DNA from: Halorubrum sp. 2020YC2 | GTDB taxonomy: Archaea; Halobacteriota; Halobacteria; Halobacteriales; Haloferacaceae | NCBI RefSeq assembly: GCF_018623055.1 | Contig: NZ_CP076019.1 | Location: 558,001 to 622,000, forward strand | Length of the DNA: 64,000 nt | Direction of reading: 5' to 3' | Shown here: piece after piece, positions 1-64,000 of the stretch | How positions within the stretch are numbered: the stretch's first letter is position 1 | How the letters are laid out: each line of letters begins with the position of its first letter | The notes under the pieces: generated by a model | Database searches by the model: none | What the model saw: only the letters and a program-made list of their open reading frames with translations | What the model was told of the DNA's origin: nothing | Translations under genes and position numbers: made by a program

Positions 1-934
1 ACCCGTCCGCCGACTCGCCGCGCCCGTCGTCCGTTTCGGACCCCTCCGCGGCGGTGTCGGTGGACGCCGCCTCGGGGTCGTCCGCACCCGCGCCGGCCGC
101 TGCCGCCGTCGCGTCGGCCGCCGCGGCGTCCCCTCCGGTGACGGCTCCCGCGCCCTCGTCGACGCCCCGGCGGCGATAGGCGACGGCGCCCCCGGCGACG
201 ACGAGGAGGGCGACGAGCGCGACCAGCCCGGCGGCCGGGACTCCGGAGAGCGGCCCCGCGGGAGCGGCCGTGACCCGCGGCTGGCCGGCCGAGAAGTCGA
301 CCGGGCCGTTCCAGACGACCGACCGCTCGCGGACCTCGCTCGGCTCCGGCGCCGTCTCCCCGAGGCGGTACCCCTCCGGCCACGAGACGATGAGCGAGGA
401 GGAGTCGTCCAAGAACAGCCCGTCGACCGCGTCGCCGGCGCGCAGCCGGTCGCCGTCGACGGCGGCGAAGTTCGTCCACTCGAACCGGTAGGTCAACACG
501 CCGTACGACTGCGGGAGCTCGCGCCGCTCGGCGGTCACCGTCGCGTTCGAGACGGTCATGTCGCGGCCGGTCGTCTCCTCCGCGGTCGCCGCGGTCGAGA
601 CCATCCGCTCGCGGAACCGGCTCGTGTACGCCTCGGTGTCGTTCTCCACGTCCCCGCGGAGCTGTTCGAACGCCCGCTCCTCCTCGTCGGTGCCGAGCCG
701 GATCCGGTACTCGACTGTCCACTCCGCGTCGCCGTCCGGCCGGACGTCGACCGCTATCGAGACGTCGTCCGGCTCGACGTCCATCTGCGCGAACCCGCCC
801 TCGAACGGGACGGCGCCCGCGCCGCCGGCGCCGAACGCGAGCCCGACGGCTCCGACGAGGGCGACGACGACGAGGAGAAGCGACGCTCGCTGCACGGCGG
901 AGTTCACAGGAGGGACGGTAAAGTTCCTTCTCAT
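1..934 (-). CDS. Membrane protein, DUF7345-like, truncated by window edge
   Basis: The reading frame runs off the left edge, so only about 311 N-terminal residues are present. There is a signal or anchor segment at residues 17-40, an extracellular domain of about 190 residues rich in beta-type patterns, and a second membrane segment at about 230-253 followed by RRR and an acidic Ala/Gly-rich linker. This matches haloarchaeal proteins in which an exported DUF7345-type domain is joined to a C-terminal winged helix (DUF7343 type); the helix part would lie outside the window, so the regulator role is inference. The ATG at 934 is preferred. A GTG at 907 in the same frame would also keep the signal segment. 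It follows the next gene on the same strand, about 70 bp downstream. Confidence 0.7.
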   Translation of the reverse strand, partial: MRRNFTVPPVNSAVQRASLLLVVVALVGAVGLAFGAGGAGAVPFEGGFAQMDVEPDDVSIAVDVRPDGDAEWTVEYRIRLGTDEEERAFEQLRGDVENDTEAYTSRFRERMVSTAATAEETTGRDMTVSNATVTAERRELPQSYGVLTYRFEWTNFAAVDGDRLRAGDAVDGLFLDDSSSLIVSWPEGYRLGETAPEPSEVRERSVVWNGPVDFSAGQPRVTAAPAGPLSGVPAAGLVALVALLVVAGGAVAYRRRGVDEGAGAVTGGDAAAADATAAAAGAGADDPEAASTDTAAEGSETDDGRGESADG

Positions 935-1003
935 CCGCGGTCGTCCCGGTCCTCCGCTGCGAGTCGGAGCGGATCCGTCTCGGCGGTCATTGTTCGCCGC
1001 CGC

Positions 1004-2173
1004 TCACGCACCGAGGCCCAGTAGACCGCCGACGCGCGCGGTCAGCGCGGCGACCGCGCGTTCGACGGACGGGCGGTCGCCGCCGTCGCCCGCGGCGTCG
1101 CCGCCGCTCGAACCGCCTCCGTCCCCGGACCCGTCTCCGGGGCCGGCCGGCGTGCCGGCCGATCCGTTACCAGAGTCGCCGGTCGACCCGCTACCCGAGT
1201 CACCGTCCGTCGCGTTCCCGCCCTCCGGCGGACCGGAAGCGGTCGACCCGTTCGCGGCGCCGGTCTCCGAGCCGTTCACTCCCCCCGCTCCGGAGGCACC
1301 GCCCGCTCCAGGACCGTCGGTCGAGCCGTTTTCGGGACCTCCTTCTGACGGTCCCGCGCTCCCGTTTCCGGGACCCGCTTCCGGCGGTCCCGCGCTCCCG
1401 TTTCCGGGACTCCCGGCGGACCCGTTTCCCGGCGGCCCGACGTCGCCCGGCGCTCCGGCGGACCCGTTCTCGGGGGGGCCGGCGTCGGCCGGCGGACCGC
1501 GCTCGGTCCCGTTCCCGGGCGGACCGCGCCGCTCCGGACCGACCGGGCCGCCGACGCCCGGGCCGGCCACGCCGCGGGCAATGGCGGCGACCTCGGGACC
1601 GCGGAGGTCGTTCGCGCGCTCTCGGAGGGTCGCCAGCCGCTCGTCGTCGACCCCGCGGTCCTCGCGGACGGCGGCGGGGAGCGAGGCGGACGCGTTCGCG
1701 CTCCGGTTCAGTCCGCGGGCGAGCGACTCGATCCGTGCGCTCGTCGTCGCCATCCGCGCGGCGTACGCCCCCTGACTCAACTCCCCGTCGGCGCGGCGCT
1801 CGCGGAGTTCCTCCTGCCGCCGCTCTAACTCCGCGAGGCGCTTCTCGGTCCGGTTCAGCCGCTCCGCGACCACGGCGGCGCGGCTCTCGTTCGTCTCGGC
1901 CTCCCGAAGCCCGACCTCGAACGCCCTCGACTCGACCTCTCCTTCTATCTCGGCGCCCTGAACGCCGACGACCCCGGCGAGGCGCTCACCGGGACTGAGG
2001 TCGGTCGCGTTCCCGCCGCTCGCGTTGTCGGCGCCCCCGGGGCCCGCGCCGCTCCCGTTCGTGGTCGGGTCGGTCTGTGCGGTCGCCACTCCCGCCGGCG
2101 CCGCCGCCGCGGCGCCGGCGATCACCGCCGCGGCGACGGCCGCGACGAGGAGACTCGCGATCCATCGGTTCAT
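1004..2173 (-). CDS. Exported low-complexity glycoprotein-like surface protein
   Basis: This 389-residue protein starts MNRWIAS and has an Ala-rich signal peptide to about residue 33. A coiled-coil-prone segment follows, rich in Glu/Arg (ERLNRTEKRLAELERRQEE, about residues 105-145). A long Gly/Pro/Asn/Ser region from about 200 to 360 then carries many NGS/NGT/NAT sequons in repeats such as GNGSAGP. A weakly hydrophobic C-terminus ends it. The sequons suggest heavy N-glycosylation at the cell surface. It resembles haloarchaeal DUF7096-type proteins, but that assignment is from memory. The longer upstream start (2230) is rejected because it would bury the signal peptide. No enzymatic motif is seen. 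Confidence 0.65.
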   Translation of the reverse strand: MNRWIASLLVAAVAAAVIAGAAAAAPAGVATAQTDPTTNGSGAGPGGADNASGGNATDLSPGERLAGVVGVQGAEIEGEVESRAFEVGLREAETNESRAAVVAERLNRTEKRLAELERRQEELRERRADGELSQGAYAARMATTSARIESLARGLNRSANASASLPAAVREDRGVDDERLATLRERANDLRGPEVAAIARGVAGPGVGGPVGPERRGPPGNGTERGPPADAGPPENGSAGAPGDVGPPGNGSAGSPGNGSAGPPEAGPGNGSAGPSEGGPENGSTDGPGAGGASGAGGVNGSETGAANGSTASGPPEGGNATDGDSGSGSTGDSGNGSAGTPAGPGDGSGDGGGSSGGDAAGDGGDRPSVERAVAALTARVGGLLGLGA

Positions 2174-2321
2174 TACCGTGTCGTACGCGCTCCCTCCGTA
2201 TATATCCGGAACTCCGTTAAGCCGGATCAACGCGGATTAATCGCCGGACCCGACGGGGACGAATCGATCGACCGAGAGCGCCCGTCGTTCCCGCGTCGGC
2301 GGGCGGGGACCTCGTCGCGGC

Positions 2322-3797
2322 TCAGTACGTCTTCGCGAAGTAGGCGGTCCGCTCGGCGGCCTCGTCGCACATCGCGCACGTCTCGTCGTGTTCCCCGCCG
2401 GCGAGGGGGTCGTCGTCCTCGAACGGGACCATCACGATCTCGGCGGCCAGCGGCTCCTTGATCGGCTCCTCGCAGGCCTCGTCGCCGCACCACGGCGCCT
2501 TCACGTAGCCGCCGTGCTGGCCGAGCGTGCCGAGGATGTCGGCCCGGTCGTCGGCCTCGCGCACGCCGTCGTCGAGGGTCTCCTCGGCGGTCGCGTACAG
2601 CTTGGCGTATATCTCGTCGAACTGCTCGCGGACGGTCTCCGGGACGCCGTCGCGGTCGACCTCGACGCTCTCGCCGTCGGGGCGGTGGACGAGGGTGAGT
2701 TCCTCGTCGTCGACCTCGTGGGGACCGATCTCGATCCGGAGCGGAATCCCGTTCAGCTCGTGTTCGTTGAACTTGAACCCGGGGTTGCGCTCGTCGCGGT
2801 CGTCGAGTTCGACCCGGATCCCGGCGTCGTCGAGGTCGTCGGCCACGCCCTCGGCGTACTCCAGCACGTCCTCCTTCGTGTCCTCCTGCCAGATGGGGAC
2901 GACGACGACCTGCGTCGGCGCGACCGTGTGGGGAAGGACGAGGCCCTGCTCGTCGGAGTGCGTCATGATCAGCGCGCCCAGCGCGCGCCACGAGAGCCCC
3001 CACGAGGTGGTGTGGGCGACGCGCTCCTCCTCGTCCTCGTCGGAGTAGGTGATGTCGAACGCCTCCGCGAACGACTGGCCGAGGTGGTGAGAGGTGCCCG
3101 CCTGGACCGACTTCCCGTCGGGCATCAGCGCCTCGACGGTCGTCGTCGTGTCCGCGCCGGGGAACTTGTCGTGGTCCGGTTTCTGCCCCTTCAGAACGGG
3201 GAGCGCCAGCAGGTCCTCGTAGACGGACTCGTACTGGTCGAGCCGCGTCATCGTCTCCGCCCACGCGTCCTCGCTCGTGGCGTGTGCGGTGTGGCCCTCC
3301 TGCCAGAGGAACTCCTTCGTGCGGAAGAACGGCTTCGTCTCGGTCGCCTCCCACCGGACGACGGAACACCACTGGTTCACGCGCAGCGGGAGGTCGCGGT
3401 GGCTGCGGACCCACTGCGAGATGTACGGGGTGATGATCGACTCGGAGGTCGGCCGGACCGCGAGCCGCTCTTCGAGCTCCTTGTTGCCCGCCTCGTCGAC
3501 CCACGCCACCTCGGGGTCGAACCCCTCGACGATCTCCTTCTCGCGCTCGAGGTACGACTCGGGGATAAAGAGGGGGAAGTACGCGTTCTGGACCCCGGTG
3601 TCCTTGAACTTCGCGTCGAGGAAGCCCTGGAGCCGCTCCCAGACCGCGTACGCCCGCGGCCGGGTGACGATGAAGCCGCTCATCCCCTCCGGACCGTAGT
3701 CGGCCAGCCCGGCCTTCCGTACGACCTCGGCGTACCACTCGCCGGTGTTGTGCGTCTTGGACTCGGTGATCCCGAGCTCCTGATCGTCGTCGCTCAT
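2322..3797 (-). CDS. proS: Prolyl-tRNA synthetase
   Basis: This 491-residue class II aminoacyl-tRNA synthetase charges tRNA-Pro. Motif 2 is clear (RWEATETKPFFRTKEFLWQ, about residues 150-170), followed by EGHTAHAT. The anticodon-binding domain follows (VVVVPIWQ onward), and the archaeal/eukaryal-type C-terminal zinc domain holds paired Cys motifs (CGDEAC and CAMC) and ends in a terminal Tyr. The length fits the archaeal-type ProS. The ATG at 3797 lies 26-32 bases after a TTTTAAG box (3823-3829), so a leaderless transcript is likely. Larger frames on the same strand are composition shadows. Confidence 0.97.
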   Translation of the reverse strand: MSDDDQELGITESKTHNTGEWYAEVVRKAGLADYGPEGMSGFIVTRPRAYAVWERLQGFLDAKFKDTGVQNAYFPLFIPESYLEREKEIVEGFDPEVAWVDEAGNKELEERLAVRPTSESIITPYISQWVRSHRDLPLRVNQWCSVVRWEATETKPFFRTKEFLWQEGHTAHATSEDAWAETMTRLDQYESVYEDLLALPVLKGQKPDHDKFPGADTTTTVEALMPDGKSVQAGTSHHLGQSFAEAFDITYSDEDEEERVAHTTSWGLSWRALGALIMTHSDEQGLVLPHTVAPTQVVVVPIWQEDTKEDVLEYAEGVADDLDDAGIRVELDDRDERNPGFKFNEHELNGIPLRIEIGPHEVDDEELTLVHRPDGESVEVDRDGVPETVREQFDEIYAKLYATAEETLDDGVREADDRADILGTLGQHGGYVKAPWCGDEACEEPIKEPLAAEIVMVPFEDDDPLAGGEHDETCAMCDEAAERTAYFAKTY

Positions 3798-3999
3798 TAT
3801 CCTCGAAAGCGGGTGTCGCGGGCTTAAAAGGTCCGAACCCGACCGCCCCGCCGCCGGTCCGTCGAACGCGGCCGGGAGGCGGGACCCCCCGCCGGTCGGG
3901 CGGTAACGACCGATTTCTCGCTCGAAACGGGCTAAAATGGCCCGAATTCGAGGCCACGGTCGCCGGGATACTTTTCCGTTCCCGCCGTCGCACACGTCG

Positions 4000-4092
4000 A
4001 TGTCTCAGATCGCGCGGACTCTGCTGCTCGCGGCCGCGATCGTCGCCCTGTCGGCGCTCGCGGCGACGGTCATCCAGCAGGCGGCGGTGTGA
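4000..4092 (+). CDS. Possible 30-residue membrane microprotein
   Basis: A short frame encodes MSQIARTLLLAAAIVALSAL and ends AATVIQQAAV. It is almost entirely one hydrophobic helix with a short polar N-terminus. A TATA-like ATACTTTTC lies at 3968-3976, about 25-30 bases before the ATG, the leaderless spacing of real genes here. It sits alone between proS (divergent) and the Nudix gene. Function is unknown. It could be chance in GC-rich DNA, but hydrophobic content plus a well-placed promoter argue for a real gene. Confidence 0.45.
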   Translation: MSQIARTLLLAAAIVALSALAATVIQQAAV

Positions 4093-4212
4093 CCGAACCG
4101 GCGCGGCCCGTCCGGCGGGCCGACCCCGTCCGTGTGTTCTTGCCGGGCGCTCACGTCCCGCACGGATGGAATCCACGGAAACGTTAACCGCTTCGCGTCG
4201 CCTACCACGCCC

Positions 4213-4812
4213 ATGGACCTGTCGGGGCTGCGTCGACACGCGCCGCAGTCGCTCGCCGGGCGGCGAGAGGCCGCGGTGCTGGCGCCGGTGATAGCGCGCG
4301 ACGGCGACGCGCACCTCCTCTTCACCAAGCGCGCCGCGCACCTCGGCGAACACCCCGGACAGATGAGCTTCCCCGGCGGCGGTCGCGAGCCGATAGACCG
4401 GACGCTGACGGACACCGCGCTGCGCGAGGCCGACGAGGAGGTCGGCATGCGGGCGGCGGAGGTCGACGTGCTCGGCCGGCTCGACGACACCCGAACCTCG
4501 TCGCAGTACGCGGTCCGGCCCTTCGTCGGCGTCGCGCCCGACCGCGAGTACGTTCCGGACGAGTCGGAGGTCGCGGAGGTGGCGGTGCTCTCGGTCGACG
4601 CGCTCACCGACCCCGCGAACTACGAGTCGGAGCGCCGGGTCGGCCACCCGGAGTACGGCGACCACCGCGTCCACTACTTCCACGTCGACGGCTACACCGT
4701 CTGGGGCGTGACGGGCCGGATGGTGGTGCAGTTGCTGGAGCGAACGACCGACTGGCGCGCGCCCGCCGAACCGGACCGCGTGGTCGGCGCGGACGCCGAA
4801 CTCCCTATTTAA
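4213..4812 (+). CDS. Nudix hydrolase, CoA pyrophosphatase type
   Basis: This 199-residue Nudix protein contains LLFTKRAAHLGEHPGQMSF followed by PGG, which matches the CoA-pyrophosphatase signature (UPF0035, NudL/NUDT7-8 group). The Nudix box itself runs GGREPIDRTL to READEEVG at about residues 57-80. It is expected to cleave CoA to 3',5'-ADP and 4'-phosphopantetheine with Mg2+. The ATG at 4213 is chosen because a GTTAACC box lies at 4183-4189, 25-30 bases upstream. An upstream ATG at 4132 would add an unrelated N-terminus. Substrate is inferred from the family motif. Confidence 0.85.
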   Translation: MDLSGLRRHAPQSLAGRREAAVLAPVIARDGDAHLLFTKRAAHLGEHPGQMSFPGGGREPIDRTLTDTALREADEEVGMRAAEVDVLGRLDDTRTSSQYAVRPFVGVAPDREYVPDESEVAEVAVLSVDALTDPANYESERRVGHPEYGDHRVHYFHVDGYTVWGVTGRMVVQLLERTTDWRAPAEPDRVVGADAELPI

Positions 4813-4860
4813 CTATCCGTTAGTCCAGATTACTCGGGTGTCCGCAGGTGAAAACGCCGC

Positions 4861-5243
4861 GAACACCTCCAAAGCGCCAGCTGCTCGGCCATACGTCGGT
4901 GAATACCTATCGACGGCGAACACCTCCAAAGCCCCAGCCGCGAGGGCCGCGCACACTCGTTGTGCTCCTCACTCGCTCACTCCGTTCGCTCCCTGCGGTG
5001 CTTACGTCGTCTGCGCGGCCCTCGCGGCAGCGAGACGCTACGCGTCTCTGGCAGCCGGCGGCGAAGCCGCCGGCGACTGCCCCTTTAAGTCCCGCCCCCG
5101 ACCGCACAGCGACCGCGCCTCGTGCCTCCCCAGCCTCGTCAGTCGCCTCCGCTTCGCTCCGGCGACTGACTCCCTCGCGCGTGCGACTCGCGCCCTTCAG
5201 GCGCTCGTCGGCACGCGCCGACCGCGAGGATTCGCTTATAAAT
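4861..5243 (+). repeat. Structured dispersed repeat, copy 1
   Basis: This copy fills most of the 447-bp gap between the convergent Nudix and DUF371 genes. The head motif GAACACCTCCAAAG occurs twice (4861 and 4918), as if the head module was duplicated. Stem 1 is perfect over 17 bp (4937-4953 with 5012-5028). Two extra hairpins lie just after it (GAGACGC/GCGTCTC and CCGGCGGC/GCCGCCGG). The linker CTGCCCCTTTAAGTCCC follows. Stem 2 is GTCAGTCGCC/GGCGACTGAC, and stem 3 is GCGCGTGCGAC/GTCGGCACGCGC. The copy ends in CTTATAAAT at 5236-5243. Reading frames across it in several frames are considered spurious. Confidence 0.9.
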
Positions 5244-5259
5244 AACTGAACTCTCCGCC

Positions 5260-5745
5260 TCACTCGGCCGGGTCGACTTCGAGCCGCAGCGTGAGGTCGG
5301 CCCCGTCGACCAGCGCGGCGACGAGGTCGCGGTCGAGGTCGGCCGCGGCGCCGTCGCCGTCGACGAGGATCGTGCGCTCGTCGTCGGTGTAGTCGCTCGT
5401 GCGGCCGACCATCGAGCGGTCGTCGAGCAGGGTCAGGTCGGGGTCGCCGCGGCCGGTGATCGTCTCCTCGTACGTCTTCTCGGCCGCGTCGACGACGAGC
5501 GTCGCCTCGATCGTCGCGTCCGCGTCCCGACACGCCTGGCGGAACTCGGTCGAGAAGTCTCGGGGGGTCCGGTCCGCCTCGATCCCGACGATACAGTCGC
5601 CGGCGGGGGTGAGCCAGTCGTCCGTCGTGAATTCGACCGTGCTCGCGTGCTCGGCGGTGACGTTCTCGTGGCCGGTCGCGCGGACGACCTCCACCAGCGG
5701 GTCGTCGGCGCCGATCCGCGGGGGGTCTGCGTCCTCATCGCTCAT
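5260..5745 (-). CDS. DUF371 family protein
   Basis: This 161-residue protein carries GHENVTAEHASTVEFTTDDW and GDCIVGIEADRTPRDFS, the conserved N-terminal signature of archaeal DUF371 proteins. No biochemical function is established for the family. The start at 5745 (MSDEDAD) is used; the longer frame adds an unrelated RRGRPT segment. It is convergent with the Nudix gene, and copy 1 of the structured repeat lies between them. It is on the same strand as the upstream amidohydrolase, 79 bp away. Confidence 0.85.
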   Translation of the reverse strand: MSDEDADPPRIGADDPLVEVVRATGHENVTAEHASTVEFTTDDWLTPAGDCIVGIEADRTPRDFSTEFRQACRDADATIEATLVVDAAEKTYEETITGRGDPDLTLLDDRSMVGRTSDYTDDERTILVDGDGAAADLDRDLVAALVDGADLTLRLEVDPAE

Positions 5746-5824
5746 TGTCGTCGGTCGGCCGCGGCGCGACAAGTGCGCGTCGCTTCGACGGCGAGGGGGG
5801 ATCCCCGTGCGGCGGCCTCCGCGC

Positions 5825-6655
5825 TCAAACGTCGGCGCCCTCGGCCAGCGCGGGGACGAGGCGGGCGGGGTTCTTCGCCAACACGCGCCGCATCAGGTCC
5901 TCGGAGACGTCGAGGGTGAGCACTTCCATCACGCCGACGTTGGGGTGGACGTCGGGCGCGCCGGAGCCGAAGAGGACGCGGTCCGGGTGTTCCAACACGC
6001 CGCGTTCGAGCACCTCGCGGTACCGCACCGCGCTCGTGTCGACGTACAGGCGGTCGTGGTCGTCCAGCAGATCCAGCGTCCGGTTCATCAGTTCGGCGTC
6101 CAGCGGGTAGCCGCCGAAGCTCCCGAGGACGAGCGGGAGGTCGTAGCCGAGCAGCTCCGTCTCGACCGCCTCGGGCGGGAACTCCCGGCCCGCGTGGACG
6201 AAGAGGGGGAGGTCGGCGTCCTCCAGTCGGCGGAGCACGTCCTCGTCGGGGAGGCCGTCGACGTGCGGAGCGAGCGTGAAGCCGTGGAAGCGGTCGTCGT
6301 AGGAGTACTGCTCGACGTCGTCCGGCCGGGTGTGGTGGTCGTCGCGCTCGGCGCGGAGGTTCCGGACGGCCGACACGGGTCCAGTCCCCGGGTCGCGGGG
6401 ACCGTTGAGGCGGGCGAACGCGACGAACGGGCGGTCGATTGACAGGCGCGCGACGGCGTTGTTCGCGCGGAGGTAGCTCCGGCCGGTAGCCCGCTGGCCG
6501 GGGCTGGCGACCGCGCGGACGATGCCCGCCTGGAGCATCTCGCGTTCCAGCCGCTCCGGGGAGATGTCCCGCCCGTGGGTGGCGACCGACGACTCGTCGG
6601 GGTCGAGGGTCGCGCGGGTGTCGACGATCCGGAAGTCGTGTTCGAGCCCGAGCAT
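5825..6655 (-). CDS. Amidohydrolase-like TIM-barrel protein
   Basis: This 276-residue protein resembles the amidohydrolase-2/TatD-like superfamily: an N-terminal strand IVDTRATLD, a central PLFVHAG strand, a DRLYVDTSAVRY strand and a C-terminal DRVLFGSGAPD strand followed by NPARL. The usual HxH metal motif after the first strand is replaced by DTRATLD, while a His (FVHAG) and an Asp (GSGAPD) remain at expected strand ends. It may therefore bind metal differently or not hydrolyse. Substrate is unknown. It lies between ychF and the DUF371 gene, all on the minus strand. Confidence 0.75.
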   Translation of the reverse strand: MLGLEHDFRIVDTRATLDPDESSVATHGRDISPERLEREMLQAGIVRAVASPGQRATGRSYLRANNAVARLSIDRPFVAFARLNGPRDPGTGPVSAVRNLRAERDDHHTRPDDVEQYSYDDRFHGFTLAPHVDGLPDEDVLRRLEDADLPLFVHAGREFPPEAVETELLGYDLPLVLGSFGGYPLDAELMNRTLDLLDDHDRLYVDTSAVRYREVLERGVLEHPDRVLFGSGAPDVHPNVGVMEVLTLDVSEDLMRRVLAKNPARLVPALAEGADV

Positions 6656-6748
6656 CGGCGCTCTCTACCGGCCCGTCTCGGTCGACCCGGATGTGCCTGT
6701 CGGTCGTGCGACGAGTCCGTGCCACGCGCTAGCGCCGCCCGGTCTCGA

Positions 6749-7936
6749 CTACGGCCCGGTGGTCGAGACGATCTTCACCACGTCGCCCTCGCTTAGCTCG
6801 CGGTCCTCCCCGATCCGGCGCGAGGCGCGCGCGTCGACCGCGTGGAGGTACCCCTCGCCGATGTCGGAGTGGACCGCGTACGCGAGGTCGCGAGGGGTCG
6901 CCCCCGACCGCAGCAGGAACGCGTCCGGGAGGACGTTGCCCGTGCCGTCCGTCCACTTGCCGGCGTCCTGAACCGGATAGGCCGTGATCCGGTCGAGCAG
7001 GTCGTAGACGGCGGCGTTCAGCGCGGCCTGAACGCCCGTTCCGTCGTGGTCGCTCATCGACTCGCGGAGCGCGTCGAGGCCGGCGCGCTGGTCGTCGGAG
7101 ACGTCGCCGACGATCTCGAACGACTCGTCGCCCGGGTCGTAGTCGACGACGCCCGCCTCCGCGGCGCGGCGCAGGGCGAGTTCGCCGTCGGCCGTGGCCG
7201 GGACCACCGGCTTGTCGGTGCCCTCGCGGACCCGCTCGACCGCGCCGTCGGGCGCCGCGTCGACCTTGTTCGCGACGACGACGATGGGCTTGGTGCGGCG
7301 GCGGACCGCCCGCGCGAGCGCCTCGCGGTCCCCGTCGGTCCACGCCTTCGGGTCGTCGGGGTACTCCAGCCCGCGGAGGACCGCGGTCACGTCGCGCTCG
7401 GTCGCGCCGAAGCCGGTGAGCATGTCCGACAGCGCGGCTTCGAGGTCGAAGTCCGGCGAGCGCGACTGTCGCTCGACGCCCTCCCAGTTGCGGTCGACGA
7501 TGCCCGCGAGCCACAGGTCCATCTCCTCCTCGATGAAGTCCACGTCGTCGAGGGGGTCGTGGCTCCCGACCTCCACCGGCTCTCCCTCGGCGTTCGTGGC
7601 GCCGGAGGCGTCGACGACGTTCAAGACGACGTCCGCGTTCGTCAGTTCGTCGAGGAACTGGTTGCCGAGGCCCTTGCCCTCGTGCGCGCCCGGTACGAGT
7701 CCCGCGACGTCGAGCAACTCGACCGGGACGTACCGCTTCCCGTCGTGGCAGTTCTCCGACCCGCAGCGCTCCTCGCGGGCGAGGCAAGGGCACTCGGTGC
7801 GGACGTGGGTCACCCCGCGGTTGGCGTCGATGGTCGTGAACGGGTAGTTCGCGACGTCGACGTCGGCCATCGTGGCGGCGGTATAAAAGGTGGACTTGCC
7901 GGCGTTCGGCTTGCCCGCGAGCGCGACCGTGAGCAT
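6749..7936 (-). CDS. ychF: YchF/Ola1-family GTP/ATP-binding protein
   Basis: This 395-residue P-loop protein of the Obg-related family starts MLTVALAGKPNAGKST, with the P-loop at about residues 7-16. Switch-region sequence NYPFTTIDANRG, the G3-like ELLDVAGLVPGAHEGKGLG and NKVD (G4) follow. A C-terminal TGS-like domain ends VVKIVSTTGP. A Cys-rich insertion (CPCLAREERCGSENC) after switch I is typical of archaeal members. The role is likely ribosome-associated. The start at 7936 places the P-loop at the N-terminus as in the family; an upstream start at 7981 adds 15 residues. The structured repeat copy 2 lies upstream. Confidence 0.93.
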   Translation of the reverse strand: MLTVALAGKPNAGKSTFYTAATMADVDVANYPFTTIDANRGVTHVRTECPCLAREERCGSENCHDGKRYVPVELLDVAGLVPGAHEGKGLGNQFLDELTNADVVLNVVDASGATNAEGEPVEVGSHDPLDDVDFIEEEMDLWLAGIVDRNWEGVERQSRSPDFDLEAALSDMLTGFGATERDVTAVLRGLEYPDDPKAWTDGDREALARAVRRRTKPIVVVANKVDAAPDGAVERVREGTDKPVVPATADGELALRRAAEAGVVDYDPGDESFEIVGDVSDDQRAGLDALRESMSDHDGTGVQAALNAAVYDLLDRITAYPVQDAGKWTDGTGNVLPDAFLLRSGATPRDLAYAVHSDIGEGYLHAVDARASRRIGEDRELSEGDVVKIVSTTGP

Positions 7937-8020
7937 ACCCGAGGGTCGCGGCCCCGCGAAAAGCGCCTTTCGGTCGGCCACGGGGAGACGTGCGAAATCG
8001 GAAGGGAGGAACGACGACCA

Positions 8021-8314
8021 ACCGAGGCCGTGCGGTGGCGCGCGCCTCCGAGCGCCCGGAGGGCGCGAGGAGCGCGTGCGAGGGAGTCAGTCGCCGGAGC
8101 GAAGCGGAGGCGACTGACGAGGCTGGGGAGGCATGAGGTGCGGTCGCTGTGCGGGGTGGGACTCAAAGGGGCAGCCGCGAGGACGGCGGAGGCGACGCAA
8201 GCACTGGAGGGAGTGAGCGAAGCGAACGACCGAAGCGCGCAGCGAGCGTGCGCCGTCCTCGCGGCTGGGGCTTTGGAGGTGTTCGCCGCCAATTTTCTAT
8301 GATCTATTTATAAA
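8021..8314 (-). repeat. Structured dispersed repeat, copy 2
   Basis: Read on the minus strand, TTTATAAA (8307-8314) precedes the head GAACACCTCCAAAGCCCC, which begins at 8285, by about 25 bp. Stem 1 is a perfect 17-bp pairing (8251-8267 with 8172-8188). Next come the linker CTGCCCCTTTGAGTCCC, the CCTCATGCCTCCCCAGCCTCG block, stem 2 (GTCAGTCGCC/GGCGACTGAC) and stem 3 with inner GCGCCC/GGGCGC. It accounts for most of the 430-bp gap between ychF and the DRG GTPase gene. The right end lacks the AT-rich box seen in other copies. Confidence 0.9.
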
Positions 8315-8366
8315 CGAGCAACGAACGCATCGGGAGCGGTCGCTGCGCCGACTCCTATTTAAAAGT

Positions 8367-9476
8367 CTACTTCCGCGCGACGATCCGCAACACGTCCTCG
8401 TCGGCCAGTTCGTGGCTCTTCCCGACCTGCTGGTCGTCGTGTTTGGCGCTCTCGCCCGAGACGCGCGCGAATTTAAATCGCTCGTCGAACTCGCCCCCGA
8501 TCTTCGTACAGGCGTCGCCGACCGTGTCGCCCTCGAACAGGATGAGGGGCTCCTCGTAGTCGACGCCGCGGCCCGGCTTGTCCATGTAGATGCGAATAAC
8601 GCCTAGCTCCTCCCAGAGCCGCTCTTTGAGTCCGTCGAGGCCGAGTTCCTTCTCGGCCGAGATGAAGAGCACGTCGTCGGGGTCGAGGTCGCGCTCGCGG
8701 AGTTCCTCCTTCACCGTCGGGAGGTAGCTCTTGTCGATGAGGTCCGCCTTGTTGACGGTGACCATCGAGGGGAGGTACTCGCGGTTGTCCATCACGGCGT
8801 CGACGAGTTCGTCGATGGTGAGGTCGTGGGGGATCGTCACCTTCGCGTTGACGTAGCCGTACTCGCGGAGGACCTGCTTGACCGTCTCCTCGTCGAGGCT
8901 CACGTCGTCGCTCATCGTCACGCCGAGGCCGTCCTTGTGCGTCTTCCGGATGTTGATGTTCGGGGGCTCGGTGTCGAGGCGGATGTTGGTGGCGTACAGC
9001 TCCTCGCGCAGGCGGTCGTACTGCTCGATTTCGAACACCGAAAGCATGAACACGACCAGATCCGCGGTCCGGACCACCGAGAGGACCTCCTTCCCGCCGC
9101 CGCGGCCGCCCGCGGCGCCCTCGATCAGGCCCGGCACGTCGAGGATCTGGATGTTCGCGCCGCGGTACTGAAGCATGCCGGGGTTGACGTCAAGCGTGGT
9201 GAACTCGTAGGAGCCGACCTCGCTGTCGGCGTTGGTGAGCGCGTTGATGAGGGTGGACTTGCCGACGCTCGGGAACCCGACCAAGGCGACCGTGGCGTCG
9301 CCGTGCTTCTCGACCGCGTAGCCGTGGCCGCCGCCGGCGGAGGACTGGTTCTCCAGCTTCTCCTTCTTCTCCGCGAGCTTCGCCTTCAGACGCCCGATGT
9401 GTGCCTCGGTGGACTTGTTGTAGGGCGTCTCGGCGATCTCCTCGCGGAGGTCTTCGATCTCCTCCTCCAGTCCCAT
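8367..9476 (-). CDS. DRG-family GTP-binding protein
   Basis: This 369-residue developmentally regulated GTP-binding (DRG/Rbg) family GTPase has a charged helical N-terminus (EEEIEDLREEIAETPYNKST). The P-loop GFPSVGKS is at about residues 67-74, then SYEFTTLDVNPG, G3 DVPGLIEGAAGGRGGGKE, and NKAD with the family's long S5D2L-like insert before it. A C-terminal TGS domain ends VLRIVARK. It is expected to act with the ribosome. The start at 9476 is supported by a CTTTAAC box about 30 bases upstream; a much longer open frame upstream to 10319 is not credible. Confidence 0.95.
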   Translation of the reverse strand: MGLEEEIEDLREEIAETPYNKSTEAHIGRLKAKLAEKKEKLENQSSAGGGHGYAVEKHGDATVALVGFPSVGKSTLINALTNADSEVGSYEFTTLDVNPGMLQYRGANIQILDVPGLIEGAAGGRGGGKEVLSVVRTADLVVFMLSVFEIEQYDRLREELYATNIRLDTEPPNINIRKTHKDGLGVTMSDDVSLDEETVKQVLREYGYVNAKVTIPHDLTIDELVDAVMDNREYLPSMVTVNKADLIDKSYLPTVKEELRERDLDPDDVLFISAEKELGLDGLKERLWEELGVIRIYMDKPGRGVDYEEPLILFEGDTVGDACTKIGGEFDERFKFARVSGESAKHDDQQVGKSHELADEDVLRIVARK

Positions 9477-9722
9477 TACCCGTTTCTCGGCCGGTCGGCT
9501 CGTTAAAGGTGTTCCTTCGAACCGCCCGGACGCGAACTGTCGGTTTGACACGCCGTCTGTCGACCGCGTCCGCCGGTTCGAGCCACCGGCCGCCGGCCGC
9601 GTCCGTCGGTCCGAGCCGTCGACCGCTGCCAGCGAACCGCCGGATCGCCGCCGCGAGAGTGGTTGGTGCGCCGATATTTCGACACGGTTATATCGGTGAC
9701 GAATAACTCTCGGACACGCCGA

Positions 9723-9923
9723 ATGCCAGATCCGTCGAGCCTCCGAGACAGCACGCAGATCGTCCTCCCACACCGGGCGCTCGACGGGTACCGGGAGTGT
9801 CTCGAGAGGCGGTTCACGGTGACCGTCGTCGAGATGCCCGAGCAGTACCGGATCATCGGCAGCCCGGTCGAGATCAAGGCCGCGAGCGACTACCTCACCC
9901 GGAACGGCGTCGCGGTCGCGTGA
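9723..9923 (+). CDS. Small haloarchaeal conserved protein (VNG_1110C-like)
   Basis: This 66-residue protein begins MPDPSSLRDSTQIVLPHRAL and ends in DYLTRNGVAVA. The pattern of short beta strands and one helix fits a small haloarchaeal family I recall as VNG_1110C; no activity is known. The ATG at 9723 is about 30 bases after a GGTTATATC box (9687-9695), so it is likely leaderless; an ATG at 9663 lies upstream of that box. It is divergent from the DRG GTPase gene across about 250 bp of GC-rich spacer. Confidence 0.6.
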   Translation: MPDPSSLRDSTQIVLPHRALDGYRECLERRFTVTVVEMPEQYRIIGSPVEIKAASDYLTRNGVAVA

Positions 9924-9993
9924 CGTACCCGCCGATGCGGACTCCGTTCGCCCCGTTCGGAGGCTTGAAGTCCCCGCTCGTCGAGACCGATTG

Positions 9994-11151
9994 ATGATGG
10001 TCTCCCGCCGCGCGCTGCTCGCCTCTGGCGCCGTCGGAATCGGCGGAATCGCCGGCTGCGCCGCCGACTCGGAACGCTCCGACGAGAGCGAGACGGACGC
10101 CGGCGGCACCGCCGACGGCGGCGACGAGGACGCCCGCGCCGCGCGGATCGGGTTCGTCGGGGACCTGATGCTCGGCCGCAGCGTCGCTGACCGCTGGGCG
10201 GACGCCGACGACCCCGCGGGCGTCTGGGGGACGACGCTTCCGCGGCTCCGCGACCTCGATGCGCTCGTCGGGAACCTGGAGTGTTGCGTCTCCGACCGCG
10301 GCGAGCGCTGGCCGGACAAGACGTACTACTTCCGATCGCCGCCGTCGTTCGCCGTGCCCGCTCTGGAGGCGGCCGGCGCCTCGTTCGTCTCGCTCGCCAA
10401 CAACCACGTCCTCGACTACCGGGAGCCGGCGCTCCGCGACACGCGGACGAACCTCTCCGACGCCGGAATCGCCCGCGCCGGCGCCGGCGCGAACGCCGAC
10501 GCGGCGCTCGAACCCGCGACGTTCGAGGCGGGCGACCTCACCGTCGCCGCCTTCGGTCTCACCGATCAGTCGACGGCGTTCGCGGCGACGGACTCCGACC
10601 CGGGGACCGCGTTCGCGCGGCTCGACCCGTCCGTCGCCGCGACCCGCGCCCTCGTCGGAGACGTCCTCGACCGCGTCGCGGACGCGGAGCCGGACCTCGT
10701 CGTCGCCTCGCTCCATTGGGGGGCGAACTGGGAGACCGAACCCCGCGCGGTCCACGAGCGGTTCGGCCGGTGGCTCGTCGAGCGGGGCGTCGACGTCGTC
10801 CACGGCCACAGCGCGCACGTCCTCCAGGGCGTCGAGGTGTACGACGGCCGACCCATCGTCTACGACGCCGGCGACTTCGTCGACGACTACGTCAGCTACC
10901 GCGACCGCGAGGGCGTCTACAACAAGCGGAGCGCGCTGTTCGAACTCGTCGTCCGCGGCGGCGACCCCGTCGCGCTCGACGTCGTGCCGACGGAGATATC
11001 CGACGAGACCGCCGGCCTCGCGGGCGGCGAGGCCGCGGCCTGGGTCCGGGACGCGGTCGCGGAACGGTCCGCGCCGCACGACACGCCGGTCGAGGGCGTC
11101 GACGGCGAACGCTCCGACGGTCGGCTGCGGATCCCGCTCGGGGACGGGTAG
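9994..11151 (+). CDS. CapA-family secreted lipoprotein
   Basis: This 385-residue protein has a twin-arginine-type leader with a lipobox (SRRALLASGAVGIGGIAGC), so it is likely exported and lipid-anchored. An acidic linker then leads to a CapA/PgsA-type metallophosphatase-like fold: FVGDLMLGR, LVGNLECCVSDRG, SLANNHVLDY, HWGANWE and VHGHSAHVLQG. These carry the conserved Asp, Asn and His metal-ligand positions. CapA proteins were named for poly-gamma-glutamate export, but many are uncharacterised phosphoesterase-like enzymes, and no cap genes are adjacent. Two tandem ATG codons at 9994 and 9997 are equally likely starts. Confidence 0.85.
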   Translation: MMVSRRALLASGAVGIGGIAGCAADSERSDESETDAGGTADGGDEDARAARIGFVGDLMLGRSVADRWADADDPAGVWGTTLPRLRDLDALVGNLECCVSDRGERWPDKTYYFRSPPSFAVPALEAAGASFVSLANNHVLDYREPALRDTRTNLSDAGIARAGAGANADAALEPATFEAGDLTVAAFGLTDQSTAFAATDSDPGTAFARLDPSVAATRALVGDVLDRVADAEPDLVVASLHWGANWETEPRAVHERFGRWLVERGVDVVHGHSAHVLQGVEVYDGRPIVYDAGDFVDDYVSYRDREGVYNKRSALFELVVRGGDPVALDVVPTEISDETAGLAGGEAAAWVRDAVAERSAPHDTPVEGVDGERSDGRLRIPLGDG

Positions 11152-11161
11152 CGTTCTCCTG

Positions 11162-11245
11162 TCCCTCAAACCTGTCCTCAAACCCCGCGCCCCTCAAACC
11201 TGTCCTCAAACCCCGCGCCCCTCAAACCTGTCCTCAAACCCCGCG
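11162..11245 (+). repeat. Three tandem 28-bp repeats
   Basis: A 28-bp unit, beginning CCCTCAAACCTGTCCTCAAA, occurs three times head to tail (11162-11189, 11190-11217, 11218-11245). The copies are identical except for the first base of the first. Each unit itself contains two similar halves (CCTCAAACC). The array lies directly after the CapA gene stop, before the reductase promoter. There are no spacers, so it is not a CRISPR. Confidence 0.9.
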
Positions 11246-11256
11246 CCGGCGCGGGG
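11239..11256. terminator. Perfect 18-bp GC palindrome after the CapA gene
   Basis: CCCCGCGCCGGCGCGGGG is a perfect palindrome overlapping the end of the last 28-bp repeat. It could fold as a hairpin in the CapA 3' untranslated region and assist termination, but no T-run follows, so this use is inference. Confidence 0.35.
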
Positions 11257-11367
11257 AAGGTCCGAGCCGGTTCCACTACCGGATCCCCACGCCGGCCCGG
11301 ACTTCCGAATCCCCACGCCGGCTGCTGGGGTCCAAACCCTATTGGGTTTCATCTCCCAACGGGGACC

Positions 11368-12390
11368 GTGACAAACACCAACCGCGAGTGGCTTCTCGCC
11401 CGGCGACCCGAAGGCGAGCCCGACACCGACAGCTTCGAACTGCGAGAGACGGACGTCCCGACGCCTAACCCCGGCGAACTCCTCGTCCGGATCCGGTTCC
11501 TCTCCGTCGACCCGTACATGCGCGGCCGGATGCGCGACGTCGAGTCGTACGCCGAGCCGTGGGACGTGGGCGATACGCTCAAGGGCGGCGTGGTCGGTGA
11601 AGTGGTCGAAAGCGAGAGCGACGCGTACGAGGCGGGCGACCTCGTGACCGGCGAGGGGAAGTGGGCCGACTACGCGACCCTCGACGCCGACGACGTCGCG
11701 CCGGTCGACCCGGCGGTCGCGGACCCCGAGGCGTACCTCGGCGTCCTCGGGATGCCCGGACGGACCGCCTACTTCGGCCTCCTCGAAGTGGGCGAGCCGA
11801 AGCCGGGCGACACGGTCGTCGTCTCCGGCGCCGCGGGCGCGGTCGGCTCGGTCGTCGGCCAGATCGCGAAGCGCAACGGCTGCCGCGTGGTCGGCTTCGC
11901 CGGCAGCGACGAGAAGACCGACTGGCTCGCCGACGAGCTCGGCTTCGACGCCGCGATCAACTACAAGGCGACCGACGACTACCGCGCCGCGCTCGACGAG
12001 GCCGCGCCCGACGGCGTCGACGTGTACTTCGACAACGTCGGCGGCCCGATCACCGACGCCGTGTTCACCAAACTGAACCTCGACGCGCGCGTCGCGGTCT
12101 GCGGCCAGATCGCCCACTACAACGACGAGGGCGTTCCGACCGGCCCGCGGAAGCTCCCGCAGATCATCCCGGTGCGCGCCACGATTCAGGGACTGCTCGT
12201 CGGGGACTTCGCGACCCGGTTCGGTCAGGCCAGCGAGCGGCTCGGGGAGTGGGTCGCGACCGGCGAGCTGAAACACCGCGAGACGGTCGTCGCGGGGTTA
12301 GAGAACGCGCCCGACGCCTTCCTCGGCCTGTTCTCCGGCGACAACATCGGCAAGCAGGTGGTGCGGGTGTCGGCGGCGGACGCGGAGTAG
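11368..12390 (+). CDS. NADP-dependent medium-chain oxidoreductase (zinc-free)
   Basis: This 340-residue protein belongs to the leukotriene B4 12-hydroxydehydrogenase/CurA-like group of medium-chain reductases. RFLSVDPYMRGRM is the family's N-terminal signature. The Rossmann motif SGAAGAVGSVVGQIAK is at about residues 150-165, and YFDNVGG is the usual central motif. Zinc-binding Cys residues are absent, as expected for this subgroup. It probably reduces activated C=C bonds in enones using NADPH. It starts at GTG 11368; a CTATTGGG box lies about 28 bases upstream. It is alone between a repeat-rich spacer and the next gene. Confidence 0.88.
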   Translation: MTNTNREWLLARRPEGEPDTDSFELRETDVPTPNPGELLVRIRFLSVDPYMRGRMRDVESYAEPWDVGDTLKGGVVGEVVESESDAYEAGDLVTGEGKWADYATLDADDVAPVDPAVADPEAYLGVLGMPGRTAYFGLLEVGEPKPGDTVVVSGAAGAVGSVVGQIAKRNGCRVVGFAGSDEKTDWLADELGFDAAINYKATDDYRAALDEAAPDGVDVYFDNVGGPITDAVFTKLNLDARVAVCGQIAHYNDEGVPTGPRKLPQIIPVRATIQGLLVGDFATRFGQASERLGEWVATGELKHRETVVAGLENAPDAFLGLFSGDNIGKQVVRVSAADAE

Positions 12391-12480
12391 GGGCCCAGAC
12401 TCGGTGTCGTCCCTCTTCGGCAGTGAGGCGCGTGTCGATCGGAGCGCAACGCAAAAATCCCGATAGCGCGTAACACACCC

Positions 12481-12963
12481 ATGCTGTTCGCGACCCACCT
12501 CCTCATCGGCGCGCTCGTCGCGCGGAACCGCTTCCCGGTGGCGTGGGTCGTCGCGGGCGCGGCGCTGCCGGACCTCGTCGACAAGCCGCTGGCGATGGTC
12601 GGGCTCGTCCCCACCTATCACTCCGTCGCCCACTCCGCGCTGTTCGCGGGCGTCCTCGGTGCCGGCTGGCTGGCGGCCCGCCGGTACGAGGCCGCGACGG
12701 CGCCGGGGGCCGTCACAGCGGTCGGGGTCGGCTGGGTGACGCACCTCGTCGCGGACGCCGTCCACATCAGTATCAACGGCCGGCCGGAGAACGTGGTGTT
12801 CCTCCTCTGGCCGCTTGTTCGCAGCTGGAACTCCATCGGACTCGGTCCGGGGTCGTTCGCGCTCCAGTACCTCTGGACGCCGTCGTTCTACGTCGAGGTC
12901 GCGATCTGGCTGCTTGCCGGGGCGCTCCTGTTGCGCGACGGGCCGCCGGCGACCGACGCGTGA
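12481..12963 (+). CDS. YdjM/DUF457-type integral membrane protein
   Basis: This 160-residue protein has four or five hydrophobic segments. The pattern MLFATHLLIGAL, AALPDLVDKP, YHSVAHSALF and THLVADAVH matches the membrane-bound metal-dependent hydrolase family (DUF457/YdjM) with its spaced His and Asp residues. No substrate is known. A GCAAAAATCC-type box about 30 bases before the ATG suggests leaderless expression. It is convergent with the sulfatase-like gene; the two stops are 8 bp apart. Confidence 0.75.
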   Translation: MLFATHLLIGALVARNRFPVAWVVAGAALPDLVDKPLAMVGLVPTYHSVAHSALFAGVLGAGWLAARRYEAATAPGAVTAVGVGWVTHLVADAVHISINGRPENVVFLLWPLVRSWNSIGLGPGSFALQYLWTPSFYVEVAIWLLAGALLLRDGPPATDA

Positions 12964-12971
12964 CGCGTCTC

Positions 12972-14258
12972 CTACTCGACGTAGCCGAGCGCCCGCAGGT
13001 GCGACTCGTCGATTCCCGCCAGGTACTGCTCGTCGCCGACGAGCCCGCCCGCCTCGGCGGCCCGTTGGAGCAGCCCGTCTGAGACGCCCGTCGCCGTCGC
13101 GCCCTCGCCGTACGGGTTCCCGACGACGGTCTCCGCGGCCGGGTCCCCGACCTCGTAGCGGGCGTGGACCACGTCGGTGCCGTCCGTCGTCCGCCGCCCG
13201 AACAGCTTCTCCCCGTCCGCCCGGCGCACCCCGCGGACGACCCCCGCGGCCGTGAGCGTCCCCGCGACCGTCTCGACGTACTCCCGGCCGAACGACGTCG
13301 GCGGAGCCGCCTCACCCGGATCGGGTCGGAGCATGTCGGGCAGGTCGACGAGCGAGACCTGCTCGTCCACGGTCGACTCCGGCCAGTCCGGGCGCGCGAC
13401 GACGAGCGGAACGTGGACGAGTGACTCCCACGAGGCCGGCGGCAGGTGGCCGAACACCCCCCGCTCGGGGTCGAGACACTCCCCGTGGTCGGCCGTCACC
13501 GCGAGCACGTCCCGGTCGGGCCTGTACAGCCCCCGCTCCCGGAGTTCGCGCACGAACTCGACGACCGACCCGCCGAGGTGGTCGCAGGCCCGCCGGTACA
13601 GCCGCGCGACCGTCTCGGCCTCCGAGCGGTCCACGTCCGCGGCGTCCCCTATCGTGAGGCTCCGGCTCATCGCGGCCGCCCGGTCCGGGTCGAGCGCCCC
13701 GGCCACCTCGCCGTCGTTCGGGACGTAGTAGGGACTGTGCGTGTCCATGTAGTGGAGCCAGCAGAACGTCGGGTCGGTCCCCGTCGACAGCGCGTCCAGC
13801 GCGCGCTCGTTGAGCCGCGCCGCGGGCCGGTAGTAGGGGTCAGCCAGCCCGACGCGGCGCATGGTCGGCCAGACGCGGCGGAAGTACGCCCGCTCGACGG
13901 GACGGGTCACGTCGCGCGGAAGCAGGTCGTCCAACAGGTTGCTCAGGCCGCCGGCCTCCCCGGCGGACCGCTCGGTCAGCGCGTCGGCAGCGAGGGGATT
14001 GTCGGTCAGCAGTCGCGTACGGTAGCCGTCGGCCGAGAGCGACGACGGGAGCAGCGGGTCGTCGACCGCCCCCTCTTCGTCGATGAACCGCCCGGTCACG
14101 AGCGCCGGGATCGAACTGGCCGTGTGCGAGGCCGGAGCGACCGCGTTCGCGAACCGGGTCCCCCCCGTCAGCCCCGCGACCTCGTCGACGAGTTCGGTCG
14201 CGTGATCCGCCCTGAGCGCGTCGGCGGAGAGGAGGAACACGTTCGGGCGGCGTGACAT
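12972..14258 (-). CDS. Sulfatase / alkaline phosphatase superfamily enzyme
   Basis: This 428-residue protein starts SRRPNVFLLSADALRADH, the metal-binding Asp motif of the superfamily. The nucleophile region reads APASHTASSIPALVTG rather than the sulfatase C/S-x-P-x-R formylglycine motif, so Thr or Ser is the likely nucleophile, as in phosphoglycerol or phosphoethanolamine transferases. Further metal ligands are in HYMDTHSPYY and TADHGE. No signal peptide or membrane helix is seen, so it probably acts in the cytoplasm. A GATATAACG box (about 14285-14293) supports the start at 14258. Confidence 0.8.
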   Translation of the reverse strand: MSRRPNVFLLSADALRADHATELVDEVAGLTGGTRFANAVAPASHTASSIPALVTGRFIDEEGAVDDPLLPSSLSADGYRTRLLTDNPLAADALTERSAGEAGGLSNLLDDLLPRDVTRPVERAYFRRVWPTMRRVGLADPYYRPAARLNERALDALSTGTDPTFCWLHYMDTHSPYYVPNDGEVAGALDPDRAAAMSRSLTIGDAADVDRSEAETVARLYRRACDHLGGSVVEFVRELRERGLYRPDRDVLAVTADHGECLDPERGVFGHLPPASWESLVHVPLVVARPDWPESTVDEQVSLVDLPDMLRPDPGEAAPPTSFGREYVETVAGTLTAAGVVRGVRRADGEKLFGRRTTDGTDVVHARYEVGDPAAETVVGNPYGEGATATGVSDGLLQRAAEAGGLVGDEQYLAGIDESHLRALGYVE

Positions 14259-14345
14259 CTGCCCGCATTACGCCGTGACTGACGTTATATCTGTTGTCGT
14301 CCTCGGGCTCAAATCCGCTCCTGCTCTTCGCTCACTCCGTTCGCT

Positions 14346-14369
14346 CATGCGCGGGACCGGATTCGAACC
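14346..14369 (-). repeat. Detached copy of tRNA-Leu 3' end (distal)
   Basis: These 24 bases match the 3' end of the tRNA-Leu gene and the bases just after it (discriminator base, acceptor strand and T-arm). No other part of a tRNA is present. It is the farthest downstream of two detached copies, 101 bp from the next. Confidence 0.85.
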
Positions 14370-14400
14370 TCGGTCACTCCGCTTCGCTCCGTTCCCTGCT

Positions 14401-14592
14401 TCGAATCCTCGTCGAGATGCCTCTCCTCGCGAATTGCTCGGAGAGGCATGCGCGGGACCGGATTCGAACCGGAAGAAGACGTGCTCACTCGTTTCGCTCG
14501 TTGCGCGCGACTTCCAGGGTTCGAATCCTCGTCGAGATGCCTCTCCTCGCGAATTGCTCGGAGAGGCATGCGCGGGACCGGATTCGAACCGG
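14401..14592 (-). repeat. 120-bp tandem duplication including tRNA-Leu 3' end
   Basis: The 72 bases at 14401-14472 are identical to 14521-14592, a period of 120 bp. The duplicated block holds the tRNA-Leu 3' end (T-arm half and acceptor strand) and a 10-bp hairpin ATGCCTCTCC/GGAGAGGCAT (14417-14426 with 14440-14449, repeated at 14537-14546 with 14560-14569). The second block ends inside the true tRNA gene. The 48 bases between differ from the sequence before the first block. Together with the copy at 14346 this fills the 310-bp gap before the sulfatase-like gene. Confidence 0.9.
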
Positions 14593-14653
14593 CGGACCCC
14601 TACGGGATAGCGTCCTAAGCGCTACGCCTTTGGCCTGGCTCGGCAACCCGCGC
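14569..14653 (-). tRNA. tRNA-Leu (anticodon TAG)
   Basis: This is an 85-nt class II tRNA. Acceptor GCGCGGG pairs with CCCGCGC, with discriminator A at 14569. The D-arm follows, then the anticodon stem TAGCG/CGCTA with loop CTTAGGA giving anticodon TAG (reads CUA). A long variable arm folds as CCC-GTA-GGG, and the T-arm is GCCGG-TTCGAAT-CCGGT. CCA is not encoded. An AT-rich CTATTTTTGAAC box lies about 35 bases upstream on the minus strand. No intron. Downstream its 3' end is repeated twice. Confidence 0.97.
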
Positions 14654-14721
14654 GCGAGTTACCGTACCCGAGTGGTTCAAAAATAGTTGTCGCTACCGAC
14701 CCGCGGCGACCCGCCTCCCGC

Positions 14722-15293
14722 TCAGATGTCGGTCTCGAACGGCAACAGATCGAGCACCGCCTCCTCACCGACCCGGTCGAGGAGCCGCTCCGCGAAAAGC
14801 ACCGCGACGACCCCGAGCCCCATCCCGAAGAGGGTGTCAGAGAGGTAGTGGGTGCCGAGGTAGATCCGCGAGAAGGAGATCAGGCCGGCGAAGCCCGCGG
14901 CGACCGCGAACGGAAGCTCGTCGGAGTTGCGCGCGATCGCCGCGTACGCCGTCACGGCGGCCGCGTGCCCAGAGGGGAACGAGCTCGTCACGCCGGTGTC
15001 GCTCTCGGTGATACAGATCGGGTTCGGCGGGAACGGGCGCTCGACGAGCGACATCAGCCCCCAGACGACGACCCGAGCAGCGACAGCGCGACGACGCTCT
15101 TGACGAACTCCTCGCGCCAGCCGGCGAGGTAGAACAGCCCGACGAACACGGCCCCGGCCGTGACGGAGCCGAGCCCGGTCATCGAGGTCATCATTACGGT
15201 CAGAAGCGACGTGCGGATCGCGCCGACGAACTCGACGGCGAGCCGGTCGACCAACTGGATAGCGTTCAGGACCTCCCCGAGAAGCGCGAACAT
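14722..15293 (-). pseudogene. PAP2-family membrane phosphatase, frameshifted
   Basis: The N-terminal part (15293 to about 15074: MFALLGEVLNAIQLVDRLAV, two membrane segments) and the C-terminal part (to 14722) lie in different frames. The C-terminal part holds all PAP2 motifs: VERPFPPN, FPSGHAAAVTA and SRIYLGTHYLSD. Adding one base in the CCC run at 15072-15074 (plus strand) joins them into VALSLLGVVVWGLMSLVERP, giving a normal product of about 190 residues. The protein would be a lipid phosphatase-like enzyme with about five membrane helices. With all motifs intact, a sequencing error is as likely as a recent mutation. Confidence 0.8.
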
Positions 15294-15335
15294 GGACGAC
15301 CGACCCTATCGGCCGGACGACCATAGAGGCCGCGC

Positions 15336-16037
15336 TCAGAGGCAGAACTCGCAGTCGCAGTACGCCTCGCAGACGGGATTGTCGCAGTCGGCGCCGCGCG
15401 CCGAGCAGTGCTCCCGACCGTGTCGGATCAGGAGGACGTGGAGGGGGTAGGTCAGCTCGTCGGGCACCACCTCGTCGAGGGCGTCGTGGGCCGCCTGATT
15501 CGACGCCGACTCCGGGACGAGCCCGAACCGCTTCGAGACGCGCTCGACGTGGGTGTCGACCGCCATCGTCGGCTTCCCGAAGTGGAAGTTCAACACGACG
15601 CTAGCCGTTTTCGGCCCGACGCCCTTGATCTCCGTGAGCCACCCCTTCGCGTCGTCGGTCGCCATCGCGTCGAGGAACGCCAGCGAGTACGCGCCCCCGG
15701 TCTCCTCGCGGATCGCGGTCAGCGCGCGCTGGATGCGCGCGGCCTTCTGGTCGGGGAGTCCGGCCACGCGGATCGTCTCCCTCAGCTCCTCGTGGTCGGC
15801 CGCCTCGACCGCCGCGAAGTCGTCGTACCGGTCGAAAAGCGCCTCCGAGGCCCGCCGGGTGTTCTCGTCCGCGACGTTCTGCGAGAGGATCGTCGTCACC
15901 AGCTGGCGGACGCCCTCGCCCGGCTCGGCGGTCGGGTCGGCGCCGTGTTCGGCCGCCCGATCGACCGGCTCGTACAGCTCGGCGAGGTCGTCGTGAAGCG
16001 CCCGGACCCGCGTCTCGTCCCACGTCTGCGTCGACAT
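15336..16037 (-). CDS. nth: Endonuclease III, DNA glycosylase / AP lyase
   Basis: This 233-residue HhH-GPD base-excision repair enzyme removes oxidised pyrimidines. It has LVTTILSQNVADENTRRA near the N-terminus and the helix-hairpin-helix LTEIKGVGPKTASVVL containing the catalytic-Lys position. The VDTHVERVSKRFGL motif supplies the catalytic Asp. A C-terminal Cys-rich segment (HCSARGADCDNPVCEAYC) can hold a [4Fe-4S] cluster, although extra Cys residues leave the exact ligands open. The ATG at 16037 is used. It is divergent from the TFB-like gene. Confidence 0.92.
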   Translation of the reverse strand: MSTQTWDETRVRALHDDLAELYEPVDRAAEHGADPTAEPGEGVRQLVTTILSQNVADENTRRASEALFDRYDDFAAVEAADHEELRETIRVAGLPDQKAARIQRALTAIREETGGAYSLAFLDAMATDDAKGWLTEIKGVGPKTASVVLNFHFGKPTMAVDTHVERVSKRFGLVPESASNQAAHDALDEVVPDELTYPLHVLLIRHGREHCSARGADCDNPVCEAYCDCEFCL

Positions 16038-16157
16038 ACGCGCGCTACGTGCGCGGGTGACTTCAGGGCGGCGGAGGCGGGCGGTGTCGAACCGAACCGG
16101 CCCTGAATCCCGCGGTCGACGCGGCCGTTTATACCTCTCCGCCGACTACCCCGGCGC

Positions 16158-16466
16158 GTGTACCGGGCGAGCGACCGGGTCGACAACCAAGCGTGGATCG
16201 AACTCCTCGACGAGGCGTGCGCCTCGCTCGACCTCGACGGGGAGACGCGGTCGACCGCGGTCGACCTCTTCCTCTCTCGCGCCCCCGACGACGACCGCGG
16301 GAAGCGCGTCGCGGCCGCCGCCAGCCTCTACGCCGCCGGCCTGATCCGCGGCGAGGAGCGGTCGCAGTCCGCCGTCGCGGACGCGATGGACGTCTCGCGG
16401 CTCTCCGTCCAGAAGCGGTGGAAGCCGATCTTAGAAGACGCCGGCTTCTCGCCGCCGTCGTGGTGA
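16158..16466 (+). CDS. Minimal TFB-like protein (single cyclin-type domain)
   Basis: This 102-residue protein has RVAAAASLYAAGLIRGEE and SQSAVADAMDVSRLSVQKRW. The latter resembles the helix-turn-helix end of a TFB cyclin repeat (archaeal TFIIB), as found in a family annotated as TFIIB-like in haloarchaea. The zinc ribbon, B-finger and first cyclin repeat are all absent, so it cannot replace TFB and may act as a partner or competitor at promoters (inference). The GTG start at 16158 fits a GTTTATACC box 22-30 bases upstream, suggesting a leaderless mRNA. Confidence 0.7.
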   Translation: MYRASDRVDNQAWIELLDEACASLDLDGETRSTAVDLFLSRAPDDDRGKRVAAAASLYAAGLIRGEERSQSAVADAMDVSRLSVQKRWKPILEDAGFSPPSW

Positions 16467-16532
16467 AGTCCTGAAAACACGCGTACGAACGGCTCTCACG
16501 CGATTCTCCGCCAGAGACCTCGCCGGCGATAG

Positions 16533-16582
16533 ATTTAATATCCAACGTAAAGTCTCCTTTACTGTAAAGCGAGCTTTACAGT
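16533..16582 (+). promoter_or_regulatory. Promoter with double inverted-repeat operator
   Basis: The AT-rich box ATTTAATATC (about 16532-16541) is followed by GTAAAG-tctc-CTTTAC (16547-16562). A perfect 10-2-10 inverted repeat, ACTGTAAAGC-GA-GCTTTACAGT (16561-16582), follows at once. The predicted transcription start falls inside them, so binding would block initiation. All four half-sites share GTAAA. The Xre-type protein encoded downstream is the obvious binder, implying autoregulation (inference). Confidence 0.75.
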
Positions 16583-16609
16583 CGACCCGCTCTCGCTTTA
16601 CCCTCCACC

Positions 16610-17026
16610 ATGAGCGAACACACCACCTCCGCGACGACTCGGCCCTCCACACGGAAACGGTACAAGCGAATCGCGTACGGTCTGCTCGGCGCCGGTATCC
16701 TCGCGCTGTGGGTCGGCATCGCGGTCGACCGCTTCGTCCTCGGCGTGGCCCTGTATTGGGCCGGCGGCCTCGGCATGGGGCTCGTCCAGCGGTTTAGCCC
16801 CGTCGAACTGTACGACGAGCGCGACGGCACCATCAGCCGCAAGGCCAGCGAGAATACGATGAACGGCTTCGCGTACGTCTTCGTCCTGGGCGCGCCCAGC
16901 GGACTCGCCCTAGAGGAGAGCGGCCTCGTCACGCTCCCGGGCGAGTTCTACGGCGCGATGTGGACCCTGTTCGCGGTCTTCGTCGTCTACGGCTCGTCCG
17001 TCCTCTACCACAAGTACCGGACATGA
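16610..17026 (+). CDS. DUF2178-like membrane protein
   Basis: This 138-residue protein has a basic N-terminus (RKRYKRIAYG) and four hydrophobic segments. The central motif LYDERDGTISRKASENTM resembles the DUF2178 signature (DER followed by Ser/Lys/Ala). Function is unknown. It overlaps the following Xre-type regulator gene by 4 bp (ATGA at 17023-17026), which indicates translational coupling. The pair lies behind a double inverted-repeat operator, so expression is probably switched by the regulator. Confidence 0.75.
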   Translation: MSEHTTSATTRPSTRKRYKRIAYGLLGAGILALWVGIAVDRFVLGVALYWAGGLGMGLVQRFSPVELYDERDGTISRKASENTMNGFAYVFVLGAPSGLALEESGLVTLPGEFYGAMWTLFAVFVVYGSSVLYHKYRT

Positions 17027-17217
17027 GGAACGACATCAGCGACCGGCGCGCGGAGACCGGCGAGAGTCAGTCCGACCTCGCCGCCGCCGTCGGGGTCACC
17101 CGCCAGACGATCAACGCTATCGAACGCGAGCGCTACGACCCCTCGCTGGAGCTGGCCTTCAAACTGGCCGCGCACTTCGACTGCCGGATCGAGGACCTGT
17201 TCGACCCGGCCGAGTGA
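17023..17217 (+). CDS. Xre-family HTH transcriptional regulator
   Basis: This 64-residue single-domain regulator contains SQSDLAAAVGVTRQTINAIE, a classical HTH_3 helix-turn-helix, then RYDPSLELAFKLAAHFDCRI EDLF split at its end, as in YozG-like repressors. Such regulators often sit beside DUF2178-type membrane proteins in archaea. The ATG overlaps the preceding stop by 4 bp. The stop abuts the stop of the convergent flpA gene with no spacing. Likely target: the inverted repeats at 16547-16582. Confidence 0.9.
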   Translation: MRNDISDRRAETGESQSDLAAAVGVTRQTINAIERERYDPSLELAFKLAAHFDCRIEDLFDPAE

Positions 17218-17856
17218 TCACTTCGGCGTCGCCACGACGCCGAGGTGGTCCTCGTGGAACCGGTCGAGCCGCCGCGTCTCCAGTATCTCGTACGCCTCGC
17301 GGAGCCGGTCGAGCGCGCCCTCGAACACCGCCTCCGGCTCCGCCGTCACGTCCTCGCTGCGCGCCTTGACCGCGAGCAACAGCCGTCCGTCGTCGGCCAA
17401 AAACTCCGCGTTGCGGACGGCCACGTCGGCCTGCCCCCGAGTTGCCACGTCTTGAACGATCGCGTCGACGTCGCTCTCGACGACGTGCGCGTACGTCTCC
17501 GGCTTCCGCGCGTCCTTGAGTAGCGGGAACAGCCGCTCCCGCGACGCGGCGGCGTCGAGCAGGTCGCGCGCCGGTCGCGGCGCGAACTCGACCGCGTAGG
17601 TGGGACCGGCGAAGTCCGCGACGTGGCTGACCGTGGTGCCGCTCGCGGCGCCGAGGTAGAGGACGGTCTCGCCGCCCGTCAGCCCCGTCTCGAACCCGAG
17701 TTCGAGCATCCCGCCGAGCTTCGACCGCCCCGGGTCCCACGCGCGCCAGCCGTCGGCAGTCGGCTCGCCGTACACCGGCTCGCCGCGGGTCGCTAAGCGC
17801 TCCTCGCCGTCGATATCGCGGCGTTCGACCCCGTCGGGGAGGGCGGGGTCACTCAT
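17218..17856 (-). CDS. flpA: Fibrillarin-like rRNA/tRNA 2'-O-methyltransferase
   Basis: This 212-residue catalytic subunit of the box C/D RNP transfers methyl groups from SAM to 2'-hydroxyls of rRNA and tRNA. The SAM-binding motif VLYLGAASGTTVSHVADF and the fibrillarin-typical FPLLKDARKPETY are present. The start at 17856 (MSDPALP) overlaps the end of the nop5-type gene by 8 bp, a coupled arrangement found across archaea. It ends flush against the convergent Xre regulator gene. Length and motifs are normal. Confidence 0.95.
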   Translation of the reverse strand: MSDPALPDGVERRDIDGEERLATRGEPVYGEPTADGWRAWDPGRSKLGGMLELGFETGLTGGETVLYLGAASGTTVSHVADFAGPTYAVEFAPRPARDLLDAAASRERLFPLLKDARKPETYAHVVESDVDAIVQDVATRGQADVAVRNAEFLADDGRLLLAVKARSEDVTAEPEAVFEGALDRLREAYEILETRRLDRFHEDHLGVVATPK

Positions 17857-18793
17857 CGTCGGTCCCCCCGTTCTCATCCTCGGCCTCGGCGCGCCCCCGG
17901 ATGGTCGCCATCCGCTCGCGGAGGTCGTCGTGGAGCCGCTCGCGTCGCTCGCCGGCGTAGTGGTCCGCGCGGGCCGCGAGCGTCAGCTTCCCGGCGAGCG
18001 CACGCGCGGCGGACCCCCGGTCCTCGGGCCGCGTCCCGCGGACGAACTCGTGGGTGTAGATGATCCCGTGTTTCGGGGAGGGGGCCCGCCCCGAGAGGTG
18101 CGCGAACAGCGCGTCCTCGGCGCCGAGCAGCTGGACCGTCCCGGACGGCTTCTTCGCGAGCGACTCCAACCCCCCCGCGAGCGCGATCAGGCGCGCGGCG
18201 AGCTCCGGCCCGGCCATCTCGGTGAGGTTTGGGGCGACCGCGGGCGCGGTCCGGCCGATGGCCTCCGCGAGCGCCGCCCGCTCGTCGTCGAGCTCGGCGG
18301 CGCGCTCCGCGAGGGAGACGGCCCGCCGCTCGACTTCGCTCTCCGGCTCCCGCGACGCGACCTCGCGGGCGCCCTCGACGCCGGAGCCGACGTCGTCGAA
18401 GAGGCTCCCCGCCCACTCGACGGCGCGCTCGGCCAGTTCGTTTGCGGTGCGCTCGCAGTCGTCCACGGCCCGCACCGCGTGGATCAGCTGGGCGTCGTCC
18501 GCGCGCTCCCGCTCGCGGACCGCCTCGCCGGTCGCGCGCGTCGTCGCGGCCTTGAGCCGGTCGTAGTACTCGTGCGCGTCGTCCGCGAACCCGGACTCGA
18601 CGGCGCGGGCGGGCCAGTCGTCGGGCGCCGCGGCGCTCCCGTCGCGCACCCGCGCCGCGGCCGCCGCGGTCGCGTCGTCGCTTCCGCTCTCGGGGGCCCC
18701 GTCGGCGGGCGCGCCCGACGGCAGCGTCTCGAACCAGCCGTCCCCGCCGTCGGACGCGCCGGTCGCGTCCGGTTCGGCGTCGGTGTCACTCAT
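17849..18793 (-). CDS. Nop5/Nop56/58-family C/D-box RNP scaffold protein
   Basis: This 314-residue Nop domain protein bridges fibrillarin and L7Ae on C/D guide RNAs. The Nop signature is visible around NLTEMAGPELAARLIALAGG and LESLAKKPSGTVQLLGAEDA, then KHGIIYTHEFV and the RAARALAGKLTLAARADHY-type segment. The N-terminal 70 residues are acidic and Gly/Ala-rich, as in haloarchaeal versions. A CTATACC box about 28 bases before the ATG supports the start. It forms a pair with the overlapping downstream flpA. Confidence 0.95.
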   Translation of the reverse strand: MSDTDAEPDATGASDGGDGWFETLPSGAPADGAPESGSDDATAAAAARVRDGSAAAPDDWPARAVESGFADDAHEYYDRLKAATTRATGEAVRERERADDAQLIHAVRAVDDCERTANELAERAVEWAGSLFDDVGSGVEGAREVASREPESEVERRAVSLAERAAELDDERAALAEAIGRTAPAVAPNLTEMAGPELAARLIALAGGLESLAKKPSGTVQLLGAEDALFAHLSGRAPSPKHGIIYTHEFVRGTRPEDRGSAARALAGKLTLAARADHYAGERRERLHDDLRERMATIRGRAEAEDENGGTDDE

Positions 18794-18865
18794 TGCCGGC
18801 GGCTACTCGCCCCGCCGGTATAGACGTTCCCGATGCGACCGAAGAGGAACCGCTTCGCGGACCGC

Positions 18866-19096
18866 TCAGGCGGCCGCGTCGACGTCGACGTCCTCACCGT
18901 CCGCCTCCTCCTCGGCGTCCGCGAACACGCCGCCGGCCCCGGACTTCAGTTCGGCCAGCGTCGCGCCCGCCAACCCGCCGAGCGCGCCGCCGGTGCTGGC
19001 CGCGTTCCGGCTCCACACGCCGCCGACCGCGGCGCCCACCGCGGCGCCGACGGCCGCGTACTTCGCCCTGTCGACCGCGTTTCGAATTCGTCCCAT
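18866..19096 (-). CDS. Small glycine-zipper-like protein
   Basis: This 76-residue protein has a central Ala/Gly-rich stretch with small-residue spacing (AKYAAVGAAVGAAVGG, GGALGGLAGATLAEL) that could form a weak membrane hairpin, and an acidic C-terminal tail. An ACTTTTATGAG box about 26 bases upstream supports the ATG at 19096 and a leaderless transcript. No function can be assigned. It lies alone between nop5 and the CBS gene; the following 151 bases (19097-19247) show no gene. Confidence 0.6.
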   Translation of the reverse strand: MGRIRNAVDRAKYAAVGAAVGAAVGGVWSRNAASTGGALGGLAGATLAELKSGAGGVFADAEEEADGEDVDVDAAA

Positions 19097-19247
19097 ACCT
19101 CTCCCTTTCTTGTCGACTCATAAAAGTGTGTCTGCGAAAACCACGAATTACCCTCGCCGGCGCAACCGACCGCCCGGTCGCCGACGCGTTCCGGCCCGCC
19201 CGGTCAGCTACGGATCGGCGCCTCCGAGCGGACGGGGTCGCGTCCCC

Positions 19248-20030
19248 CTACTGAAGCCGCTTCGTCGTCTCCACGAGGGGGTGTCGGGCGTAGTCGACGA
19301 TCTCGATGTCGTCGACGACCCGGAGCCCCTCGTTCTCGGCGGTCTTCGCCATTCCGAGGTCGACCGTGCTCCGGGGCACGATCACGTACGCGTCCATCGC
19401 CTCGATGCCGGCCTCGCGGGCGGCCATCGCTCGGTGGTGGCCGTCCGCCAGGTAGAGGGTGCCGCCGTTGTCGATGACGACGAGGGGCTCGGCCAGCCCG
19501 TGTTCGAGTTCGTACTGCCGGCCCTCCAGCTCGTCGGCGTACACCCGGGCCTGCGTCGGCGTCAGGGCCGCGATCTCGACCTCGCGGCGCTCCTCGTCCA
19601 GTTCGACGCCGTGGATCTGCGAGAGGGTTCTCATTAGCTTCCCGACCTTGCCGGGCGTCGCGCGCTCGATCTGGGAGCGGACGACGTCGGTGTTCGAGAT
19701 GATCCCGACGAGGTTGTCGGCGTCGTCCACCACGGGGAGCCGCTGGATCCCGGAGCGTAAGATCACCCGCGCGGCGTCCGTCACCTTCATGTCGGGGTGC
19801 GCGACGATCAGGTTCTCCGTCATCACCGTGAACACGGGGGCCTCCTCGTCCGCGAGCAGCAGGTCCCCGGCCGAGACGAACCCCTCGACCGTGCGGCCCT
19901 GCGTGACGGGGAACCCGTTGTGTCCGTCGCTGTCGGCCATGCGTCGCGCGACCTCGGCCACCGTCTCGTCCGGGCTAACCGTCTCCACTTCGCGGGTCAT
20001 GTACTCCCCGACGGTCGGTTTCCCGGTCAT
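19248..20030 (-). CDS. CBS-pair protein fused to ParB-like nuclease domain
   Basis: This 260-residue protein has two CBS motifs: about residues 6-60 (MTREVETVSPDETVAEVARR, GFVSAGDLLLADEE) and 67-120 (MTENLIVAHPDMKVTDAARV, LVGIISNTDVV). A ParB-like domain follows, with TLYLADGHHRAMAAREAG as its central motif. CBS pairs usually bind adenosyl ligands, while this ParB type is an uncharacterised nuclease-like fold. It may be a ligand-gated DNA or nucleotide protein, but the function is unknown. A CTTTTTATTCC box (about 20052-20060) fits leaderless expression from 20030. Confidence 0.85.
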   Translation of the reverse strand: MTGKPTVGEYMTREVETVSPDETVAEVARRMADSDGHNGFPVTQGRTVEGFVSAGDLLLADEEAPVFTVMTENLIVAHPDMKVTDAARVILRSGIQRLPVVDDADNLVGIISNTDVVRSQIERATPGKVGKLMRTLSQIHGVELDEERREVEIAALTPTQARVYADELEGRQYELEHGLAEPLVVIDNGGTLYLADGHHRAMAAREAGIEAMDAYVIVPRSTVDLGMAKTAENEGLRVVDDIEIVDYARHPLVETTKRLQ

Positions 20031-20126
20031 CGTCCGCCGTAGACGCTCCCGGAATAAAAAGAGGGGGGAGGAGGCTCAGCGGTGGAACGCGAGAAAGGAA
20101 AAACCGCGAAGCGAACCGGTGCCCGC

Positions 20127-22415
20127 CTACTGCGGGCTCGGGTTCGACGGCCCGGAGACGTTGCCGTCCTTCAGCGCCGAACCGGTGATCGACTTCAGCC
20201 GGGAGACGAGCGAGTCCTTCTCGGCTTCGCCCTCTAAGGCGATGTCGAGGACCTCGCTGATGTGCGAGACGGGGATGATCTCGATCATCTCCTCGTACTC
20301 GTCTTCGATCATCACGTCCTGCTCGTTGGCGGCGGGGATGATCACCCGGTCGCAGCCGGCCTTCGCGGCCGCCTCGATCTTGTGGGTGACCCCGCCGACG
20401 GGGAGTACGTCGCCGCGGACCGACAGCGAGCCGGTCATCGCGAGGCTCTGGTCGACGCCGACGTTCTCTAAGGCGGAGATGACGGCGGTCGCGACCGTGA
20501 TGGACGCGGAGTCGCCGTCGACGCCCTGCTGGCCCGTCTGGATGAACTGGATGTGGATGTCCTTCTCGGAGATGTTCTCGTCGGAGAACTTCTTGATGAT
20601 AGCCGAGACGTTCTGGACCGACTCCTCGGCCATCTCCTTGAGCTGGCCGGTGGCGATCACCTGGCCGCCGCCTTGGGTCGGCGTCACCTCGGCCATCACC
20701 GGAAGCATGATCCCGGAGTCTTCGCCCATCACGGCGAGCCCGTTGACGCGACCGGCGACGTAGCCGTCCGAGACCTGCAGCTCGTAGTCCTTCCGGCGCT
20801 CGATGTAGTCGTCCGCGAGCTGCTGTTCGATGGACCGCGAGCGGCCCTTCGCCTGTAGCACGTGGTCGCGGGTGGTGACGTCGGCGTCCTCGCCGCGGGC
20901 GATGTCGCCCGCGACGCGGACCATCCCGCCGAGGTTCCGCATCTTCAGCGTGAGGTGGCCCTTCCGGCCCGACCGCCGCTTGGCCTCGAGGATGATCTCC
21001 TCGACGGCCTCCGCCGAGAACTCCGGCAGGCGCCCGTCCTTCGCGACCTCCTGGGCGATGAAGCGCACGTACTTCCGGCGCATCTCCGGGGTGTCCTCGA
21101 TGGTGTCCTCCATGTACACCTCGTAGCCGTACCCCTTGATGCGGCTCCGCAGCGCCGGGTGCATGTTCTCCATCGCGTCGAGGTTCCCGGCCGCGATCAT
21201 GACGAAGTCGGTCGGGACGGGCTCGGTCTGGACCATCGCGCCCGAGGAGCGCTCGGACTGGCCCGTGATCGAGAACTCGCCCTCCTGAATCGCCGTCATG
21301 AGGTGCTGCTGGCTGCGGATGTCCAGCGTGTTGATCTCGTCGATGAACAGCACGCCCTTGTTGGCCTTGTGGATGGCCCCGGCCTCGACGCGGTCGTGGC
21401 TGGGCGTCTCCATCCCGCCTGACTGGAACGGGTCGTGCCGGACGTCACCGAGCAGCGCGCCGGCGTGCGCGCCGGTCGCGTCGCGGAACGGCGCGGTCTT
21501 CGTGTCGCCGTTGTTCACCAGCAGGTTCGGGATCATCGCGTCCGACCCGCGGTTGAGGTAGCGGAAGACGAGGTAGACGACCCCGGCGGCGATGATGCCG
21601 ACGAGGATCTGGCCGACGATGATGAGCGCGTAGCCCAGCACGACGGCGATGATGATCCACATGAGGAGCGACCGCATCTGGTTGCGCTTGCGCGCCTCCT
21701 CGCGGTGCGCCTCGACGATCTGGTCGCCCTTGCCGGCCGGCACCGTCCGGACCTTCGGCTTGTTGCCGTCCTCGGGGTTGTGATACACCAGGACGTCCTG
21801 AAGCTCCTCTTTGGGGAGGAGTTCGGACATCGCCTTCGCGAGCATCGACTTCCCCGTCCCGGGCGAGCCGATCATCATCACGTGGCGGCGCTGCTTCGCC
21901 GCCTTGATGATCACGTCGCGGGCGTGCTCCTGCCCGATGACCTGGTCGACGAGCCGGTCGGGGATCTCGAGTTCGGCGGTCGTGTCGATGTTGAGCCCGC
22001 CGAGGAGGTCGTCCTCCTCCGGGTCTTCGTCTATCTCGGCGCCCTCGACCTCGACGCTGCTGCCGAGCTCGTCGATCCCGCCGTCGTCGGCCGGGCCGGC
22101 GGTCTCGCCGTTCCGGTCCTCGTCGGGACCGCCCCCGACGACCTCGGTGTCTTCGAACCCGTCGCCCTCGTCGACGACGACGCCGTCGTCCCAGGGCTCG
22201 TCCGCGTCGTCGGGGTCCGCGGCCGACTCCTCGCCGGAGTCCGCGACCGGGTCCTCGTCGACGCCGGGCCCGCTCGTCGGGTCGTCGTCGGGCTCGGGGT
22301 CGCCGCGCGCGGCCTCCTCGCCGTTCCCCGCCGGACTCGAGTCGTCGACGCCGCCGTGAGGCGGTTCGTCGGGGTCGTCGGCCGTCGGGTCGTTCGTGTC
22401 CTTCTCGTTGCTCAT
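20127..22415 (-). CDS. lonB: Membrane-anchored ATP-dependent protease LonB
   Basis: This 762-residue archaeal LonB is a membrane AAA+ protease. The first 150 or so residues form a very acidic tail. Walker A GSPGTGKS is at about 183-190. Two membrane helices follow at about 249-285, inserted in the AAA+ module as in all archaeal LonB. Walker B VLFIDEIN is near 355-362. The S16 protease domain has catalytic Ser near 636 (DGDSASIT) and Lys near 685 (AAAKAGCD). It degrades regulatory and damaged proteins and is essential in Haloferax (known for the family). A CTTTTTCGG box supports the start at 22415. Confidence 0.96.
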   Translation of the reverse strand: MSNEKDTNDPTADDPDEPPHGGVDDSSPAGNGEEAARGDPEPDDDPTSGPGVDEDPVADSGEESAADPDDADEPWDDGVVVDEGDGFEDTEVVGGGPDEDRNGETAGPADDGGIDELGSSVEVEGAEIDEDPEEDDLLGGLNIDTTAELEIPDRLVDQVIGQEHARDVIIKAAKQRRHVMMIGSPGTGKSMLAKAMSELLPKEELQDVLVYHNPEDGNKPKVRTVPAGKGDQIVEAHREEARKRNQMRSLLMWIIIAVVLGYALIIVGQILVGIIAAGVVYLVFRYLNRGSDAMIPNLLVNNGDTKTAPFRDATGAHAGALLGDVRHDPFQSGGMETPSHDRVEAGAIHKANKGVLFIDEINTLDIRSQQHLMTAIQEGEFSITGQSERSSGAMVQTEPVPTDFVMIAAGNLDAMENMHPALRSRIKGYGYEVYMEDTIEDTPEMRRKYVRFIAQEVAKDGRLPEFSAEAVEEIILEAKRRSGRKGHLTLKMRNLGGMVRVAGDIARGEDADVTTRDHVLQAKGRSRSIEQQLADDYIERRKDYELQVSDGYVAGRVNGLAVMGEDSGIMLPVMAEVTPTQGGGQVIATGQLKEMAEESVQNVSAIIKKFSDENISEKDIHIQFIQTGQQGVDGDSASITVATAVISALENVGVDQSLAMTGSLSVRGDVLPVGGVTHKIEAAAKAGCDRVIIPAANEQDVMIEDEYEEMIEIIPVSHISEVLDIALEGEAEKDSLVSRLKSITGSALKDGNVSGPSNPSPQ

Positions 22416-22585
22416 AGAATCGGGTATCGCTACCGAAAAAGAAGGGTCGGCTACTGATATACTTTCTCCCCCCGGAGCCGTCTCCCCCGGTGCGGTAAAC
22501 GCCGTCTTGAAGCCGTCAATCCCTCGATCTCCCCGTTCGACCGTTCCCACGGGGTTTATAAATGACGCCGGTACTACGTGAATCC

Positions 22586-23116
22586 ATGCGGGGGTTCTAC
22601 ATCGGCCGGTACCAGCCGTTCCACGACGGTCACCAGCACATGGTGGAAGAGATCGCGGCGGACGTCGACGAGCTGGTCTTGGGTATCGGCTCCGCCGGCG
22701 ACTCCCACACCACGCGGAACCCCTTCACCGCCGGCGAGCGCGTGATGATGGTGACGAAGGCGGTCGAGGAGTTAGACGCCACCACGTACGTCGTCCCCAT
22801 CGAGGACCTCGACCGCAACTCCGTCTGGGTGAGCCACGTCCAGAGCATGACGCCGCGGTTCGACGTCGCGTACTCGAACAACCCGCTCGTGGTCCGCCTG
22901 TTCGAGGAGGCGGGCGTCGAGGTCCGCCAGTCCCCCATGTTCCGCCGCGACGTGTTGGAGGGGACCGAACTCCGGGAGCGGATGATCCGCGGCCGCGACT
23001 GGGAGGGCCTCGTCCCCGACGCCGTCGTCGACGTGATCCGCGAGGTCGGCGGCGTCGAGCGCATCCGCCGAATCGCGGAGACAGACGCGAATGGCGACGA
23101 GCCCTCCGACGAATAA
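22586..23116 (+). CDS. Nicotinamide-nucleotide adenylyltransferase, archaeal type
   Basis: This 176-residue nucleotidyltransferase makes NAD from nicotinamide mononucleotide and ATP. The N-terminus MRGFYIGRYQPFHDGHQHMV contains the HxGH-type active site. FTAGERVMMVTKAV and VSHVQSMTPRFDVAYSNNP follow as in archaeal NadM. The ATG at 22586 lies about 28 bases after TTTATAAA (22554-22561), a near-ideal leaderless promoter; the earlier ATG at 22562 overlaps that box. It is divergent from lonB. Confidence 0.94.
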   Translation: MRGFYIGRYQPFHDGHQHMVEEIAADVDELVLGIGSAGDSHTTRNPFTAGERVMMVTKAVEELDATTYVVPIEDLDRNSVWVSHVQSMTPRFDVAYSNNPLVVRLFEEAGVEVRQSPMFRRDVLEGTELRERMIRGRDWEGLVPDAVVDVIREVGGVERIRRIAETDANGDEPSDE

Positions 23117-23200
23117 TCCGGCGGTGTGGACGTGAAGATGCCCGTTTGCGCGAATGGTCGATTGCGGACTGACGGAGAACATCCTCGAAGGCTTTGATCG

Positions 23201-23624
23201 TTTATAAATGGCTGCTGCTGGATCGACTGTGAACACCGCCAAAGCCCCAGTCGCGAGGACTCGCGCGGCTCGCTGCGGTCCTCAGTCACTCGCTTCGCTC
23301 GCTCCTTGCGGTGTCGCCGGCGGCGGCGCCGCCGGCTTTCCGTGGCGCGTAGCGCCACGCTACTTACGTCGCCGTGCTTCGCCCTCGCGACTGCCCCTTT
23401 GAGTCCCACCCACCCCGCACAGCAAAGCACCTCACACCTCCCCAGCCTCGTCGCTGGCGCCGCCGGCGCCAGCGACTCCCTCGCGCGTGCGACTCGCGCC
23501 CTCCGGGCGCTCGTCGGCACGCGCCACCGCAGGACCGACAGCGCCACCGCAGGACCGACAGCGCCGCCGCAGGACCGACAGCGCCACCGCAGGACCGACA
23601 GCGCCGCCGCCCGTTCCTTTTAAA
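23201..23624 (+). repeat. Structured dispersed repeat, copy 3, with 20-bp tandem array
   Basis: TTTATAAA (23201-23208) precedes the head GAACACCGCCAAAG (23231) by about 26 bp. Stem 1 is CAGTCGCGAGG/CCTCGCGACTG (23248-23258 with 23383-23393), in which a base pair differs from other copies but is still paired. Two extra hairpins are inserted (GCCGGCGGC/GCCGCCGGC and CGTGGCGC/GCGCCACG). The linker CTGCCCCTTTGAGTCCC and stem 2 (GTCGCTGGCGCC/GGCGCCAGCGAC) follow, then stem 3. The tail GCGCCACCGC-AGGACCGACA is repeated 4.5 times (23521-23610). It fills most of the 532-bp gap; 23117-23200 holds nothing recognisable. Confidence 0.92.
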
Positions 23625-23648
23625 CGTGCGCCGCACGCGACTTCTGAC

Positions 23649-24572
23649 ATGATCACGCTCACCTCGGACTTCGGGTCGCCGTATCCCGCCGCGATGAAGG
23701 GAGTGATACGCCGGCACACGGACGCCGAGACGATCGACGTCGCGCACGACCTGCCGCGCGGGGACCCGCGGGCGGCCGCGTTCTGGCTCCGGTTCGTCCT
23801 CCCCGAGTTCCCGCCGGCGGTCCACTGCGCCGTCGTCGACCCCGGCGTCGGCACCGACCGCGACGCCCTGGTCGTCCGCGCCGGCGCGCACGTCGTCGTC
23901 GCGCCCGACAACGGTCTCGCGATGCCGCCCGCCCGGGCGCTGGCGGGCGACGAGTCGGACGTGGCCGTCCGGACCATCTCCGTCGACGAGCCGGCGAGCG
24001 AGACGTTCCACGGCCGCGACGTGTTCGCCCCGACCGCGGCCCGGATTCGGGCGGCGCTCGACGAGGCATCGGGAGCGGGACCCGGCTCGCTCGACGCCGA
24101 CGCGGTCGACGAGGAGCTCGCGGCGATGGACGACCTCGCGCCCGCGAGCGACCCGGTCGACATCCGGTTCCCGGAGCCGACGGTGGAGCGCGCCGAGGCC
24201 GGCGCCGGCGAGGCGGGAGGCGGCGGCGAAGAGGCCGGCGGTGAGGCGGGACGCGGCGGGGAGGCGGGAGGCGACGGGAGCGACGGCGAGGTCGTCGCCG
24301 TCGACGGCGAGGTGCTCGCGATCGACCGGTTCGGGAACGTGATCACCAACGTCCCGGGAGAACTGGTCCGCGGGCGCGACTGGATCCGCGTCGACGGCGA
24401 CCTCACGCCCGTCGCGGAGACGTTCGGCGCCGTCGACCCCGGCGAGCGCCTCGTCACCGTCGGGAGCCACGGCTACGTGGAGTGCGACGTCAACGACGGC
24501 CGCGGCGACGGCGTCTTCGACCTGCGGCCCGGCGACTCGGTGCGGCTCGTCCCCGACAGCGTCAGCCTCTAG
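23649..24572 (+). CDS. SAM hydroxide adenosyltransferase (DUF62)
   Basis: This 307-residue member of the DUF62/fluorinase-like family hydrolyses S-adenosylmethionine to adenosine and methionine. N-terminal motif ITLTSDFGSPYPAAMKGVI, then VVDPGVGTDRDALVVRAG, PDNGL and FHGRDVFAPTAA match the family. The C-terminal beta domain contains IDRFGNVITNVPGE. A Gly/Glu-rich insert of about 40 residues (183-222) separates the domains and looks like a recent slippage expansion. The ATG at 23649 follows CTTTTAAAC (about 23616-23624) by about 29 bases. That box is also the right end of repeat copy 3. Confidence 0.88.
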   Translation: MITLTSDFGSPYPAAMKGVIRRHTDAETIDVAHDLPRGDPRAAAFWLRFVLPEFPPAVHCAVVDPGVGTDRDALVVRAGAHVVVAPDNGLAMPPARALAGDESDVAVRTISVDEPASETFHGRDVFAPTAARIRAALDEASGAGPGSLDADAVDEELAAMDDLAPASDPVDIRFPEPTVERAEAGAGEAGGGGEEAGGEAGRGGEAGGDGSDGEVVAVDGEVLAIDRFGNVITNVPGELVRGRDWIRVDGDLTPVAETFGAVDPGERLVTVGSHGYVECDVNDGRGDGVFDLRPGDSVRLVPDSVSL

Positions 24573-24590
24573 AACTCGGGAAGGCCGCCG

Positions 24591-25073
24591 CTACAGCTCG
24601 ACGCCCGAGGGGATCAGGCTCTCGCTCCGGAGCAGGTTCCCCTCGTGGTCGTACACGAGGAAGGTGTCCTTGTCGTAGGCGACGAGCCGCTCGCCCTCGA
24701 CGTCGATCTCGACGCGGTACCGGGCGTCGCCGTCATCGGTCGCGTCGCGCGCGGCGTGGATGAAGGGGAGTACGTCGGTCGCGGTCTCGTTGAGTTCGAG
24801 GATGAAGTCGCCGGTGTATCGGTTGGTGACGCCGACGACGCCCTCGGGGTCGTCCGCCTCGCCCAGCGGCTCGCGGAGCCGGAAGGCGACGTCTATCTCG
24901 TCGGCCGTGAGCAGGTCGTCGCCGTCGGCGCCGTCGTCGCTCCCGCCCCCGGAGAGCCGCCCGCGGAGCAGTTCCGCCGGCCCGTGGAAGTCGATCCGCA
25001 CCAGCGGGGGCGACCGGGAGTCGGCGCCGTCACCGACGCCGTCGACGGTCAAATCGAAGTAGTCACGCCGCAT
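24591..25073 (-). CDS. DUF5793 family protein
   Basis: This 160-residue acidic protein begins MRRDYFDLTVDGVG and continues LVRIDFHGPAELLRGRL, the signature I associate with haloarchaeal DUF5793. ELNETATDVLPFIHAARD and a C-terminal beta-rich segment (YDKDTFLVYDHEGNLLRSES) follow. No function is known. It is convergent with the SAM hydrolase gene (18 bp apart) and divergent from tadA. Confidence 0.8.
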   Translation of the reverse strand: MRRDYFDLTVDGVGDGADSRSPPLVRIDFHGPAELLRGRLSGGGSDDGADGDDLLTADEIDVAFRLREPLGEADDPEGVVGVTNRYTGDFILELNETATDVLPFIHAARDATDDGDARYRVEIDVEGERLVAYDKDTFLVYDHEGNLLRSESLIPSGVEL

Positions 25074-25234
25074 TTCCTATCAAACGCTTTGCGGCCCGGC
25101 CGTATCAACGTAACGGGCGGATCGGCGGTTCCGGACCCGCCGCGACCGGACTCGGCGGCCGAACCGTCCCGATGTCGCCGCTGATAATTGTCGGGGGTAG
25201 TTTAACTTCCCCCCGCCGCAACGTTCCCGTATCC

Positions 25235-26974
25235 ATGGCGAGTGACGCCGGCGGGAGCGACCTCGGCGACCGGATCGGGGCCCTCCAGCGTCGCCTCTCT
25301 CGGGCGTGGGAGCTGCTTCAGGGGTCCACGCTCGACGTCCGCCCGTTCCGCCCGGGCGAGGACGGGCCGCTCGCCTCGTTCGCGGTTCCCGAGGACGAGC
25401 GCGAGGTCGACCGCTACTGGGTGAACGCGCCGTACGCGTACGTCGTGATCACCTACGACGAGGTCGAGAGCGAACACCGCTACTACGCGGTCGAGCCGGA
25501 GCTGGACGCGTTCGAGCGCGACCTCCTCGACCGCGTCGTCGACGACATCCGCGACCCGCTGCTCTACCGCGAGGGGGCCGGAAAGGCCGACGAGGAGACC
25601 CTGCGGTCGGAGCTCGAGACGCTGCTTGAGGGGTACGGTATCGAGGCCGGGATGGACACGTTCCACGCGCTCGCGTACTACCTCTTCCGGGACTTCCGCG
25701 GCTACGGGAAGGTCGATCCCCTCCTGAACGACCGCCACATCGAGGACGTCTCCTGTGACGGCTATGACCTCCCGATCTTCGTCTACCACGACCAGTACAC
25801 GGACGTCGAGACGAACGTCTCGTTCGGACAGGAGGCGCTCGACAGCTACGTGATCCGGCTCGCACAGCAGTCCGGCCGTCACGTCTCCGTCGGTGACCCC
25901 ATCGTCGAGACCACCCTCCCCGACGGCTCGCGCGCGGAACTGGCGCTGGGCGAGGAGGTGACCCCGCGCGGCTCGGCGTTCACGATCCGCCAGTACGCGG
26001 AGGACCCGTTCACCCCCGTCGACCTCGTGGAGTACGGCACCTTCTCCGTCGAGCAGATGGCGTACTTCTGGCTCTGTATCGAGCACAACAAGAGCCTCAT
26101 CTTCGCGGGCGGCACCGCGTCGGGGAAGACCACCTCGATGAACGCGGTGTCGATGTTCGTCCCGCCGCGCGCGAAGGTGCTCACCATCGAGGACACCCGC
26201 GAGCTCTCCTTATACCACGACAACTGGCTCTCCGCGGTCACCCGCGAACGTCGGTACGAGGGCACCGACATCGACATGTACGACCTGCTGCGCTCCGCGC
26301 TCCGCCACCGCCCCGAGTACATCGTCGTCGGGGAGGTGCGCGGCGAGGAGGCGATCACCCTGTTCCAGGCGATGAACACGGGCCACACCACCTTCTCCAC
26401 GATGCACGCCGACTCGATCGAGACGGTGATCAACCGCCTGGAGAACGAGCCGATCAACGTCCCGCGCGCGATGGTGCAGTCGCTCGACATGCTCTCGGTG
26501 CAGACGCTCACGCGCTCGGACGACGAGCGGGTGCGCCGCGCGAAGACGATAGGCGAGATCGGCGGCATCGACCAGCGGACCGGCGAGCTCGACTACTCCT
26601 CGGCGTTCGAGTGGGTGCCGGACTCCGACACGTTCCGGCGGAACGACTCCTCGCTGTTAGAGGAGATAGCCGACGACCGCGGCTGGTCCCGGTCTGAGCT
26701 GCTCCGGGAGGTCCGCCGCCGCGAGCGGTTCATCGAACTGCTCTCCGCGCTCGGGATCGACGACTACCGCACCTTCACGGCCCTCGTCAACGAGTACTAC
26801 GCCGACCCCGAACGCGTGATGAACAAGCTCGACGAGCGCGCGAGCGCGGCCGACGGCGTCGACCCCGACGACCTCGCGGACGAGGGCGACGGCGCGCGCA
26901 GCGGGAGCGACCGCGGTCCCGCCCCCGCCGACGGCGCGAGCGCCGGGAGCGGGTCCGACGCCCCGGGCCGATGA
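25235..26974 (+). CDS. Type II/IV secretion ATPase, TadA/PilB-like
   Basis: This 579-residue AAA-type ATPase of the archaeal pilus/archaellum-related secretion superfamily has Walker A FAGGTASGKTT at about 290-300, IEDTREL (Asp box) near 319-325 and Walker B YIVVGEVRGEEA near 362-373. TGHTTFSTMHADS supplies the His box. The Asp/Ser-rich C-terminal 40 residues are low complexity. It should power assembly of type IV pilus-like filaments with the membrane platform encoded next. A TAGTTTAAC box about 30 bases before the ATG supports the start. Its stop overlaps the tadC start by 4 bp. No pilin gene is adjacent. Confidence 0.93.
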   Translation: MASDAGGSDLGDRIGALQRRLSRAWELLQGSTLDVRPFRPGEDGPLASFAVPEDEREVDRYWVNAPYAYVVITYDEVESEHRYYAVEPELDAFERDLLDRVVDDIRDPLLYREGAGKADEETLRSELETLLEGYGIEAGMDTFHALAYYLFRDFRGYGKVDPLLNDRHIEDVSCDGYDLPIFVYHDQYTDVETNVSFGQEALDSYVIRLAQQSGRHVSVGDPIVETTLPDGSRAELALGEEVTPRGSAFTIRQYAEDPFTPVDLVEYGTFSVEQMAYFWLCIEHNKSLIFAGGTASGKTTSMNAVSMFVPPRAKVLTIEDTRELSLYHDNWLSAVTRERRYEGTDIDMYDLLRSALRHRPEYIVVGEVRGEEAITLFQAMNTGHTTFSTMHADSIETVINRLENEPINVPRAMVQSLDMLSVQTLTRSDDERVRRAKTIGEIGGIDQRTGELDYSSAFEWVPDSDTFRRNDSSLLEEIADDRGWSRSELLREVRRRERFIELLSALGIDDYRTFTALVNEYYADPERVMNKLDERASAADGVDPDDLADEGDGARSGSDRGPAPADGASAGSGSDAPGR

Positions 26975-29210
26975 TCGAGTACCTCCCGCTTGCCGCCGCG
27001 CTCGCGGCCTGCCTCGCGCTCGCTGTCCCGCTCGTCGACGACCGGGCCGACCTGTTCGTCACTCGCGTCGCGCTGTCGGCGTTCGGCGACTACGTGAGCG
27101 AGAGCGAGGCGCGCCGGCGGGCCCAGCGCGACCGGATGCGCGCGGCTCACGTCGCCGGGACGACCCACCGCGTGTACGCCTCGCGGACCCTGCTGTACGC
27201 CGCCGTCCTCGGCGTCGCCGGCAGCGTGATCGGCGTGTACGCGGCCGGCGCCCTGCTCGCCGCGCTCGACGTCGGCGAGGCGACGATCCGCGAGGCGGTC
27301 CCGAGCGCGTTCGAGTTCGTTGCGGTCGTCGCGCGGCTGGCCGACCTCGGACTCGGCCGGCTCTTCGTCCTGCTTACGGTCGTCTCCGCCACCGTCGGCG
27401 CGGGGCTCGCGCTCGGCGTGTACGTCGCTCGCTGGCGGCTCCTCGACCAGCGGGCCTACGCCCGCGCGGCCGAGATCGACGCCACCCTGCCCGGACGGTC
27501 GCGTTCATGTACGCCCTCTCCCGTTCGGGGATGGCGTTCCCGCGCGTGATGGACACGCTCGCGGAGAACGAGGCCGTCTACGGCGAGGCCGCGACGGAGC
27601 TTTCGGTCGCGGTCCGCGACATGAACGCCTTCGGGACCGACGCGCTCACGGCGCTGCAGCGGATCTCGCGCCGGACGCCCAGCGACGACCTGGCTGACTT
27701 CGCGGAGAACCTCGCCTCCGTCCTCGGCACCGGGCAGCCGGTGTCGACGTTCCTCAAGGACCAGTACGAGCGCTATCAGGCGGAGGCGGAGGCGAAACAG
27801 GAGCAGTACTTAGAGCTGCTCTCGACGTTCGCGGAGGCGTACGTCACGGCGCTGGTCGCCGGCCCGCTCTTTTTCATCACCATCCTCGTCGTCATCGGGC
27901 TGGTCTTACAGGACACGATGCCGATCCTCCGCGTCATCGTCTACGTCGGCGTCCCGCTCGCCACGTTCGGGTTCGTCGTCTACGTCGACAGCGTGACGCA
28001 GGGCGTCGGCGGCACCGAGACGGTCGCGGAGTCGTCGCTCGGGGACCCGGACACGCCGTCGGTGTCGGGCGTGCGCCACGCCGCCGACGGGCCGGGGGAC
28101 CGAGGCGACGCCCCGCGGTTCGACGGGGGAACGGCGGCCGGACGGGACCCGGACGGCGCCGGCGCCGATAGGAGCGGCTCGGGCGGTCCCGGGGCGGACG
28201 GTCTCGGCGCGGACGGAGTCGGCCCCGACCGCTGGGCGGAGAGCCGCGAGCGGCTCCGCGTCTACGACCGGCTCAGCCGGCTGCGCCGCCTGGCCGAGTC
28301 CCCGGTCGAGACGGTGCTGGCCTCGCCGCGGACGGTCCTTCTCGCCGCGGTCCCGATCGCGGTCGCCGCGCTGCTCGTCTTCGCGTTCCCGATCACGCTG
28401 GGGACGCCCGTGGAGATGGTCGGGCAGGTCGACGGGCCGCTCGTCGCCGCGACCGCGTTCGTCCTCGCGGCCTACGCCGTCGCCTACGAGTTCGGCAAGC
28501 GCCGGGTCCGGCGCGTCGAGTCCGCGGTGCCCGACTTCCTCGACCGCCTCGCGAGCGTCAACGAGGCGGGGACGGCCGTGGTCGGGAGCGTCCGCCGCGT
28601 CGCGGACTCGAACCTGGAGGCGCTGACCGAGGACCTCCGTCGGACCCGCCGCGACGTCGACTGGGGGGCGGACGTCTCGACCGCGCTGCGCCGCCTCGAA
28701 CGGCGGGTCCGGTCGCCGATGATGTCCCGGGCGGTCGCGCTCGTCACCAACGCGATCCGGGCGAGCGGCGACGTCGGGCCGGTCCTCCGGATCGCGGCCG
28801 ACGAGTCGCGCGCGACGTGGTCGCTCCGGCGCGAGCGCCGACAGGTAATGCTAACGTACCTCATCGTTATCTACATCTCCTTCCTCGTCTTCCTCGGGAT
28901 CATCGCGGCGCTGTCGGTGTCGTTCATCCCGGCGATAGAGTCGGCGGGCGTCCCGGGAACGGGCGGCGGCCTCCCGGAAACCGGGGGCGGCGCCGTCCCC
29001 GCCGGTCCCGGCGGGATCGCGGACGGGATAGACGACATCGACGTCGACGCCTACGAGCAGCTGTTCTTCCACGCCGCGGCGATTCAGGCGGTCTGCTCGG
29101 GTCTCGTCGCCGGCCAGCTCGGTGAGGGGTCGGTGCGCGACGGCGCGAAACACGTCGTGGTGCTGCTCGCGGTCACGCTCGTCGCGTTCGTCGTTATCGG
29201 GCTGGTGTGA
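26971..29210 (+). pseudogene. TadC-like pilus platform protein, frameshifted
   Basis: The membrane platform partner of the ATPase starts at ATG 26971 (MIEYLPLAAALA) and breaks frame at about 27490. The rest (from MYALSRSGMAFPRVM) continues to 29210. One added C in the CCC run at 27490-27492 restores ATLPRTVAFMYALSRSG. The repaired protein of about 746 residues has two T2SSF domains (around 180-300 and 500-620), membrane helices and a Gly/Asp-rich linker between the halves. With all other parts intact, either a sequencing error or a recent mutation explains the break. Confidence 0.85.
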
Positions 29211-29253
29211 GGCGGTCCGGTCGGCATATACCCGTCGCGGCCGAGACCCCGGT

Positions 29254-29904
29254 ATGGACCCGCAGTCGACCGGCGATCCGCAGTCGACCTACGACCGCAT
29301 CGCGACGCACTTCTCGAAGACGCGGGAGCACGCGTGGCCCGAGGTCGAGGACTTCTTGGAGGGACGGTCGGTCGCCCGCGCGCTCGACGTCGGCTGCGGG
29401 AACGGTCGGCACACGGAGGCGCTCGCGGCGCGCGCCGAGAGCGCGGTCGGGGTCGACCTCAGCCGCGGGCTGCTCGACGAGGCGGTCTCTCGCGCCCGCG
29501 ACCGAGGGTTCGCTGACGCGGCCGCGTTCGTCCACGGCGACGCGGCCGCGCTGCCGGTCCGCGACGACGCGGTCGACCTCGCGGTGTACGTCGCGACGCT
29601 TCATCACCTCTCGCCGCGGGCGGACCGGGTCGAGAGCCTGAACGAACTGGCGCGAGCGCTCGCGCCCGACGGGGTCGCGCTCGTCAGCGCGTGGAGCACG
29701 GCCCACGACCGGTTCGACCGCGACGAGGGGTTCGACACGACAATCGACTGGACGCTGCCGGGCGGCGAGACCGTTCCGCGGTACTATCACATCTACTCGC
29801 CCGCGGAGTTCGAGTCGGACCTCGCGGCGAGCGACCTCGACCCGCGTCGGACGCGCGTTTCGAGCGGGAACTGCTACGCGGAGGTCTCGGCACCGAGCGG
29901 CTGA
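29254..29904 (+). CDS. Trm9/ALKBH8-like SAM methyltransferase
   Basis: This 216-residue class I methyltransferase begins with the segment TYDRIATHFSKTREHAWPEV, which closely follows the N-terminal signature of eukaryal Trm9 and ALKBH8 (HFSxTR..WP). The SAM motif ALDVGCGNGRHTEAL and LAVYVATLHHLS follow. Trm9-type enzymes methylate carboxymethyl-uridine at tRNA wobble positions; a tRNA role here is inference from the motif. The ATG at 29254 follows a CATATAC box by about 28 bases. It is separate from the pilus genes by function. Confidence 0.75.
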   Translation: MDPQSTGDPQSTYDRIATHFSKTREHAWPEVEDFLEGRSVARALDVGCGNGRHTEALAARAESAVGVDLSRGLLDEAVSRARDRGFADAAAFVHGDAAALPVRDDAVDLAVYVATLHHLSPRADRVESLNELARALAPDGVALVSAWSTAHDRFDRDEGFDTTIDWTLPGGETVPRYYHIYSPAEFESDLAASDLDPRRTRVSSGNCYAEVSAPSG

Positions 29905-29964
29905 TTATCACGAGAGATAACGACGGGGGTGGATTAAATAGGCCCTGTCGACCGCCTGCTGGTA

Positions 29965-32577
29965 ATGGCCGACACCCCTCTCGAACGGCTCCTGCGTCGG
30001 GTCGCGCCCGGCGCGGTGGCCCGGAGCTACCTCGCGAAGTTCCTCGTCGCCCTCGTCGTCGTCGTGCTTGCGATCGGCGCCGTCGGGGCCGTCACGTACG
30101 CGGAGACGACGGAGCAGCTCGAATCGAACGCACAGGACGACTACACGGCCGTCGCGGAGCTGAGCGCCACCGACCTCGACGCATGGGCGACCGAGCGGCG
30201 CACCCTGCTCCGCGAGGTCGCCGACAACGACGTGTTCACCGCGGAGGCCGGCGGGGTCGACACCTACCTCTCGTCGCACCTCTCGCGGACCGGCGAGTCG
30301 GTCGTCGCCTTCCACTTCGTCGACCCGAGCGAGGGGACCGTCATGGCCACCAGCGACGGGGCGGACGGCGGCGAGGCGGTGGCCTCGCAGGGGTGGTTGA
30401 CCGACGACCTCGTGTTCGCGGACGAGATGTTCCGGAGTCAGACGTACAGGGTCGACGGCGAGCGCCGGATCGCGTACGTCACGTCGACGCCGCGGGGCGA
30501 CTACCTTGTGATGGAGGTGTCGCTCGCGCCCGTCACCGCCGACCTCCGCCAGCCGACCGAGGGCGCGTTCACCACCATCGTCGAGCCCAGCGGCGAGATC
30601 ACGGCGAGCAGCAACGACTACGCCGCCGGCGTCCGCTACAGCAACGACGTCCAGTCCGCGCTGTTCGGCGAGGAGCGGACCGTCGGCTTCCTCCCGTCCG
30701 CGACGTTCGGCTTCGCCGACGGCGGCGAGTACCTCGTCGCCTACGCGCCGATGGAGGCCGAGGACTGGTACGTCGCCGTCCACGTCCCCCTCTCGCAGGC
30801 GTACGCGCTCTCCGGGATGATCGGGCGGAACCTGCTCCTGATCGTCGGCGTCGCGGTCGTCGGGCTCGGGCTGCTCGGCGCGACGCTCGGCCGCGGCACC
30901 GTCTCCGAGCTGAACCAGCTCCGGGGGCGGGCGACGGCGCTGGCCGACGGCGACCTCGACGTCGACTTCCACACGGAGCGGCGCGACGAGTTCGGCGACC
31001 TCTCCGAGGCGTTCGCGACCATGCGCGACTCGCTGCGCGAGCAGATCGAGTCGGCGGAGACGCAGCGCGAGCGCGCCGAGGCGGCGAAGGCGGAGAGCGA
31101 GGCCTTTGCCGACCGGCTGGAGTCGCGCGCGACCGACTTCGGCCAGACGATGGCGGCCTGCGCCGACGGCGACCTCACCGCGCGGCTCCGCGCCGACCCC
31201 GACGACCCCGAGGCGCTCCGCACCATCGCGGCGGAGTTCAACGACGCGATGGACGAGCTGGAGGCCGCGATCGCGGAGGTCGACGCGTTCGCGGTCGAGG
31301 TGGCCGAGCGGAGCGACGCGGTCACCGACGGCACCGACGAGGCCGCGGCCGCGGGCCGGGAGACGAGCGAGTCGATCGACGAGATCTCCGCCGGCGCGGA
31401 GCGGCAGAGCCGCCGGCTCTCCGAGGTGGCCGGCGAGATGGAGGACATGTCCGCGACCGTCGAGGAGGTCGCCGCCTCGGCGGACCAGGTCGCGACCACC
31501 TCGCGGCAGGCCGACGCCCTCACCGAGGAGGGCCGCGAGGCGGCCGCCGACGCGGTCGACGAGCTCCACGGGATCGAGGCGCGCTCCGAGTCCGCCGCCG
31601 AGACGATAGCGCGGCTCGAAGCCGAGATGGCGGAGGTCGACGCGATCGTCGAGACGATCTCGGAGATCGCCGACCAGACGAACCTGCTCGCGTTGAACGC
31701 CTCGATCGAGGCCGCCCGCGCGGGCGAGGCCGGCTCCGGCTTCGCGGTCGTCGCGGAGGAGGTGAAGTCGCTCGCGGAGGAGACCCAGGAGTCCGCCGCC
31801 GAGGTGGAGACGTTAATCTCAGGCCTCCGCGAGCGCACCGACGAGAGCGTCGACGAGATGGCCGCGATCCGCGAGGGGGTCGACGACGGCGTCGCGGTCG
31901 TCGAGGACGCCGAGGACGCGCTCTCCGAGGTCGCGGACCGGGTGAGTGAGGCCGACGACGGCGTTCAGGAGATATCCGGCGCGATGGACGCGCAGGCGCA
32001 GTCGGTCAACGAGGTGACCGGCGCGGTCGACGACCTCGCGGGCGTGAGCCAGCAGACGACCGCCGAGGCGACCACCGTCGCGTCCGCCGCCGAGGAGCAG
32101 GCCGCCACGCTCGGAACCGTCTCCGAGCAGGCGCACGACCTCCACGAGCGCGCCCGCGGCCTGCGGGAGACGACCGAGGACTTCGAGGTCGACGTCGACC
32201 GGACTGGCGCCGGGACCGAGGCGGTCGAGGCTGCGGCCGCGGACTCCGACGGGGCCGACGTAGCCGACGACGCGGCCGACGCAGCCGACGACGCGGACGG
32301 CGACGAGGCGGCGGCGGACGCGGGTCCCGATCCGACGGACGGGGTGGAGACGGACGCGGCCGAGCCGGACGAGTCAGAGTTCACGTTCGGCACCGACGGG
32401 GAGTCGACGGACGCCGCCCCCGCCAGCACGGACGGGGGGACCGCCGCCGAAGCGATCGAACCGGAGGAATCGGGCGCGTCGGGCGAGCCGAGCGAGTCGG
32501 AGGAATCGGGCGTGTCGGACAGCGACGGTCCGGACGTCGACGACTCGGGAACGGCGGAGCGGTCGCTCGACGAGTAG
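29965..32577 (+). CDS. Methyl-accepting chemotaxis transducer
   Basis: This 870-residue haloarchaeal transducer has TM1 at about 24-44, a double Cache-like extracellular sensor (45-285), TM2 at 287-309, tandem HAMP domains (about 310-435) and a long coiled-coil signalling domain. The conserved hairpin tip [20 protein letters not shown] is near 567-586. A disordered acidic tail of about 135 residues (735-870) ends the protein. It should control CheA kinase in response to an unknown ligand. A GATTAAATA box lies about 27 bases upstream. No che genes are nearby, so it stands alone. Confidence 0.94.
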
Positions 32578-32656
32578 GCGTCGAACAGAAAGCGATTGTC
32601 GTCGCCCGCGACGACGCTCCGCCGGTCGCGCCGCGGTTAGCGGCTTTTCGCTCGGT

Positions 32657-32941
32657 TCAGTCGGCCATGCTCTCGTGGCTGACGCCCCGGTCGTCCGGGA
32701 GCGGCGCCACGAACCGGTACGCCGCGTACAGGCCCAGCACCGCGACGCCCGCCAGCACGAACGCCGTGCGGATCTCCGGCGAGATCAGCGGTATCGCGGT
32801 GACCTCGCCCGCCTCGTTCGTTATCGGGACCGGGCTGTAGGGCTGTCCCGCCAGGATCTCGACGACCCCGAGGACGACGATCCCGAACAGCATCAGTCCC
32901 GCGCTCAGCGCCCGCGCCGCCGTGTCGATGATGTCAGTCAT
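32657..32941 (-). CDS. Small two-helix membrane protein
   Basis: This 94-residue protein has two membrane segments, LMLFGIVVLGVVEILAG and TAFVLAGVAVLGLYAAYRF, joined by a polar loop. No function is recognised. It follows the DoxX-family gene by 13 bp and has its own strong ribosome-binding site (GAGGTGA, minus strand, about 32948-32954) six bases before the ATG. It probably works with the DoxX protein. The stop precedes 79 bases of spacer against the transducer gene, which ends convergently. Confidence 0.75.
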   Translation of the reverse strand: MTDIIDTAARALSAGLMLFGIVVLGVVEILAGQPYSPVPITNEAGEVTAIPLISPEIRTAFVLAGVAVLGLYAAYRFVAPLPDDRGVSHESMAD

Positions 32942-32954
32942 TGGTGGTCACCTC

Positions 32955-33479
32955 TCAGCCGAGCAGGTACCGCAGCTTGGGGTGTTGCTTGACGAACTCC
33001 GTCTCCTCGACGAGCGCGTCGAGGCCGTAGTACCGACCGGCCGCGAGCACGATGACCGTCAGGAACAGGAGCAGTCCCATCAGGTCGCTGTTGACGACGC
33101 CGTTGGTGAACCCGGCGTTGCCGATCCAGAACAGGACCATGAAGATGACCCCGCCGAACGCGGCGAGCCGGGTCACGGCGCCGGCCATCAGCGCGAGGCC
33201 GATGAGCGTCTCGAAGAGGGGAACCCCCGGCTCGATGAGCCACGCGAGGTTGTTCCCCATCCAGACGGGGATCCCGCCGAGGGCGGTCCCGCTCATCTCA
33301 GACATGTACGCCGAGCCGTAAGTGTACGAGAACCCGTTCTCGATCACCTTCGTGATCCCGGCGTGGAAGAACCACCAGCCGGTGACGACGCGGAGGAACG
33401 CGATCCAGTACGTCGCCCAGGGTCCCTCCAGCGCGAACTCGGTCTCGCCGACCAGCGGATTGCTAGATTGGTATGACAT
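32955..33479 (-). CDS. DoxX/DoxD-family membrane protein
   Basis: This 174-residue protein has four membrane helices. The family signature RVVTGWWFFHAGITKVI is near the N-terminus, with a long extracellular loop then FETLIGLALMAGAVTRLAAF and IGNAGFTNG. DoxD is a subunit of archaeal thiosulfate:quinone oxidoreductase, but this group also contains redox partners of unknown use. The start at 33479 is fixed by a GAGGTGA ribosome-binding site five bases upstream. The promoter is the TATA-rich palindrome near 33508-33526. Confidence 0.82.
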   Translation of the reverse strand: MSYQSSNPLVGETEFALEGPWATYWIAFLRVVTGWWFFHAGITKVIENGFSYTYGSAYMSEMSGTALGGIPVWMGNNLAWLIEPGVPLFETLIGLALMAGAVTRLAAFGGVIFMVLFWIGNAGFTNGVVNSDLMGLLLFLTVIVLAAGRYYGLDALVEETEFVKQHPKLRYLLG

Positions 33480-33483
33480 CGGT

Positions 33484-33526
33484 GTCACCTCACGGGTGTA
33501 CGTAGGGTGGGTATACGTATATGTCC
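33484..33526 (-). promoter_or_regulatory. DoxX operon promoter and Shine-Dalgarno site
   Basis: A TATA-type near-palindrome GGGTATACGTATATGTCCC spans 33508-33526. On the minus strand the Shine-Dalgarno GAGGTGA lies five bases before the ATG. This is unlike most other genes here, which appear leaderless, so the operon is probably translated by a different initiation route. Confidence 0.7.
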
Positions 33527-33590
33527 CGAACAGGTTTCTAAGCGGCTGAAAAGCGTTCTAGCGTGCTGGGAGGGGTCCGCAGTATCGTGG

Positions 33591-33602
33591 GTATTTAAAT
33601 AC
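33591..33602. other. 12-bp AT palindrome GTATTTAAATAC
   Basis: A perfect palindrome in the spacer between the DoxX operon and tRNA-Gly. The identical 12-mer occurs at 57139-57150. It contains a TATA-like core but no gene start follows at promoter distance in either direction. Confidence 0.5.
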
Positions 33603-33717
33603 TACAGCCGGGGATCGGCGGGCTGGGCCCCGGGTCCGCGGTCGCGATCCCGCCCGAACACGGAACGCTTATGAAACTCGTTGCGCCTACGTGTAGGTGC
33701 GTCATCGACCGACGCGA

Positions 33718-33788
33718 GCGCCGGTGGTCTAGTGGTAGGACCTGAGCCTTCCAAGCTCATGGCCCGGGTTCAAATCCCGGCCGGCGCA
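33718..33788 (+). tRNA. tRNA-Gly (anticodon TCC)
   Basis: This 71-nt tRNA has acceptor GCGCCGG/CCGGCGC, discriminator A, D-arm GTCTAGTGGTAGGAC and anticodon stem TGAGC/GCTCA with loop CTTCCAA, giving anticodon TCC (reads GGA). The T-arm is CCGGG-TTCAAAT-CCCGG. No intron and no encoded CCA. A CTTATGAA box lies about 45 bases upstream. The leader holds a palindrome CCTAC-GT-GTAGG (33686-33697). Confidence 0.96.
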
Positions 33789-33848
33789 CTCCCTTCGGTC
33801 GTGCGCCGCCCGTACTCCCGCTCGCTCGCGGGAGTCCCGGCCGGCGCA
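33775..33848 (+). repeat. tRNA-Gly 3' end repeated 60 bp downstream
   Basis: The last 14 bases of the tRNA gene (TCCCGGCCGGCGCA, 33775-33788) recur exactly at 33835-33848. An inverted repeat ACTCCCGC/GCGGGAGT (33814-33821 with 33828-33835) lies between them. It could be a tRNA terminator hairpin or the scar of an element that once used the tRNA 3' end. About 155 bases beyond it hold no recognised gene. Confidence 0.75.
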
Positions 33849-34003
33849 TCTCTCGAACACTACGAACGAGGAGCGACAGCGACGAGTGAGTTCGTGCGAG
33901 TGGATCCGCCGAGGGCTGGAATCCGCTCAGTCGCGCCCGGGCGTCAACAAAAAGGGGTCTCGACCGGCGGGGTGTTCGATTCCCGCCGAATGCTCGGCGT
34001 CGA

Positions 34004-35080
34004 TCAGTCGTCGTCGGCCGCGGGCGCCTCCGCGCTCTCGGCCTCGGCGGACTCGCGCGGCCCGCCCGCGTGCCCCTCGTGAGCGACGGCGGTCGCCATG
34101 AGGTGCGGCGGGATGGCGGGCACCTCGTCGGCGTCGACGGGGCCGTCCGCCTCGATCTCCTCGGTCGAGCGCGGGAACTCGCGGATCTCCTTGTGGATCG
34201 CGATGCCCGCCTTCGCCCCTTGGCCCATCGCGACCGGGACCTGGTTGTGGCCGGGGGTGATGTCTCCGACCGCGAACACGCCGTCCTCGCTGGTGCGGCC
34301 GTGGTCGTCGACGTCTATCTCGCCGCCGTCGGTCAGGTCGCAGCCGAGCCCCTCCGCGAGCGCGGTGTTGTAGTCGGAGCCGTACATCGGGAAGCCGCCG
34401 CGGTACTCGCGGCGGGTGCCGTCCTCGAACTCCATGGCCTCCAGCCAGCCGGAGTCGGGGTCGTTCTCGACGCCGGCGACGTCCTCGTGGACCACGTCGA
34501 CCGGGTGCGCGTCCAGCTGCGCCGCCGTCTCGTCGCTCCACGTCGGCTCCGCGCCGCGGGTCAGGAGGTCCACGTCGTCGGTCATGTTCAGCATGATCAT
34601 CGCGACGTGCGCGGCGGCCTCCCCGTGGCCCATCACGTACACCGGCTCGTCGACGAACATGTACGCGTCGCAGTGGAGACACCAGTGGAGCCCCTTGGCG
34701 TTCCGCGGCAGGGGCGGGTCGGGACGCTCGTCGGAGAAGCCGGTGGCGAGCACGACGCGGTCCGTGAGGATCTCGGTGTCGTTCGTGGACAGGCGGAACC
34801 GGTCGTCGGCTGTGCGCTCGACGTCGGTGACGAAGCCGCGCTCGAAGGCGCCGCCGTACGACTGTACCTGCTCGCGGCCGGTTGCGAGCAGCTCGTTCCC
34901 GGACACCTCCTCGGTGACGCCGATCACGTTGTGCGTGTCGGCCATCATCGCCGCGCGCCCGCCGCCGCGGTCGATCAGCACCGTCTCGTGGCCCAGTCGG
35001 GCGCCGTACAACGCGGTCGTCAGCCCGGCCGGCCCGCCGCCGACCACGGCGATATCGTACTCGTCGTCGGACGAACTCAT
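34004..35080 (-). CDS. FAD-dependent thioredoxin-reductase-like oxidoreductase
   Basis: This 358-residue protein has two Rossmann motifs: IAVVGGGPAGLTTALYGARL near the N-terminus for FAD, and VYVMGHGEAAAHVAMIM near 145-162 for NAD(P)H. The redox-active motif CLHCD and the FAD motif GVFAVGDITPGHNQ follow. The overall layout is that of thioredoxin reductase. The C-terminal extension of about 60 residues is acidic and unusual. GTTTAAAT lies about 24-31 bases before the ATG. A thioredoxin partner is not encoded nearby. Confidence 0.85.
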   Translation of the reverse strand: MSSSDDEYDIAVVGGGPAGLTTALYGARLGHETVLIDRGGGRAAMMADTHNVIGVTEEVSGNELLATGREQVQSYGGAFERGFVTDVERTADDRFRLSTNDTEILTDRVVLATGFSDERPDPPLPRNAKGLHWCLHCDAYMFVDEPVYVMGHGEAAAHVAMIMLNMTDDVDLLTRGAEPTWSDETAAQLDAHPVDVVHEDVAGVENDPDSGWLEAMEFEDGTRREYRGGFPMYGSDYNTALAEGLGCDLTDGGEIDVDDHGRTSEDGVFAVGDITPGHNQVPVAMGQGAKAGIAIHKEIREFPRSTEEIEADGPVDADEVPAIPPHLMATAVAHEGHAGGPRESAEAESAEAPAADDD

Positions 35081-35259
35081 TACCGATCGTACGCGTCCCG
35101 GCGGTTTAAATCACCCCGTGCTGTGCGCGGCCGGCGACCAGCCACGCCGGGTCGGTCCGGGCCGCGTTCGCGGTGCGTTCGGCGTCCGCGGCGACCGAGT
35201 CGCCGTAGCCCGACCGCTTGCCCGGACGTTTATGCGTGCGTATCGCGTTCGGTCGGCCA

Positions 35260-35577
35260 GTGCCCTCTCGTCTCGCCCTCGCCGTCGGCCTCCTACTCGT
35301 CGGGGCCGCCGCCGACGTGGGGACGACGTACGTCGCCCTCACCGGGAGCGAGTACGTCGAGGGGTCGCCCGTCGGCCGCCTGTTCATCGCTCGGTTCGGC
35401 CTCCTCGGCGGGATGCTCCTCACGAAAGTCGTCGGGATGGTCGTCATCGGCGTCCCGGTCGCGGTCGCGGGCGGGACGCGACGGTTCGTCGCGACCCTGA
35501 TGTGCGCCGGCGTCGGCGCCCTCTCGCTGGCGGTCGCCGCCCGGAACCTCCTGTTCGTCGCCGGCATGTGGCCGTAG
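35260..35577 (+). CDS. Small multi-pass membrane protein, DUF5658-like
   Basis: This 105-residue protein has three membrane helices. ADVGTTYVALTGSEYVEGSP resembles the D..TT......G..E.NP pattern of DUF5658, and GGMLLTKVVGMVVIGVPV follows. Function is unknown. The GTG at 35260 is preferred because a GTTTATG box (about 35228-35234) lies 26-32 bases upstream; the longer start at 35218 would be upstream of that promoter. It precedes the prolyl oligopeptidase gene by 57 bp. Confidence 0.6.
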   Translation: MPSRLALAVGLLLVGAAADVGTTYVALTGSEYVEGSPVGRLFIARFGLLGGMLLTKVVGMVVIGVPVAVAGGTRRFVATLMCAGVGALSLAVAARNLLFVAGMWP

Positions 35578-35634
35578 GGGACGGCGGCCCTCCGCGACCC
35601 CAGCCGTTTTGCCTCATCGGCGAGAGGCGAACGT

Positions 35635-37860
35635 ATGTCACGCGAATCCGCTCCGGCCCAGTCCCCCCCGGAGACCAGACGCGAGGTCGTCACCGAGACG
35701 CTCCACGGGGTCGACGTCGAGGACCCGTACCGGTGGCTCGAAGGCGACGACGAGGCGGTCCGCGAGTGGACCGACGCCCAGAACGCCCACGTCGACGGCG
35801 CGCTCGACGACGCGCTCCGGGACCGGCTCCGCCCGCGGTTCGAGGACCTCGTCGAGGTGGCCGACTACGGCCCGATCGCGGTCCGCGAGGGGCGGTACTT
35901 CGCGACGGTCCGCGAGCCGGGCGCCGACCACGCCCGCCTCGTCGTCCGCGACGCGCCCGACGGCGGGGACCGCGTCCTCGTCGACCCGAACGCGTGGGCG
36001 GCGAACCGCAACGACGACCGCCCGCCCAGGTCGATGGCGTGGTACGTCCCGTCGCACGACGGCGAGCGCGTCGCGGTCGGCGTCACCGAGGGCGGCGACG
36101 AGAACTACGACGTGCGGGTGCTCTCGGTGCCCGACCCGAGCGAGGAGCAGTCGGACTCGGCCGCGGCCGATCCGGAATCGGACGCGGCGGCGGGCTACGG
36201 CGCGGGCGTCGAGGAGGTCGCAGTCCTCCCGGAGCGCGGCCGAGTCAACGCCGGGAGCCTCGCGTGGGAAGCGGACGGCGAGGGGTTCGTCTACGTCGCC
36301 ACCGGCGCCGCGGCCGACGGCGCACAGATGGACAAGGAGCTCCGGCGGTTCCGGCTCGCTGACGGCCCGGACGCGGAGGAACTCCTGCTCGAGCACGACG
36401 ACCAGCACGTCTGGCCGCGGGTGACCATCGACCCTGACTCCGGCCTGCTCGCGGTCGCCTTCTCCGAGATGGTGGGCGGCACCGAGTGGTACGTCCACGT
36501 CGACGGCGACCTCCGGCCCGTCCTGACCGGTACCGACGCCGAGACGTCGGTCCGGTTCCACGGCGGGACGACGTTCGTCACGACCGACCACGGCGCGCCC
36601 CGGCGGCGGCTGCTCGCCTGCTCCGTCGACCGCTTCCGCGAGGGCGACCTCTCGTTCGAGGAGTGCCGGGAGGTCCTCCCCGGCGGCGAGGGGATCATCC
36701 AGTCGGTCGTGCCGACCCCGGACCGGCTCCTCGTCCACCGCCAGCGGGACGCGCACTCCGAGCTCTCGGTCCACGACCGCGACGGGACGCACCTGCGCGA
36801 CGCCTCGCTGCCGTCGTACTGTACCGTCACGTGGGTCTCCGGGAGCCGGGACGCCCCCGAGGCGTTCTTCGGTCTCACCGGCTTCGACCGGCCGCCGGCG
36901 GTCCGCGGACTCGACCTCGCCGGCGAATCGGGAATCGGAGGCGACGGTTCCGACGGCAAGCCCGAACTCGCGTCGACCGATATCGATTCGGTCGACCTCC
37001 CGGTCCCCGACGACCTCGTCGTCGAACAGCGGTTCGTCGACTCGGCGGACGGCGCCGAGGTGCCCGTGTTCGTCTGCTACCGCGAGGGCGTCGCCGTGGA
37101 GGGTCCGCGCCCCACGCTCCTGTACGGCTACGGCGGGTTCCGGAACAGCATCACGCCCTCGTTCGGGCGGTTCCGCCTGCCGTTCCTCGCGGACGGCGGC
37201 GCGTTCGCGGCGGTGTGCGCCCGCGGCGGCTACGAGTACGGCGAGCCGTGGCACGAGGCGGGCATGCTGGCCGACAAGCAGCACACCTTCGACGACTTCG
37301 TCGCCGCCGGCGAGGCGCTGTGCGACTCGGAACTCACCGACGCCGACCATCTGGCGGTCGCCGGCGGGTCGAACGGCGGGCTCTCGGTCGGCGCGGTCGT
37401 CACCCAGCGCCCGGACCTGTGGGCGGCCGCGCAGTGCGCGGTCCCCTTGCTCGACATGCTCCGGTTCCACCGGTTCCTGCTCGGGGAGTCGTGGACGACG
37501 GAGTACGGCCACCCGGAGGACCCGGAGGCGTTCGAGTACCTGCGCGCGTACTCGCCGTACCACAACGTCGAGTCCGGGGAGACCTACCCGCCCGTTTACT
37601 TCACCACGGCCGCGAGCGACACGCGGGTCCACCCCTCGCACGCCCGGAAGATGACCGCGCGGCTCCAGAACGAGGCCGACGGCGGGCCGTTCCTGTTGCG
37701 GACCAAGGCCGAGACCGGTCACGGGGTCGGCAAGCCCGCGTCGATGATCGTCGACGAGCAGACCGACTCGTGGGCGTTCTGCTACGAGCAGTTGGGGGTC
37801 GAGGTCGGGGACGACGCGGCGGGCGACGGAGGCGACACCGGCGACCGCGACGACGCTTGA
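35635..37860 (+). CDS. Prolyl oligopeptidase family serine peptidase (S9A)
   Basis: This 741-residue peptidase cuts short peptides after proline. The N-terminal DPYRWLEGDDEAVREW signature is followed by a seven-bladed propeller region. The C-terminal alpha/beta hydrolase contains LLYGYGGFRNSITPSF. The catalytic triad is visible: Ser near 579 (AGGSNGG), Asp near 662 (TAASDTRVHP) and His near 696 (ETGHG). No signal peptide, so it is probably cytoplasmic. A GCCGTTTTG box lies about 27 bases upstream. Its stop is one base from the convergent phosphoesterase stop. Confidence 0.94.
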   Translation: MSRESAPAQSPPETRREVVTETLHGVDVEDPYRWLEGDDEAVREWTDAQNAHVDGALDDALRDRLRPRFEDLVEVADYGPIAVREGRYFATVREPGADHARLVVRDAPDGGDRVLVDPNAWAANRNDDRPPRSMAWYVPSHDGERVAVGVTEGGDENYDVRVLSVPDPSEEQSDSAAADPESDAAAGYGAGVEEVAVLPERGRVNAGSLAWEADGEGFVYVATGAAADGAQMDKELRRFRLADGPDAEELLLEHDDQHVWPRVTIDPDSGLLAVAFSEMVGGTEWYVHVDGDLRPVLTGTDAETSVRFHGGTTFVTTDHGAPRRRLLACSVDRFREGDLSFEECREVLPGGEGIIQSVVPTPDRLLVHRQRDAHSELSVHDRDGTHLRDASLPSYCTVTWVSGSRDAPEAFFGLTGFDRPPAVRGLDLAGESGIGGDGSDGKPELASTDIDSVDLPVPDDLVVEQRFVDSADGAEVPVFVCYREGVAVEGPRPTLLYGYGGFRNSITPSFGRFRLPFLADGGAFAAVCARGGYEYGEPWHEAGMLADKQHTFDDFVAAGEALCDSELTDADHLAVAGGSNGGLSVGAVVTQRPDLWAAAQCAVPLLDMLRFHRFLLGESWTTEYGHPEDPEAFEYLRAYSPYHNVESGETYPPVYFTTAASDTRVHPSHARKMTARLQNEADGGPFLLRTKAETGHGVGKPASMIVDEQTDSWAFCYEQLGVEVGDDAAGDGGDTGDRDDA

Positions 37861-37861
37861 G

Positions 37862-38542
37862 CTACTCCCCTTCGTAGAGCCGCTCGGCGGTCAGTTCGGG
37901 GAGGTCGGCGTCGCGGACCGCGTCCGCGACGCGGTCGACGTCGTACTCCACGCGGTGCGTCTCGACCGCGTCGGTCCCGTCGGTGGTCGTGTCGAGGACG
38001 GCGTAGCCGGCCCGCGGGTCGCCGTCGCGCGGCTGGCCGACGCTGCCCGGGTTGACGACGAACCCGCCGGCCACCGCGCGGCACCCCTGAACGTGCGTGT
38101 GGCCGAGGACGACCCCGTCGTACTCGCCAATGTGGCGGTCGAGGTTCGGGAACTCCTCCGGGTAGACGTAGGCGTCCTCGCGCTCGGCGGCGGGATGGGA
38201 GTGAACCAGTAGGAAGCGGTCGCCGCCGAACGTCTCCGTGCGCGGGAGGCCGTCGATCCACTCGCGCTGCTCGTCGGAGAGGGAGGCCTTCGCCAGTTCG
38301 AGTCCCGCCTCGGCCATCCGGTTGGCGCCGTAGCGCTCCGGGGTCTCGACGGTGCGGTCGTGGTTCCCGCGCACGGTCGCGGCCGCGACATCGCGCACGC
38401 GCTCGACGCACTCGGCCGGCCACGGGTTGTAGCCCACCACGTCGCCGGCGCAGTAGATCCGGTCGACGGCGGGCATGTCGTCGAGCACGGTCTCCAGCGC
38501 CGGCAGGTTCGCGTGGACGTCCGAGATGAGGCCGATCTTCAT
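37862..38542 (-). CDS. Metallophosphoesterase, YfcE/MJ0936-like
   Basis: This 226-residue calcineurin-like phosphoesterase carries all five metal motifs: ISDVHAN, CAGDVVGYNP, RGNHD, LVHSHP and LGHTHVQ. The size and SDVHANLPALE start match MJ0936-type enzymes with activity on phosphodiesters in vitro; the natural substrate is unknown. NPGSVGQPRDGDPRAGY is the typical C-terminal motif. A CCTATTCC box lies about 26 bases upstream. Repeat copy 4 sits upstream of it. Confidence 0.9.
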   Translation of the reverse strand: MKIGLISDVHANLPALETVLDDMPAVDRIYCAGDVVGYNPWPAECVERVRDVAAATVRGNHDRTVETPERYGANRMAEAGLELAKASLSDEQREWIDGLPRTETFGGDRFLLVHSHPAAEREDAYVYPEEFPNLDRHIGEYDGVVLGHTHVQGCRAVAGGFVVNPGSVGQPRDGDPRAGYAVLDTTTDGTDAVETHRVEYDVDRVADAVRDADLPELTAERLYEGE

Positions 38543-38632
38543 CGCCCGAGGATTCGGTCGGCGGCAGGGAATAGGTTGCGGCGAGGAGCGTGTCGCGGGA
38601 CGGGTAGCGGGGCCTCGGCGTTTCGAGAGGGC

Positions 38633-38932
38633 TTAAATAGGGATACTGGCGCGTGCCTCCGAGTGGCCGCCTTCGGCGGCCGCGAGGAGCACGCGCGAGG
38701 GACGCGGCGACCGGAGCGAAGCGGAGGGAGCCGCGAGGCTGGGGAGGCGTGAGGTGCGGTTGCGGCGCTGTGCGGGGTGGGAATCGAAGGGGCAGCCGCG
38801 AGGCCGCAGTAGGCGACGTAAGCACCGCAGGAACGAGCGAAGCGAGTGACGAGGAGCGCAACGAGCGTACTGCGGCCTCGCGGCTGGGGCTTCGGTGGTG
38901 TTTGCCGCCGCTCCGCGTTTGACCGTTTATAA
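38633..38932 (-). repeat. Structured dispersed repeat, copy 4
   Basis: On the minus strand, CTTATAAACGG (about 38922-38932) lies about 26 bp before the head AAACACCACCGAAGCCCC, which begins at 38903. Stem 1 is a perfect 19-bp pairing (38868-38886 with 38793-38811). The CCCCTTCGATTCCC linker keeps its pairing with the head by changing both sides (CCGAAG with CTTCG). Stem 3 has CTCC/GGAG where copies 3 and 5 have GAC/GTC. The right end is GCTTAAATAG (38631-38640). It fills most of the 429-bp gap before msrA. Confidence 0.9.
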
Positions 38933-38971
38933 GAGATCGACTGTGGCTTCAGCGGTGTCCACCGACTCTCC

Positions 38972-39511
38972 CTACGCCTTCGCCTTCTCGTTGAACCGCT
39001 CGCGGACCTTCTCCACCTTCGGCTGCGCGTGCATCGTGCAGTAGGCGTCGGCCGGGTTCTTCTCGAAGTAGTCCTGGTGTTTCTCCTCGGCGCGGTAGAA
39101 CGTCTCCAGCGGCTCGACTTCGGTGACGACCTCGTCGTCGTAGCCGCCCTCCTCGTCGAGCGCCTCGACGTACCGCTCGACCACGTCGCGCTGCTCGTCG
39201 TCGTGGTAGAGGACGATCGACCGGTACTGGCTCCCCACGTCCGGGCCCTGCCGGTTCAGCTGGGTCGGGTCGTGGACGGTGAAGAACACTTCGAGGATGT
39301 CCTCGTACGACAGGGCGTCGACGTCGTACTCGACCCGAACGACCTCGGCGTGGCCGGTGTTGCCGGAGCACACCTCGCGGTAGGTCGGGTCCTCGGCGTG
39401 GCCGCCGGCGTAACCGGAGGTAACGCCCTCGACGCCGTCGAGTTCCTTGAACGCCGCCTCGACGCACCAGAAGCAGCCGCCGCCGAACGTCGCGGTTTCC
39501 GTGTTCGTCAT
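38972..39511 (-). CDS. msrA: Peptide methionine-S-sulfoxide reductase
   Basis: This 179-residue MsrA repairs oxidised methionine. The catalytic motif GGGCFWCVEAAF is at residues 11-22, then GVTSGYAGGHAEDPTY, GHAEVVRVEYD and GSQYRSIVLYH follow as in the family. A C-terminal Cys (YCTMHAQPKV) may act as resolving residue. A GATTAATAC box (about 39533-39541) lies 22-30 bases upstream, so it is likely leaderless. It is flanked by structured repeat copies 4 and 5. Confidence 0.95.
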   Translation of the reverse strand: MTNTETATFGGGCFWCVEAAFKELDGVEGVTSGYAGGHAEDPTYREVCSGNTGHAEVVRVEYDVDALSYEDILEVFFTVHDPTQLNRQGPDVGSQYRSIVLYHDDEQRDVVERYVEALDEEGGYDDEVVTEVEPLETFYRAEEKHQDYFEKNPADAYCTMHAQPKVEKVRERFNEKAKA

Positions 39512-39580
39512 AACTCACTATTAGCGTCGCAGACGTATTAATCACGCGTGGCGCGAGACGTGAGCGTGGACTGGCTCGTT

Positions 39581-39892
39581 TATTTATAAACAAACCGTGC
39601 TGGATCGACGACGGACACCTCCAAAGCCCCAGCCGCGAGGACTCGCGCGACTCGCTGCGCTCCTCGTCACTCGTTTCACTCGTTCCTGCGGTGCTTACGT
39701 CGCCGTGCTTCGTCCTCGCGGCTGCCCCTTTGAGTCCTGCCCCGCACGGCACCGCAACCGCGCCTCACGCCTCCCCAGCCTCGCGGCTCACGCTTCGCGG
39801 CTGCGCCGCTCGCGTTCGCCGCGTCCCTCGCGCGTGCGACTCGCGGCCTCCGGCCGCTCGTCGGCACGCGCCACCGCGGTCCGTTTATAACC
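39581..39892 (+). repeat. Structured dispersed repeat, copy 5 (simplest complete copy)
   Basis: TTTATAAA (39583-39590) lies about 26 bp before the head GGACACCTCCAAAGCCCC (39613). Stem 1: CTCCAAAG pairs with CTTTGAG, and CAGCCGCGAGGAC (39630-39642) with GTCCTCGCGGCTG (39712-39724). Its loop holds CTGCGGTGCTTACGTCG. The block CCTCACGCCTCCCCAGCCTCG follows in shortened form, then the nested stem 2 (GCGGC/GCCGC) and stem 3 (GCGCGTGCGAC/GTCGGCACGCGC, inner GCGGCC/GGCCGC). A second TTTATAA ends it (39884-39890). It fills most of the divergent msrA-ribH gap. Confidence 0.93.
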
Positions 39893-39988
39893 AATCGTTC
39901 GTCCGTCCGGACCCGTCCCCGAACAGGTTCGTCCGGCAACCCTGCGGTCGAACGGTAGACCTTTGCCGTCGCCCGCACCAGTCCCGGT

Positions 39989-40393
39989 ATGGTCTCGCTG
40001 GGACTGGTGGTGGCGCGGTTCAACGACTCCGTCACGGAGCCGATGGCCGAGGCCGCCCGGGAGGCGGCCGCCGACCGCGACGCCGTCGTCGTCGACGAAC
40101 TGAGCGTGCCGGGCGCGTACGACAGCCCGCTGGCCGCCGACCGGTTAGCGCGGCGCGAGGACGTCGACGCCGTCGCGGTCGTCGGCGCCATCGTCACCGG
40201 CGACACCGACCACGACCGCGTCATCGCGACCGCGACCGCCGAGAAGCTCACCGACGTGAGTCTCGACCGGGACACCCCGGTCACCTTCGGCGTGAGCGGC
40301 CCGGGGATGTCCGGCGCGGAGGCGCGCGAGCGGATCGACAAGGGGGCGGACGCGGCCGCGGCCGCGATCGACCTCGCGGCAGAGCTCGGCTGA
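39989..40393 (+). CDS. ribH: 6,7-dimethyl-8-ribityllumazine synthase
   Basis: This 134-residue enzyme carries out the penultimate step of riboflavin synthesis. Motifs LGLVVARFNDSVTEPM, ELSVPGAYDSPLAADRL, VVGAIVTGDTDHDRVI with the catalytic His, and TPVTFGVSGPGM fit the archaeal short form. No other rib gene is nearby. The next gene, an aminotransferase, begins 22 bp later and is probably in the same transcript. Upstream lies the structured repeat copy 5, about 100 bp away. Confidence 0.93.
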   Translation: MVSLGLVVARFNDSVTEPMAEAAREAAADRDAVVVDELSVPGAYDSPLAADRLARREDVDAVAVVGAIVTGDTDHDRVIATATAEKLTDVSLDRDTPVTFGVSGPGMSGAEARERIDKGADAAAAAIDLAAELG

Positions 40394-40415
40394 CCGAGGC
40401 GACTACACACGACAC

Positions 40416-41618
40416 ATGAGCGACGCATACGACTTCTCGGAGCGGATCGGACGCGTAGAACCCAGCGCGACGCTGGCGATATCGAACCTCGCGGCGGAGA
40501 AGGAGGCGGAGGGCGCCGACATCGTCGACCTCTCGGTGGGCGAGCCGGACTTCGACACCCCGGCGAACGTCGTCGAGGCCGGCAAGGACGCGCTCGACGC
40601 CGGCCACACGGGGTACACCTCCTCGAACGGGGTCCCCGAACTCAAGGAGGCGATCGCGGAGAAGCTCCGCGGGAACGGCGTCGACGCCGACGCCGACGAG
40701 GTGATCGTCACCCCCGGCGGCAAGCAGGCGCTGTACGAGACGTTCCAGACCCTGATCGACGGGGGTGACGAGGTCGTCCTCCTCGATCCGGCGTGGGTCT
40801 CCTACGAGGCGATGGCGAAGCTGGCGGGCGCCGACCTCTCGCGCGTCGACCTCGCGCCCCACGGCTTCCAGCTGGAGCCGGCGCTCGACGACCTCGCGGA
40901 GACCGTCTCGGACGACACCGAACTGCTCGTCGTCAACTCCCCGTCGAACCCGACCGGCGCTGTGTTCTCGGAGACCGCGCTGGAGGGCGTCCGCGACCTC
41001 GCCGTGGAACACGACGTCGCCGTGATCTCGGACGAGATATACGAGCGCATCGTCTACGACGCCGAGCACGTCTCGCTCGCGAGCCTCGACGGGATGGCCG
41101 ACCGCACCGTCACGATCAACGGCTTCTCGAAGGCGTACTCGATGACCGGCTGGCGGCTCGGCTACCTCCACGCCACCGACGAGTTCGTCGGTGAGGCGGG
41201 GAAGCTCCACTCGCACTCCGTCTCCTGCGCGACCAACTTCGTCCAGCGCGCCGGGATCGAGGCGTTAGAGAACACCGAGGCGGCGGTCGAGGAGATGCGC
41301 GACGCGTTCGCGGACCGCCGCGACCTCCTCGTGGACCTGTTCGACGAGCACGGCGTCGACGTCGACGTCGGTGACGGCGCCTTCTACATGATGATCCCCG
41401 TGGACGACAGCGAGGTGCAGAGCACCTCGGATGCGAGCGGCGACGAGCCGCGAGCCGACGACCAGGCGTGGTGCGAGCGCGCCATCGAGGAGGCGTCGGT
41501 CGCCTGCGTCCCCGGAAGCGCCTTCAACGCAGACGGCTTCGCGCGGATCTCCTACGCCGCGAGCGAGGAGCGCCTGCGCGAGGCGGTCGACCGGCTCGTC
41601 GCGAACGACCTGCTTTAG
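40416..41618 (+). CDS. Class I/II PLP-dependent aminotransferase (AspC-like)
   Basis: This 400-residue fold-type I aminotransferase has VDLSVGEPDFDTPANV near residues 37-52, YTSSNGVPELKEAI and SPSNPTGAVF. The PLP-binding Lys is in NGFSKAYSMTGWRLGY near residues 230-245, and ARISYA carries the carboxylate-binding Arg. The group includes aspartate and aromatic aminotransferases; substrate is not certain. An acidic insert near residue 335 (STSDASGDEPRADD) is lineage-specific. It is probably cotranscribed with ribH. Confidence 0.9.
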   Translation: MSDAYDFSERIGRVEPSATLAISNLAAEKEAEGADIVDLSVGEPDFDTPANVVEAGKDALDAGHTGYTSSNGVPELKEAIAEKLRGNGVDADADEVIVTPGGKQALYETFQTLIDGGDEVVLLDPAWVSYEAMAKLAGADLSRVDLAPHGFQLEPALDDLAETVSDDTELLVVNSPSNPTGAVFSETALEGVRDLAVEHDVAVISDEIYERIVYDAEHVSLASLDGMADRTVTINGFSKAYSMTGWRLGYLHATDEFVGEAGKLHSHSVSCATNFVQRAGIEALENTEAAVEEMRDAFADRRDLLVDLFDEHGVDVDVGDGAFYMMIPVDDSEVQSTSDASGDEPRADDQAWCERAIEEASVACVPGSAFNADGFARISYAASEERLREAVDRLVANDLL

Positions 41619-41723
41619 GCCCCGATTCGGCGGTATCGTCCCGACGCCGGCGTTTCCGGGAGCTTTCTCCGCCCGCCGCCAACGTTATCTGTCGGGTCAT
41701 CGAAACTTGAGAGTGGTGACAAC

Positions 41724-42248
41724 ATGTACCAGACTATCCTCTATCCGACGGACGGGAGCGAAGGATCGGCGGCCGTCGCCGATCACGTCCGGGAACTCGC
41801 GGCCGCGTTCGACGCGACCGTTCACGTCCTCCACGTGATCGACGCGCGAAGCGCCGACTACGGACTGAGCGGCACCTTCCTGACGGACGAGGGATCGGGT
41901 GTGCGCGCCGACCCGGCGTCGGGCGACGACAGCGGCATGGCCGGCGGGGACCTGGACGCCGGGGAGACGCGGTCGGCCCTCGTCGAGCACGCTGAGGAGG
42001 TCGTCGAGGCGACGGCCGCGTCCCTCGGTGACGGCGACCGGGAGCCGGAAACGGTCACGGCCGTCGAGACGGGGACACCGCACTCGGCCATCCTCGAGTA
42101 CGCGACGGCGAACGACGTCGACCTCGTCGTGATGGGCACGCACGGTCGGACCGGCGTCGAGCGGTACCTTCTCGGTAGCGTCGCGGAGAAGGTGGTGCGG
42201 CTGTCGGACGCCCCGGTGGTGACGGTGCGGGCGGACGAGGAAGCGTGA
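41724..42248 (+). CDS. Universal stress protein, UspA family
   Basis: This 174-residue protein starts YQTILYPTDGSEGSAAVADH and ends with the ATP-binding signature VMGTHGRTGVERYLLGSVAE plus PVVTVR, so it belongs to the ATP-binding UspA class. A Gly/Asp-rich insert of about 30 residues lies between strands 2 and 3. Role in stress or nucleotide sensing is inferred from the family. A CGTTATCTG box lies about 35 bases upstream. It stands alone between the aminotransferase and DUF5788 genes. Confidence 0.9.
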   Translation: MYQTILYPTDGSEGSAAVADHVRELAAAFDATVHVLHVIDARSADYGLSGTFLTDEGSGVRADPASGDDSGMAGGDLDAGETRSALVEHAEEVVEATAASLGDGDREPETVTAVETGTPHSAILEYATANDVDLVVMGTHGRTGVERYLLGSVAEKVVRLSDAPVVTVRADEEA

Positions 42249-42339
42249 CGACGGCGGTCAGAGCTGGTTTCGACATTTGGTCCGGCGGGTCGGGCCCGCC
42301 GGCCAACGGTTTTTCGGGCCCTGTCGACTAGAGTCACTC

Positions 42340-42768
42340 ATGAGCGAATCGGAGCGAACGACGATCGGCGACGACGTTCGTGAGGCCCTCCTCGACCGCG
42401 TGACCAGTCAGAGCGCCACGGTCGGCGCGAGCGTCCCCGACGAGATCGAGGTCGACGGGACCGCGGTCGACCTCTCCGCGTTCATCGTCGAGAGCCGGAA
42501 GGTCGACGCCGTCCCGCCCGCGCTCAACCGGAAGGTGACGGCCGCGCGCAACGCCCTCCGCGGGGAGCGGGAGCGGCGGCTCGACCGGTTGGAGACGGAG
42601 CCGATCGACCGGGAGACTGCGGAGACGCTCGCCGAGGAGGTCATCGGCATCGACCGCGCGCTTAACGCCCTGGAGGGGATCCGTCGTCCGGGGTTCGCCG
42701 ACGAACACCACGCCGACACGGTGGCGGGCCACGAGCGCTGGCTCGCCTTCGTCGATCAGGTTCGGTGA
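42340..42768 (+). CDS. DUF5788 family protein
   Basis: This 142-residue helical acidic protein has SATVGASVPDEIEVDGTAVD and SRKVDAVPPALNRKVTAARN followed by RGERERRLDRLE, which match the haloarchaeal DUF5788 pattern. Function is unknown. The start at 42340 follows a GGTTTTTCG box by about 28 bases; an upstream ATG at 42277 precedes that box. It lies upstream of gatC on the same strand, 102 bp away. Confidence 0.8.
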   Translation: MSESERTTIGDDVREALLDRVTSQSATVGASVPDEIEVDGTAVDLSAFIVESRKVDAVPPALNRKVTAARNALRGERERRLDRLETEPIDRETAETLAEEVIGIDRALNALEGIRRPGFADEHHADTVAGHERWLAFVDQVR

Positions 42769-42870
42769 CTCGCCGTCCCCTTCGGCCTCCTCGCCGCCGT
42801 CCCTCTCGGCTCCCCCCTCGCCGGCCCCCTTCCGAAACCCTTACTCGCCGCCCGCGTGGTACGTTCGGGT

Positions 42871-43176
42871 ATGAGCGACACCGCAGCGTCGGACGACGGT
42901 GAGGCGGCCGCCGTCGACGCCGAGGAGGTCAGACACGTCGCCGATCTCGCGCGGGTGCGGCTCGCCGACGACGAGGTCGACGAGTTCGCGGCGCAGTTCG
43001 GAGACATCCTGGAGTACTTCGAGGCGCTCGACGAGGTCCCCGAGACCGAGCGGGAGGAGGAGCTGGTCAACGTGATGCGCCCCGACGAAATCGAGGAGGG
43101 GCTCTCACAGGAGGCGGCGCTCGCGAACGCCGAGGAGACTGAGGACGGCTTCTTCGTCGGGCCGAAGGTGTCGTAG
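42871..43176 (+). CDS. gatC: Asp/Glu-tRNA amidotransferase subunit C
   Basis: This 101-residue GatC has the family signature VRHVADLARVRLADDEVDEF then FGDILEYFEALDEV and the C-terminal EDGFFVGPKV. It stabilises the GatCAB complex that converts Glu-tRNA(Gln) or Asp-tRNA(Asn). The 22-residue N-terminus is acidic and Ala-rich. Its stop codon is directly followed by the gatA ATG. gatB is not within the window. ACCCTTACTC about 30 bases upstream may be the promoter. Confidence 0.93.
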   Translation: MSDTAASDDGEAAAVDAEEVRHVADLARVRLADDEVDEFAAQFGDILEYFEALDEVPETEREEELVNVMRPDEIEEGLSQEAALANAEETEDGFFVGPKVS

Positions 43177-44481
43177 ATGGCGGCCGACCTCAACGCCTTC
43201 GTGACGGAGGAGCGGATCGAGGGCGACGCGGACGCCGACGGCCCCCTCGCAGACGCGACCGTCGCGGTGAAGGACAACATCTCTACCGAGGGGATCCGGA
43301 CGACCTGCGGCTCGGAGATGCTGGCGGACTACGTCCCGCCGTACTCCGCGACCGTCGTCGACCGCCTGACCGACGCGGGCGCGACGGTCGTCGGCAAGAC
43401 GAACATGGACGAGTTCGGGATGGGGACGACGACGGAGACCTCCGCGTTCGGTCCCACCCGGAACCCGGTCGACACCGACCGCGTGCCCGGCGGCTCCTCC
43501 GGGGGGTCCGCGGCCGCGGTCGCGGCGGGCGAGGCCGACGTGGCGCTCGGCTCCGACACGGGCGGCTCGGTGCGCTGTCCGGCCGCGTTCTGCGGCGTCG
43601 TCGGGATCAAGCCCACCTACGGGCTGGTCTCCCGGTACGGCCTGATCGCGTACGCGAACTCCCTCGAACAGATCGGCCCGATCGCGGGTACCGTCGAGGA
43701 GGCGGCCGCCGCGCTCGACGCCATCGCGGGCGACGACCCCAACGACGGGACGACCCGCGACCTGACCGAGGTCGAGGGCGCGGACCCCGACGCGAGCTAC
43801 GCCGCGGCCGCCGACGGCGACGTGGCGGGACTGACGGTCGGCGTCCCCGCCGAACTGTTCGAGGGCGCCGACGAGCGCGTCGTTTCGACCGTCGAGGCCG
43901 CCATCGAGGACCTCGAAGCGCAGGGCGCGGAGACGACCGAGATATCTTTGCCCTCCGTCGAACACGCGGTTCAGGCGTACTACGTGATCGCGATGGCGGA
44001 GGCCTCCTCGAACCTCGCGCGCTTCGACGGGGTTCGGTACGGGAACCGCGCCGAGTCGGACGGCAACTGGAACGAGTCGTTCGCGGAGACGCGCGAGGAG
44101 GGGTTCGGCGCGGAGGTCAAACGCCGGATCCTGCTCGGCACGTACGCGCTCTCGGCCGGCTACCACGACAAGTACTACGAGAAGGCGCAGGACGCCCGCG
44201 CGTGGGTCCGCCGGGACTTCGAGGAGGCGTTCGACGACGTCGACGTGGTCGCCTCGCCCACGATGCCCGTCCTCCCCTTCGAGCTGGGCGAGAGCCTCGA
44301 CGACCCGCTGCGGATGTACCTCGCGGACGCGAACACGACCCCGGTCAACCTCGCGAATCTCCCCGCTATCTCGGTGCCGGCCGGCGAGGCCGACGGGCTG
44401 CCGGTCGGGCTCCAGCTCGTCGGACCGAAGTTCGGTGAGGAGACCATCGTCCGCGCCGCCAGCGCGGTCGAGGGCAGATGA
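43177..44481 (+). CDS. gatA: Asp/Glu-tRNA amidotransferase subunit A
   Basis: This 434-residue amidase-signature enzyme releases ammonia from glutamine for tRNA-dependent Gln or Asn synthesis. Catalytic Lys is in VAVKDNIST near residue 31. The Ser-cisSer-Lys triad region is GGSSGGSAAAVAAGEADVAL with the nucleophile Ser in SDTGGSVRCPA. The C-terminal motif PTMPVLPFELG is present. It starts immediately after gatC and overlaps the DUF5797 gene by 4 bp (ATGA), so the three are cotranscribed. Confidence 0.95.
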   Translation: MAADLNAFVTEERIEGDADADGPLADATVAVKDNISTEGIRTTCGSEMLADYVPPYSATVVDRLTDAGATVVGKTNMDEFGMGTTTETSAFGPTRNPVDTDRVPGGSSGGSAAAVAAGEADVALGSDTGGSVRCPAAFCGVVGIKPTYGLVSRYGLIAYANSLEQIGPIAGTVEEAAAALDAIAGDDPNDGTTRDLTEVEGADPDASYAAAADGDVAGLTVGVPAELFEGADERVVSTVEAAIEDLEAQGAETTEISLPSVEHAVQAYYVIAMAEASSNLARFDGVRYGNRAESDGNWNESFAETREEGFGAEVKRRILLGTYALSAGYHDKYYEKAQDARAWVRRDFEEAFDDVDVVASPTMPVLPFELGESLDDPLRMYLADANTTPVNLANLPAISVPAGEADGLPVGLQLVGPKFGEETIVRAASAVEGR

Positions 44482-44984
44482 GCCTGAGCGACGAGGAACG
44501 CGGTCGGCTCGCGGACGTGGTCCGCCTCCAGCCGACGAAGAACGGCGAGTTACAGGACGTCTGGGAGATGGAGAGCGGCAGCGAGGTCCACGGCTACCTC
44601 GAAGACCACCTCAAGGAGTACTACTACCGCGACGACGACAGCCTGATCCGCGCGACCGCGGAGGCGAACGACCTCGTCGACGTCGAGCCGGGGATCGAGC
44701 CCGACGCGGTCGCGCGCGGTGCCGTCCCGGAGACGATCCGCGTCCCGGAGCTTGAGTCGCGAGTCGTGGACGTGCTCGCCGGCCCGGAGGAGCGCTCGCA
44801 GTCGGTCGTCAGCGTGCTCAACGCCCTCCGCGAGGCGTACGACGCCGACCCCGAGGTGGACGCGGTGCGGCGGGCGCTCCGCAGCCTCGAACGCAAGAAC
44901 GTCGTCGAGGTCGTCTACCGGACCGTCCCGACGTTCCGGCTGGCGGTCGAGCGCGACGAGATCACGGTCGAGATCGAAGAGTAG
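44478..44984 (+). CDS. DUF5797 family protein
   Basis: This 168-residue protein starts SLSDEERGRLADVVRLQPTK and contains GELQDVWEMESGSEVHGYLE and HLKEYYYRDDDSLIRATAEA, a pattern I associate with DUF5797. The N-terminal half looks like a winged-helix DNA- or RNA-binding fold. Function is unknown. It overlaps gatA by 4 bp and is therefore translationally coupled to amidotransferase synthesis, suggesting a role linked to translation (inference). Confidence 0.8.
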   Translation: MSLSDEERGRLADVVRLQPTKNGELQDVWEMESGSEVHGYLEDHLKEYYYRDDDSLIRATAEANDLVDVEPGIEPDAVARGAVPETIRVPELESRVVDVLAGPEERSQSVVSVLNALREAYDADPEVDAVRRALRSLERKNVVEVVYRTVPTFRLAVERDEITVEIEE

Positions 44985-45097
44985 GCGGCGCGGCGTGACC
45001 GGTGGCGCCCGCTTGCCCGACGGTACCGCTCGCTTCGGGGCCGCGGGCACTCTTCCCGCCGATACGATTTTGTACCGCGGCGGAAACCGTGCGTTCG

Positions 45098-45553
45098 ATG
45101 GCCGACGAGACCATCCGCGAGCGCTTCCGCCGCAACGCGAGCGGCATCGCCGCCACGACGGTGACCGGGACGTGGCTGGCGGCGCTGCTTCTCGGCGCCG
45201 AGTGGTGGCTCCCGTTCATGCTGTTCGGGTACGTCGTCATCGTCCCGCTCGTCTCGATGCTGTTCGACGAGGAGGAGGCGGAGTCCGTCCGGGTCGAGTC
45301 GGAGTCGGGCTCCGTCCGCGTCGAGCGCGGGACGGCGGCGGAGCGCGGGGAGGCGACCGACGACACCGCGGACGCACTCGAGCGGTTGCGCACCCGGTAC
45401 GCGAACGGCGACCTCACCGACGAGCAGTTCGAGCGGAAGCTCGACCGCCTGCTGGAGACCGAGACGCCCGAGGACGCCGCCGAGTGGGCGAAACGGAACC
45501 GAGAGGCGCGGCGGAGCCGCGAGTCGGACCGCGAGGTCGAGCGCGAGCGGTGA
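45098..45553 (+). CDS. SHOCT-domain membrane protein
   Basis: This 151-residue protein has one membrane region of two short helices (TWLAALLLGAEWWLPFMLFG and YVVIVPLVSMLF, about residues 22-50). An acidic linker follows, then a C-terminal SHOCT motif: ALERLRTRYANGDLTDEQFE with KLDRLLE. SHOCT segments are short oligomerisation helices found at the ends of many proteins. No enzymatic role. The start at 45098 is supported by a GATACGATTTTG box about 26-35 bases upstream. Confidence 0.8.
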   Translation: MADETIRERFRRNASGIAATTVTGTWLAALLLGAEWWLPFMLFGYVVIVPLVSMLFDEEEAESVRVESESGSVRVERGTAAERGEATDDTADALERLRTRYANGDLTDEQFERKLDRLLETETPEDAAEWAKRNREARRSRESDREVERER

Positions 45554-45619
45554 CGGCGGCGCGTCGCGCCGACGCGGTCGAACCTCAAGGTTCAATGCGC
45601 GCGGCCGACTCGACCGCGT

Positions 45620-45865
45620 ATGAGCGACCAAGAGCTCCGAAAAGAGGCGCACGACCTCGACGTCACCGTCTGGGTCGGGAAGCACGGCATCGACTCGGTC
45701 GTCGACGAGACGGCCGACCAGCTCGACGACCGGAAGCTGGTGAAGGTGAAGTTCCTGCGAGCGGCCCGGGGCGGGACCTCGACCGAGGCGCTCGCCGAGG
45801 AACTGGCGGAGGCGGTCGGCGCGGACCTGATCGAGACCCGCGGCAACACGGCGGTGCTTCACTGA
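45620..45865 (+). CDS. YhbY/CRM-domain RNA-binding protein
   Basis: This 81-residue protein is a single CRM domain with LDVTVWVGKHGIDSVVDETA and KLVKVKFLRAARGGTSTEAL. It ends with the family's AVGADLIETRGNTAVLH. YhbY proteins bind ribosome precursors in bacteria; archaeal members probably do the same. Its stop overlaps the mscS start (TGATG), so the two genes are coupled although their roles differ. Confidence 0.88.
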   Translation: MSDQELRKEAHDLDVTVWVGKHGIDSVVDETADQLDDRKLVKVKFLRAARGGTSTEALAEELAEAVGADLIETRGNTAVLH

Positions 45866-46758
45866 TGGGCGCGCCGGGCGACGGGGGCGCGGTCGTCGCG
45901 CTCTCCGGCGCGTTGGACCCCTACCTCGGTCCCGCGACCGATATCGTCACCGACGCCGCGGTCTTCCTCGTCGTCATCGTCGCGACGTACCTCTTCTACA
46001 AGTCGGTCGTCACCTCGCTCGTCCGCCGGGTCTTCGACAGGCGGGGGCTCGACGAGCACGCGCGGCGCCCGCTCCAGAAGATCGTGGCGTTCCTCGTGTT
46101 GTTCGCCGGCGTCACGGCCGCGTTCGGCGCGGCGGGGTATCAGGGATTCCTGCGCTCGCTGGCGACGATCGCGGCCGCGGCGACGCTCGCGATCGGCTTC
46201 GCGCTCCAAGACGTGATCAAGAACTTCGTCGCCGGCGTCTTCATCTACACGGACAAGCCGTTCCGCATCGGCGACTGGATCGAGTGGAACGACAACTCGG
46301 GGGTCGTCGAGGACATCTCCTTCCGAGTCACCCGCGTGCGCACATTCGACAACGAACTGCTCACGGTGCCGAACCACGCCCTGACAAGCGACGTGGTGAA
46401 GAACCCGGTCGCGAAGCGGACGCTCCGCTTAAAGTTCGTCTTCGGGATCGACTACGAGGACGACGTCGAGACGGCGACCGAGATCATCGTCGAGGAGGCG
46501 GAGAAGAGCGACGCGATCTTAGACGAGCCCGCGCCGTCGGTCCGGCTGACGGAGCTGGCCGACTCCTACGTCGGCCTGCAGTCGCGGATCTGGATCGACG
46601 ACCCCTCCCGGGCGGACTTCGTGAAGACGCGCGCCGACTACGTGAAGGCCGTCAAGGAGCGGTTCGACGAGGAGGGGATCTCGATCCCCTTCCCGCAGCG
46701 CACCGTCTCGGGGCGGAACAGTTGGACGGACCCCTCGTCGTTCGGCGGCGGCGACTGA
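45865..46758 (+). CDS. MscS-family mechanosensitive ion channel
   Basis: This 297-residue protein has three membrane helices (about residues 25-50, 65-90 and 95-120). TM3 SLATIAAAATLAIGFALQDV continues into IKNFVAGVFI, the gate-lining helix pattern of MscS. The cytoplasmic beta domain shows FRIGDWIEWNDNSGVVEDIS and FDNELLTVPNHALTSDVVKN. It releases solutes upon osmotic downshock, fitting a salt-in organism. The start overlaps the YhbY stop by one base. The Trk island begins 84 bp downstream. Confidence 0.9.
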   Translation: MGAPGDGGAVVALSGALDPYLGPATDIVTDAAVFLVVIVATYLFYKSVVTSLVRRVFDRRGLDEHARRPLQKIVAFLVLFAGVTAAFGAAGYQGFLRSLATIAAAATLAIGFALQDVIKNFVAGVFIYTDKPFRIGDWIEWNDNSGVVEDISFRVTRVRTFDNELLTVPNHALTSDVVKNPVAKRTLRLKFVFGIDYEDDVETATEIIVEEAEKSDAILDEPAPSVRLTELADSYVGLQSRIWIDDPSRADFVKTRADYVKAVKERFDEEGISIPFPQRTVSGRNSWTDPSSFGGGD

Positions 46759-46809
46759 ACCGGCGGCGACGGCCGAAGCCGCGCCTCCGGCCCCACGGGT
46801 TCGATAGTA

Positions 46810-46823
46810 ACCCACTAGTGGGT
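46810..46823. promoter_or_regulatory. Perfect 14-bp palindrome before trkA
   Basis: ACCCACTAGTGGGT lies 19 bases before the ATG at 46843 and just after a GATAGTAAC box (46803-46811). It overlaps the expected transcription start region and could be an operator for the whole Trk island. No protein binder is known. Confidence 0.5.
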
Positions 46824-46842
46824 CCGCGTGGTCGGTTCGGCC

Positions 46843-48180
46843 ATGTACGTGGTCGTCATCGGGGCCGGCGAGGTCGGGACGAGCATCGCCGCGAGTCTCG
46901 CGTCGGACCACGAGGTCGTCGTCGTCGACGTCGACCCGGACCGGGCGGAACAGCTCAAGTACGAACTCGACGTCCTCACCATCGCCGGCGACGGCACGTC
47001 CTCGGAGATCCAGACGGCCGCGGACGTCGGCCGCGCGGACATGGTCATCGCCTGCACCGACAACGACCAGACGAACCTCGTCGCCTGCGGCACCGCGAAG
47101 ACGCTCGGCGGCGGCTTCACCATCGCCCGCGTGAAGAGCACGGACTTCCTCCGCACGTGGCAGGGCAGCGAGGGAGCGTTCGGCGTCGACTTCATGGTGT
47201 GTACGGACCTGTTGACCGCGGAGAACATCGTCCGTATCATCGGGCTGCCGGCGGCGATCGACGTCGACCCGTTCGCCGGCGGGCTCGTCCAGATGGCGGA
47301 GTTCGAGATCGACGAGGGGAGCCCGGTCGCGGGACAGACGGTCTCGGAGGCCGATCGGTTCGAGTCGCTCACGTTCGTCGGGCTGTTCCGCGACAGCGAG
47401 ATGACGATCCCGCGCGGGGACACCGGTATCGAGGCCGGCGACCGCGCGGTGGTGATCGGCAGCCCCGAGAGCGTTCAGGCGTTCGCGACCGACGTCGCGC
47501 CGGAGACGACGCCGGACGACGCGGACGACATCGTCATCGTCGGCGGCAGCGAGATCGGGTACCAGGCCGCCCGCCTCCTCGGCGAGCGCGAGCTCCAACC
47601 CCGGGTGATCGAGCGCGACCGCGACCGAGCCCGCTGGCTCGCAGAGCAGCTCCCGAAGTCCGTCGTGATGGAACACGACGCGACGGACGCGGAGTTCCTC
47701 ACCCGGGAGAACGTCGACGACGCCGACATCGTCGTCACCGCGCTCGGCTCGGACGAGCAGAACCTCCTGGTCTCGGTGCTCGTCAAACGGCTCGGGGTCG
47801 ACCGCGTGATCGCCGTGGTCGACAGCCCGGACTACGTCACCGTCTTCGAGGAGATCGGGATCGACATCGCGATTAACCCGCGGACCGTGACCGCCGAGGA
47901 GATCACGCGGTTCACCTACGAGAGCGTCGCGGAGAACATCGCCGTGCTGGAAAACGATCAGGCGGAGGTCCTCGAACTGGAGCTCACCGAGGGCTGTACG
48001 CTCGTCGGGCGACCGATCTCGGAGCTGGTCTCGGAGGTCGACGCCCGGTTCGTCATCGGCGCGATCACCCGCGACCACCAGCTCGTGACGCCGCGCGGAG
48101 ACACGGTCTTGCAGCCGGGCGACCACGTTATCCTGCTCGTGGACTCCGACTCCGTGGGCGCGATCACCTCGATGGCGTGA
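46843..48180 (+). CDS. trkA: Trk potassium uptake subunit TrkA (double RCK)
   Basis: This 445-residue cytoplasmic regulator has two RCK units. RCK-N motifs YVVVIGAGEVGTSIAASLAS (residues 1-20) and DIVIVGGSEIGYQAARLLGE (near 226-245) are nucleotide-binding folds. RCK-C parts follow each. It binds NAD(H) and ATP-type ligands and gates TrkH. ATG 46843 places the glycine motif at the N-terminus; a GTG at 46828 is possible. It is followed 7 bp later by trkH, so they share a transcript. Confidence 0.93.
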   Translation: MYVVVIGAGEVGTSIAASLASDHEVVVVDVDPDRAEQLKYELDVLTIAGDGTSSEIQTAADVGRADMVIACTDNDQTNLVACGTAKTLGGGFTIARVKSTDFLRTWQGSEGAFGVDFMVCTDLLTAENIVRIIGLPAAIDVDPFAGGLVQMAEFEIDEGSPVAGQTVSEADRFESLTFVGLFRDSEMTIPRGDTGIEAGDRAVVIGSPESVQAFATDVAPETTPDDADDIVIVGGSEIGYQAARLLGERELQPRVIERDRDRARWLAEQLPKSVVMEHDATDAEFLTRENVDDADIVVTALGSDEQNLLVSVLVKRLGVDRVIAVVDSPDYVTVFEEIGIDIAINPRTVTAEEITRFTYESVAENIAVLENDQAEVLELELTEGCTLVGRPISELVSEVDARFVIGAITRDHQLVTPRGDTVLQPGDHVILLVDSDSVGAITSMA

Positions 48181-48187
48181 GGCGGTC

Positions 48188-49690
48188 GTGACCAGCGGGA
48201 TCCGGGTCGGCTGGCGGGCGAGCGTCGGACTCGCCGGCGACGTCCTTGCCGCCCTCCCCGTCCCGCTGGCGTTCCCTCTCCTCGTCGCGCTCTACTACGG
48301 TGAGTCGTCGATTCCGTTCCTCGCGGCGATCGCGGTCTCGCTCGCGCTCGGGGCGGCGTTCCGGTCGATGAAGGACCCGGCGGAGGATCTCGGCCCCCGC
48401 GAGGCGTTCCTCGCTGTGGCGCTGATCTGGTTCCTCGTCGCCGCGGTCGGCGCGGTCCCGTTCGTGGTCGCGGGCGTCGGTACGGTCGCGCACCCGGTGA
48501 ACGCCATGTTCGAGGCGATGAGCGGGCTGACGACGACGGGCGCGACGGTCCTCGTCGACTTCTCGATCCACTCGCGCTCGGTCATGATGTGGCGGCAGGT
48601 GATCCAGTGGCTCGGCGGGCTCGGAATCCTCATCCTCGCGACCGCGGTGCTCTCCGAACTCGGCGTCGGCGGGGCACAGCTCATGGAGACGGAGTCGCAG
48701 ACGCAGGACGTCAACAAGCTCACGCCGAAGATATCGCGGACCGCACAGCTCATCTGGGGGATCTACTTCGGACTCACGGGGCTGGCGGTCGCCGTCTACT
48801 TCCTGCTCGGACTCGCGGTCGACCCGCAGATGGGCCTGTACAACGCGGTCGCGCACGGGTTCACCTCGGTCGCGACCGCCGGGTTCTCGCCGGAGCCGCT
48901 CTCAGTTGGCGCGTTCCACCCGCTGATCCAGTGGGCGGTCGTCCCGTTCATGGTGGTCGGCTCGACCAGCTTCGTCCTCATCTACTTCGCCATCAACGGC
49001 GAGCCGATGCGCCTCCTCCGGAACGAGGAGTTCCACTTCTACCTCGGCGCGATGGCGACGCTGGCGTCTATCGTCGCCCTCGGCTTATTCCTCGATCCGA
49101 GCGTCGCGTACGGTCCCGAGGCGACCCTCCGGCACGCCGTCTTCAACGTCGCCTCCATCGTGACGACGACGGGGTACGCCAGCACCGACTACGTGCAGTG
49201 GGCGCCCGCGGCGAAGCACATGCTGTTCATGGGGATGTTCATCGGCGGGATGGTCGGCTCGACCACCTGCTCGATCAAGTCGCTGCGGTGGCTGGTCGCG
49301 CTGAAGTCGTTCAGGCGGGACCTCTTCACCGCGATCCACCCGGAATCCGTTCGCCCCGTGCGGATCTCGGGGAAGTCGGTCGACGAGGGCGCGATCCGCG
49401 ACATCTACGCGTACCTCCTCCTCAGCATCGTGATCTTCTTCCTGCTGGCCGTGGTCATCGTCGTCGACGCGGAGCGAGGGGACGTCCGAGTCACCGAGTT
49501 CGAGGCGCTCGGCGCCGCGGCGACGACGTTCCTCAACATCGGGCCGGCGTTCGGGGCGGCGGGACCGTACGGGACGTTCGCGACCTTCCCGATGAGTACC
49601 CGGGCCGTGATGGTCGTCCTGATGTGGATCGGACGGATCGAGATAATTCCCGTCCTCGTGCTGTTCACGAAGGCGTTCTGGACGTCGTGA
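48188..49690 (+). CDS. trkH: Trk potassium uptake membrane subunit TrkH (first)
   Basis: This 500-residue TrkH/KtrB-family K+ channel has about ten membrane helices and four P-loops. Filter motifs are LTTTGATVL, SVATAGFSPE, TTTGYASTDY and NIGPAFGAAG. It starts at GTG 48188, 7 bp after trkA. The FIGGMVGSTTCSIKSLRWLV segment is the usual intracellular gate region. With TrkA it imports K+, the main compatible cation of haloarchaea. No other start fits better than the GTG. Confidence 0.93.
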   Translation: MTSGIRVGWRASVGLAGDVLAALPVPLAFPLLVALYYGESSIPFLAAIAVSLALGAAFRSMKDPAEDLGPREAFLAVALIWFLVAAVGAVPFVVAGVGTVAHPVNAMFEAMSGLTTTGATVLVDFSIHSRSVMMWRQVIQWLGGLGILILATAVLSELGVGGAQLMETESQTQDVNKLTPKISRTAQLIWGIYFGLTGLAVAVYFLLGLAVDPQMGLYNAVAHGFTSVATAGFSPEPLSVGAFHPLIQWAVVPFMVVGSTSFVLIYFAINGEPMRLLRNEEFHFYLGAMATLASIVALGLFLDPSVAYGPEATLRHAVFNVASIVTTTGYASTDYVQWAPAAKHMLFMGMFIGGMVGSTTCSIKSLRWLVALKSFRRDLFTAIHPESVRPVRISGKSVDEGAIRDIYAYLLLSIVIFFLLAVVIVVDAERGDVRVTEFEALGAAATTFLNIGPAFGAAGPYGTFATFPMSTRAVMVVLMWIGRIEIIPVLVLFTKAFWTS

Positions 49691-49794
49691 GCCATCGCGA
49701 GCGACCGCCGCGCGCGCGCTCTCCGTGACGCCGCCGTCGCCCCTTCGACAGTTTAATACAGCGAACGGGCGACTCCCATATCGATCGAGCAACT

Positions 49795-51363
49795 ATGTCC
49801 TGGGGCGTGAACTGGAAGGCGAGCGTGGGCCTTCTCGGGGTCGGGATCAAGTACCTCGCGCTCACGCTGCTGGTGCCGCTGGTCGTCGCCGTCGCGTACG
49901 GCGAGGACATCTGGGTGTTCCTCGTCTCGATGGCGCTCGTGGCGGCGCTCGGCTTCGCGGTCGAGCGGGTCGACCCCGACCCGGACCTCGGCCCGCGCGA
50001 GGCGCTCCTTTTCGTCTCGCTCGCGTGGTTCGCGGCGGCGGTCATCGGCACCATCCCGTACCTGCTCGCGGGTTACGGGACGGCGTCGACGGTCGGCCTC
50101 CAGACGGGGTCCGTCGGCGCGCTGACGGGGTCGGTCGTCAACGCGCTGTTCGAGTCGATGAGCGGGTTCACTACCACGGGCGCGACCGTCCTCGGCGAGA
50201 TCGGCACGGACCGGCACTCCCACGCCCTGCTGATGTGGCGACAGCTCACGCAGTGGCTCGGCGGGATGGGGATCATCGTCCTGATGATCGCCATCCTCCC
50301 CGAGGTCGCGGTCAACGGTGCCCAGCTGATGGATTCGGAGGCGCCGGGGCCGGAGCTCCAGAAGCTCACGCCGAAGATCGCCGAGACGGCGCGCGCGCTC
50401 TGGCTGATCTACTTCGGCTTCACCGTGCTGCTCGCTGCTCTCCTGTACGTGCTCCACCTCCTCGGCATGGCGCCGAACATGAACCTGTTCAACGCGGTCG
50501 CCCACGGGTTCACCACTCTTCCGACGGGCGGTTTCTCGCCGCAGGCGGATAGCATCGGCGCGTTCTCCGCCGCGGTCCAGTGGGTCGTCATCCCGTTCAT
50601 GGTCGTCGCCGGCGTCAACTTCGCCCTGTTCTGGCACGTGCTTCGCGGCGAGGCGGAGGTAATGTTAGAGAACACGGAGTTCCGCGTGTACGCGGGGGCC
50701 CTCGCGGTCGTCACCGCCGTGCTCGCGCTGCTGCTCTTCCGCGGCGCGGCACCGCCGATCGAACTGGGCGGCACGACAGAAGGGTTCGCCGGGAACTCCC
50801 TTCGGCAGGCGGCGTTCCAGATCGGGTCGCTGCTGAACTCGACCGGGTACGCCACGGCCGACTTCGCGCAGTGGGACCCACACGCGCAGATATTCCTCCT
50901 GTTCGCGATGTTCATCGGCGGCTCAGCCGGCTCGACCGGCGGAGGCGTGAAGGTCGTCCGGTGGATCATCGTCGCGAAGGCGATCCGGCGCGAGCTGTTC
51001 ACGTCGGCCCACCCCGACGTCGTCCAGCCGGTCCGGCTCAGCGGGACCGTCGTCGACGAGGACGCGATCCGCGGTATTATGTCGTTCACCCTCCTGTACG
51101 TGGTGCTGTTCGCGTTCTCGGCGGTGTTCATCGCGCTCGACACCACCCGGGTCGGGATTCAGCTGTCGGTGTTGGAGTCGATCAGCGCCTCGCTCGCGAC
51201 CATCGGGAACATCGGGCCGGGCTTCGGCCGACTCGGCCCCTTCGGGAGCTACCTCTTCTTCCCGGACACGTCGAAGCTGCTGATGATCTTCCTGATGTGG
51301 ATCGGCCGGCTGGAGATTGTCCCGGTGCTCGCGGTGTTCATCTCGGCGGTCGACGGTCGGTGA
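49795..51363 (+). CDS. trkH: Trk potassium uptake membrane subunit TrkH (second)
   Basis: This 522-residue paralogue of the preceding gene has P-loop filters FTTTGATVLG, TLPTGGFSPQ, LNSTGYATAD and TIGNIGPGFG. The gate segment is FIGGSAGSTGGGVKVVRWII, closer to the canonical GST..G.K form than in the first copy. A GTTTAATA box (49751-49758) indicates its own promoter with a short leader. It is followed by a UspA gene 120 bp later. Confidence 0.93.
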   Translation: MSWGVNWKASVGLLGVGIKYLALTLLVPLVVAVAYGEDIWVFLVSMALVAALGFAVERVDPDPDLGPREALLFVSLAWFAAAVIGTIPYLLAGYGTASTVGLQTGSVGALTGSVVNALFESMSGFTTTGATVLGEIGTDRHSHALLMWRQLTQWLGGMGIIVLMIAILPEVAVNGAQLMDSEAPGPELQKLTPKIAETARALWLIYFGFTVLLAALLYVLHLLGMAPNMNLFNAVAHGFTTLPTGGFSPQADSIGAFSAAVQWVVIPFMVVAGVNFALFWHVLRGEAEVMLENTEFRVYAGALAVVTAVLALLLFRGAAPPIELGGTTEGFAGNSLRQAAFQIGSLLNSTGYATADFAQWDPHAQIFLLFAMFIGGSAGSTGGGVKVVRWIIVAKAIRRELFTSAHPDVVQPVRLSGTVVDEDAIRGIMSFTLLYVVLFAFSAVFIALDTTRVGIQLSVLESISASLATIGNIGPGFGRLGPFGSYLFFPDTSKLLMIFLMWIGRLEIVPVLAVFISAVDGR

Positions 51364-51483
51364 GCGGTCCCTCGGCTCGTCGCGAACGCGGCCGTCAGAT
51401 CGCTGAAGGGGGGCTCTATCGCTCACTGTCGCCCCGAACGCGGAGAGCGTATCTTCTTAACTGCCGAGGATCGTGGTGTTCAT

Positions 51484-51924
51484 ATGACGAGTACCGACGA
51501 CTCCGACGGGCAGAACCTGCTCGGCCACGTCCTCCTCCCGGTCGCACACGAGGAAGACGCGCTGGCGACCGCGCGGGCGCTCGAACCGTACGACCCGGAG
51601 CGGGTGACCGCGCTCCACGTCGTCGAGAAGGGCGAGGGCGTCCCGGACAAGACGCCCGTCGAACAGTCCGAGGAACTGGCCGCGGAGTCGTACGCGGCGG
51701 TCCGAACGGTGTTCCCGGACGCGGACGAGCACACGGCGTACGCCCGCGACGTGGTCGGGGCTATCTTCGACGCGGCCGACGAGGTCGACGCGAGCGCGGT
51801 CGCCTACCGCTCGCGCGGCGGGAACCGGCTCATGCAGTTCCTCTCGGGCGACATCTCGCTGAAGCTGGTGACGAACGCGCCGCTCCCCGTGATCGCGCTC
51901 CCTGCCGCTGCCGACGAGGACTGA
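51484..51924 (+). CDS. UspA-family protein associated with Trk genes
   Basis: This 146-residue protein has LGHVLLPVAHEEDALATARA at the start and VAYRSRGGNRLMQFLSGDIS near residue 110, then PVIALP. The ATP-binding G2xG9G(S/T) signature is modified, so ATP binding is uncertain. It lies between trkH and trkA genes, an arrangement where UspA-like domains may sense nucleotides for transport. A box TCTTCTTAAC (about 51449-51458) lies about 30 bases upstream. Confidence 0.85.
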   Translation: MTSTDDSDGQNLLGHVLLPVAHEEDALATARALEPYDPERVTALHVVEKGEGVPDKTPVEQSEELAAESYAAVRTVFPDADEHTAYARDVVGAIFDAADEVDASAVAYRSRGGNRLMQFLSGDISLKLVTNAPLPVIALPAAADED

Positions 51925-52018
51925 GCGCCGGCCGTTCCGCGGGTCCCGCGCGGAGCGAGGGTCCCGTCGCCTCCCGCAAGCGGTAGGCTTTCGGCGGTCG
52001 GTTCTGAAGGCGTGCCAC

Positions 52019-52702
52019 ATGTATCTGATCGTCGTGGGGGCCGGCGACATCGGCACCCCGCTCGTCGACCTCGCGACCGCCGGCGGCAACGAGGTCGTCG
52101 TCATCGAGCGCGACGAGGAGCGCGCGGAGCGAGCGTCGAGAGGGTACGACTGCCTCGTCATCAACGACGACGCGACCGCGAAGGAGACGCTCCAGGACGC
52201 CGGCGCCGAGCGCGCCGACGCGCTCATCTCGACGACGGATCAGGACGCGACGAACATCATGGTCTGTCTGCTGGCTCAGGAGCTGTCGGTCCCGAACATC
52301 GTCTCGGTCGTCCACAACCCCGAGCACATGAGCGTGTTCGAGCAGATCGGCGTCAACACGATGCAGAACCCCCAGAGCCTGATCGCGGAGTACCTCTACC
52401 GCGCCGTGAGCCGGCCGTCGGTCGTCGACTTCATGCACATCGGCGAGGAGGCTGAAGTGTTCGAGATCACTGTCGGACCGAGCGCGCCGATAGCCGGCAA
52501 GACGCTGCGAGAGGCGGACGAGGCCGACCTCATCCGCGGGCAGACACTGATCGTCGCCATCGAGCGCGACGGAGAGGGGACGCCGATAACGCCGCGCGGG
52601 AACACCCGAATCGAGGGGGGCGACCTCCTCACGGTGTACTCCGGCGAGGGCGTGACGCCCGAACTGACGGACGTGTTCGGCCACGCCGAGGACGGCGAGT
52701 GA
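52019..52702 (+). CDS. trkA: Trk potassium uptake subunit TrkA (single RCK)
   Basis: This 227-residue short TrkA has one RCK-N (YLIVVGAGDIGTPLVDLATA, residues 2-21) and one RCK-C (about 145-220). Such single-unit forms assemble as octameric rings with TrkH. Its stop is separated from the third trkH ATG by one base, so the pair is coupled. It is not a broken copy of the 445-residue TrkA, since both ends are intact and the RCK-C is complete. Confidence 0.92.
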   Translation: MYLIVVGAGDIGTPLVDLATAGGNEVVVIERDEERAERASRGYDCLVINDDATAKETLQDAGAERADALISTTDQDATNIMVCLLAQELSVPNIVSVVHNPEHMSVFEQIGVNTMQNPQSLIAEYLYRAVSRPSVVDFMHIGEEAEVFEITVGPSAPIAGKTLREADEADLIRGQTLIVAIERDGEGTPITPRGNTRIEGGDLLTVYSGEGVTPELTDVFGHAEDGE

Positions 52703-52703
52703 G

Positions 52704-54398
52704 ATGACCGACCGATCCGACGGGCGGCTTCCGGCGGACCTCGGGATCATCGCGCGCGACGTGGGGTCGCTCGTCCTGATGGAGGCCGGACTGATGACCG
52801 TCTCCGTGGCCGTCGCGCTCGGGTTCGGGGAGTATCACGTCGCGCTCGGGTTCCTGATCGCCGGCGGCGTGACGGCCCTGATCGGCGGTCTCGCCAATCG
52901 ACGGTTCGCCAACGCTCCCGAGCCGAAGATGAAACACGGGATGGTGATCGCGGCCGGGGGGTGGCTCGCGGTCGCCCTCTTCGGCGCACTCCCGCTGTTC
53001 CTCGCGGCGTGGCTGACGCCCCCCGCAGTCATGGACGCGTTCGTCCCCGCGGCGGCGGACACCGCCTCGTGGGAGCCGGTCGCGGTCGGCGGATCGACGA
53101 CGCTCTCCAGTCTCGCCTACTTCCGCGACCCGCTGCACGCCTTCTTCGAGAGCATGAGCGGGTGGACGGGGAGCGGGCTGACGATGGCGGTCCGCGAGCC
53201 GTCGCTGCCGCGGGCGGTGCAGTGGTGGCGGTCGCTCATCCAGTGGGTCGGGGGGGTCGGCGTCGTCGTCCTCACCGTCTCCATCCTCTCCCGGCCGGGG
53301 AGCGGGAGCTACGCCCTCTACCGGAGCGAGGCCCGCGAGGAGAAGATCCACCCGAGCGTCGTCTCGACGGTCCGGACCGTCTGGAAGCTCGTCGTCGGGT
53401 ACACGCTGCTGTCCGTTGCGGTACTGTTCGCCGCGATCAACGCGAGCGAGAGCGCGTACGCCCGGTCGCTCTCGCTCGGGGAGACCGCCTGGCAGGCGCT
53501 CAACCACGCCATGACCGGGCTGACGACCGGGGGGTTCTCCGTCACGGACAACTCCATCGCGACGTACGGCTCGCCACTGGTCGAGGCCGCGCTGCTGCCG
53601 ATCATGGTGCTCGGGGCCGTCGCCTTCCCCGTCCACTACGTCGTATTGCGGGACCGAAGCCTCCGCGAACTGGCGGGCGACCTCCAGACCCGGTGGCTGT
53701 TCGTCCTGCTCGCCGCTGGGGTCGCCGTCCTCTCGACGCAGAACGTCGCGTCGGTGTCGGTCACGTCCGGCGCGTTCGCGACGGAGTCGTTCCTCTCGTT
53801 CCCGGTCCCGCTGCTCGACGGCGCGGGGCTCGACGCGGTCCGCGACTCGACGTTTCAGTGGATCAGCGCGATGACGGCCACCGGCTTCCAGTCGGCGCCG
53901 ATCGGGAACTGGGTCGCCGGCGCGAAGGTGCTGGTCGTGGGCGCGATGGTGCTCGGCGGCGCGGCCGGCTCCACCGTCGGCGGCATCAAGATAATCCGCG
54001 CGTACACGGTCGCTCGGGGGATCGCCTGGCAGTTCTCCCGGGTGTTCCTCCCGAAGAACGCCGTCATTACCACGCGCATCGGGGACCGCACGCTGGACCG
54101 CGAGACGATGGAGCGGGAGTTCGGCGAGGCCGCCATCGTCACCCTGCTGTGGCTCCTCGCGCTCGCGGTCGGCAGCCTCGTCCTCGTCAACGTCGCCGGG
54201 CCGGAGTTCGGCTACGCCGACGCGCTGTTCGAGGTCGCCAGCGCGCAGGGGAACGTCGGTCTCTCCTCCGGCATTACCGGCCCGTCGATGCCGCCGCTGG
54301 CGGAGGGGATGTTCCTGTTCAACATGTGGATCGGCCGGCTGGAGATCATCCCGGTCCTCGTGTTCCTGCGGGCGGGAATCTGGGGACTGAATCCCTGA
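52704..54398 (+). CDS. trkH: Trk potassium uptake membrane subunit TrkH (third, divergent)
   Basis: This 564-residue TrkH is the most divergent of the three here. Its P-loops read GWTGSGLTMA, GLTTGGFSVT, MTATGFQSAP and QGNVGLSSGI, so the first loop has WTGSG in place of TTTGA. The gate segment is GGAAGSTVGGIKIIRAYT. An extra loop after TM2 adds about 40 residues. Substitutions may alter ion choice (K+ or Na+), which is inference. It begins one base after the short trkA. Confidence 0.92.
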   Translation: MTDRSDGRLPADLGIIARDVGSLVLMEAGLMTVSVAVALGFGEYHVALGFLIAGGVTALIGGLANRRFANAPEPKMKHGMVIAAGGWLAVALFGALPLFLAAWLTPPAVMDAFVPAAADTASWEPVAVGGSTTLSSLAYFRDPLHAFFESMSGWTGSGLTMAVREPSLPRAVQWWRSLIQWVGGVGVVVLTVSILSRPGSGSYALYRSEAREEKIHPSVVSTVRTVWKLVVGYTLLSVAVLFAAINASESAYARSLSLGETAWQALNHAMTGLTTGGFSVTDNSIATYGSPLVEAALLPIMVLGAVAFPVHYVVLRDRSLRELAGDLQTRWLFVLLAAGVAVLSTQNVASVSVTSGAFATESFLSFPVPLLDGAGLDAVRDSTFQWISAMTATGFQSAPIGNWVAGAKVLVVGAMVLGGAAGSTVGGIKIIRAYTVARGIAWQFSRVFLPKNAVITTRIGDRTLDRETMEREFGEAAIVTLLWLLALAVGSLVLVNVAGPEFGYADALFEVASAQGNVGLSSGITGPSMPPLAEGMFLFNMWIGRLEIIPVLVFLRAGIWGLNP

Positions 54399-54442
54399 TC
54401 GCGGGGGAGGACGTCAATGCCGACGGCCCGCGGTCGCCCCGA

Positions 54443-54796
54443 TCACTCGGATCCCTTGACGGCGCCCACGAACGACCAGTGGACCTTGCGGCTCCCGTCG
54501 GGCTGCGGCTCCTCCGTGACGTGGTAGAGGTACGGGCCGTGCGGGCAGTCGTCGCAGCCGTCCGCACAGCGGAACTCCTTCACGACCTCGGTGTACCCCT
54601 CGTGTTCCGTGACGCGGATAATGTCCTCGTTGCCCTCGGCGGTGACCGGGAGCTCCGCTTCCCCGTGGTAGTGGAGCAGCTCCTGGGCGTGGACGATCGC
54701 CTTGCGGAGCGCTCCGGGCGAGCAGTCGGTCAGCGCGTCGACGACGTTCGAGGGGAGCCCTTCCGGCGGCGTCGGCCCTTCCGAGGAGTCGGTCAT
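54443..54796 (-). CDS. Haloarchaeal protein with Cys cluster
   Basis: This 117-residue acidic protein contains RCADGCDDCPHGPYLYHVTE with three Cys and one His, which might bind zinc. NVVDALTDCSPGALRKAIVH forms a helical N-terminal half. Family is not recognised with certainty. A GATTATATGG box (about 54819-54828) lies 23-32 bases before the ATG, so the start at 54796 is well supported. It is convergent with trkH (44 bp). Confidence 0.7.
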   Translation of the reverse strand: MTDSSEGPTPPEGLPSNVVDALTDCSPGALRKAIVHAQELLHYHGEAELPVTAEGNEDIIRVTEHEGYTEVVKEFRCADGCDDCPHGPYLYHVTEEPQPDGSRKVHWSFVGAVKGSE

Positions 54797-54923
54797 GCGC
54801 CGGGGGTTGACTCCCAACCCATATAATCGATCCGCGGAGCTGCTCGGGACGACGGGAGTGGGACCACTACTCCCTTTTAAAATATAATGAATATTTATAC
54901 GGTATCGGCGGATAACGGGCAGT

Positions 54924-56624
<1,701 letters not shown>

Positions 56625-56743
56625 GCGAGCGGAGCTCCGTTGAACCGCTCCTCTTCAGGCGTCGGTTAGTCGGGAACGGTCGATTGATGCGCACCACCCG
56701 CTGATCGATGGCGGGAATGAATTGAACAGGTCGCTTACGAGTT

Positions 56744-57118
56744 TGTTTATAAATGCGGGAGCGCTGCTGTCGTCGGCCGTTTGCCAACGAATGATGACAC
56801 TGCGGGGACCTCCTCCAAAGCCCCAGCCACGAGAGCGGCGCACGCTCGCTGCGCTCCTCGTCGCTCGCTGCGCTCCTCGTCGCTCGCTGCGCTCCTCGTC
56901 GCTCGCTTCGCTCGTTCCTGCGGTGCTTATGTCGCCTGCGCCGCTCTCGCGACTGCCCCTTTGAGTCCCGCCCCGCACGGCACCGCACAGCGCCTCACGC
57001 CACCCCAGCCTCGTCAGTCGCCTCCGCTCCGGCGACTGACTCCCTCGCACGCGCTCCTCGCGGCCGCCTTTGGCGGCCGCTCGGAGGCGCGCGCCACCGC
57101 GGACCGGTTTATATTTAA
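56744..57118 (+). repeat. Structured dispersed repeat, copy 6
   Basis: It lies in the 681-bp convergent gap after the mutase gene. TTTATAAA (56746-56753) is about 55 bp before the head GGACCTCCTCCAAAG, so the spacer is 29 bp longer than in other copies. Stem 1 is CGAGAGCGGCGCA/TGCGCCGCTCTCG (56830-56842 with 56937-56949). The stem 1 loop has a 24-bp unit (CTCGCTGCGCTCCTCGTCG) repeated about three times. Stem 2 (GTCAGTCGCC/GGCGACTGAC), stem 3 (inner GCGGCCGCC/GGCGGCCGC) and GGTTTATATTTAA end it. 56625-56743 and 57151-57305 show nothing further. Confidence 0.9.
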
Positions 57119-57138
57119 TCGTCGCCGTTCATCGACCG

Positions 57139-57150
57139 GTATTTAAATAC
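57139..57150. other. 12-bp AT palindrome GTATTTAAATAC, second copy
   Basis: Identical to the 12-mer at 33591-33602. It lies about 20 bases beyond repeat copy 6 in spacer without a gene. Confidence 0.5.
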
Positions 57151-57305
57151 GATAGCGGTGCTGCGAACCTGTCAGCACACTCCCGCTATCGATCGTCGCT
57201 GTAACTTTACTGATCGCAACCGGCCGAACGCGTCAGGAGACGCCGATTTCGACGGAGTAGAGAGCGAAAACCCGGGAACGACGAAACGCGACCGATCTGT
57301 CGGTG

Positions 57306-57542
57306 TCACGCCGTCTCGACCGGGCGCGCGGCCTCCGCGCACCACGCGTTGCCCCGGCGGCCCGCCCGCCGGAGGTCGAGTTCGACGACGGAGCCCGCGT
57401 CGAGCGACGAGAGCTCGGCCTCCACGTCGGGGTCGTCGTACTCGACGACGTAGAGGGTCCCGTTGCGCGGGTACTCGCGGAGCGTGATCGCCCCGTGGTC
57501 GTTGCACGCCTTCACGACCGTGTACTTTCCAGTCCGGTTCAT
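57306..57542 (-). CDS. Small conserved haloarchaeal protein
   Basis: This 78-residue protein starts MNRTGKYTVVKACNDHGAIT and contains LREYPRNGTLYVVEYDDPDV, a beta-rich pattern. It is probably a small haloarchaeal domain of unknown function. The ATG at 57542 is preferred because a CATAACTATG box lies 30-40 bases upstream (57574-57583); the longer start at 57572 would overlap that box. It is convergent with repeat copy 6 and divergent from the pantothenate-pathway gene. Confidence 0.65.
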   Translation of the reverse strand: MNRTGKYTVVKACNDHGAITLREYPRNGTLYVVEYDDPDVEAELSSLDAGSVVELDLRRAGRRGNAWCAEAARPVETA

Positions 57543-57741
57543 CACGGTCGGCGTTTCGGCTTCCGGAATCATAGTTATGCCATCCCTACGGCCGTGTACG
57601 GCGGCGTCTACGCGCCTCGACGGCGGGGCGGTGTCGGAAGTCGACCGCGAGCAGATCCGGACGCGAGCAGACCCGGACGCGAGCCGGCCCGTCCCCGACC
57701 GCGAACGTTCCATTTTAATCGGCCCATCGCTTCGCTCGGGT

Positions 57742-60278
<2,537 letters not shown>

Positions 60279-60314
60279 ACCGGGCGATTCAACGCCCGCT
60301 GCGACTCAACTGAC

Positions 60315-60475
60315 CGTTTAAAAGGCGGACGGCGCGCCGCGTCGCGCTCCCGCCGGGGCGCGACGCGAACGCGAGGGAGGCGAGCGGGCCGCGCGGCGCC
60401 GTCCGCGCGGCCCGCCCGCCGAGGCTGGGGAGGCGCGAGGCCGTGCCGCCCTCGGCCGGCGCGGCTTTATACGGA
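60315..60475 (-). repeat. Structured dispersed repeat, half copy 7
   Basis: Only the second half of the element is present on the minus strand. The CCTCGCGCCTCCCCAGCCTCG block is followed by a long GC stem (GGGCCGCGCGG type) and GCTCGCCTCCCTCGCG. The head, stem 1 and the CCCCTTTGAG linker are missing. TTTAAAA (60317-60323) marks the right end. CTTTATACGG at about 60466-60475 marks the other edge and probably serves as the promoter of the next gene. Confidence 0.7.
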
Positions 60476-60507
60476 ACCGACAAGTGGACCGAGCGCCGAG
60501 CGCGACC

Positions 60508-61023
60508 GTGACTGACACACCGCGACGACGCGTGCTGGCGGCCGCGGCGACGGGATCGACGCTCGGGCTCGCCGGCTGCGGCGGCCTCGGCGGATCGGAC
60601 GGCGACGCCGCCGGACAGACCGACGACGGAGCGAACGAGAGCGACGACGGCGACGGCGGGGGCGGCTCCGAGAGCGACTCGCGCGCGACGGTCGCGCTCG
60701 ACGTCCAGGCGGAGATTCAGGCGGCCCAAGAGGAGATCGGGACGCGGGTCGAGGAGGGGAACCTCTCGCAGGAGGAGGCGCAGGCGGAGCTGCTCGACGC
60801 GCAGGCCGAGATCGTCTCGGCCGCGGTCGAGGACTTGGAGTCGTACGCGACCGGGGTGGACGGCCTCTCCGTGGAGAACGCGAACGAGCAGGCCGGTGCC
60901 GTGCTGGTCAGCGGGCCGGCCGCGGCGGTGCTGGACACGCTGGAGGCCGACCCGGTGAACGCGCTGCTGTCCGCCGCCGACTTCCCCGCCCCGCAGGACG
61001 GCGAGCAGGCGAACGGCTCCTGA
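60508..61023 (+). CDS. Secreted lipoprotein, unknown function
   Basis: This 171-residue protein starts (GTG) MTDTPRRRVLAAAATGSTLG then LAGC, a twin-arginine-like leader with a lipobox. An Asp/Gly/Ser linker precedes a helical domain (VQAEIQAAQEEIGTRVEEGN, then QEEAQAELLDAQAEIVSAAV). This suggests a coiled-coil surface protein. The CTTTATACGG box supports GTG 60508 over GTG 60484, which is too close to the box. No family is recognised. Confidence 0.7.
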   Translation: MTDTPRRRVLAAAATGSTLGLAGCGGLGGSDGDAAGQTDDGANESDDGDGGGGSESDSRATVALDVQAEIQAAQEEIGTRVEEGNLSQEEAQAELLDAQAEIVSAAVEDLESYATGVDGLSVENANEQAGAVLVSGPAAAVLDTLEADPVNALLSAADFPAPQDGEQANGS

Positions 61024-61075
61024 CCGGCTCCGCAACGACACCTTATAAGCCGCCGCGGGCGGAACGGTCTCGGTA

Positions 61076-62245
61076 ATGCTGGATGGGGTCAACGTCGCGC
61101 TCGGCGTCTCCGGGAGCATCGCGGCGGTGAAGGTCGTCGAACTCGCCCACGAACTGCGCCGCCACGGCGCGAGCGTCCGCGCCGTCATGTCCCCCGCGGC
61201 GACGAACATCGTCCACCCGTGGGCGGTCGACTTCGCCACCGACGAGCCCGTCGTCACCGAGATAACCGGGAGCGTCGAGCACGTCGAGCTGTGCGGCCGC
61301 GAGGGGTGGGCGGACGCGCTCCTCTTGGCGCCCGCGACCGCGAACACCGCGGGGAAAGTCGCGGCCGCGGTCGACGACACGCCCGTGACCACCTGCGCGA
61401 CGACCGCGCTCGGCGCGGACGTGCCCGTCGTGATGGCGCCCGCGATGCACGAGCCGATGTACGACCACCCGGGCGTCCTCGACGCGCTCGACCGCTTGGA
61501 GTCGTGGGGCGTCCGCTTCGCTGACCCGCGGATCGAGGAGGGGAAGGCCAAGATAGCGGCCGAGGACGACATCGTCACGGAGGTCGCGCGGGCGACGACT
61601 CCGCAGACGCTCGCCGGGTCGCACGTCGTCGTCACCGCGGGCGCGACGAAAGAGCGGATCGACCCGATCAGAATCTTAACGAACCGCGCGTCGGGGAAGA
61701 CGGGCCGGGCGGTCGCGCGGGCGCTCTACGCCCGCGGCGCCCGGGTGACGCTCGTCCAGGACGGTCCCGAGGTGCCGTACGCCGACGTGGCGGCGGTCGA
61801 GACGGCCGACGAGATGATGGCGGCCTGCCGGCGGACCGCGGCGACCGCGGACGCGCTGGTCTCCGCGGCTGCCATCTCCGATTTCACCGCCGACGCCGTC
61901 GACGAGAAGATCCGGTCCGGCTCGCCGCTGTCGGTCGAACTGGAGCCGACGCCGAAGCTCATCGACTCGGTCCGCGAGGCGTACCCAGACCTCCCCATCG
62001 TCGGGTTCAAGGCAGAGACGTCGGGCGACGACGCGGCGATGGTCGCGGAGGCCGAGCGCATCCGCGACCGCGTGGGGCTGTCGTTCGTCGTCGCGAACGA
62101 CGCGAGCGTGATGGGCGACGACGAGACGCGGGTCCTCATCGTGGGCGAGGACGGGACGGAGCCGGAGGAGGTCGCCGGCTCGAAGGGCGCGGTCGCCGGC
62201 CGGATCGCCGACCGACTCGCGGCGGCGCTCGACGCGTCGGCGTGA
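61076..62245 (+). CDS. coaBC: CoaBC phosphopantothenoylcysteine synthetase/decarboxylase
   Basis: This 389-residue two-domain enzyme makes 4'-phosphopantetheine. The CoaC half is flavin-dependent (VALGVSGSIAAVKVVELAHE, LLLAPATANTAGKVA, VVMAPAMHEPMYDHP). The CoaB half starts near 180 with VVVTAGATKERIDPIRILTN and RASGKTGRAVARALYARGA, then VVANDASVMGDDE. CTTATAAG (about 61041-61048) lies 28-35 bases upstream. It works one step after the PPS product is formed, in the same window. Confidence 0.94.
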   Translation: MLDGVNVALGVSGSIAAVKVVELAHELRRHGASVRAVMSPAATNIVHPWAVDFATDEPVVTEITGSVEHVELCGREGWADALLLAPATANTAGKVAAAVDDTPVTTCATTALGADVPVVMAPAMHEPMYDHPGVLDALDRLESWGVRFADPRIEEGKAKIAAEDDIVTEVARATTPQTLAGSHVVVTAGATKERIDPIRILTNRASGKTGRAVARALYARGARVTLVQDGPEVPYADVAAVETADEMMAACRRTAATADALVSAAAISDFTADAVDEKIRSGSPLSVELEPTPKLIDSVREAYPDLPIVGFKAETSGDDAAMVAEAERIRDRVGLSFVVANDASVMGDDETRVLIVGEDGTEPEEVAGSKGAVAGRIADRLAAALDASA

Positions 62246-62349
62246 GTCCGACGGGGCGACCCGGCGGCCGGATCGCCCGCCCCCGGCAGGCTCCCCGCGG
62301 ATACAAACTGTTTTGAGGCGTTGGAGTAACCACACGGGTAGAGATACTC

Positions 62350-62403
62350 ATGTACAACGAGACGGTCACGCACGGCTCCGTGGGAGGTGTGGTGGGTGGC
62401 TGA
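62350..62403 (+). CDS. Possible 17-residue upstream ORF before mrpE
   Basis: ATG 62350 opens a mini-ORF (MYNETVTHGSVGGVVGG) that ends at TGA 62401-62403, inside the mrpE start region. The mrpE Shine-Dalgarno (62383-62389) lies within it. A CTGTTTTGAGG box lies about 35-45 bases upstream. Translation of the mini-ORF could expose or block the mrpE site. It may also be chance. Confidence 0.35.
   Translation: MYNETVTHGSVGGVVGG
62383..62389 (+). promoter_or_regulatory. Shine-Dalgarno site of mrpE
   Basis: GGAGGTG lies six bases before GTG 62396 and decides that start over the in-frame GTG at 62387, which lies inside the site itself. Most neighbours lack such a site. Confidence 0.75.
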
Positions 62404-63724
62404 CGCCGACCCGCCGCCCGGCGACGGGACCGCCGCCCGTGCCGACTCGGTCGACTCCGCCGAGTCGACCGACCCGGCCGACTCCGAATCCGCGTCGACG
62501 GACGACGCGGCGGTCGGGGCGGTCATCGTTCCCGTCGAGCCGACCTCCACGCTCCGGTCGACGATCGCGCACGTCGCAGAAGCCGCCGCGGCCGAGGGGG
62601 CTCCGGCGATCCACCTCGTCGAGATCGCCTCGTGGCGGGACGGCGACCCGGAAAGCGACGAGCGGGCCGCCGCGGCCGACCGCGTGCTCGAACGCGCTGC
62701 GGCGTGGGCGACCGCCGACCTCGACGACTCCGAGGCGCCCGGCGCCGCGGACGTCGAGGTCGTTACTGCGGTGATCGGCGCCGACGACTACCTGTTCGGC
62801 GCCGACGACTACGTCCGGGTGCTGGCCGAGTACGCGGAGGCCAACGCCGCCGACCGCGTCGTGCTCGACCCCGAGTACACCCCGGTCGGCAACACGACGC
62901 TGCTCCAGCCGCTGGAGTTCGCGCTCTCGAACACGTCGCTGTCGGTCGAGACCGCGCCGGTCGACCGACCGACGCGCCGCGAGCGGTTCCGGACCGAGGC
63001 GACAACCGGCCGGTTCGTGGCCCTTTTCGGCCTCTCGCTCGCTTTCTACCTCCTGTTGGGCGACCCGACCTACTGGTTTGACCTCGTGACGGGGGTCGCG
63101 ACCGCCGCGGTCGTGTCGATCACCCTCTCGCGGGTGAGCCTCGACTCGACGCCGGCGATCCCGCGCACCCCGATGCGAATTCTCCGCGGGCTGGTGTACG
63201 TCCCGGTGCTCCTCTACGAAATCGTGAAGGCGAACCTCGTGGTCGCCCGCGTCATCCTCGATCCGCGGCTCCCGATAGAGCCGACGATGAACCGGATGCG
63301 CGTGATCGTCGGGAGCGGGCTCCCGCTGATGACGCTGGCGAACTCGATCACGCTGACGCCCGGAACGTTGACCGTCCGCGCCCGCGACAGCGACCTGTAC
63401 GTTCACTCGCTCGTCCCGTGGGCCCGCGAGGGGCTGTTCGACGGCTCCTTGGAGCGGTGGACCCGGTTCGTCTACTACGGGCGCCGCTCGGCGCGCCTGC
63501 CGACTCCCCGCGAGCGCGACGACGTCGCGATCCTTCAGGGCGACGACGCGACAGAGGAACTACCGATCGCCGCCGCCGACGGCGGCGCGGTCGGCGCGAG
63601 CGACGCGACCGCCGAGGCCGCCGAGACCGATGAGGCCGACGCGAGCGATGCGACCGCCGCGGCTGACGCGAGCGACGAGTCCGACGGCACCGACGGCGAT
63701 GCCGACGAGGTGACCGACCGATGA
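62396..63724 (+). CDS. mrpE: Mrp Na+/H+ antiporter subunit E with N-terminal Usp-like domain
   Basis: This 442-residue MrpE-family subunit has a Ser/Asp/Ala-rich start, then a Usp-like domain at about residues 40-190 (VGAVIVPVEPTSTLRSTIAH, then DRVVLDPEYTPVGN). The MrpE membrane part runs from about 200 to 360 (VALFGLSLAFYLLLGDPTYW, LRGLVYVPVLLYEIVKANLV, RVIVGSGLPLMTLANSITLT and PGTLTV). A low-complexity acidic tail follows. GTG 62396 has a Shine-Dalgarno six bases upstream. The stop overlaps mrpF (ATGA). Confidence 0.85.
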   Translation: MADADPPPGDGTAARADSVDSAESTDPADSESASTDDAAVGAVIVPVEPTSTLRSTIAHVAEAAAAEGAPAIHLVEIASWRDGDPESDERAAAADRVLERAAAWATADLDDSEAPGAADVEVVTAVIGADDYLFGADDYVRVLAEYAEANAADRVVLDPEYTPVGNTTLLQPLEFALSNTSLSVETAPVDRPTRRERFRTEATTGRFVALFGLSLAFYLLLGDPTYWFDLVTGVATAAVVSITLSRVSLDSTPAIPRTPMRILRGLVYVPVLLYEIVKANLVVARVILDPRLPIEPTMNRMRVIVGSGLPLMTLANSITLTPGTLTVRARDSDLYVHSLVPWAREGLFDGSLERWTRFVYYGRRSARLPTPRERDDVAILQGDDATEELPIAAADGGAVGASDATAEAAETDEADASDATAAADASDESDGTDGDADEVTDR

Positions 63725-64000
63725 GCCTCGTGGACGCCCCGCTCGCGGCCGGCTACACCCTCGGTGACTTCCTGCTCGTCGCGGCCGCCGGCTTCGCCGT
63801 CCTCGCGGTCGGCATGCTCTACCGCGCGGTGGTCGGGCCGACGATGCAAGACCGGGTGCTGGCGGTGAACGTCCTCGGGACGAACACCGTCGTCATCCTC
63901 GCCATCCTCGGGGCGGCGCTCGGGGAGCCGACGTTCCTCGACATCGCCCTGGTGTACGCGCTGCTCAACTTCCTGATGGCCATCGCCATCTCGAAGTTCA
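63721..64000 (+). CDS. mrpF: Mrp Na+/H+ antiporter subunit F, truncated by window edge
   Basis: The first 93 residues are present. MSLVDAPLAAGYTLGDFLLV precedes three membrane helices with RAVVGPTMQDRVLAVNVLGT, the family signature of MnhF/MrpF, and ALVYALLNFLMAIAISKF at the edge. It overlaps mrpE by 4 bp. Remaining mrp genes should follow outside the window. Together they form a multi-subunit antiporter exporting Na+. Confidence 0.9.
   Translation, partial: MSLVDAPLAAGYTLGDFLLVAAAGFAVLAVGMLYRAVVGPTMQDRVLAVNVLGTNTVVILAILGAALGEPTFLDIALVYALLNFLMAIAISKF

Follow-up and report, generated by a model that had tools for sequence, protein, structure and literature searches.

We considered a stretch of 64,000 nucleotides of Halorubrum sp. 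2020YC2 (hereafter the window), in which a small membrane protein gene and a small regulator gene follow a promoter with two palindromes, arranged as follows:

16528 to 16540, plus strand: BRE/TATA-like promoter element, GATAGATTTAATA, from the sequence and the consensus of 95 aligned promoters
16547 to 16562, no strand: operator palindrome 1, GTAAAGTCTCCTTTAC, with the TATA box on one side and the predicted transcription start on the other
16564 to 16579, no strand: operator palindrome 2, GTAAAGCGAGCTTTAC, across the predicted start and at 17-bp spacing from palindrome 1
16564 to 16573, plus strand: 5' arm of a predicted hairpin in the mRNA leader, GUAAAGCGAG, from its fold and covariation in relatives
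16592 to 16601, plus strand: predicted 3' arm of the hairpin, CUCGCUUUAC, including the half-site CTTTAC at 16596-16601
16610 to 17026, plus strand: DUF2178-like, four-helix membrane protein of 138 aa, overlapping the xre gene by 4 nt (ATGA)
17023 to 17217, plus strand: CylR2-like Xre (HTH_3) regulator of 64 aa, its start overlapping the stop codon of the membrane protein gene (ATGA)

Just 5' of the operator lies a 102-aa ORF (16158-16466) whose only match is to a TFIIB cyclin repeat (24.7 bits) and which is a stand-alone TFB fragment; the same C-terminal sequence is found upstream of the pair in Halorubrum sodomense (L036). Another upstream ORF near the pair is one that we take, by eye, to be endonuclease III-like. 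A tRNA-Leu gene is present on the minus strand (14569-14653) with two partial copies of its end, GCGCGGGACCGGATTCGAACC (window 14340-14653), which lie within repeats of about 100 bp and are possibly scars of integration at the tRNA.

Both palindromes are exact copies of GTAAAGN4CTTTAC, repeated with a 17-bp period and placed after the BRE/TATA-like box and ahead of the start codon of the membrane protein. A preliminary description of this DNA had reported four GTAAA half-sites forming two adjacent inverted repeats, and we recovered the half-sites (GTAAA/TTTAC) at positions 16547, 16558, 16564 and 16575 and the repeats, both exact, at 16547-16562 and 16564-16579; the repeat that it called perfect over 22 bp corresponds to 16561-16582 and consists of two perfect 10-bp arms around a 2-bp non-palindromic centre. 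To these we add a fifth half-site, CTTTAC, at 16596-16601. Searching the window for GTAAAGN4CTTTAC with up to two mismatches gave two matches, both at the operator (shuffles: mean 0.18, maximum 1), and across the 3.06-Mb genome the two palindromes are the only copies with no or one mismatch, base composition predicting about 0.01 per genome. Two-mismatch sites of this genome were considered as further operators and rejected: there were 9 per strand, the true pair counted, against 23 for a control pattern, and they lie mostly within ORFs, so we take them as chance occurrences.

Directly 5' of the palindromes, GATAGATTTAAT provides a TATA-like box with a BRE-like prefix and, when 95 promoters of such gene pairs were aligned on the first palindrome, the consensus GA-AGATTTAT appeared at a fixed position, -19 to -9. 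The spacing between palindromes is 17 bp in all 66 promoters that have two, and in the 95 aligned promoters the half-sites are conserved as letters and not merely as pairing, the N4 being otherwise variable. The distance from TATA box to transcription start has a usual value in archaea, which places the predicted start at about 16561-16565, near the beginning of palindrome 2; the operator covers the stretch between the TATA box and this start, the preliminary description having placed it across the predicted start. In archaeal promoters, a site between TATA box and start blocks the polymerase rather than recruiting it, and the predicted position of the operator fits autorepression. CylR2-type regulators are not known to have been tested in archaea, and two sites that differ in distance might also differ in effect, so that the Xre could be an activator or a dual regulator at the palindromes; however, in all aligned promoters the sites are found downstream of TATA, before the start and across it, and we judge this reading very improbable. 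Scans for sigma-70 promoters and terminators gave no match, such models being irrelevant to archaea.

The two genes overlap by the 4 nt ATGA, in keeping with their earlier description as a coupled pair, and this overlap suggests that they are co-transcribed. The label DUF2178 that had been attached to the membrane protein (PF09946) is weak for this protein taken alone, which scores 17.9 bits, below the cut-off of 22.8; of 41 relatives in the alignment, however, 35 match it with E<=0.01 and several close homologues pass the cut-off, making membership in a wider sense likely. The predicted structure has four helices (pLDDT 89.8). Only M1, D69, E70, R71 and A79 are invariant in 41 homologues, and the resulting DER...A loop, which sits between helices 2 and 3, should be cytoplasmic provided that the basic N-terminus is inside; it looks like a signalling element. 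A Foldseek comparison of the model with solved structures returned nothing similar (best E 3.0), so the basis on which we propose this protein as a partner that may sense or transmit a signal is operon linkage and conservation only.

The second gene encodes the 64-residue regulator expected from the preliminary description, with an HTH_3 domain (PF01381) at 51.4 bits for a cut-off of 23. Its residues 9-61 match CylR2 (1utx) with a phmmer E value of 1.1e-11, and no other domain was found.

Following the objection that the motif might be lacking before homologous pairs, we searched for it in other genomes and found the double palindrome across Halobacteria, nearly invariant 5' of the homologues of the membrane protein in flanking sequence that drifts. 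The 23-bp pattern GTAAAGN4CTTTACNGTAAAG is present in 127 of 391 Halobacteria genomes, and the reversed pattern used as control has 0 matches in every listed genome. We examined 83 distinct sites, collected by DNA pattern alone, and 69 of them are followed at 417-1073 nt by a gene for a CylR2-like Xre, the interval mostly holding one small membrane-protein gene. Within Halorubrum, exactly one motif site occurs in each of the ten genomes with a clear pair and the motif is absent from all nine without a pair homologue, an agreement of pair and motif in 19/19 clear genomes; in two further genomes, where both searches gave a weak homologue, the motif matched on a single strand in one and not at all in the other. 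The 4-nt gene overlap is kept in 76 of 95 pairs. The presence of the same sites before the same gene pair across these salt-loving archaea makes it very probable that a self-repressing, membrane-linked switch is real and widespread.

Departures from the double palindrome were also collected. Some pairs have no exact palindrome or only one site, and two pairs from outside Halobacteria (methanogen; L180 and L187) have a single TGTAAAN6TTTACA site. One clade of pairs (L090, L092, L094 and L099) carries GTAAAACTTATTTTAC and extra half-sites, a variant operator array. At the H. sodomense locus (L036, about 1370-2180) the half-sites, the start codon (ATA for ATG) and the recognition helix (TRRTINAI) are degraded together, apparently a decaying copy of the pair, and such joint decay of operator, start codon and helix is what is expected if the parts are linked.

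Recognition helices of the form (T/S)RQTIN(A/S) mostly go with a GTAAAN6TTTAC operator, (T/S)RQTINAI being the form paired with it. By comparison, regulators with the helix RRETIVFL have a TAACATnATGTTA operator in 5/5 cases (L173, L178, L182, L183 and L185) and GTAAAN6TTTAC in none, and the two helix and operator classes do not overlap. These five DUF2178-Xre pairs would represent a natural change of specificity, from GTAAAG to TAACAT in the operator and from RQTIN to RETIV in the helix. This covariation of recognition helix and operator points to the Xre as the probable binder of the palindromes.

The remaining 14 of the 83 sites do not precede an Xre. Six of them lie after a pair and before a small membrane protein (L119, L120, L121, L123, L129 and L130), which is followed, where inspected, by an ABC ATPase, and a seventh (L055) lies before an ABC ATPase in whose vicinity no Xre was found. 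At five more (L057, L112, L114, L117 and L118) the gene that follows encodes a lipoprotein of about 490 aa, in which a Pfam scan, run on those of L112 and L118, identified DUF3887 and an alpha/beta hydrolase; the last two precede a serine hydrolase of the beta-lactamase family (L157) and a 78-aa protein (L116). In L117 and L118 about 2.8 kb separates the ABC operon from the hydrolase operon, and each has its own operators, the double operators of L118 being at about 219-251 (ABC ATPase) and 3001-3066 (DUF3887 hydrolase lipoprotein). These targets suggest a programme of envelope protection or peptide handling. The earlier qualification of the switch as self-controlled is thus borne out in this genome, where the pair has the sole site cluster, and does not extend to other genera, where the operator also stands before other genes.

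The 14 sites before non-pair genes, eight of which have no Xre in the sequence inspected, would also be compatible with the palindromes belonging to a different and perhaps global regulator, under whose control the pair falls incidentally. Against this stand the single site cluster of the present genome, the co-occurrence of pair and motif in the clear Halorubrum genomes and the variation of the operator along with the recognition helix of the Xre, and we regard the idea as very improbable. A small two-gene operon with a 4-nt overlap and an Xre autoregulator also recalls a toxin-antitoxin system, with the membrane protein as toxin, the Xre as antitoxin and the operator serving ordinary antitoxin autoregulation. 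The Xre does match antitoxin HTH models weakly, but far under their cut-offs, no toxin family is matched, exporters and secreted hydrolases share the operator and the presumably cytoplasmic DER...A loop resembles a signalling element, which leaves a toxin-antitoxin function most unlikely.

Palindrome 2 has a left arm, GTAAAGCGAG, that is able to pair with the complementary CTCGCTTTAC (16592-16601), 8 nt 5' of the start codon, and the leader has a predicted fold of -13.8 kcal/mol (z -3.3). In 37 non-redundant leaders, helix lengths reach 154 for a shuffle mean of 86, above all 2000 shuffles, relatedness of the leaders inflating such tests; palindrome 1 showed no excess in the same test (41 vs 46). 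A mirror control with parallel pairing also exceeded its shuffles, and the shuffle p-values are therefore overstated, the firmer control being to slide the register. For this we used 22 promoters with a third half-site in the same register, which makes alignment fitting unnecessary; this choice fixes the outer six pairs and leaves the N4 free. Pairing at the four N positions was seen in 72.7% of cells, against 25-46% in slid registers; two-sided changes numbered 25 (slid: 2-13) and covariation was 0.61 (slid: 0.07-0.17). Between the N4 of palindrome 1 and that of palindrome 2, the control for palindrome-making mutation, covariation was not found. RNAalifold, applied to leaders that differ in loop length and had been aligned with MAFFT, returned the trivial GTAAAG/CTTTAC hairpin alone, and this alignment was replaced by the gap-free set of in-register leaders; an Rfam scan gave no match. 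We also tried the hairpin as a mark of the 14 other-target promoters and discarded it, the excess not being significant.

As the N4 is otherwise variable, protein binding is a poor account of its pairing, and an RNA hairpin at the 5' end of the mRNA would be the simplest reading, the same arms paired as a DNA cruciform being a possible alternative. The covariation of the left arm of palindrome 2 with the downstream arm could even mean that the conserved feature is mainly this leader hairpin and the palindromes its by-product; however, palindrome 1 is upstream of the predicted start, its N4 lacks such covariation and the half-sites are conserved in letters too, and we consider this extremely improbable. 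It is quite possible, if somewhat doubtful, that palindrome 2 has a dual use: in the DNA it would lie across the start as a repressor site, and in the RNA it would supply the 5' arm of a leader hairpin that is kept by selection and acts on the mRNA carrying it. The wider regulon of the switch would, on this reading, be a programme for protecting the envelope or exporting peptides. If true, a single sequence would govern the transcription of a membrane-coupled archaeal switch as well as the fate of its message, and an operator arm doubling as a hairpin arm would be an unusually economical use of sequence.

Taken together, we propose with high confidence that the locus is a self-repressing, membrane-coupled switch, in which the Xre would directly repress its own promoter and the membrane protein would lift this repression, on the pattern of CylR1/CylR2. 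The computation shows the operator and its conservation, its linkage to Xre, the TATA spacing and the covariation of both helix with operator and the hairpin arms; from these we infer binding, repression, release by the membrane protein, a signal and an effect of the hairpin, in the following way. A dimer of Xre would bind each GTAAAGN4CTTTAC, the half-sites being 10 bp, or one helical turn, apart, and two dimers 17 bp apart would cover the DNA from immediately after the TATA box to slightly beyond the start and exclude RNA polymerase. The membrane protein, which the same mRNA encodes, would sense an envelope-related signal and release or alter the Xre, probably through the invariant cytoplasmic DER...A loop. 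In this genome the sole target would be the pair itself; elsewhere in Halobacteria the same operator would also control an ABC exporter, a DUF3887 hydrolase lipoprotein and a serine hydrolase. At its 5' end the transcript would carry the hairpin formed with the left arm of the operator, which would probably tune mRNA stability or translation.

Among solved structures, the closest in sequence to this Xre is PDB 9k3w (E 1e-14), a 65-aa 'transcriptional regulator, PbsX family' for which a literature search found no paper and whose recognition helix, SRQTINALE, is near-identical. DUF2178 (PF09946)-Xre pairs of non-haloarchaeal Halobacteriota have the gene order and the Xre type of the window pair; they differ in having one palindrome, no recognisable one or the TAACATnATGTTA operator. 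Our literature searches, most subscription papers lying outside them, left this operator and DUF2178 unmentioned. The nearest described system is CylR1/CylR2 of Enterococcus faecalis, in which a 66-aa HTH repressor is joined by a small membrane protein needed for induction (PMC3709268) and CylR2 sits on the promoter, its release being thought to follow a signal from the membrane protein (PMC3709268). The Xre of the window is related to CylR2 in sequence, stand-alone and encoded with a small membrane protein, and conserved inverted repeats lie over its promoter, where CylR2-like binding and repression are predicted. By contrast, the target of the CylR pair is a divergent cytolysin operon, and the window pair would control only itself; no divergent lantibiotic or cytolysin operon was found upstream of the window pair, nor another operator in the genome. 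CylR1 is also described as having three helices (PMC3709268), where four are predicted here, and the window pair has two tandem palindromes and a predicted leader hairpin. It is uncommon for the operator of an archaeal regulator to be assignable from sequence alone. In this case the regulator, its operator, a specificity change, the partner in the membrane and a set of candidate targets are identifiable across an entire archaeal class, and signal passing by a membrane pair of the CylR1/CylR2 type therefore becomes testable in genetically tractable haloarchaea.
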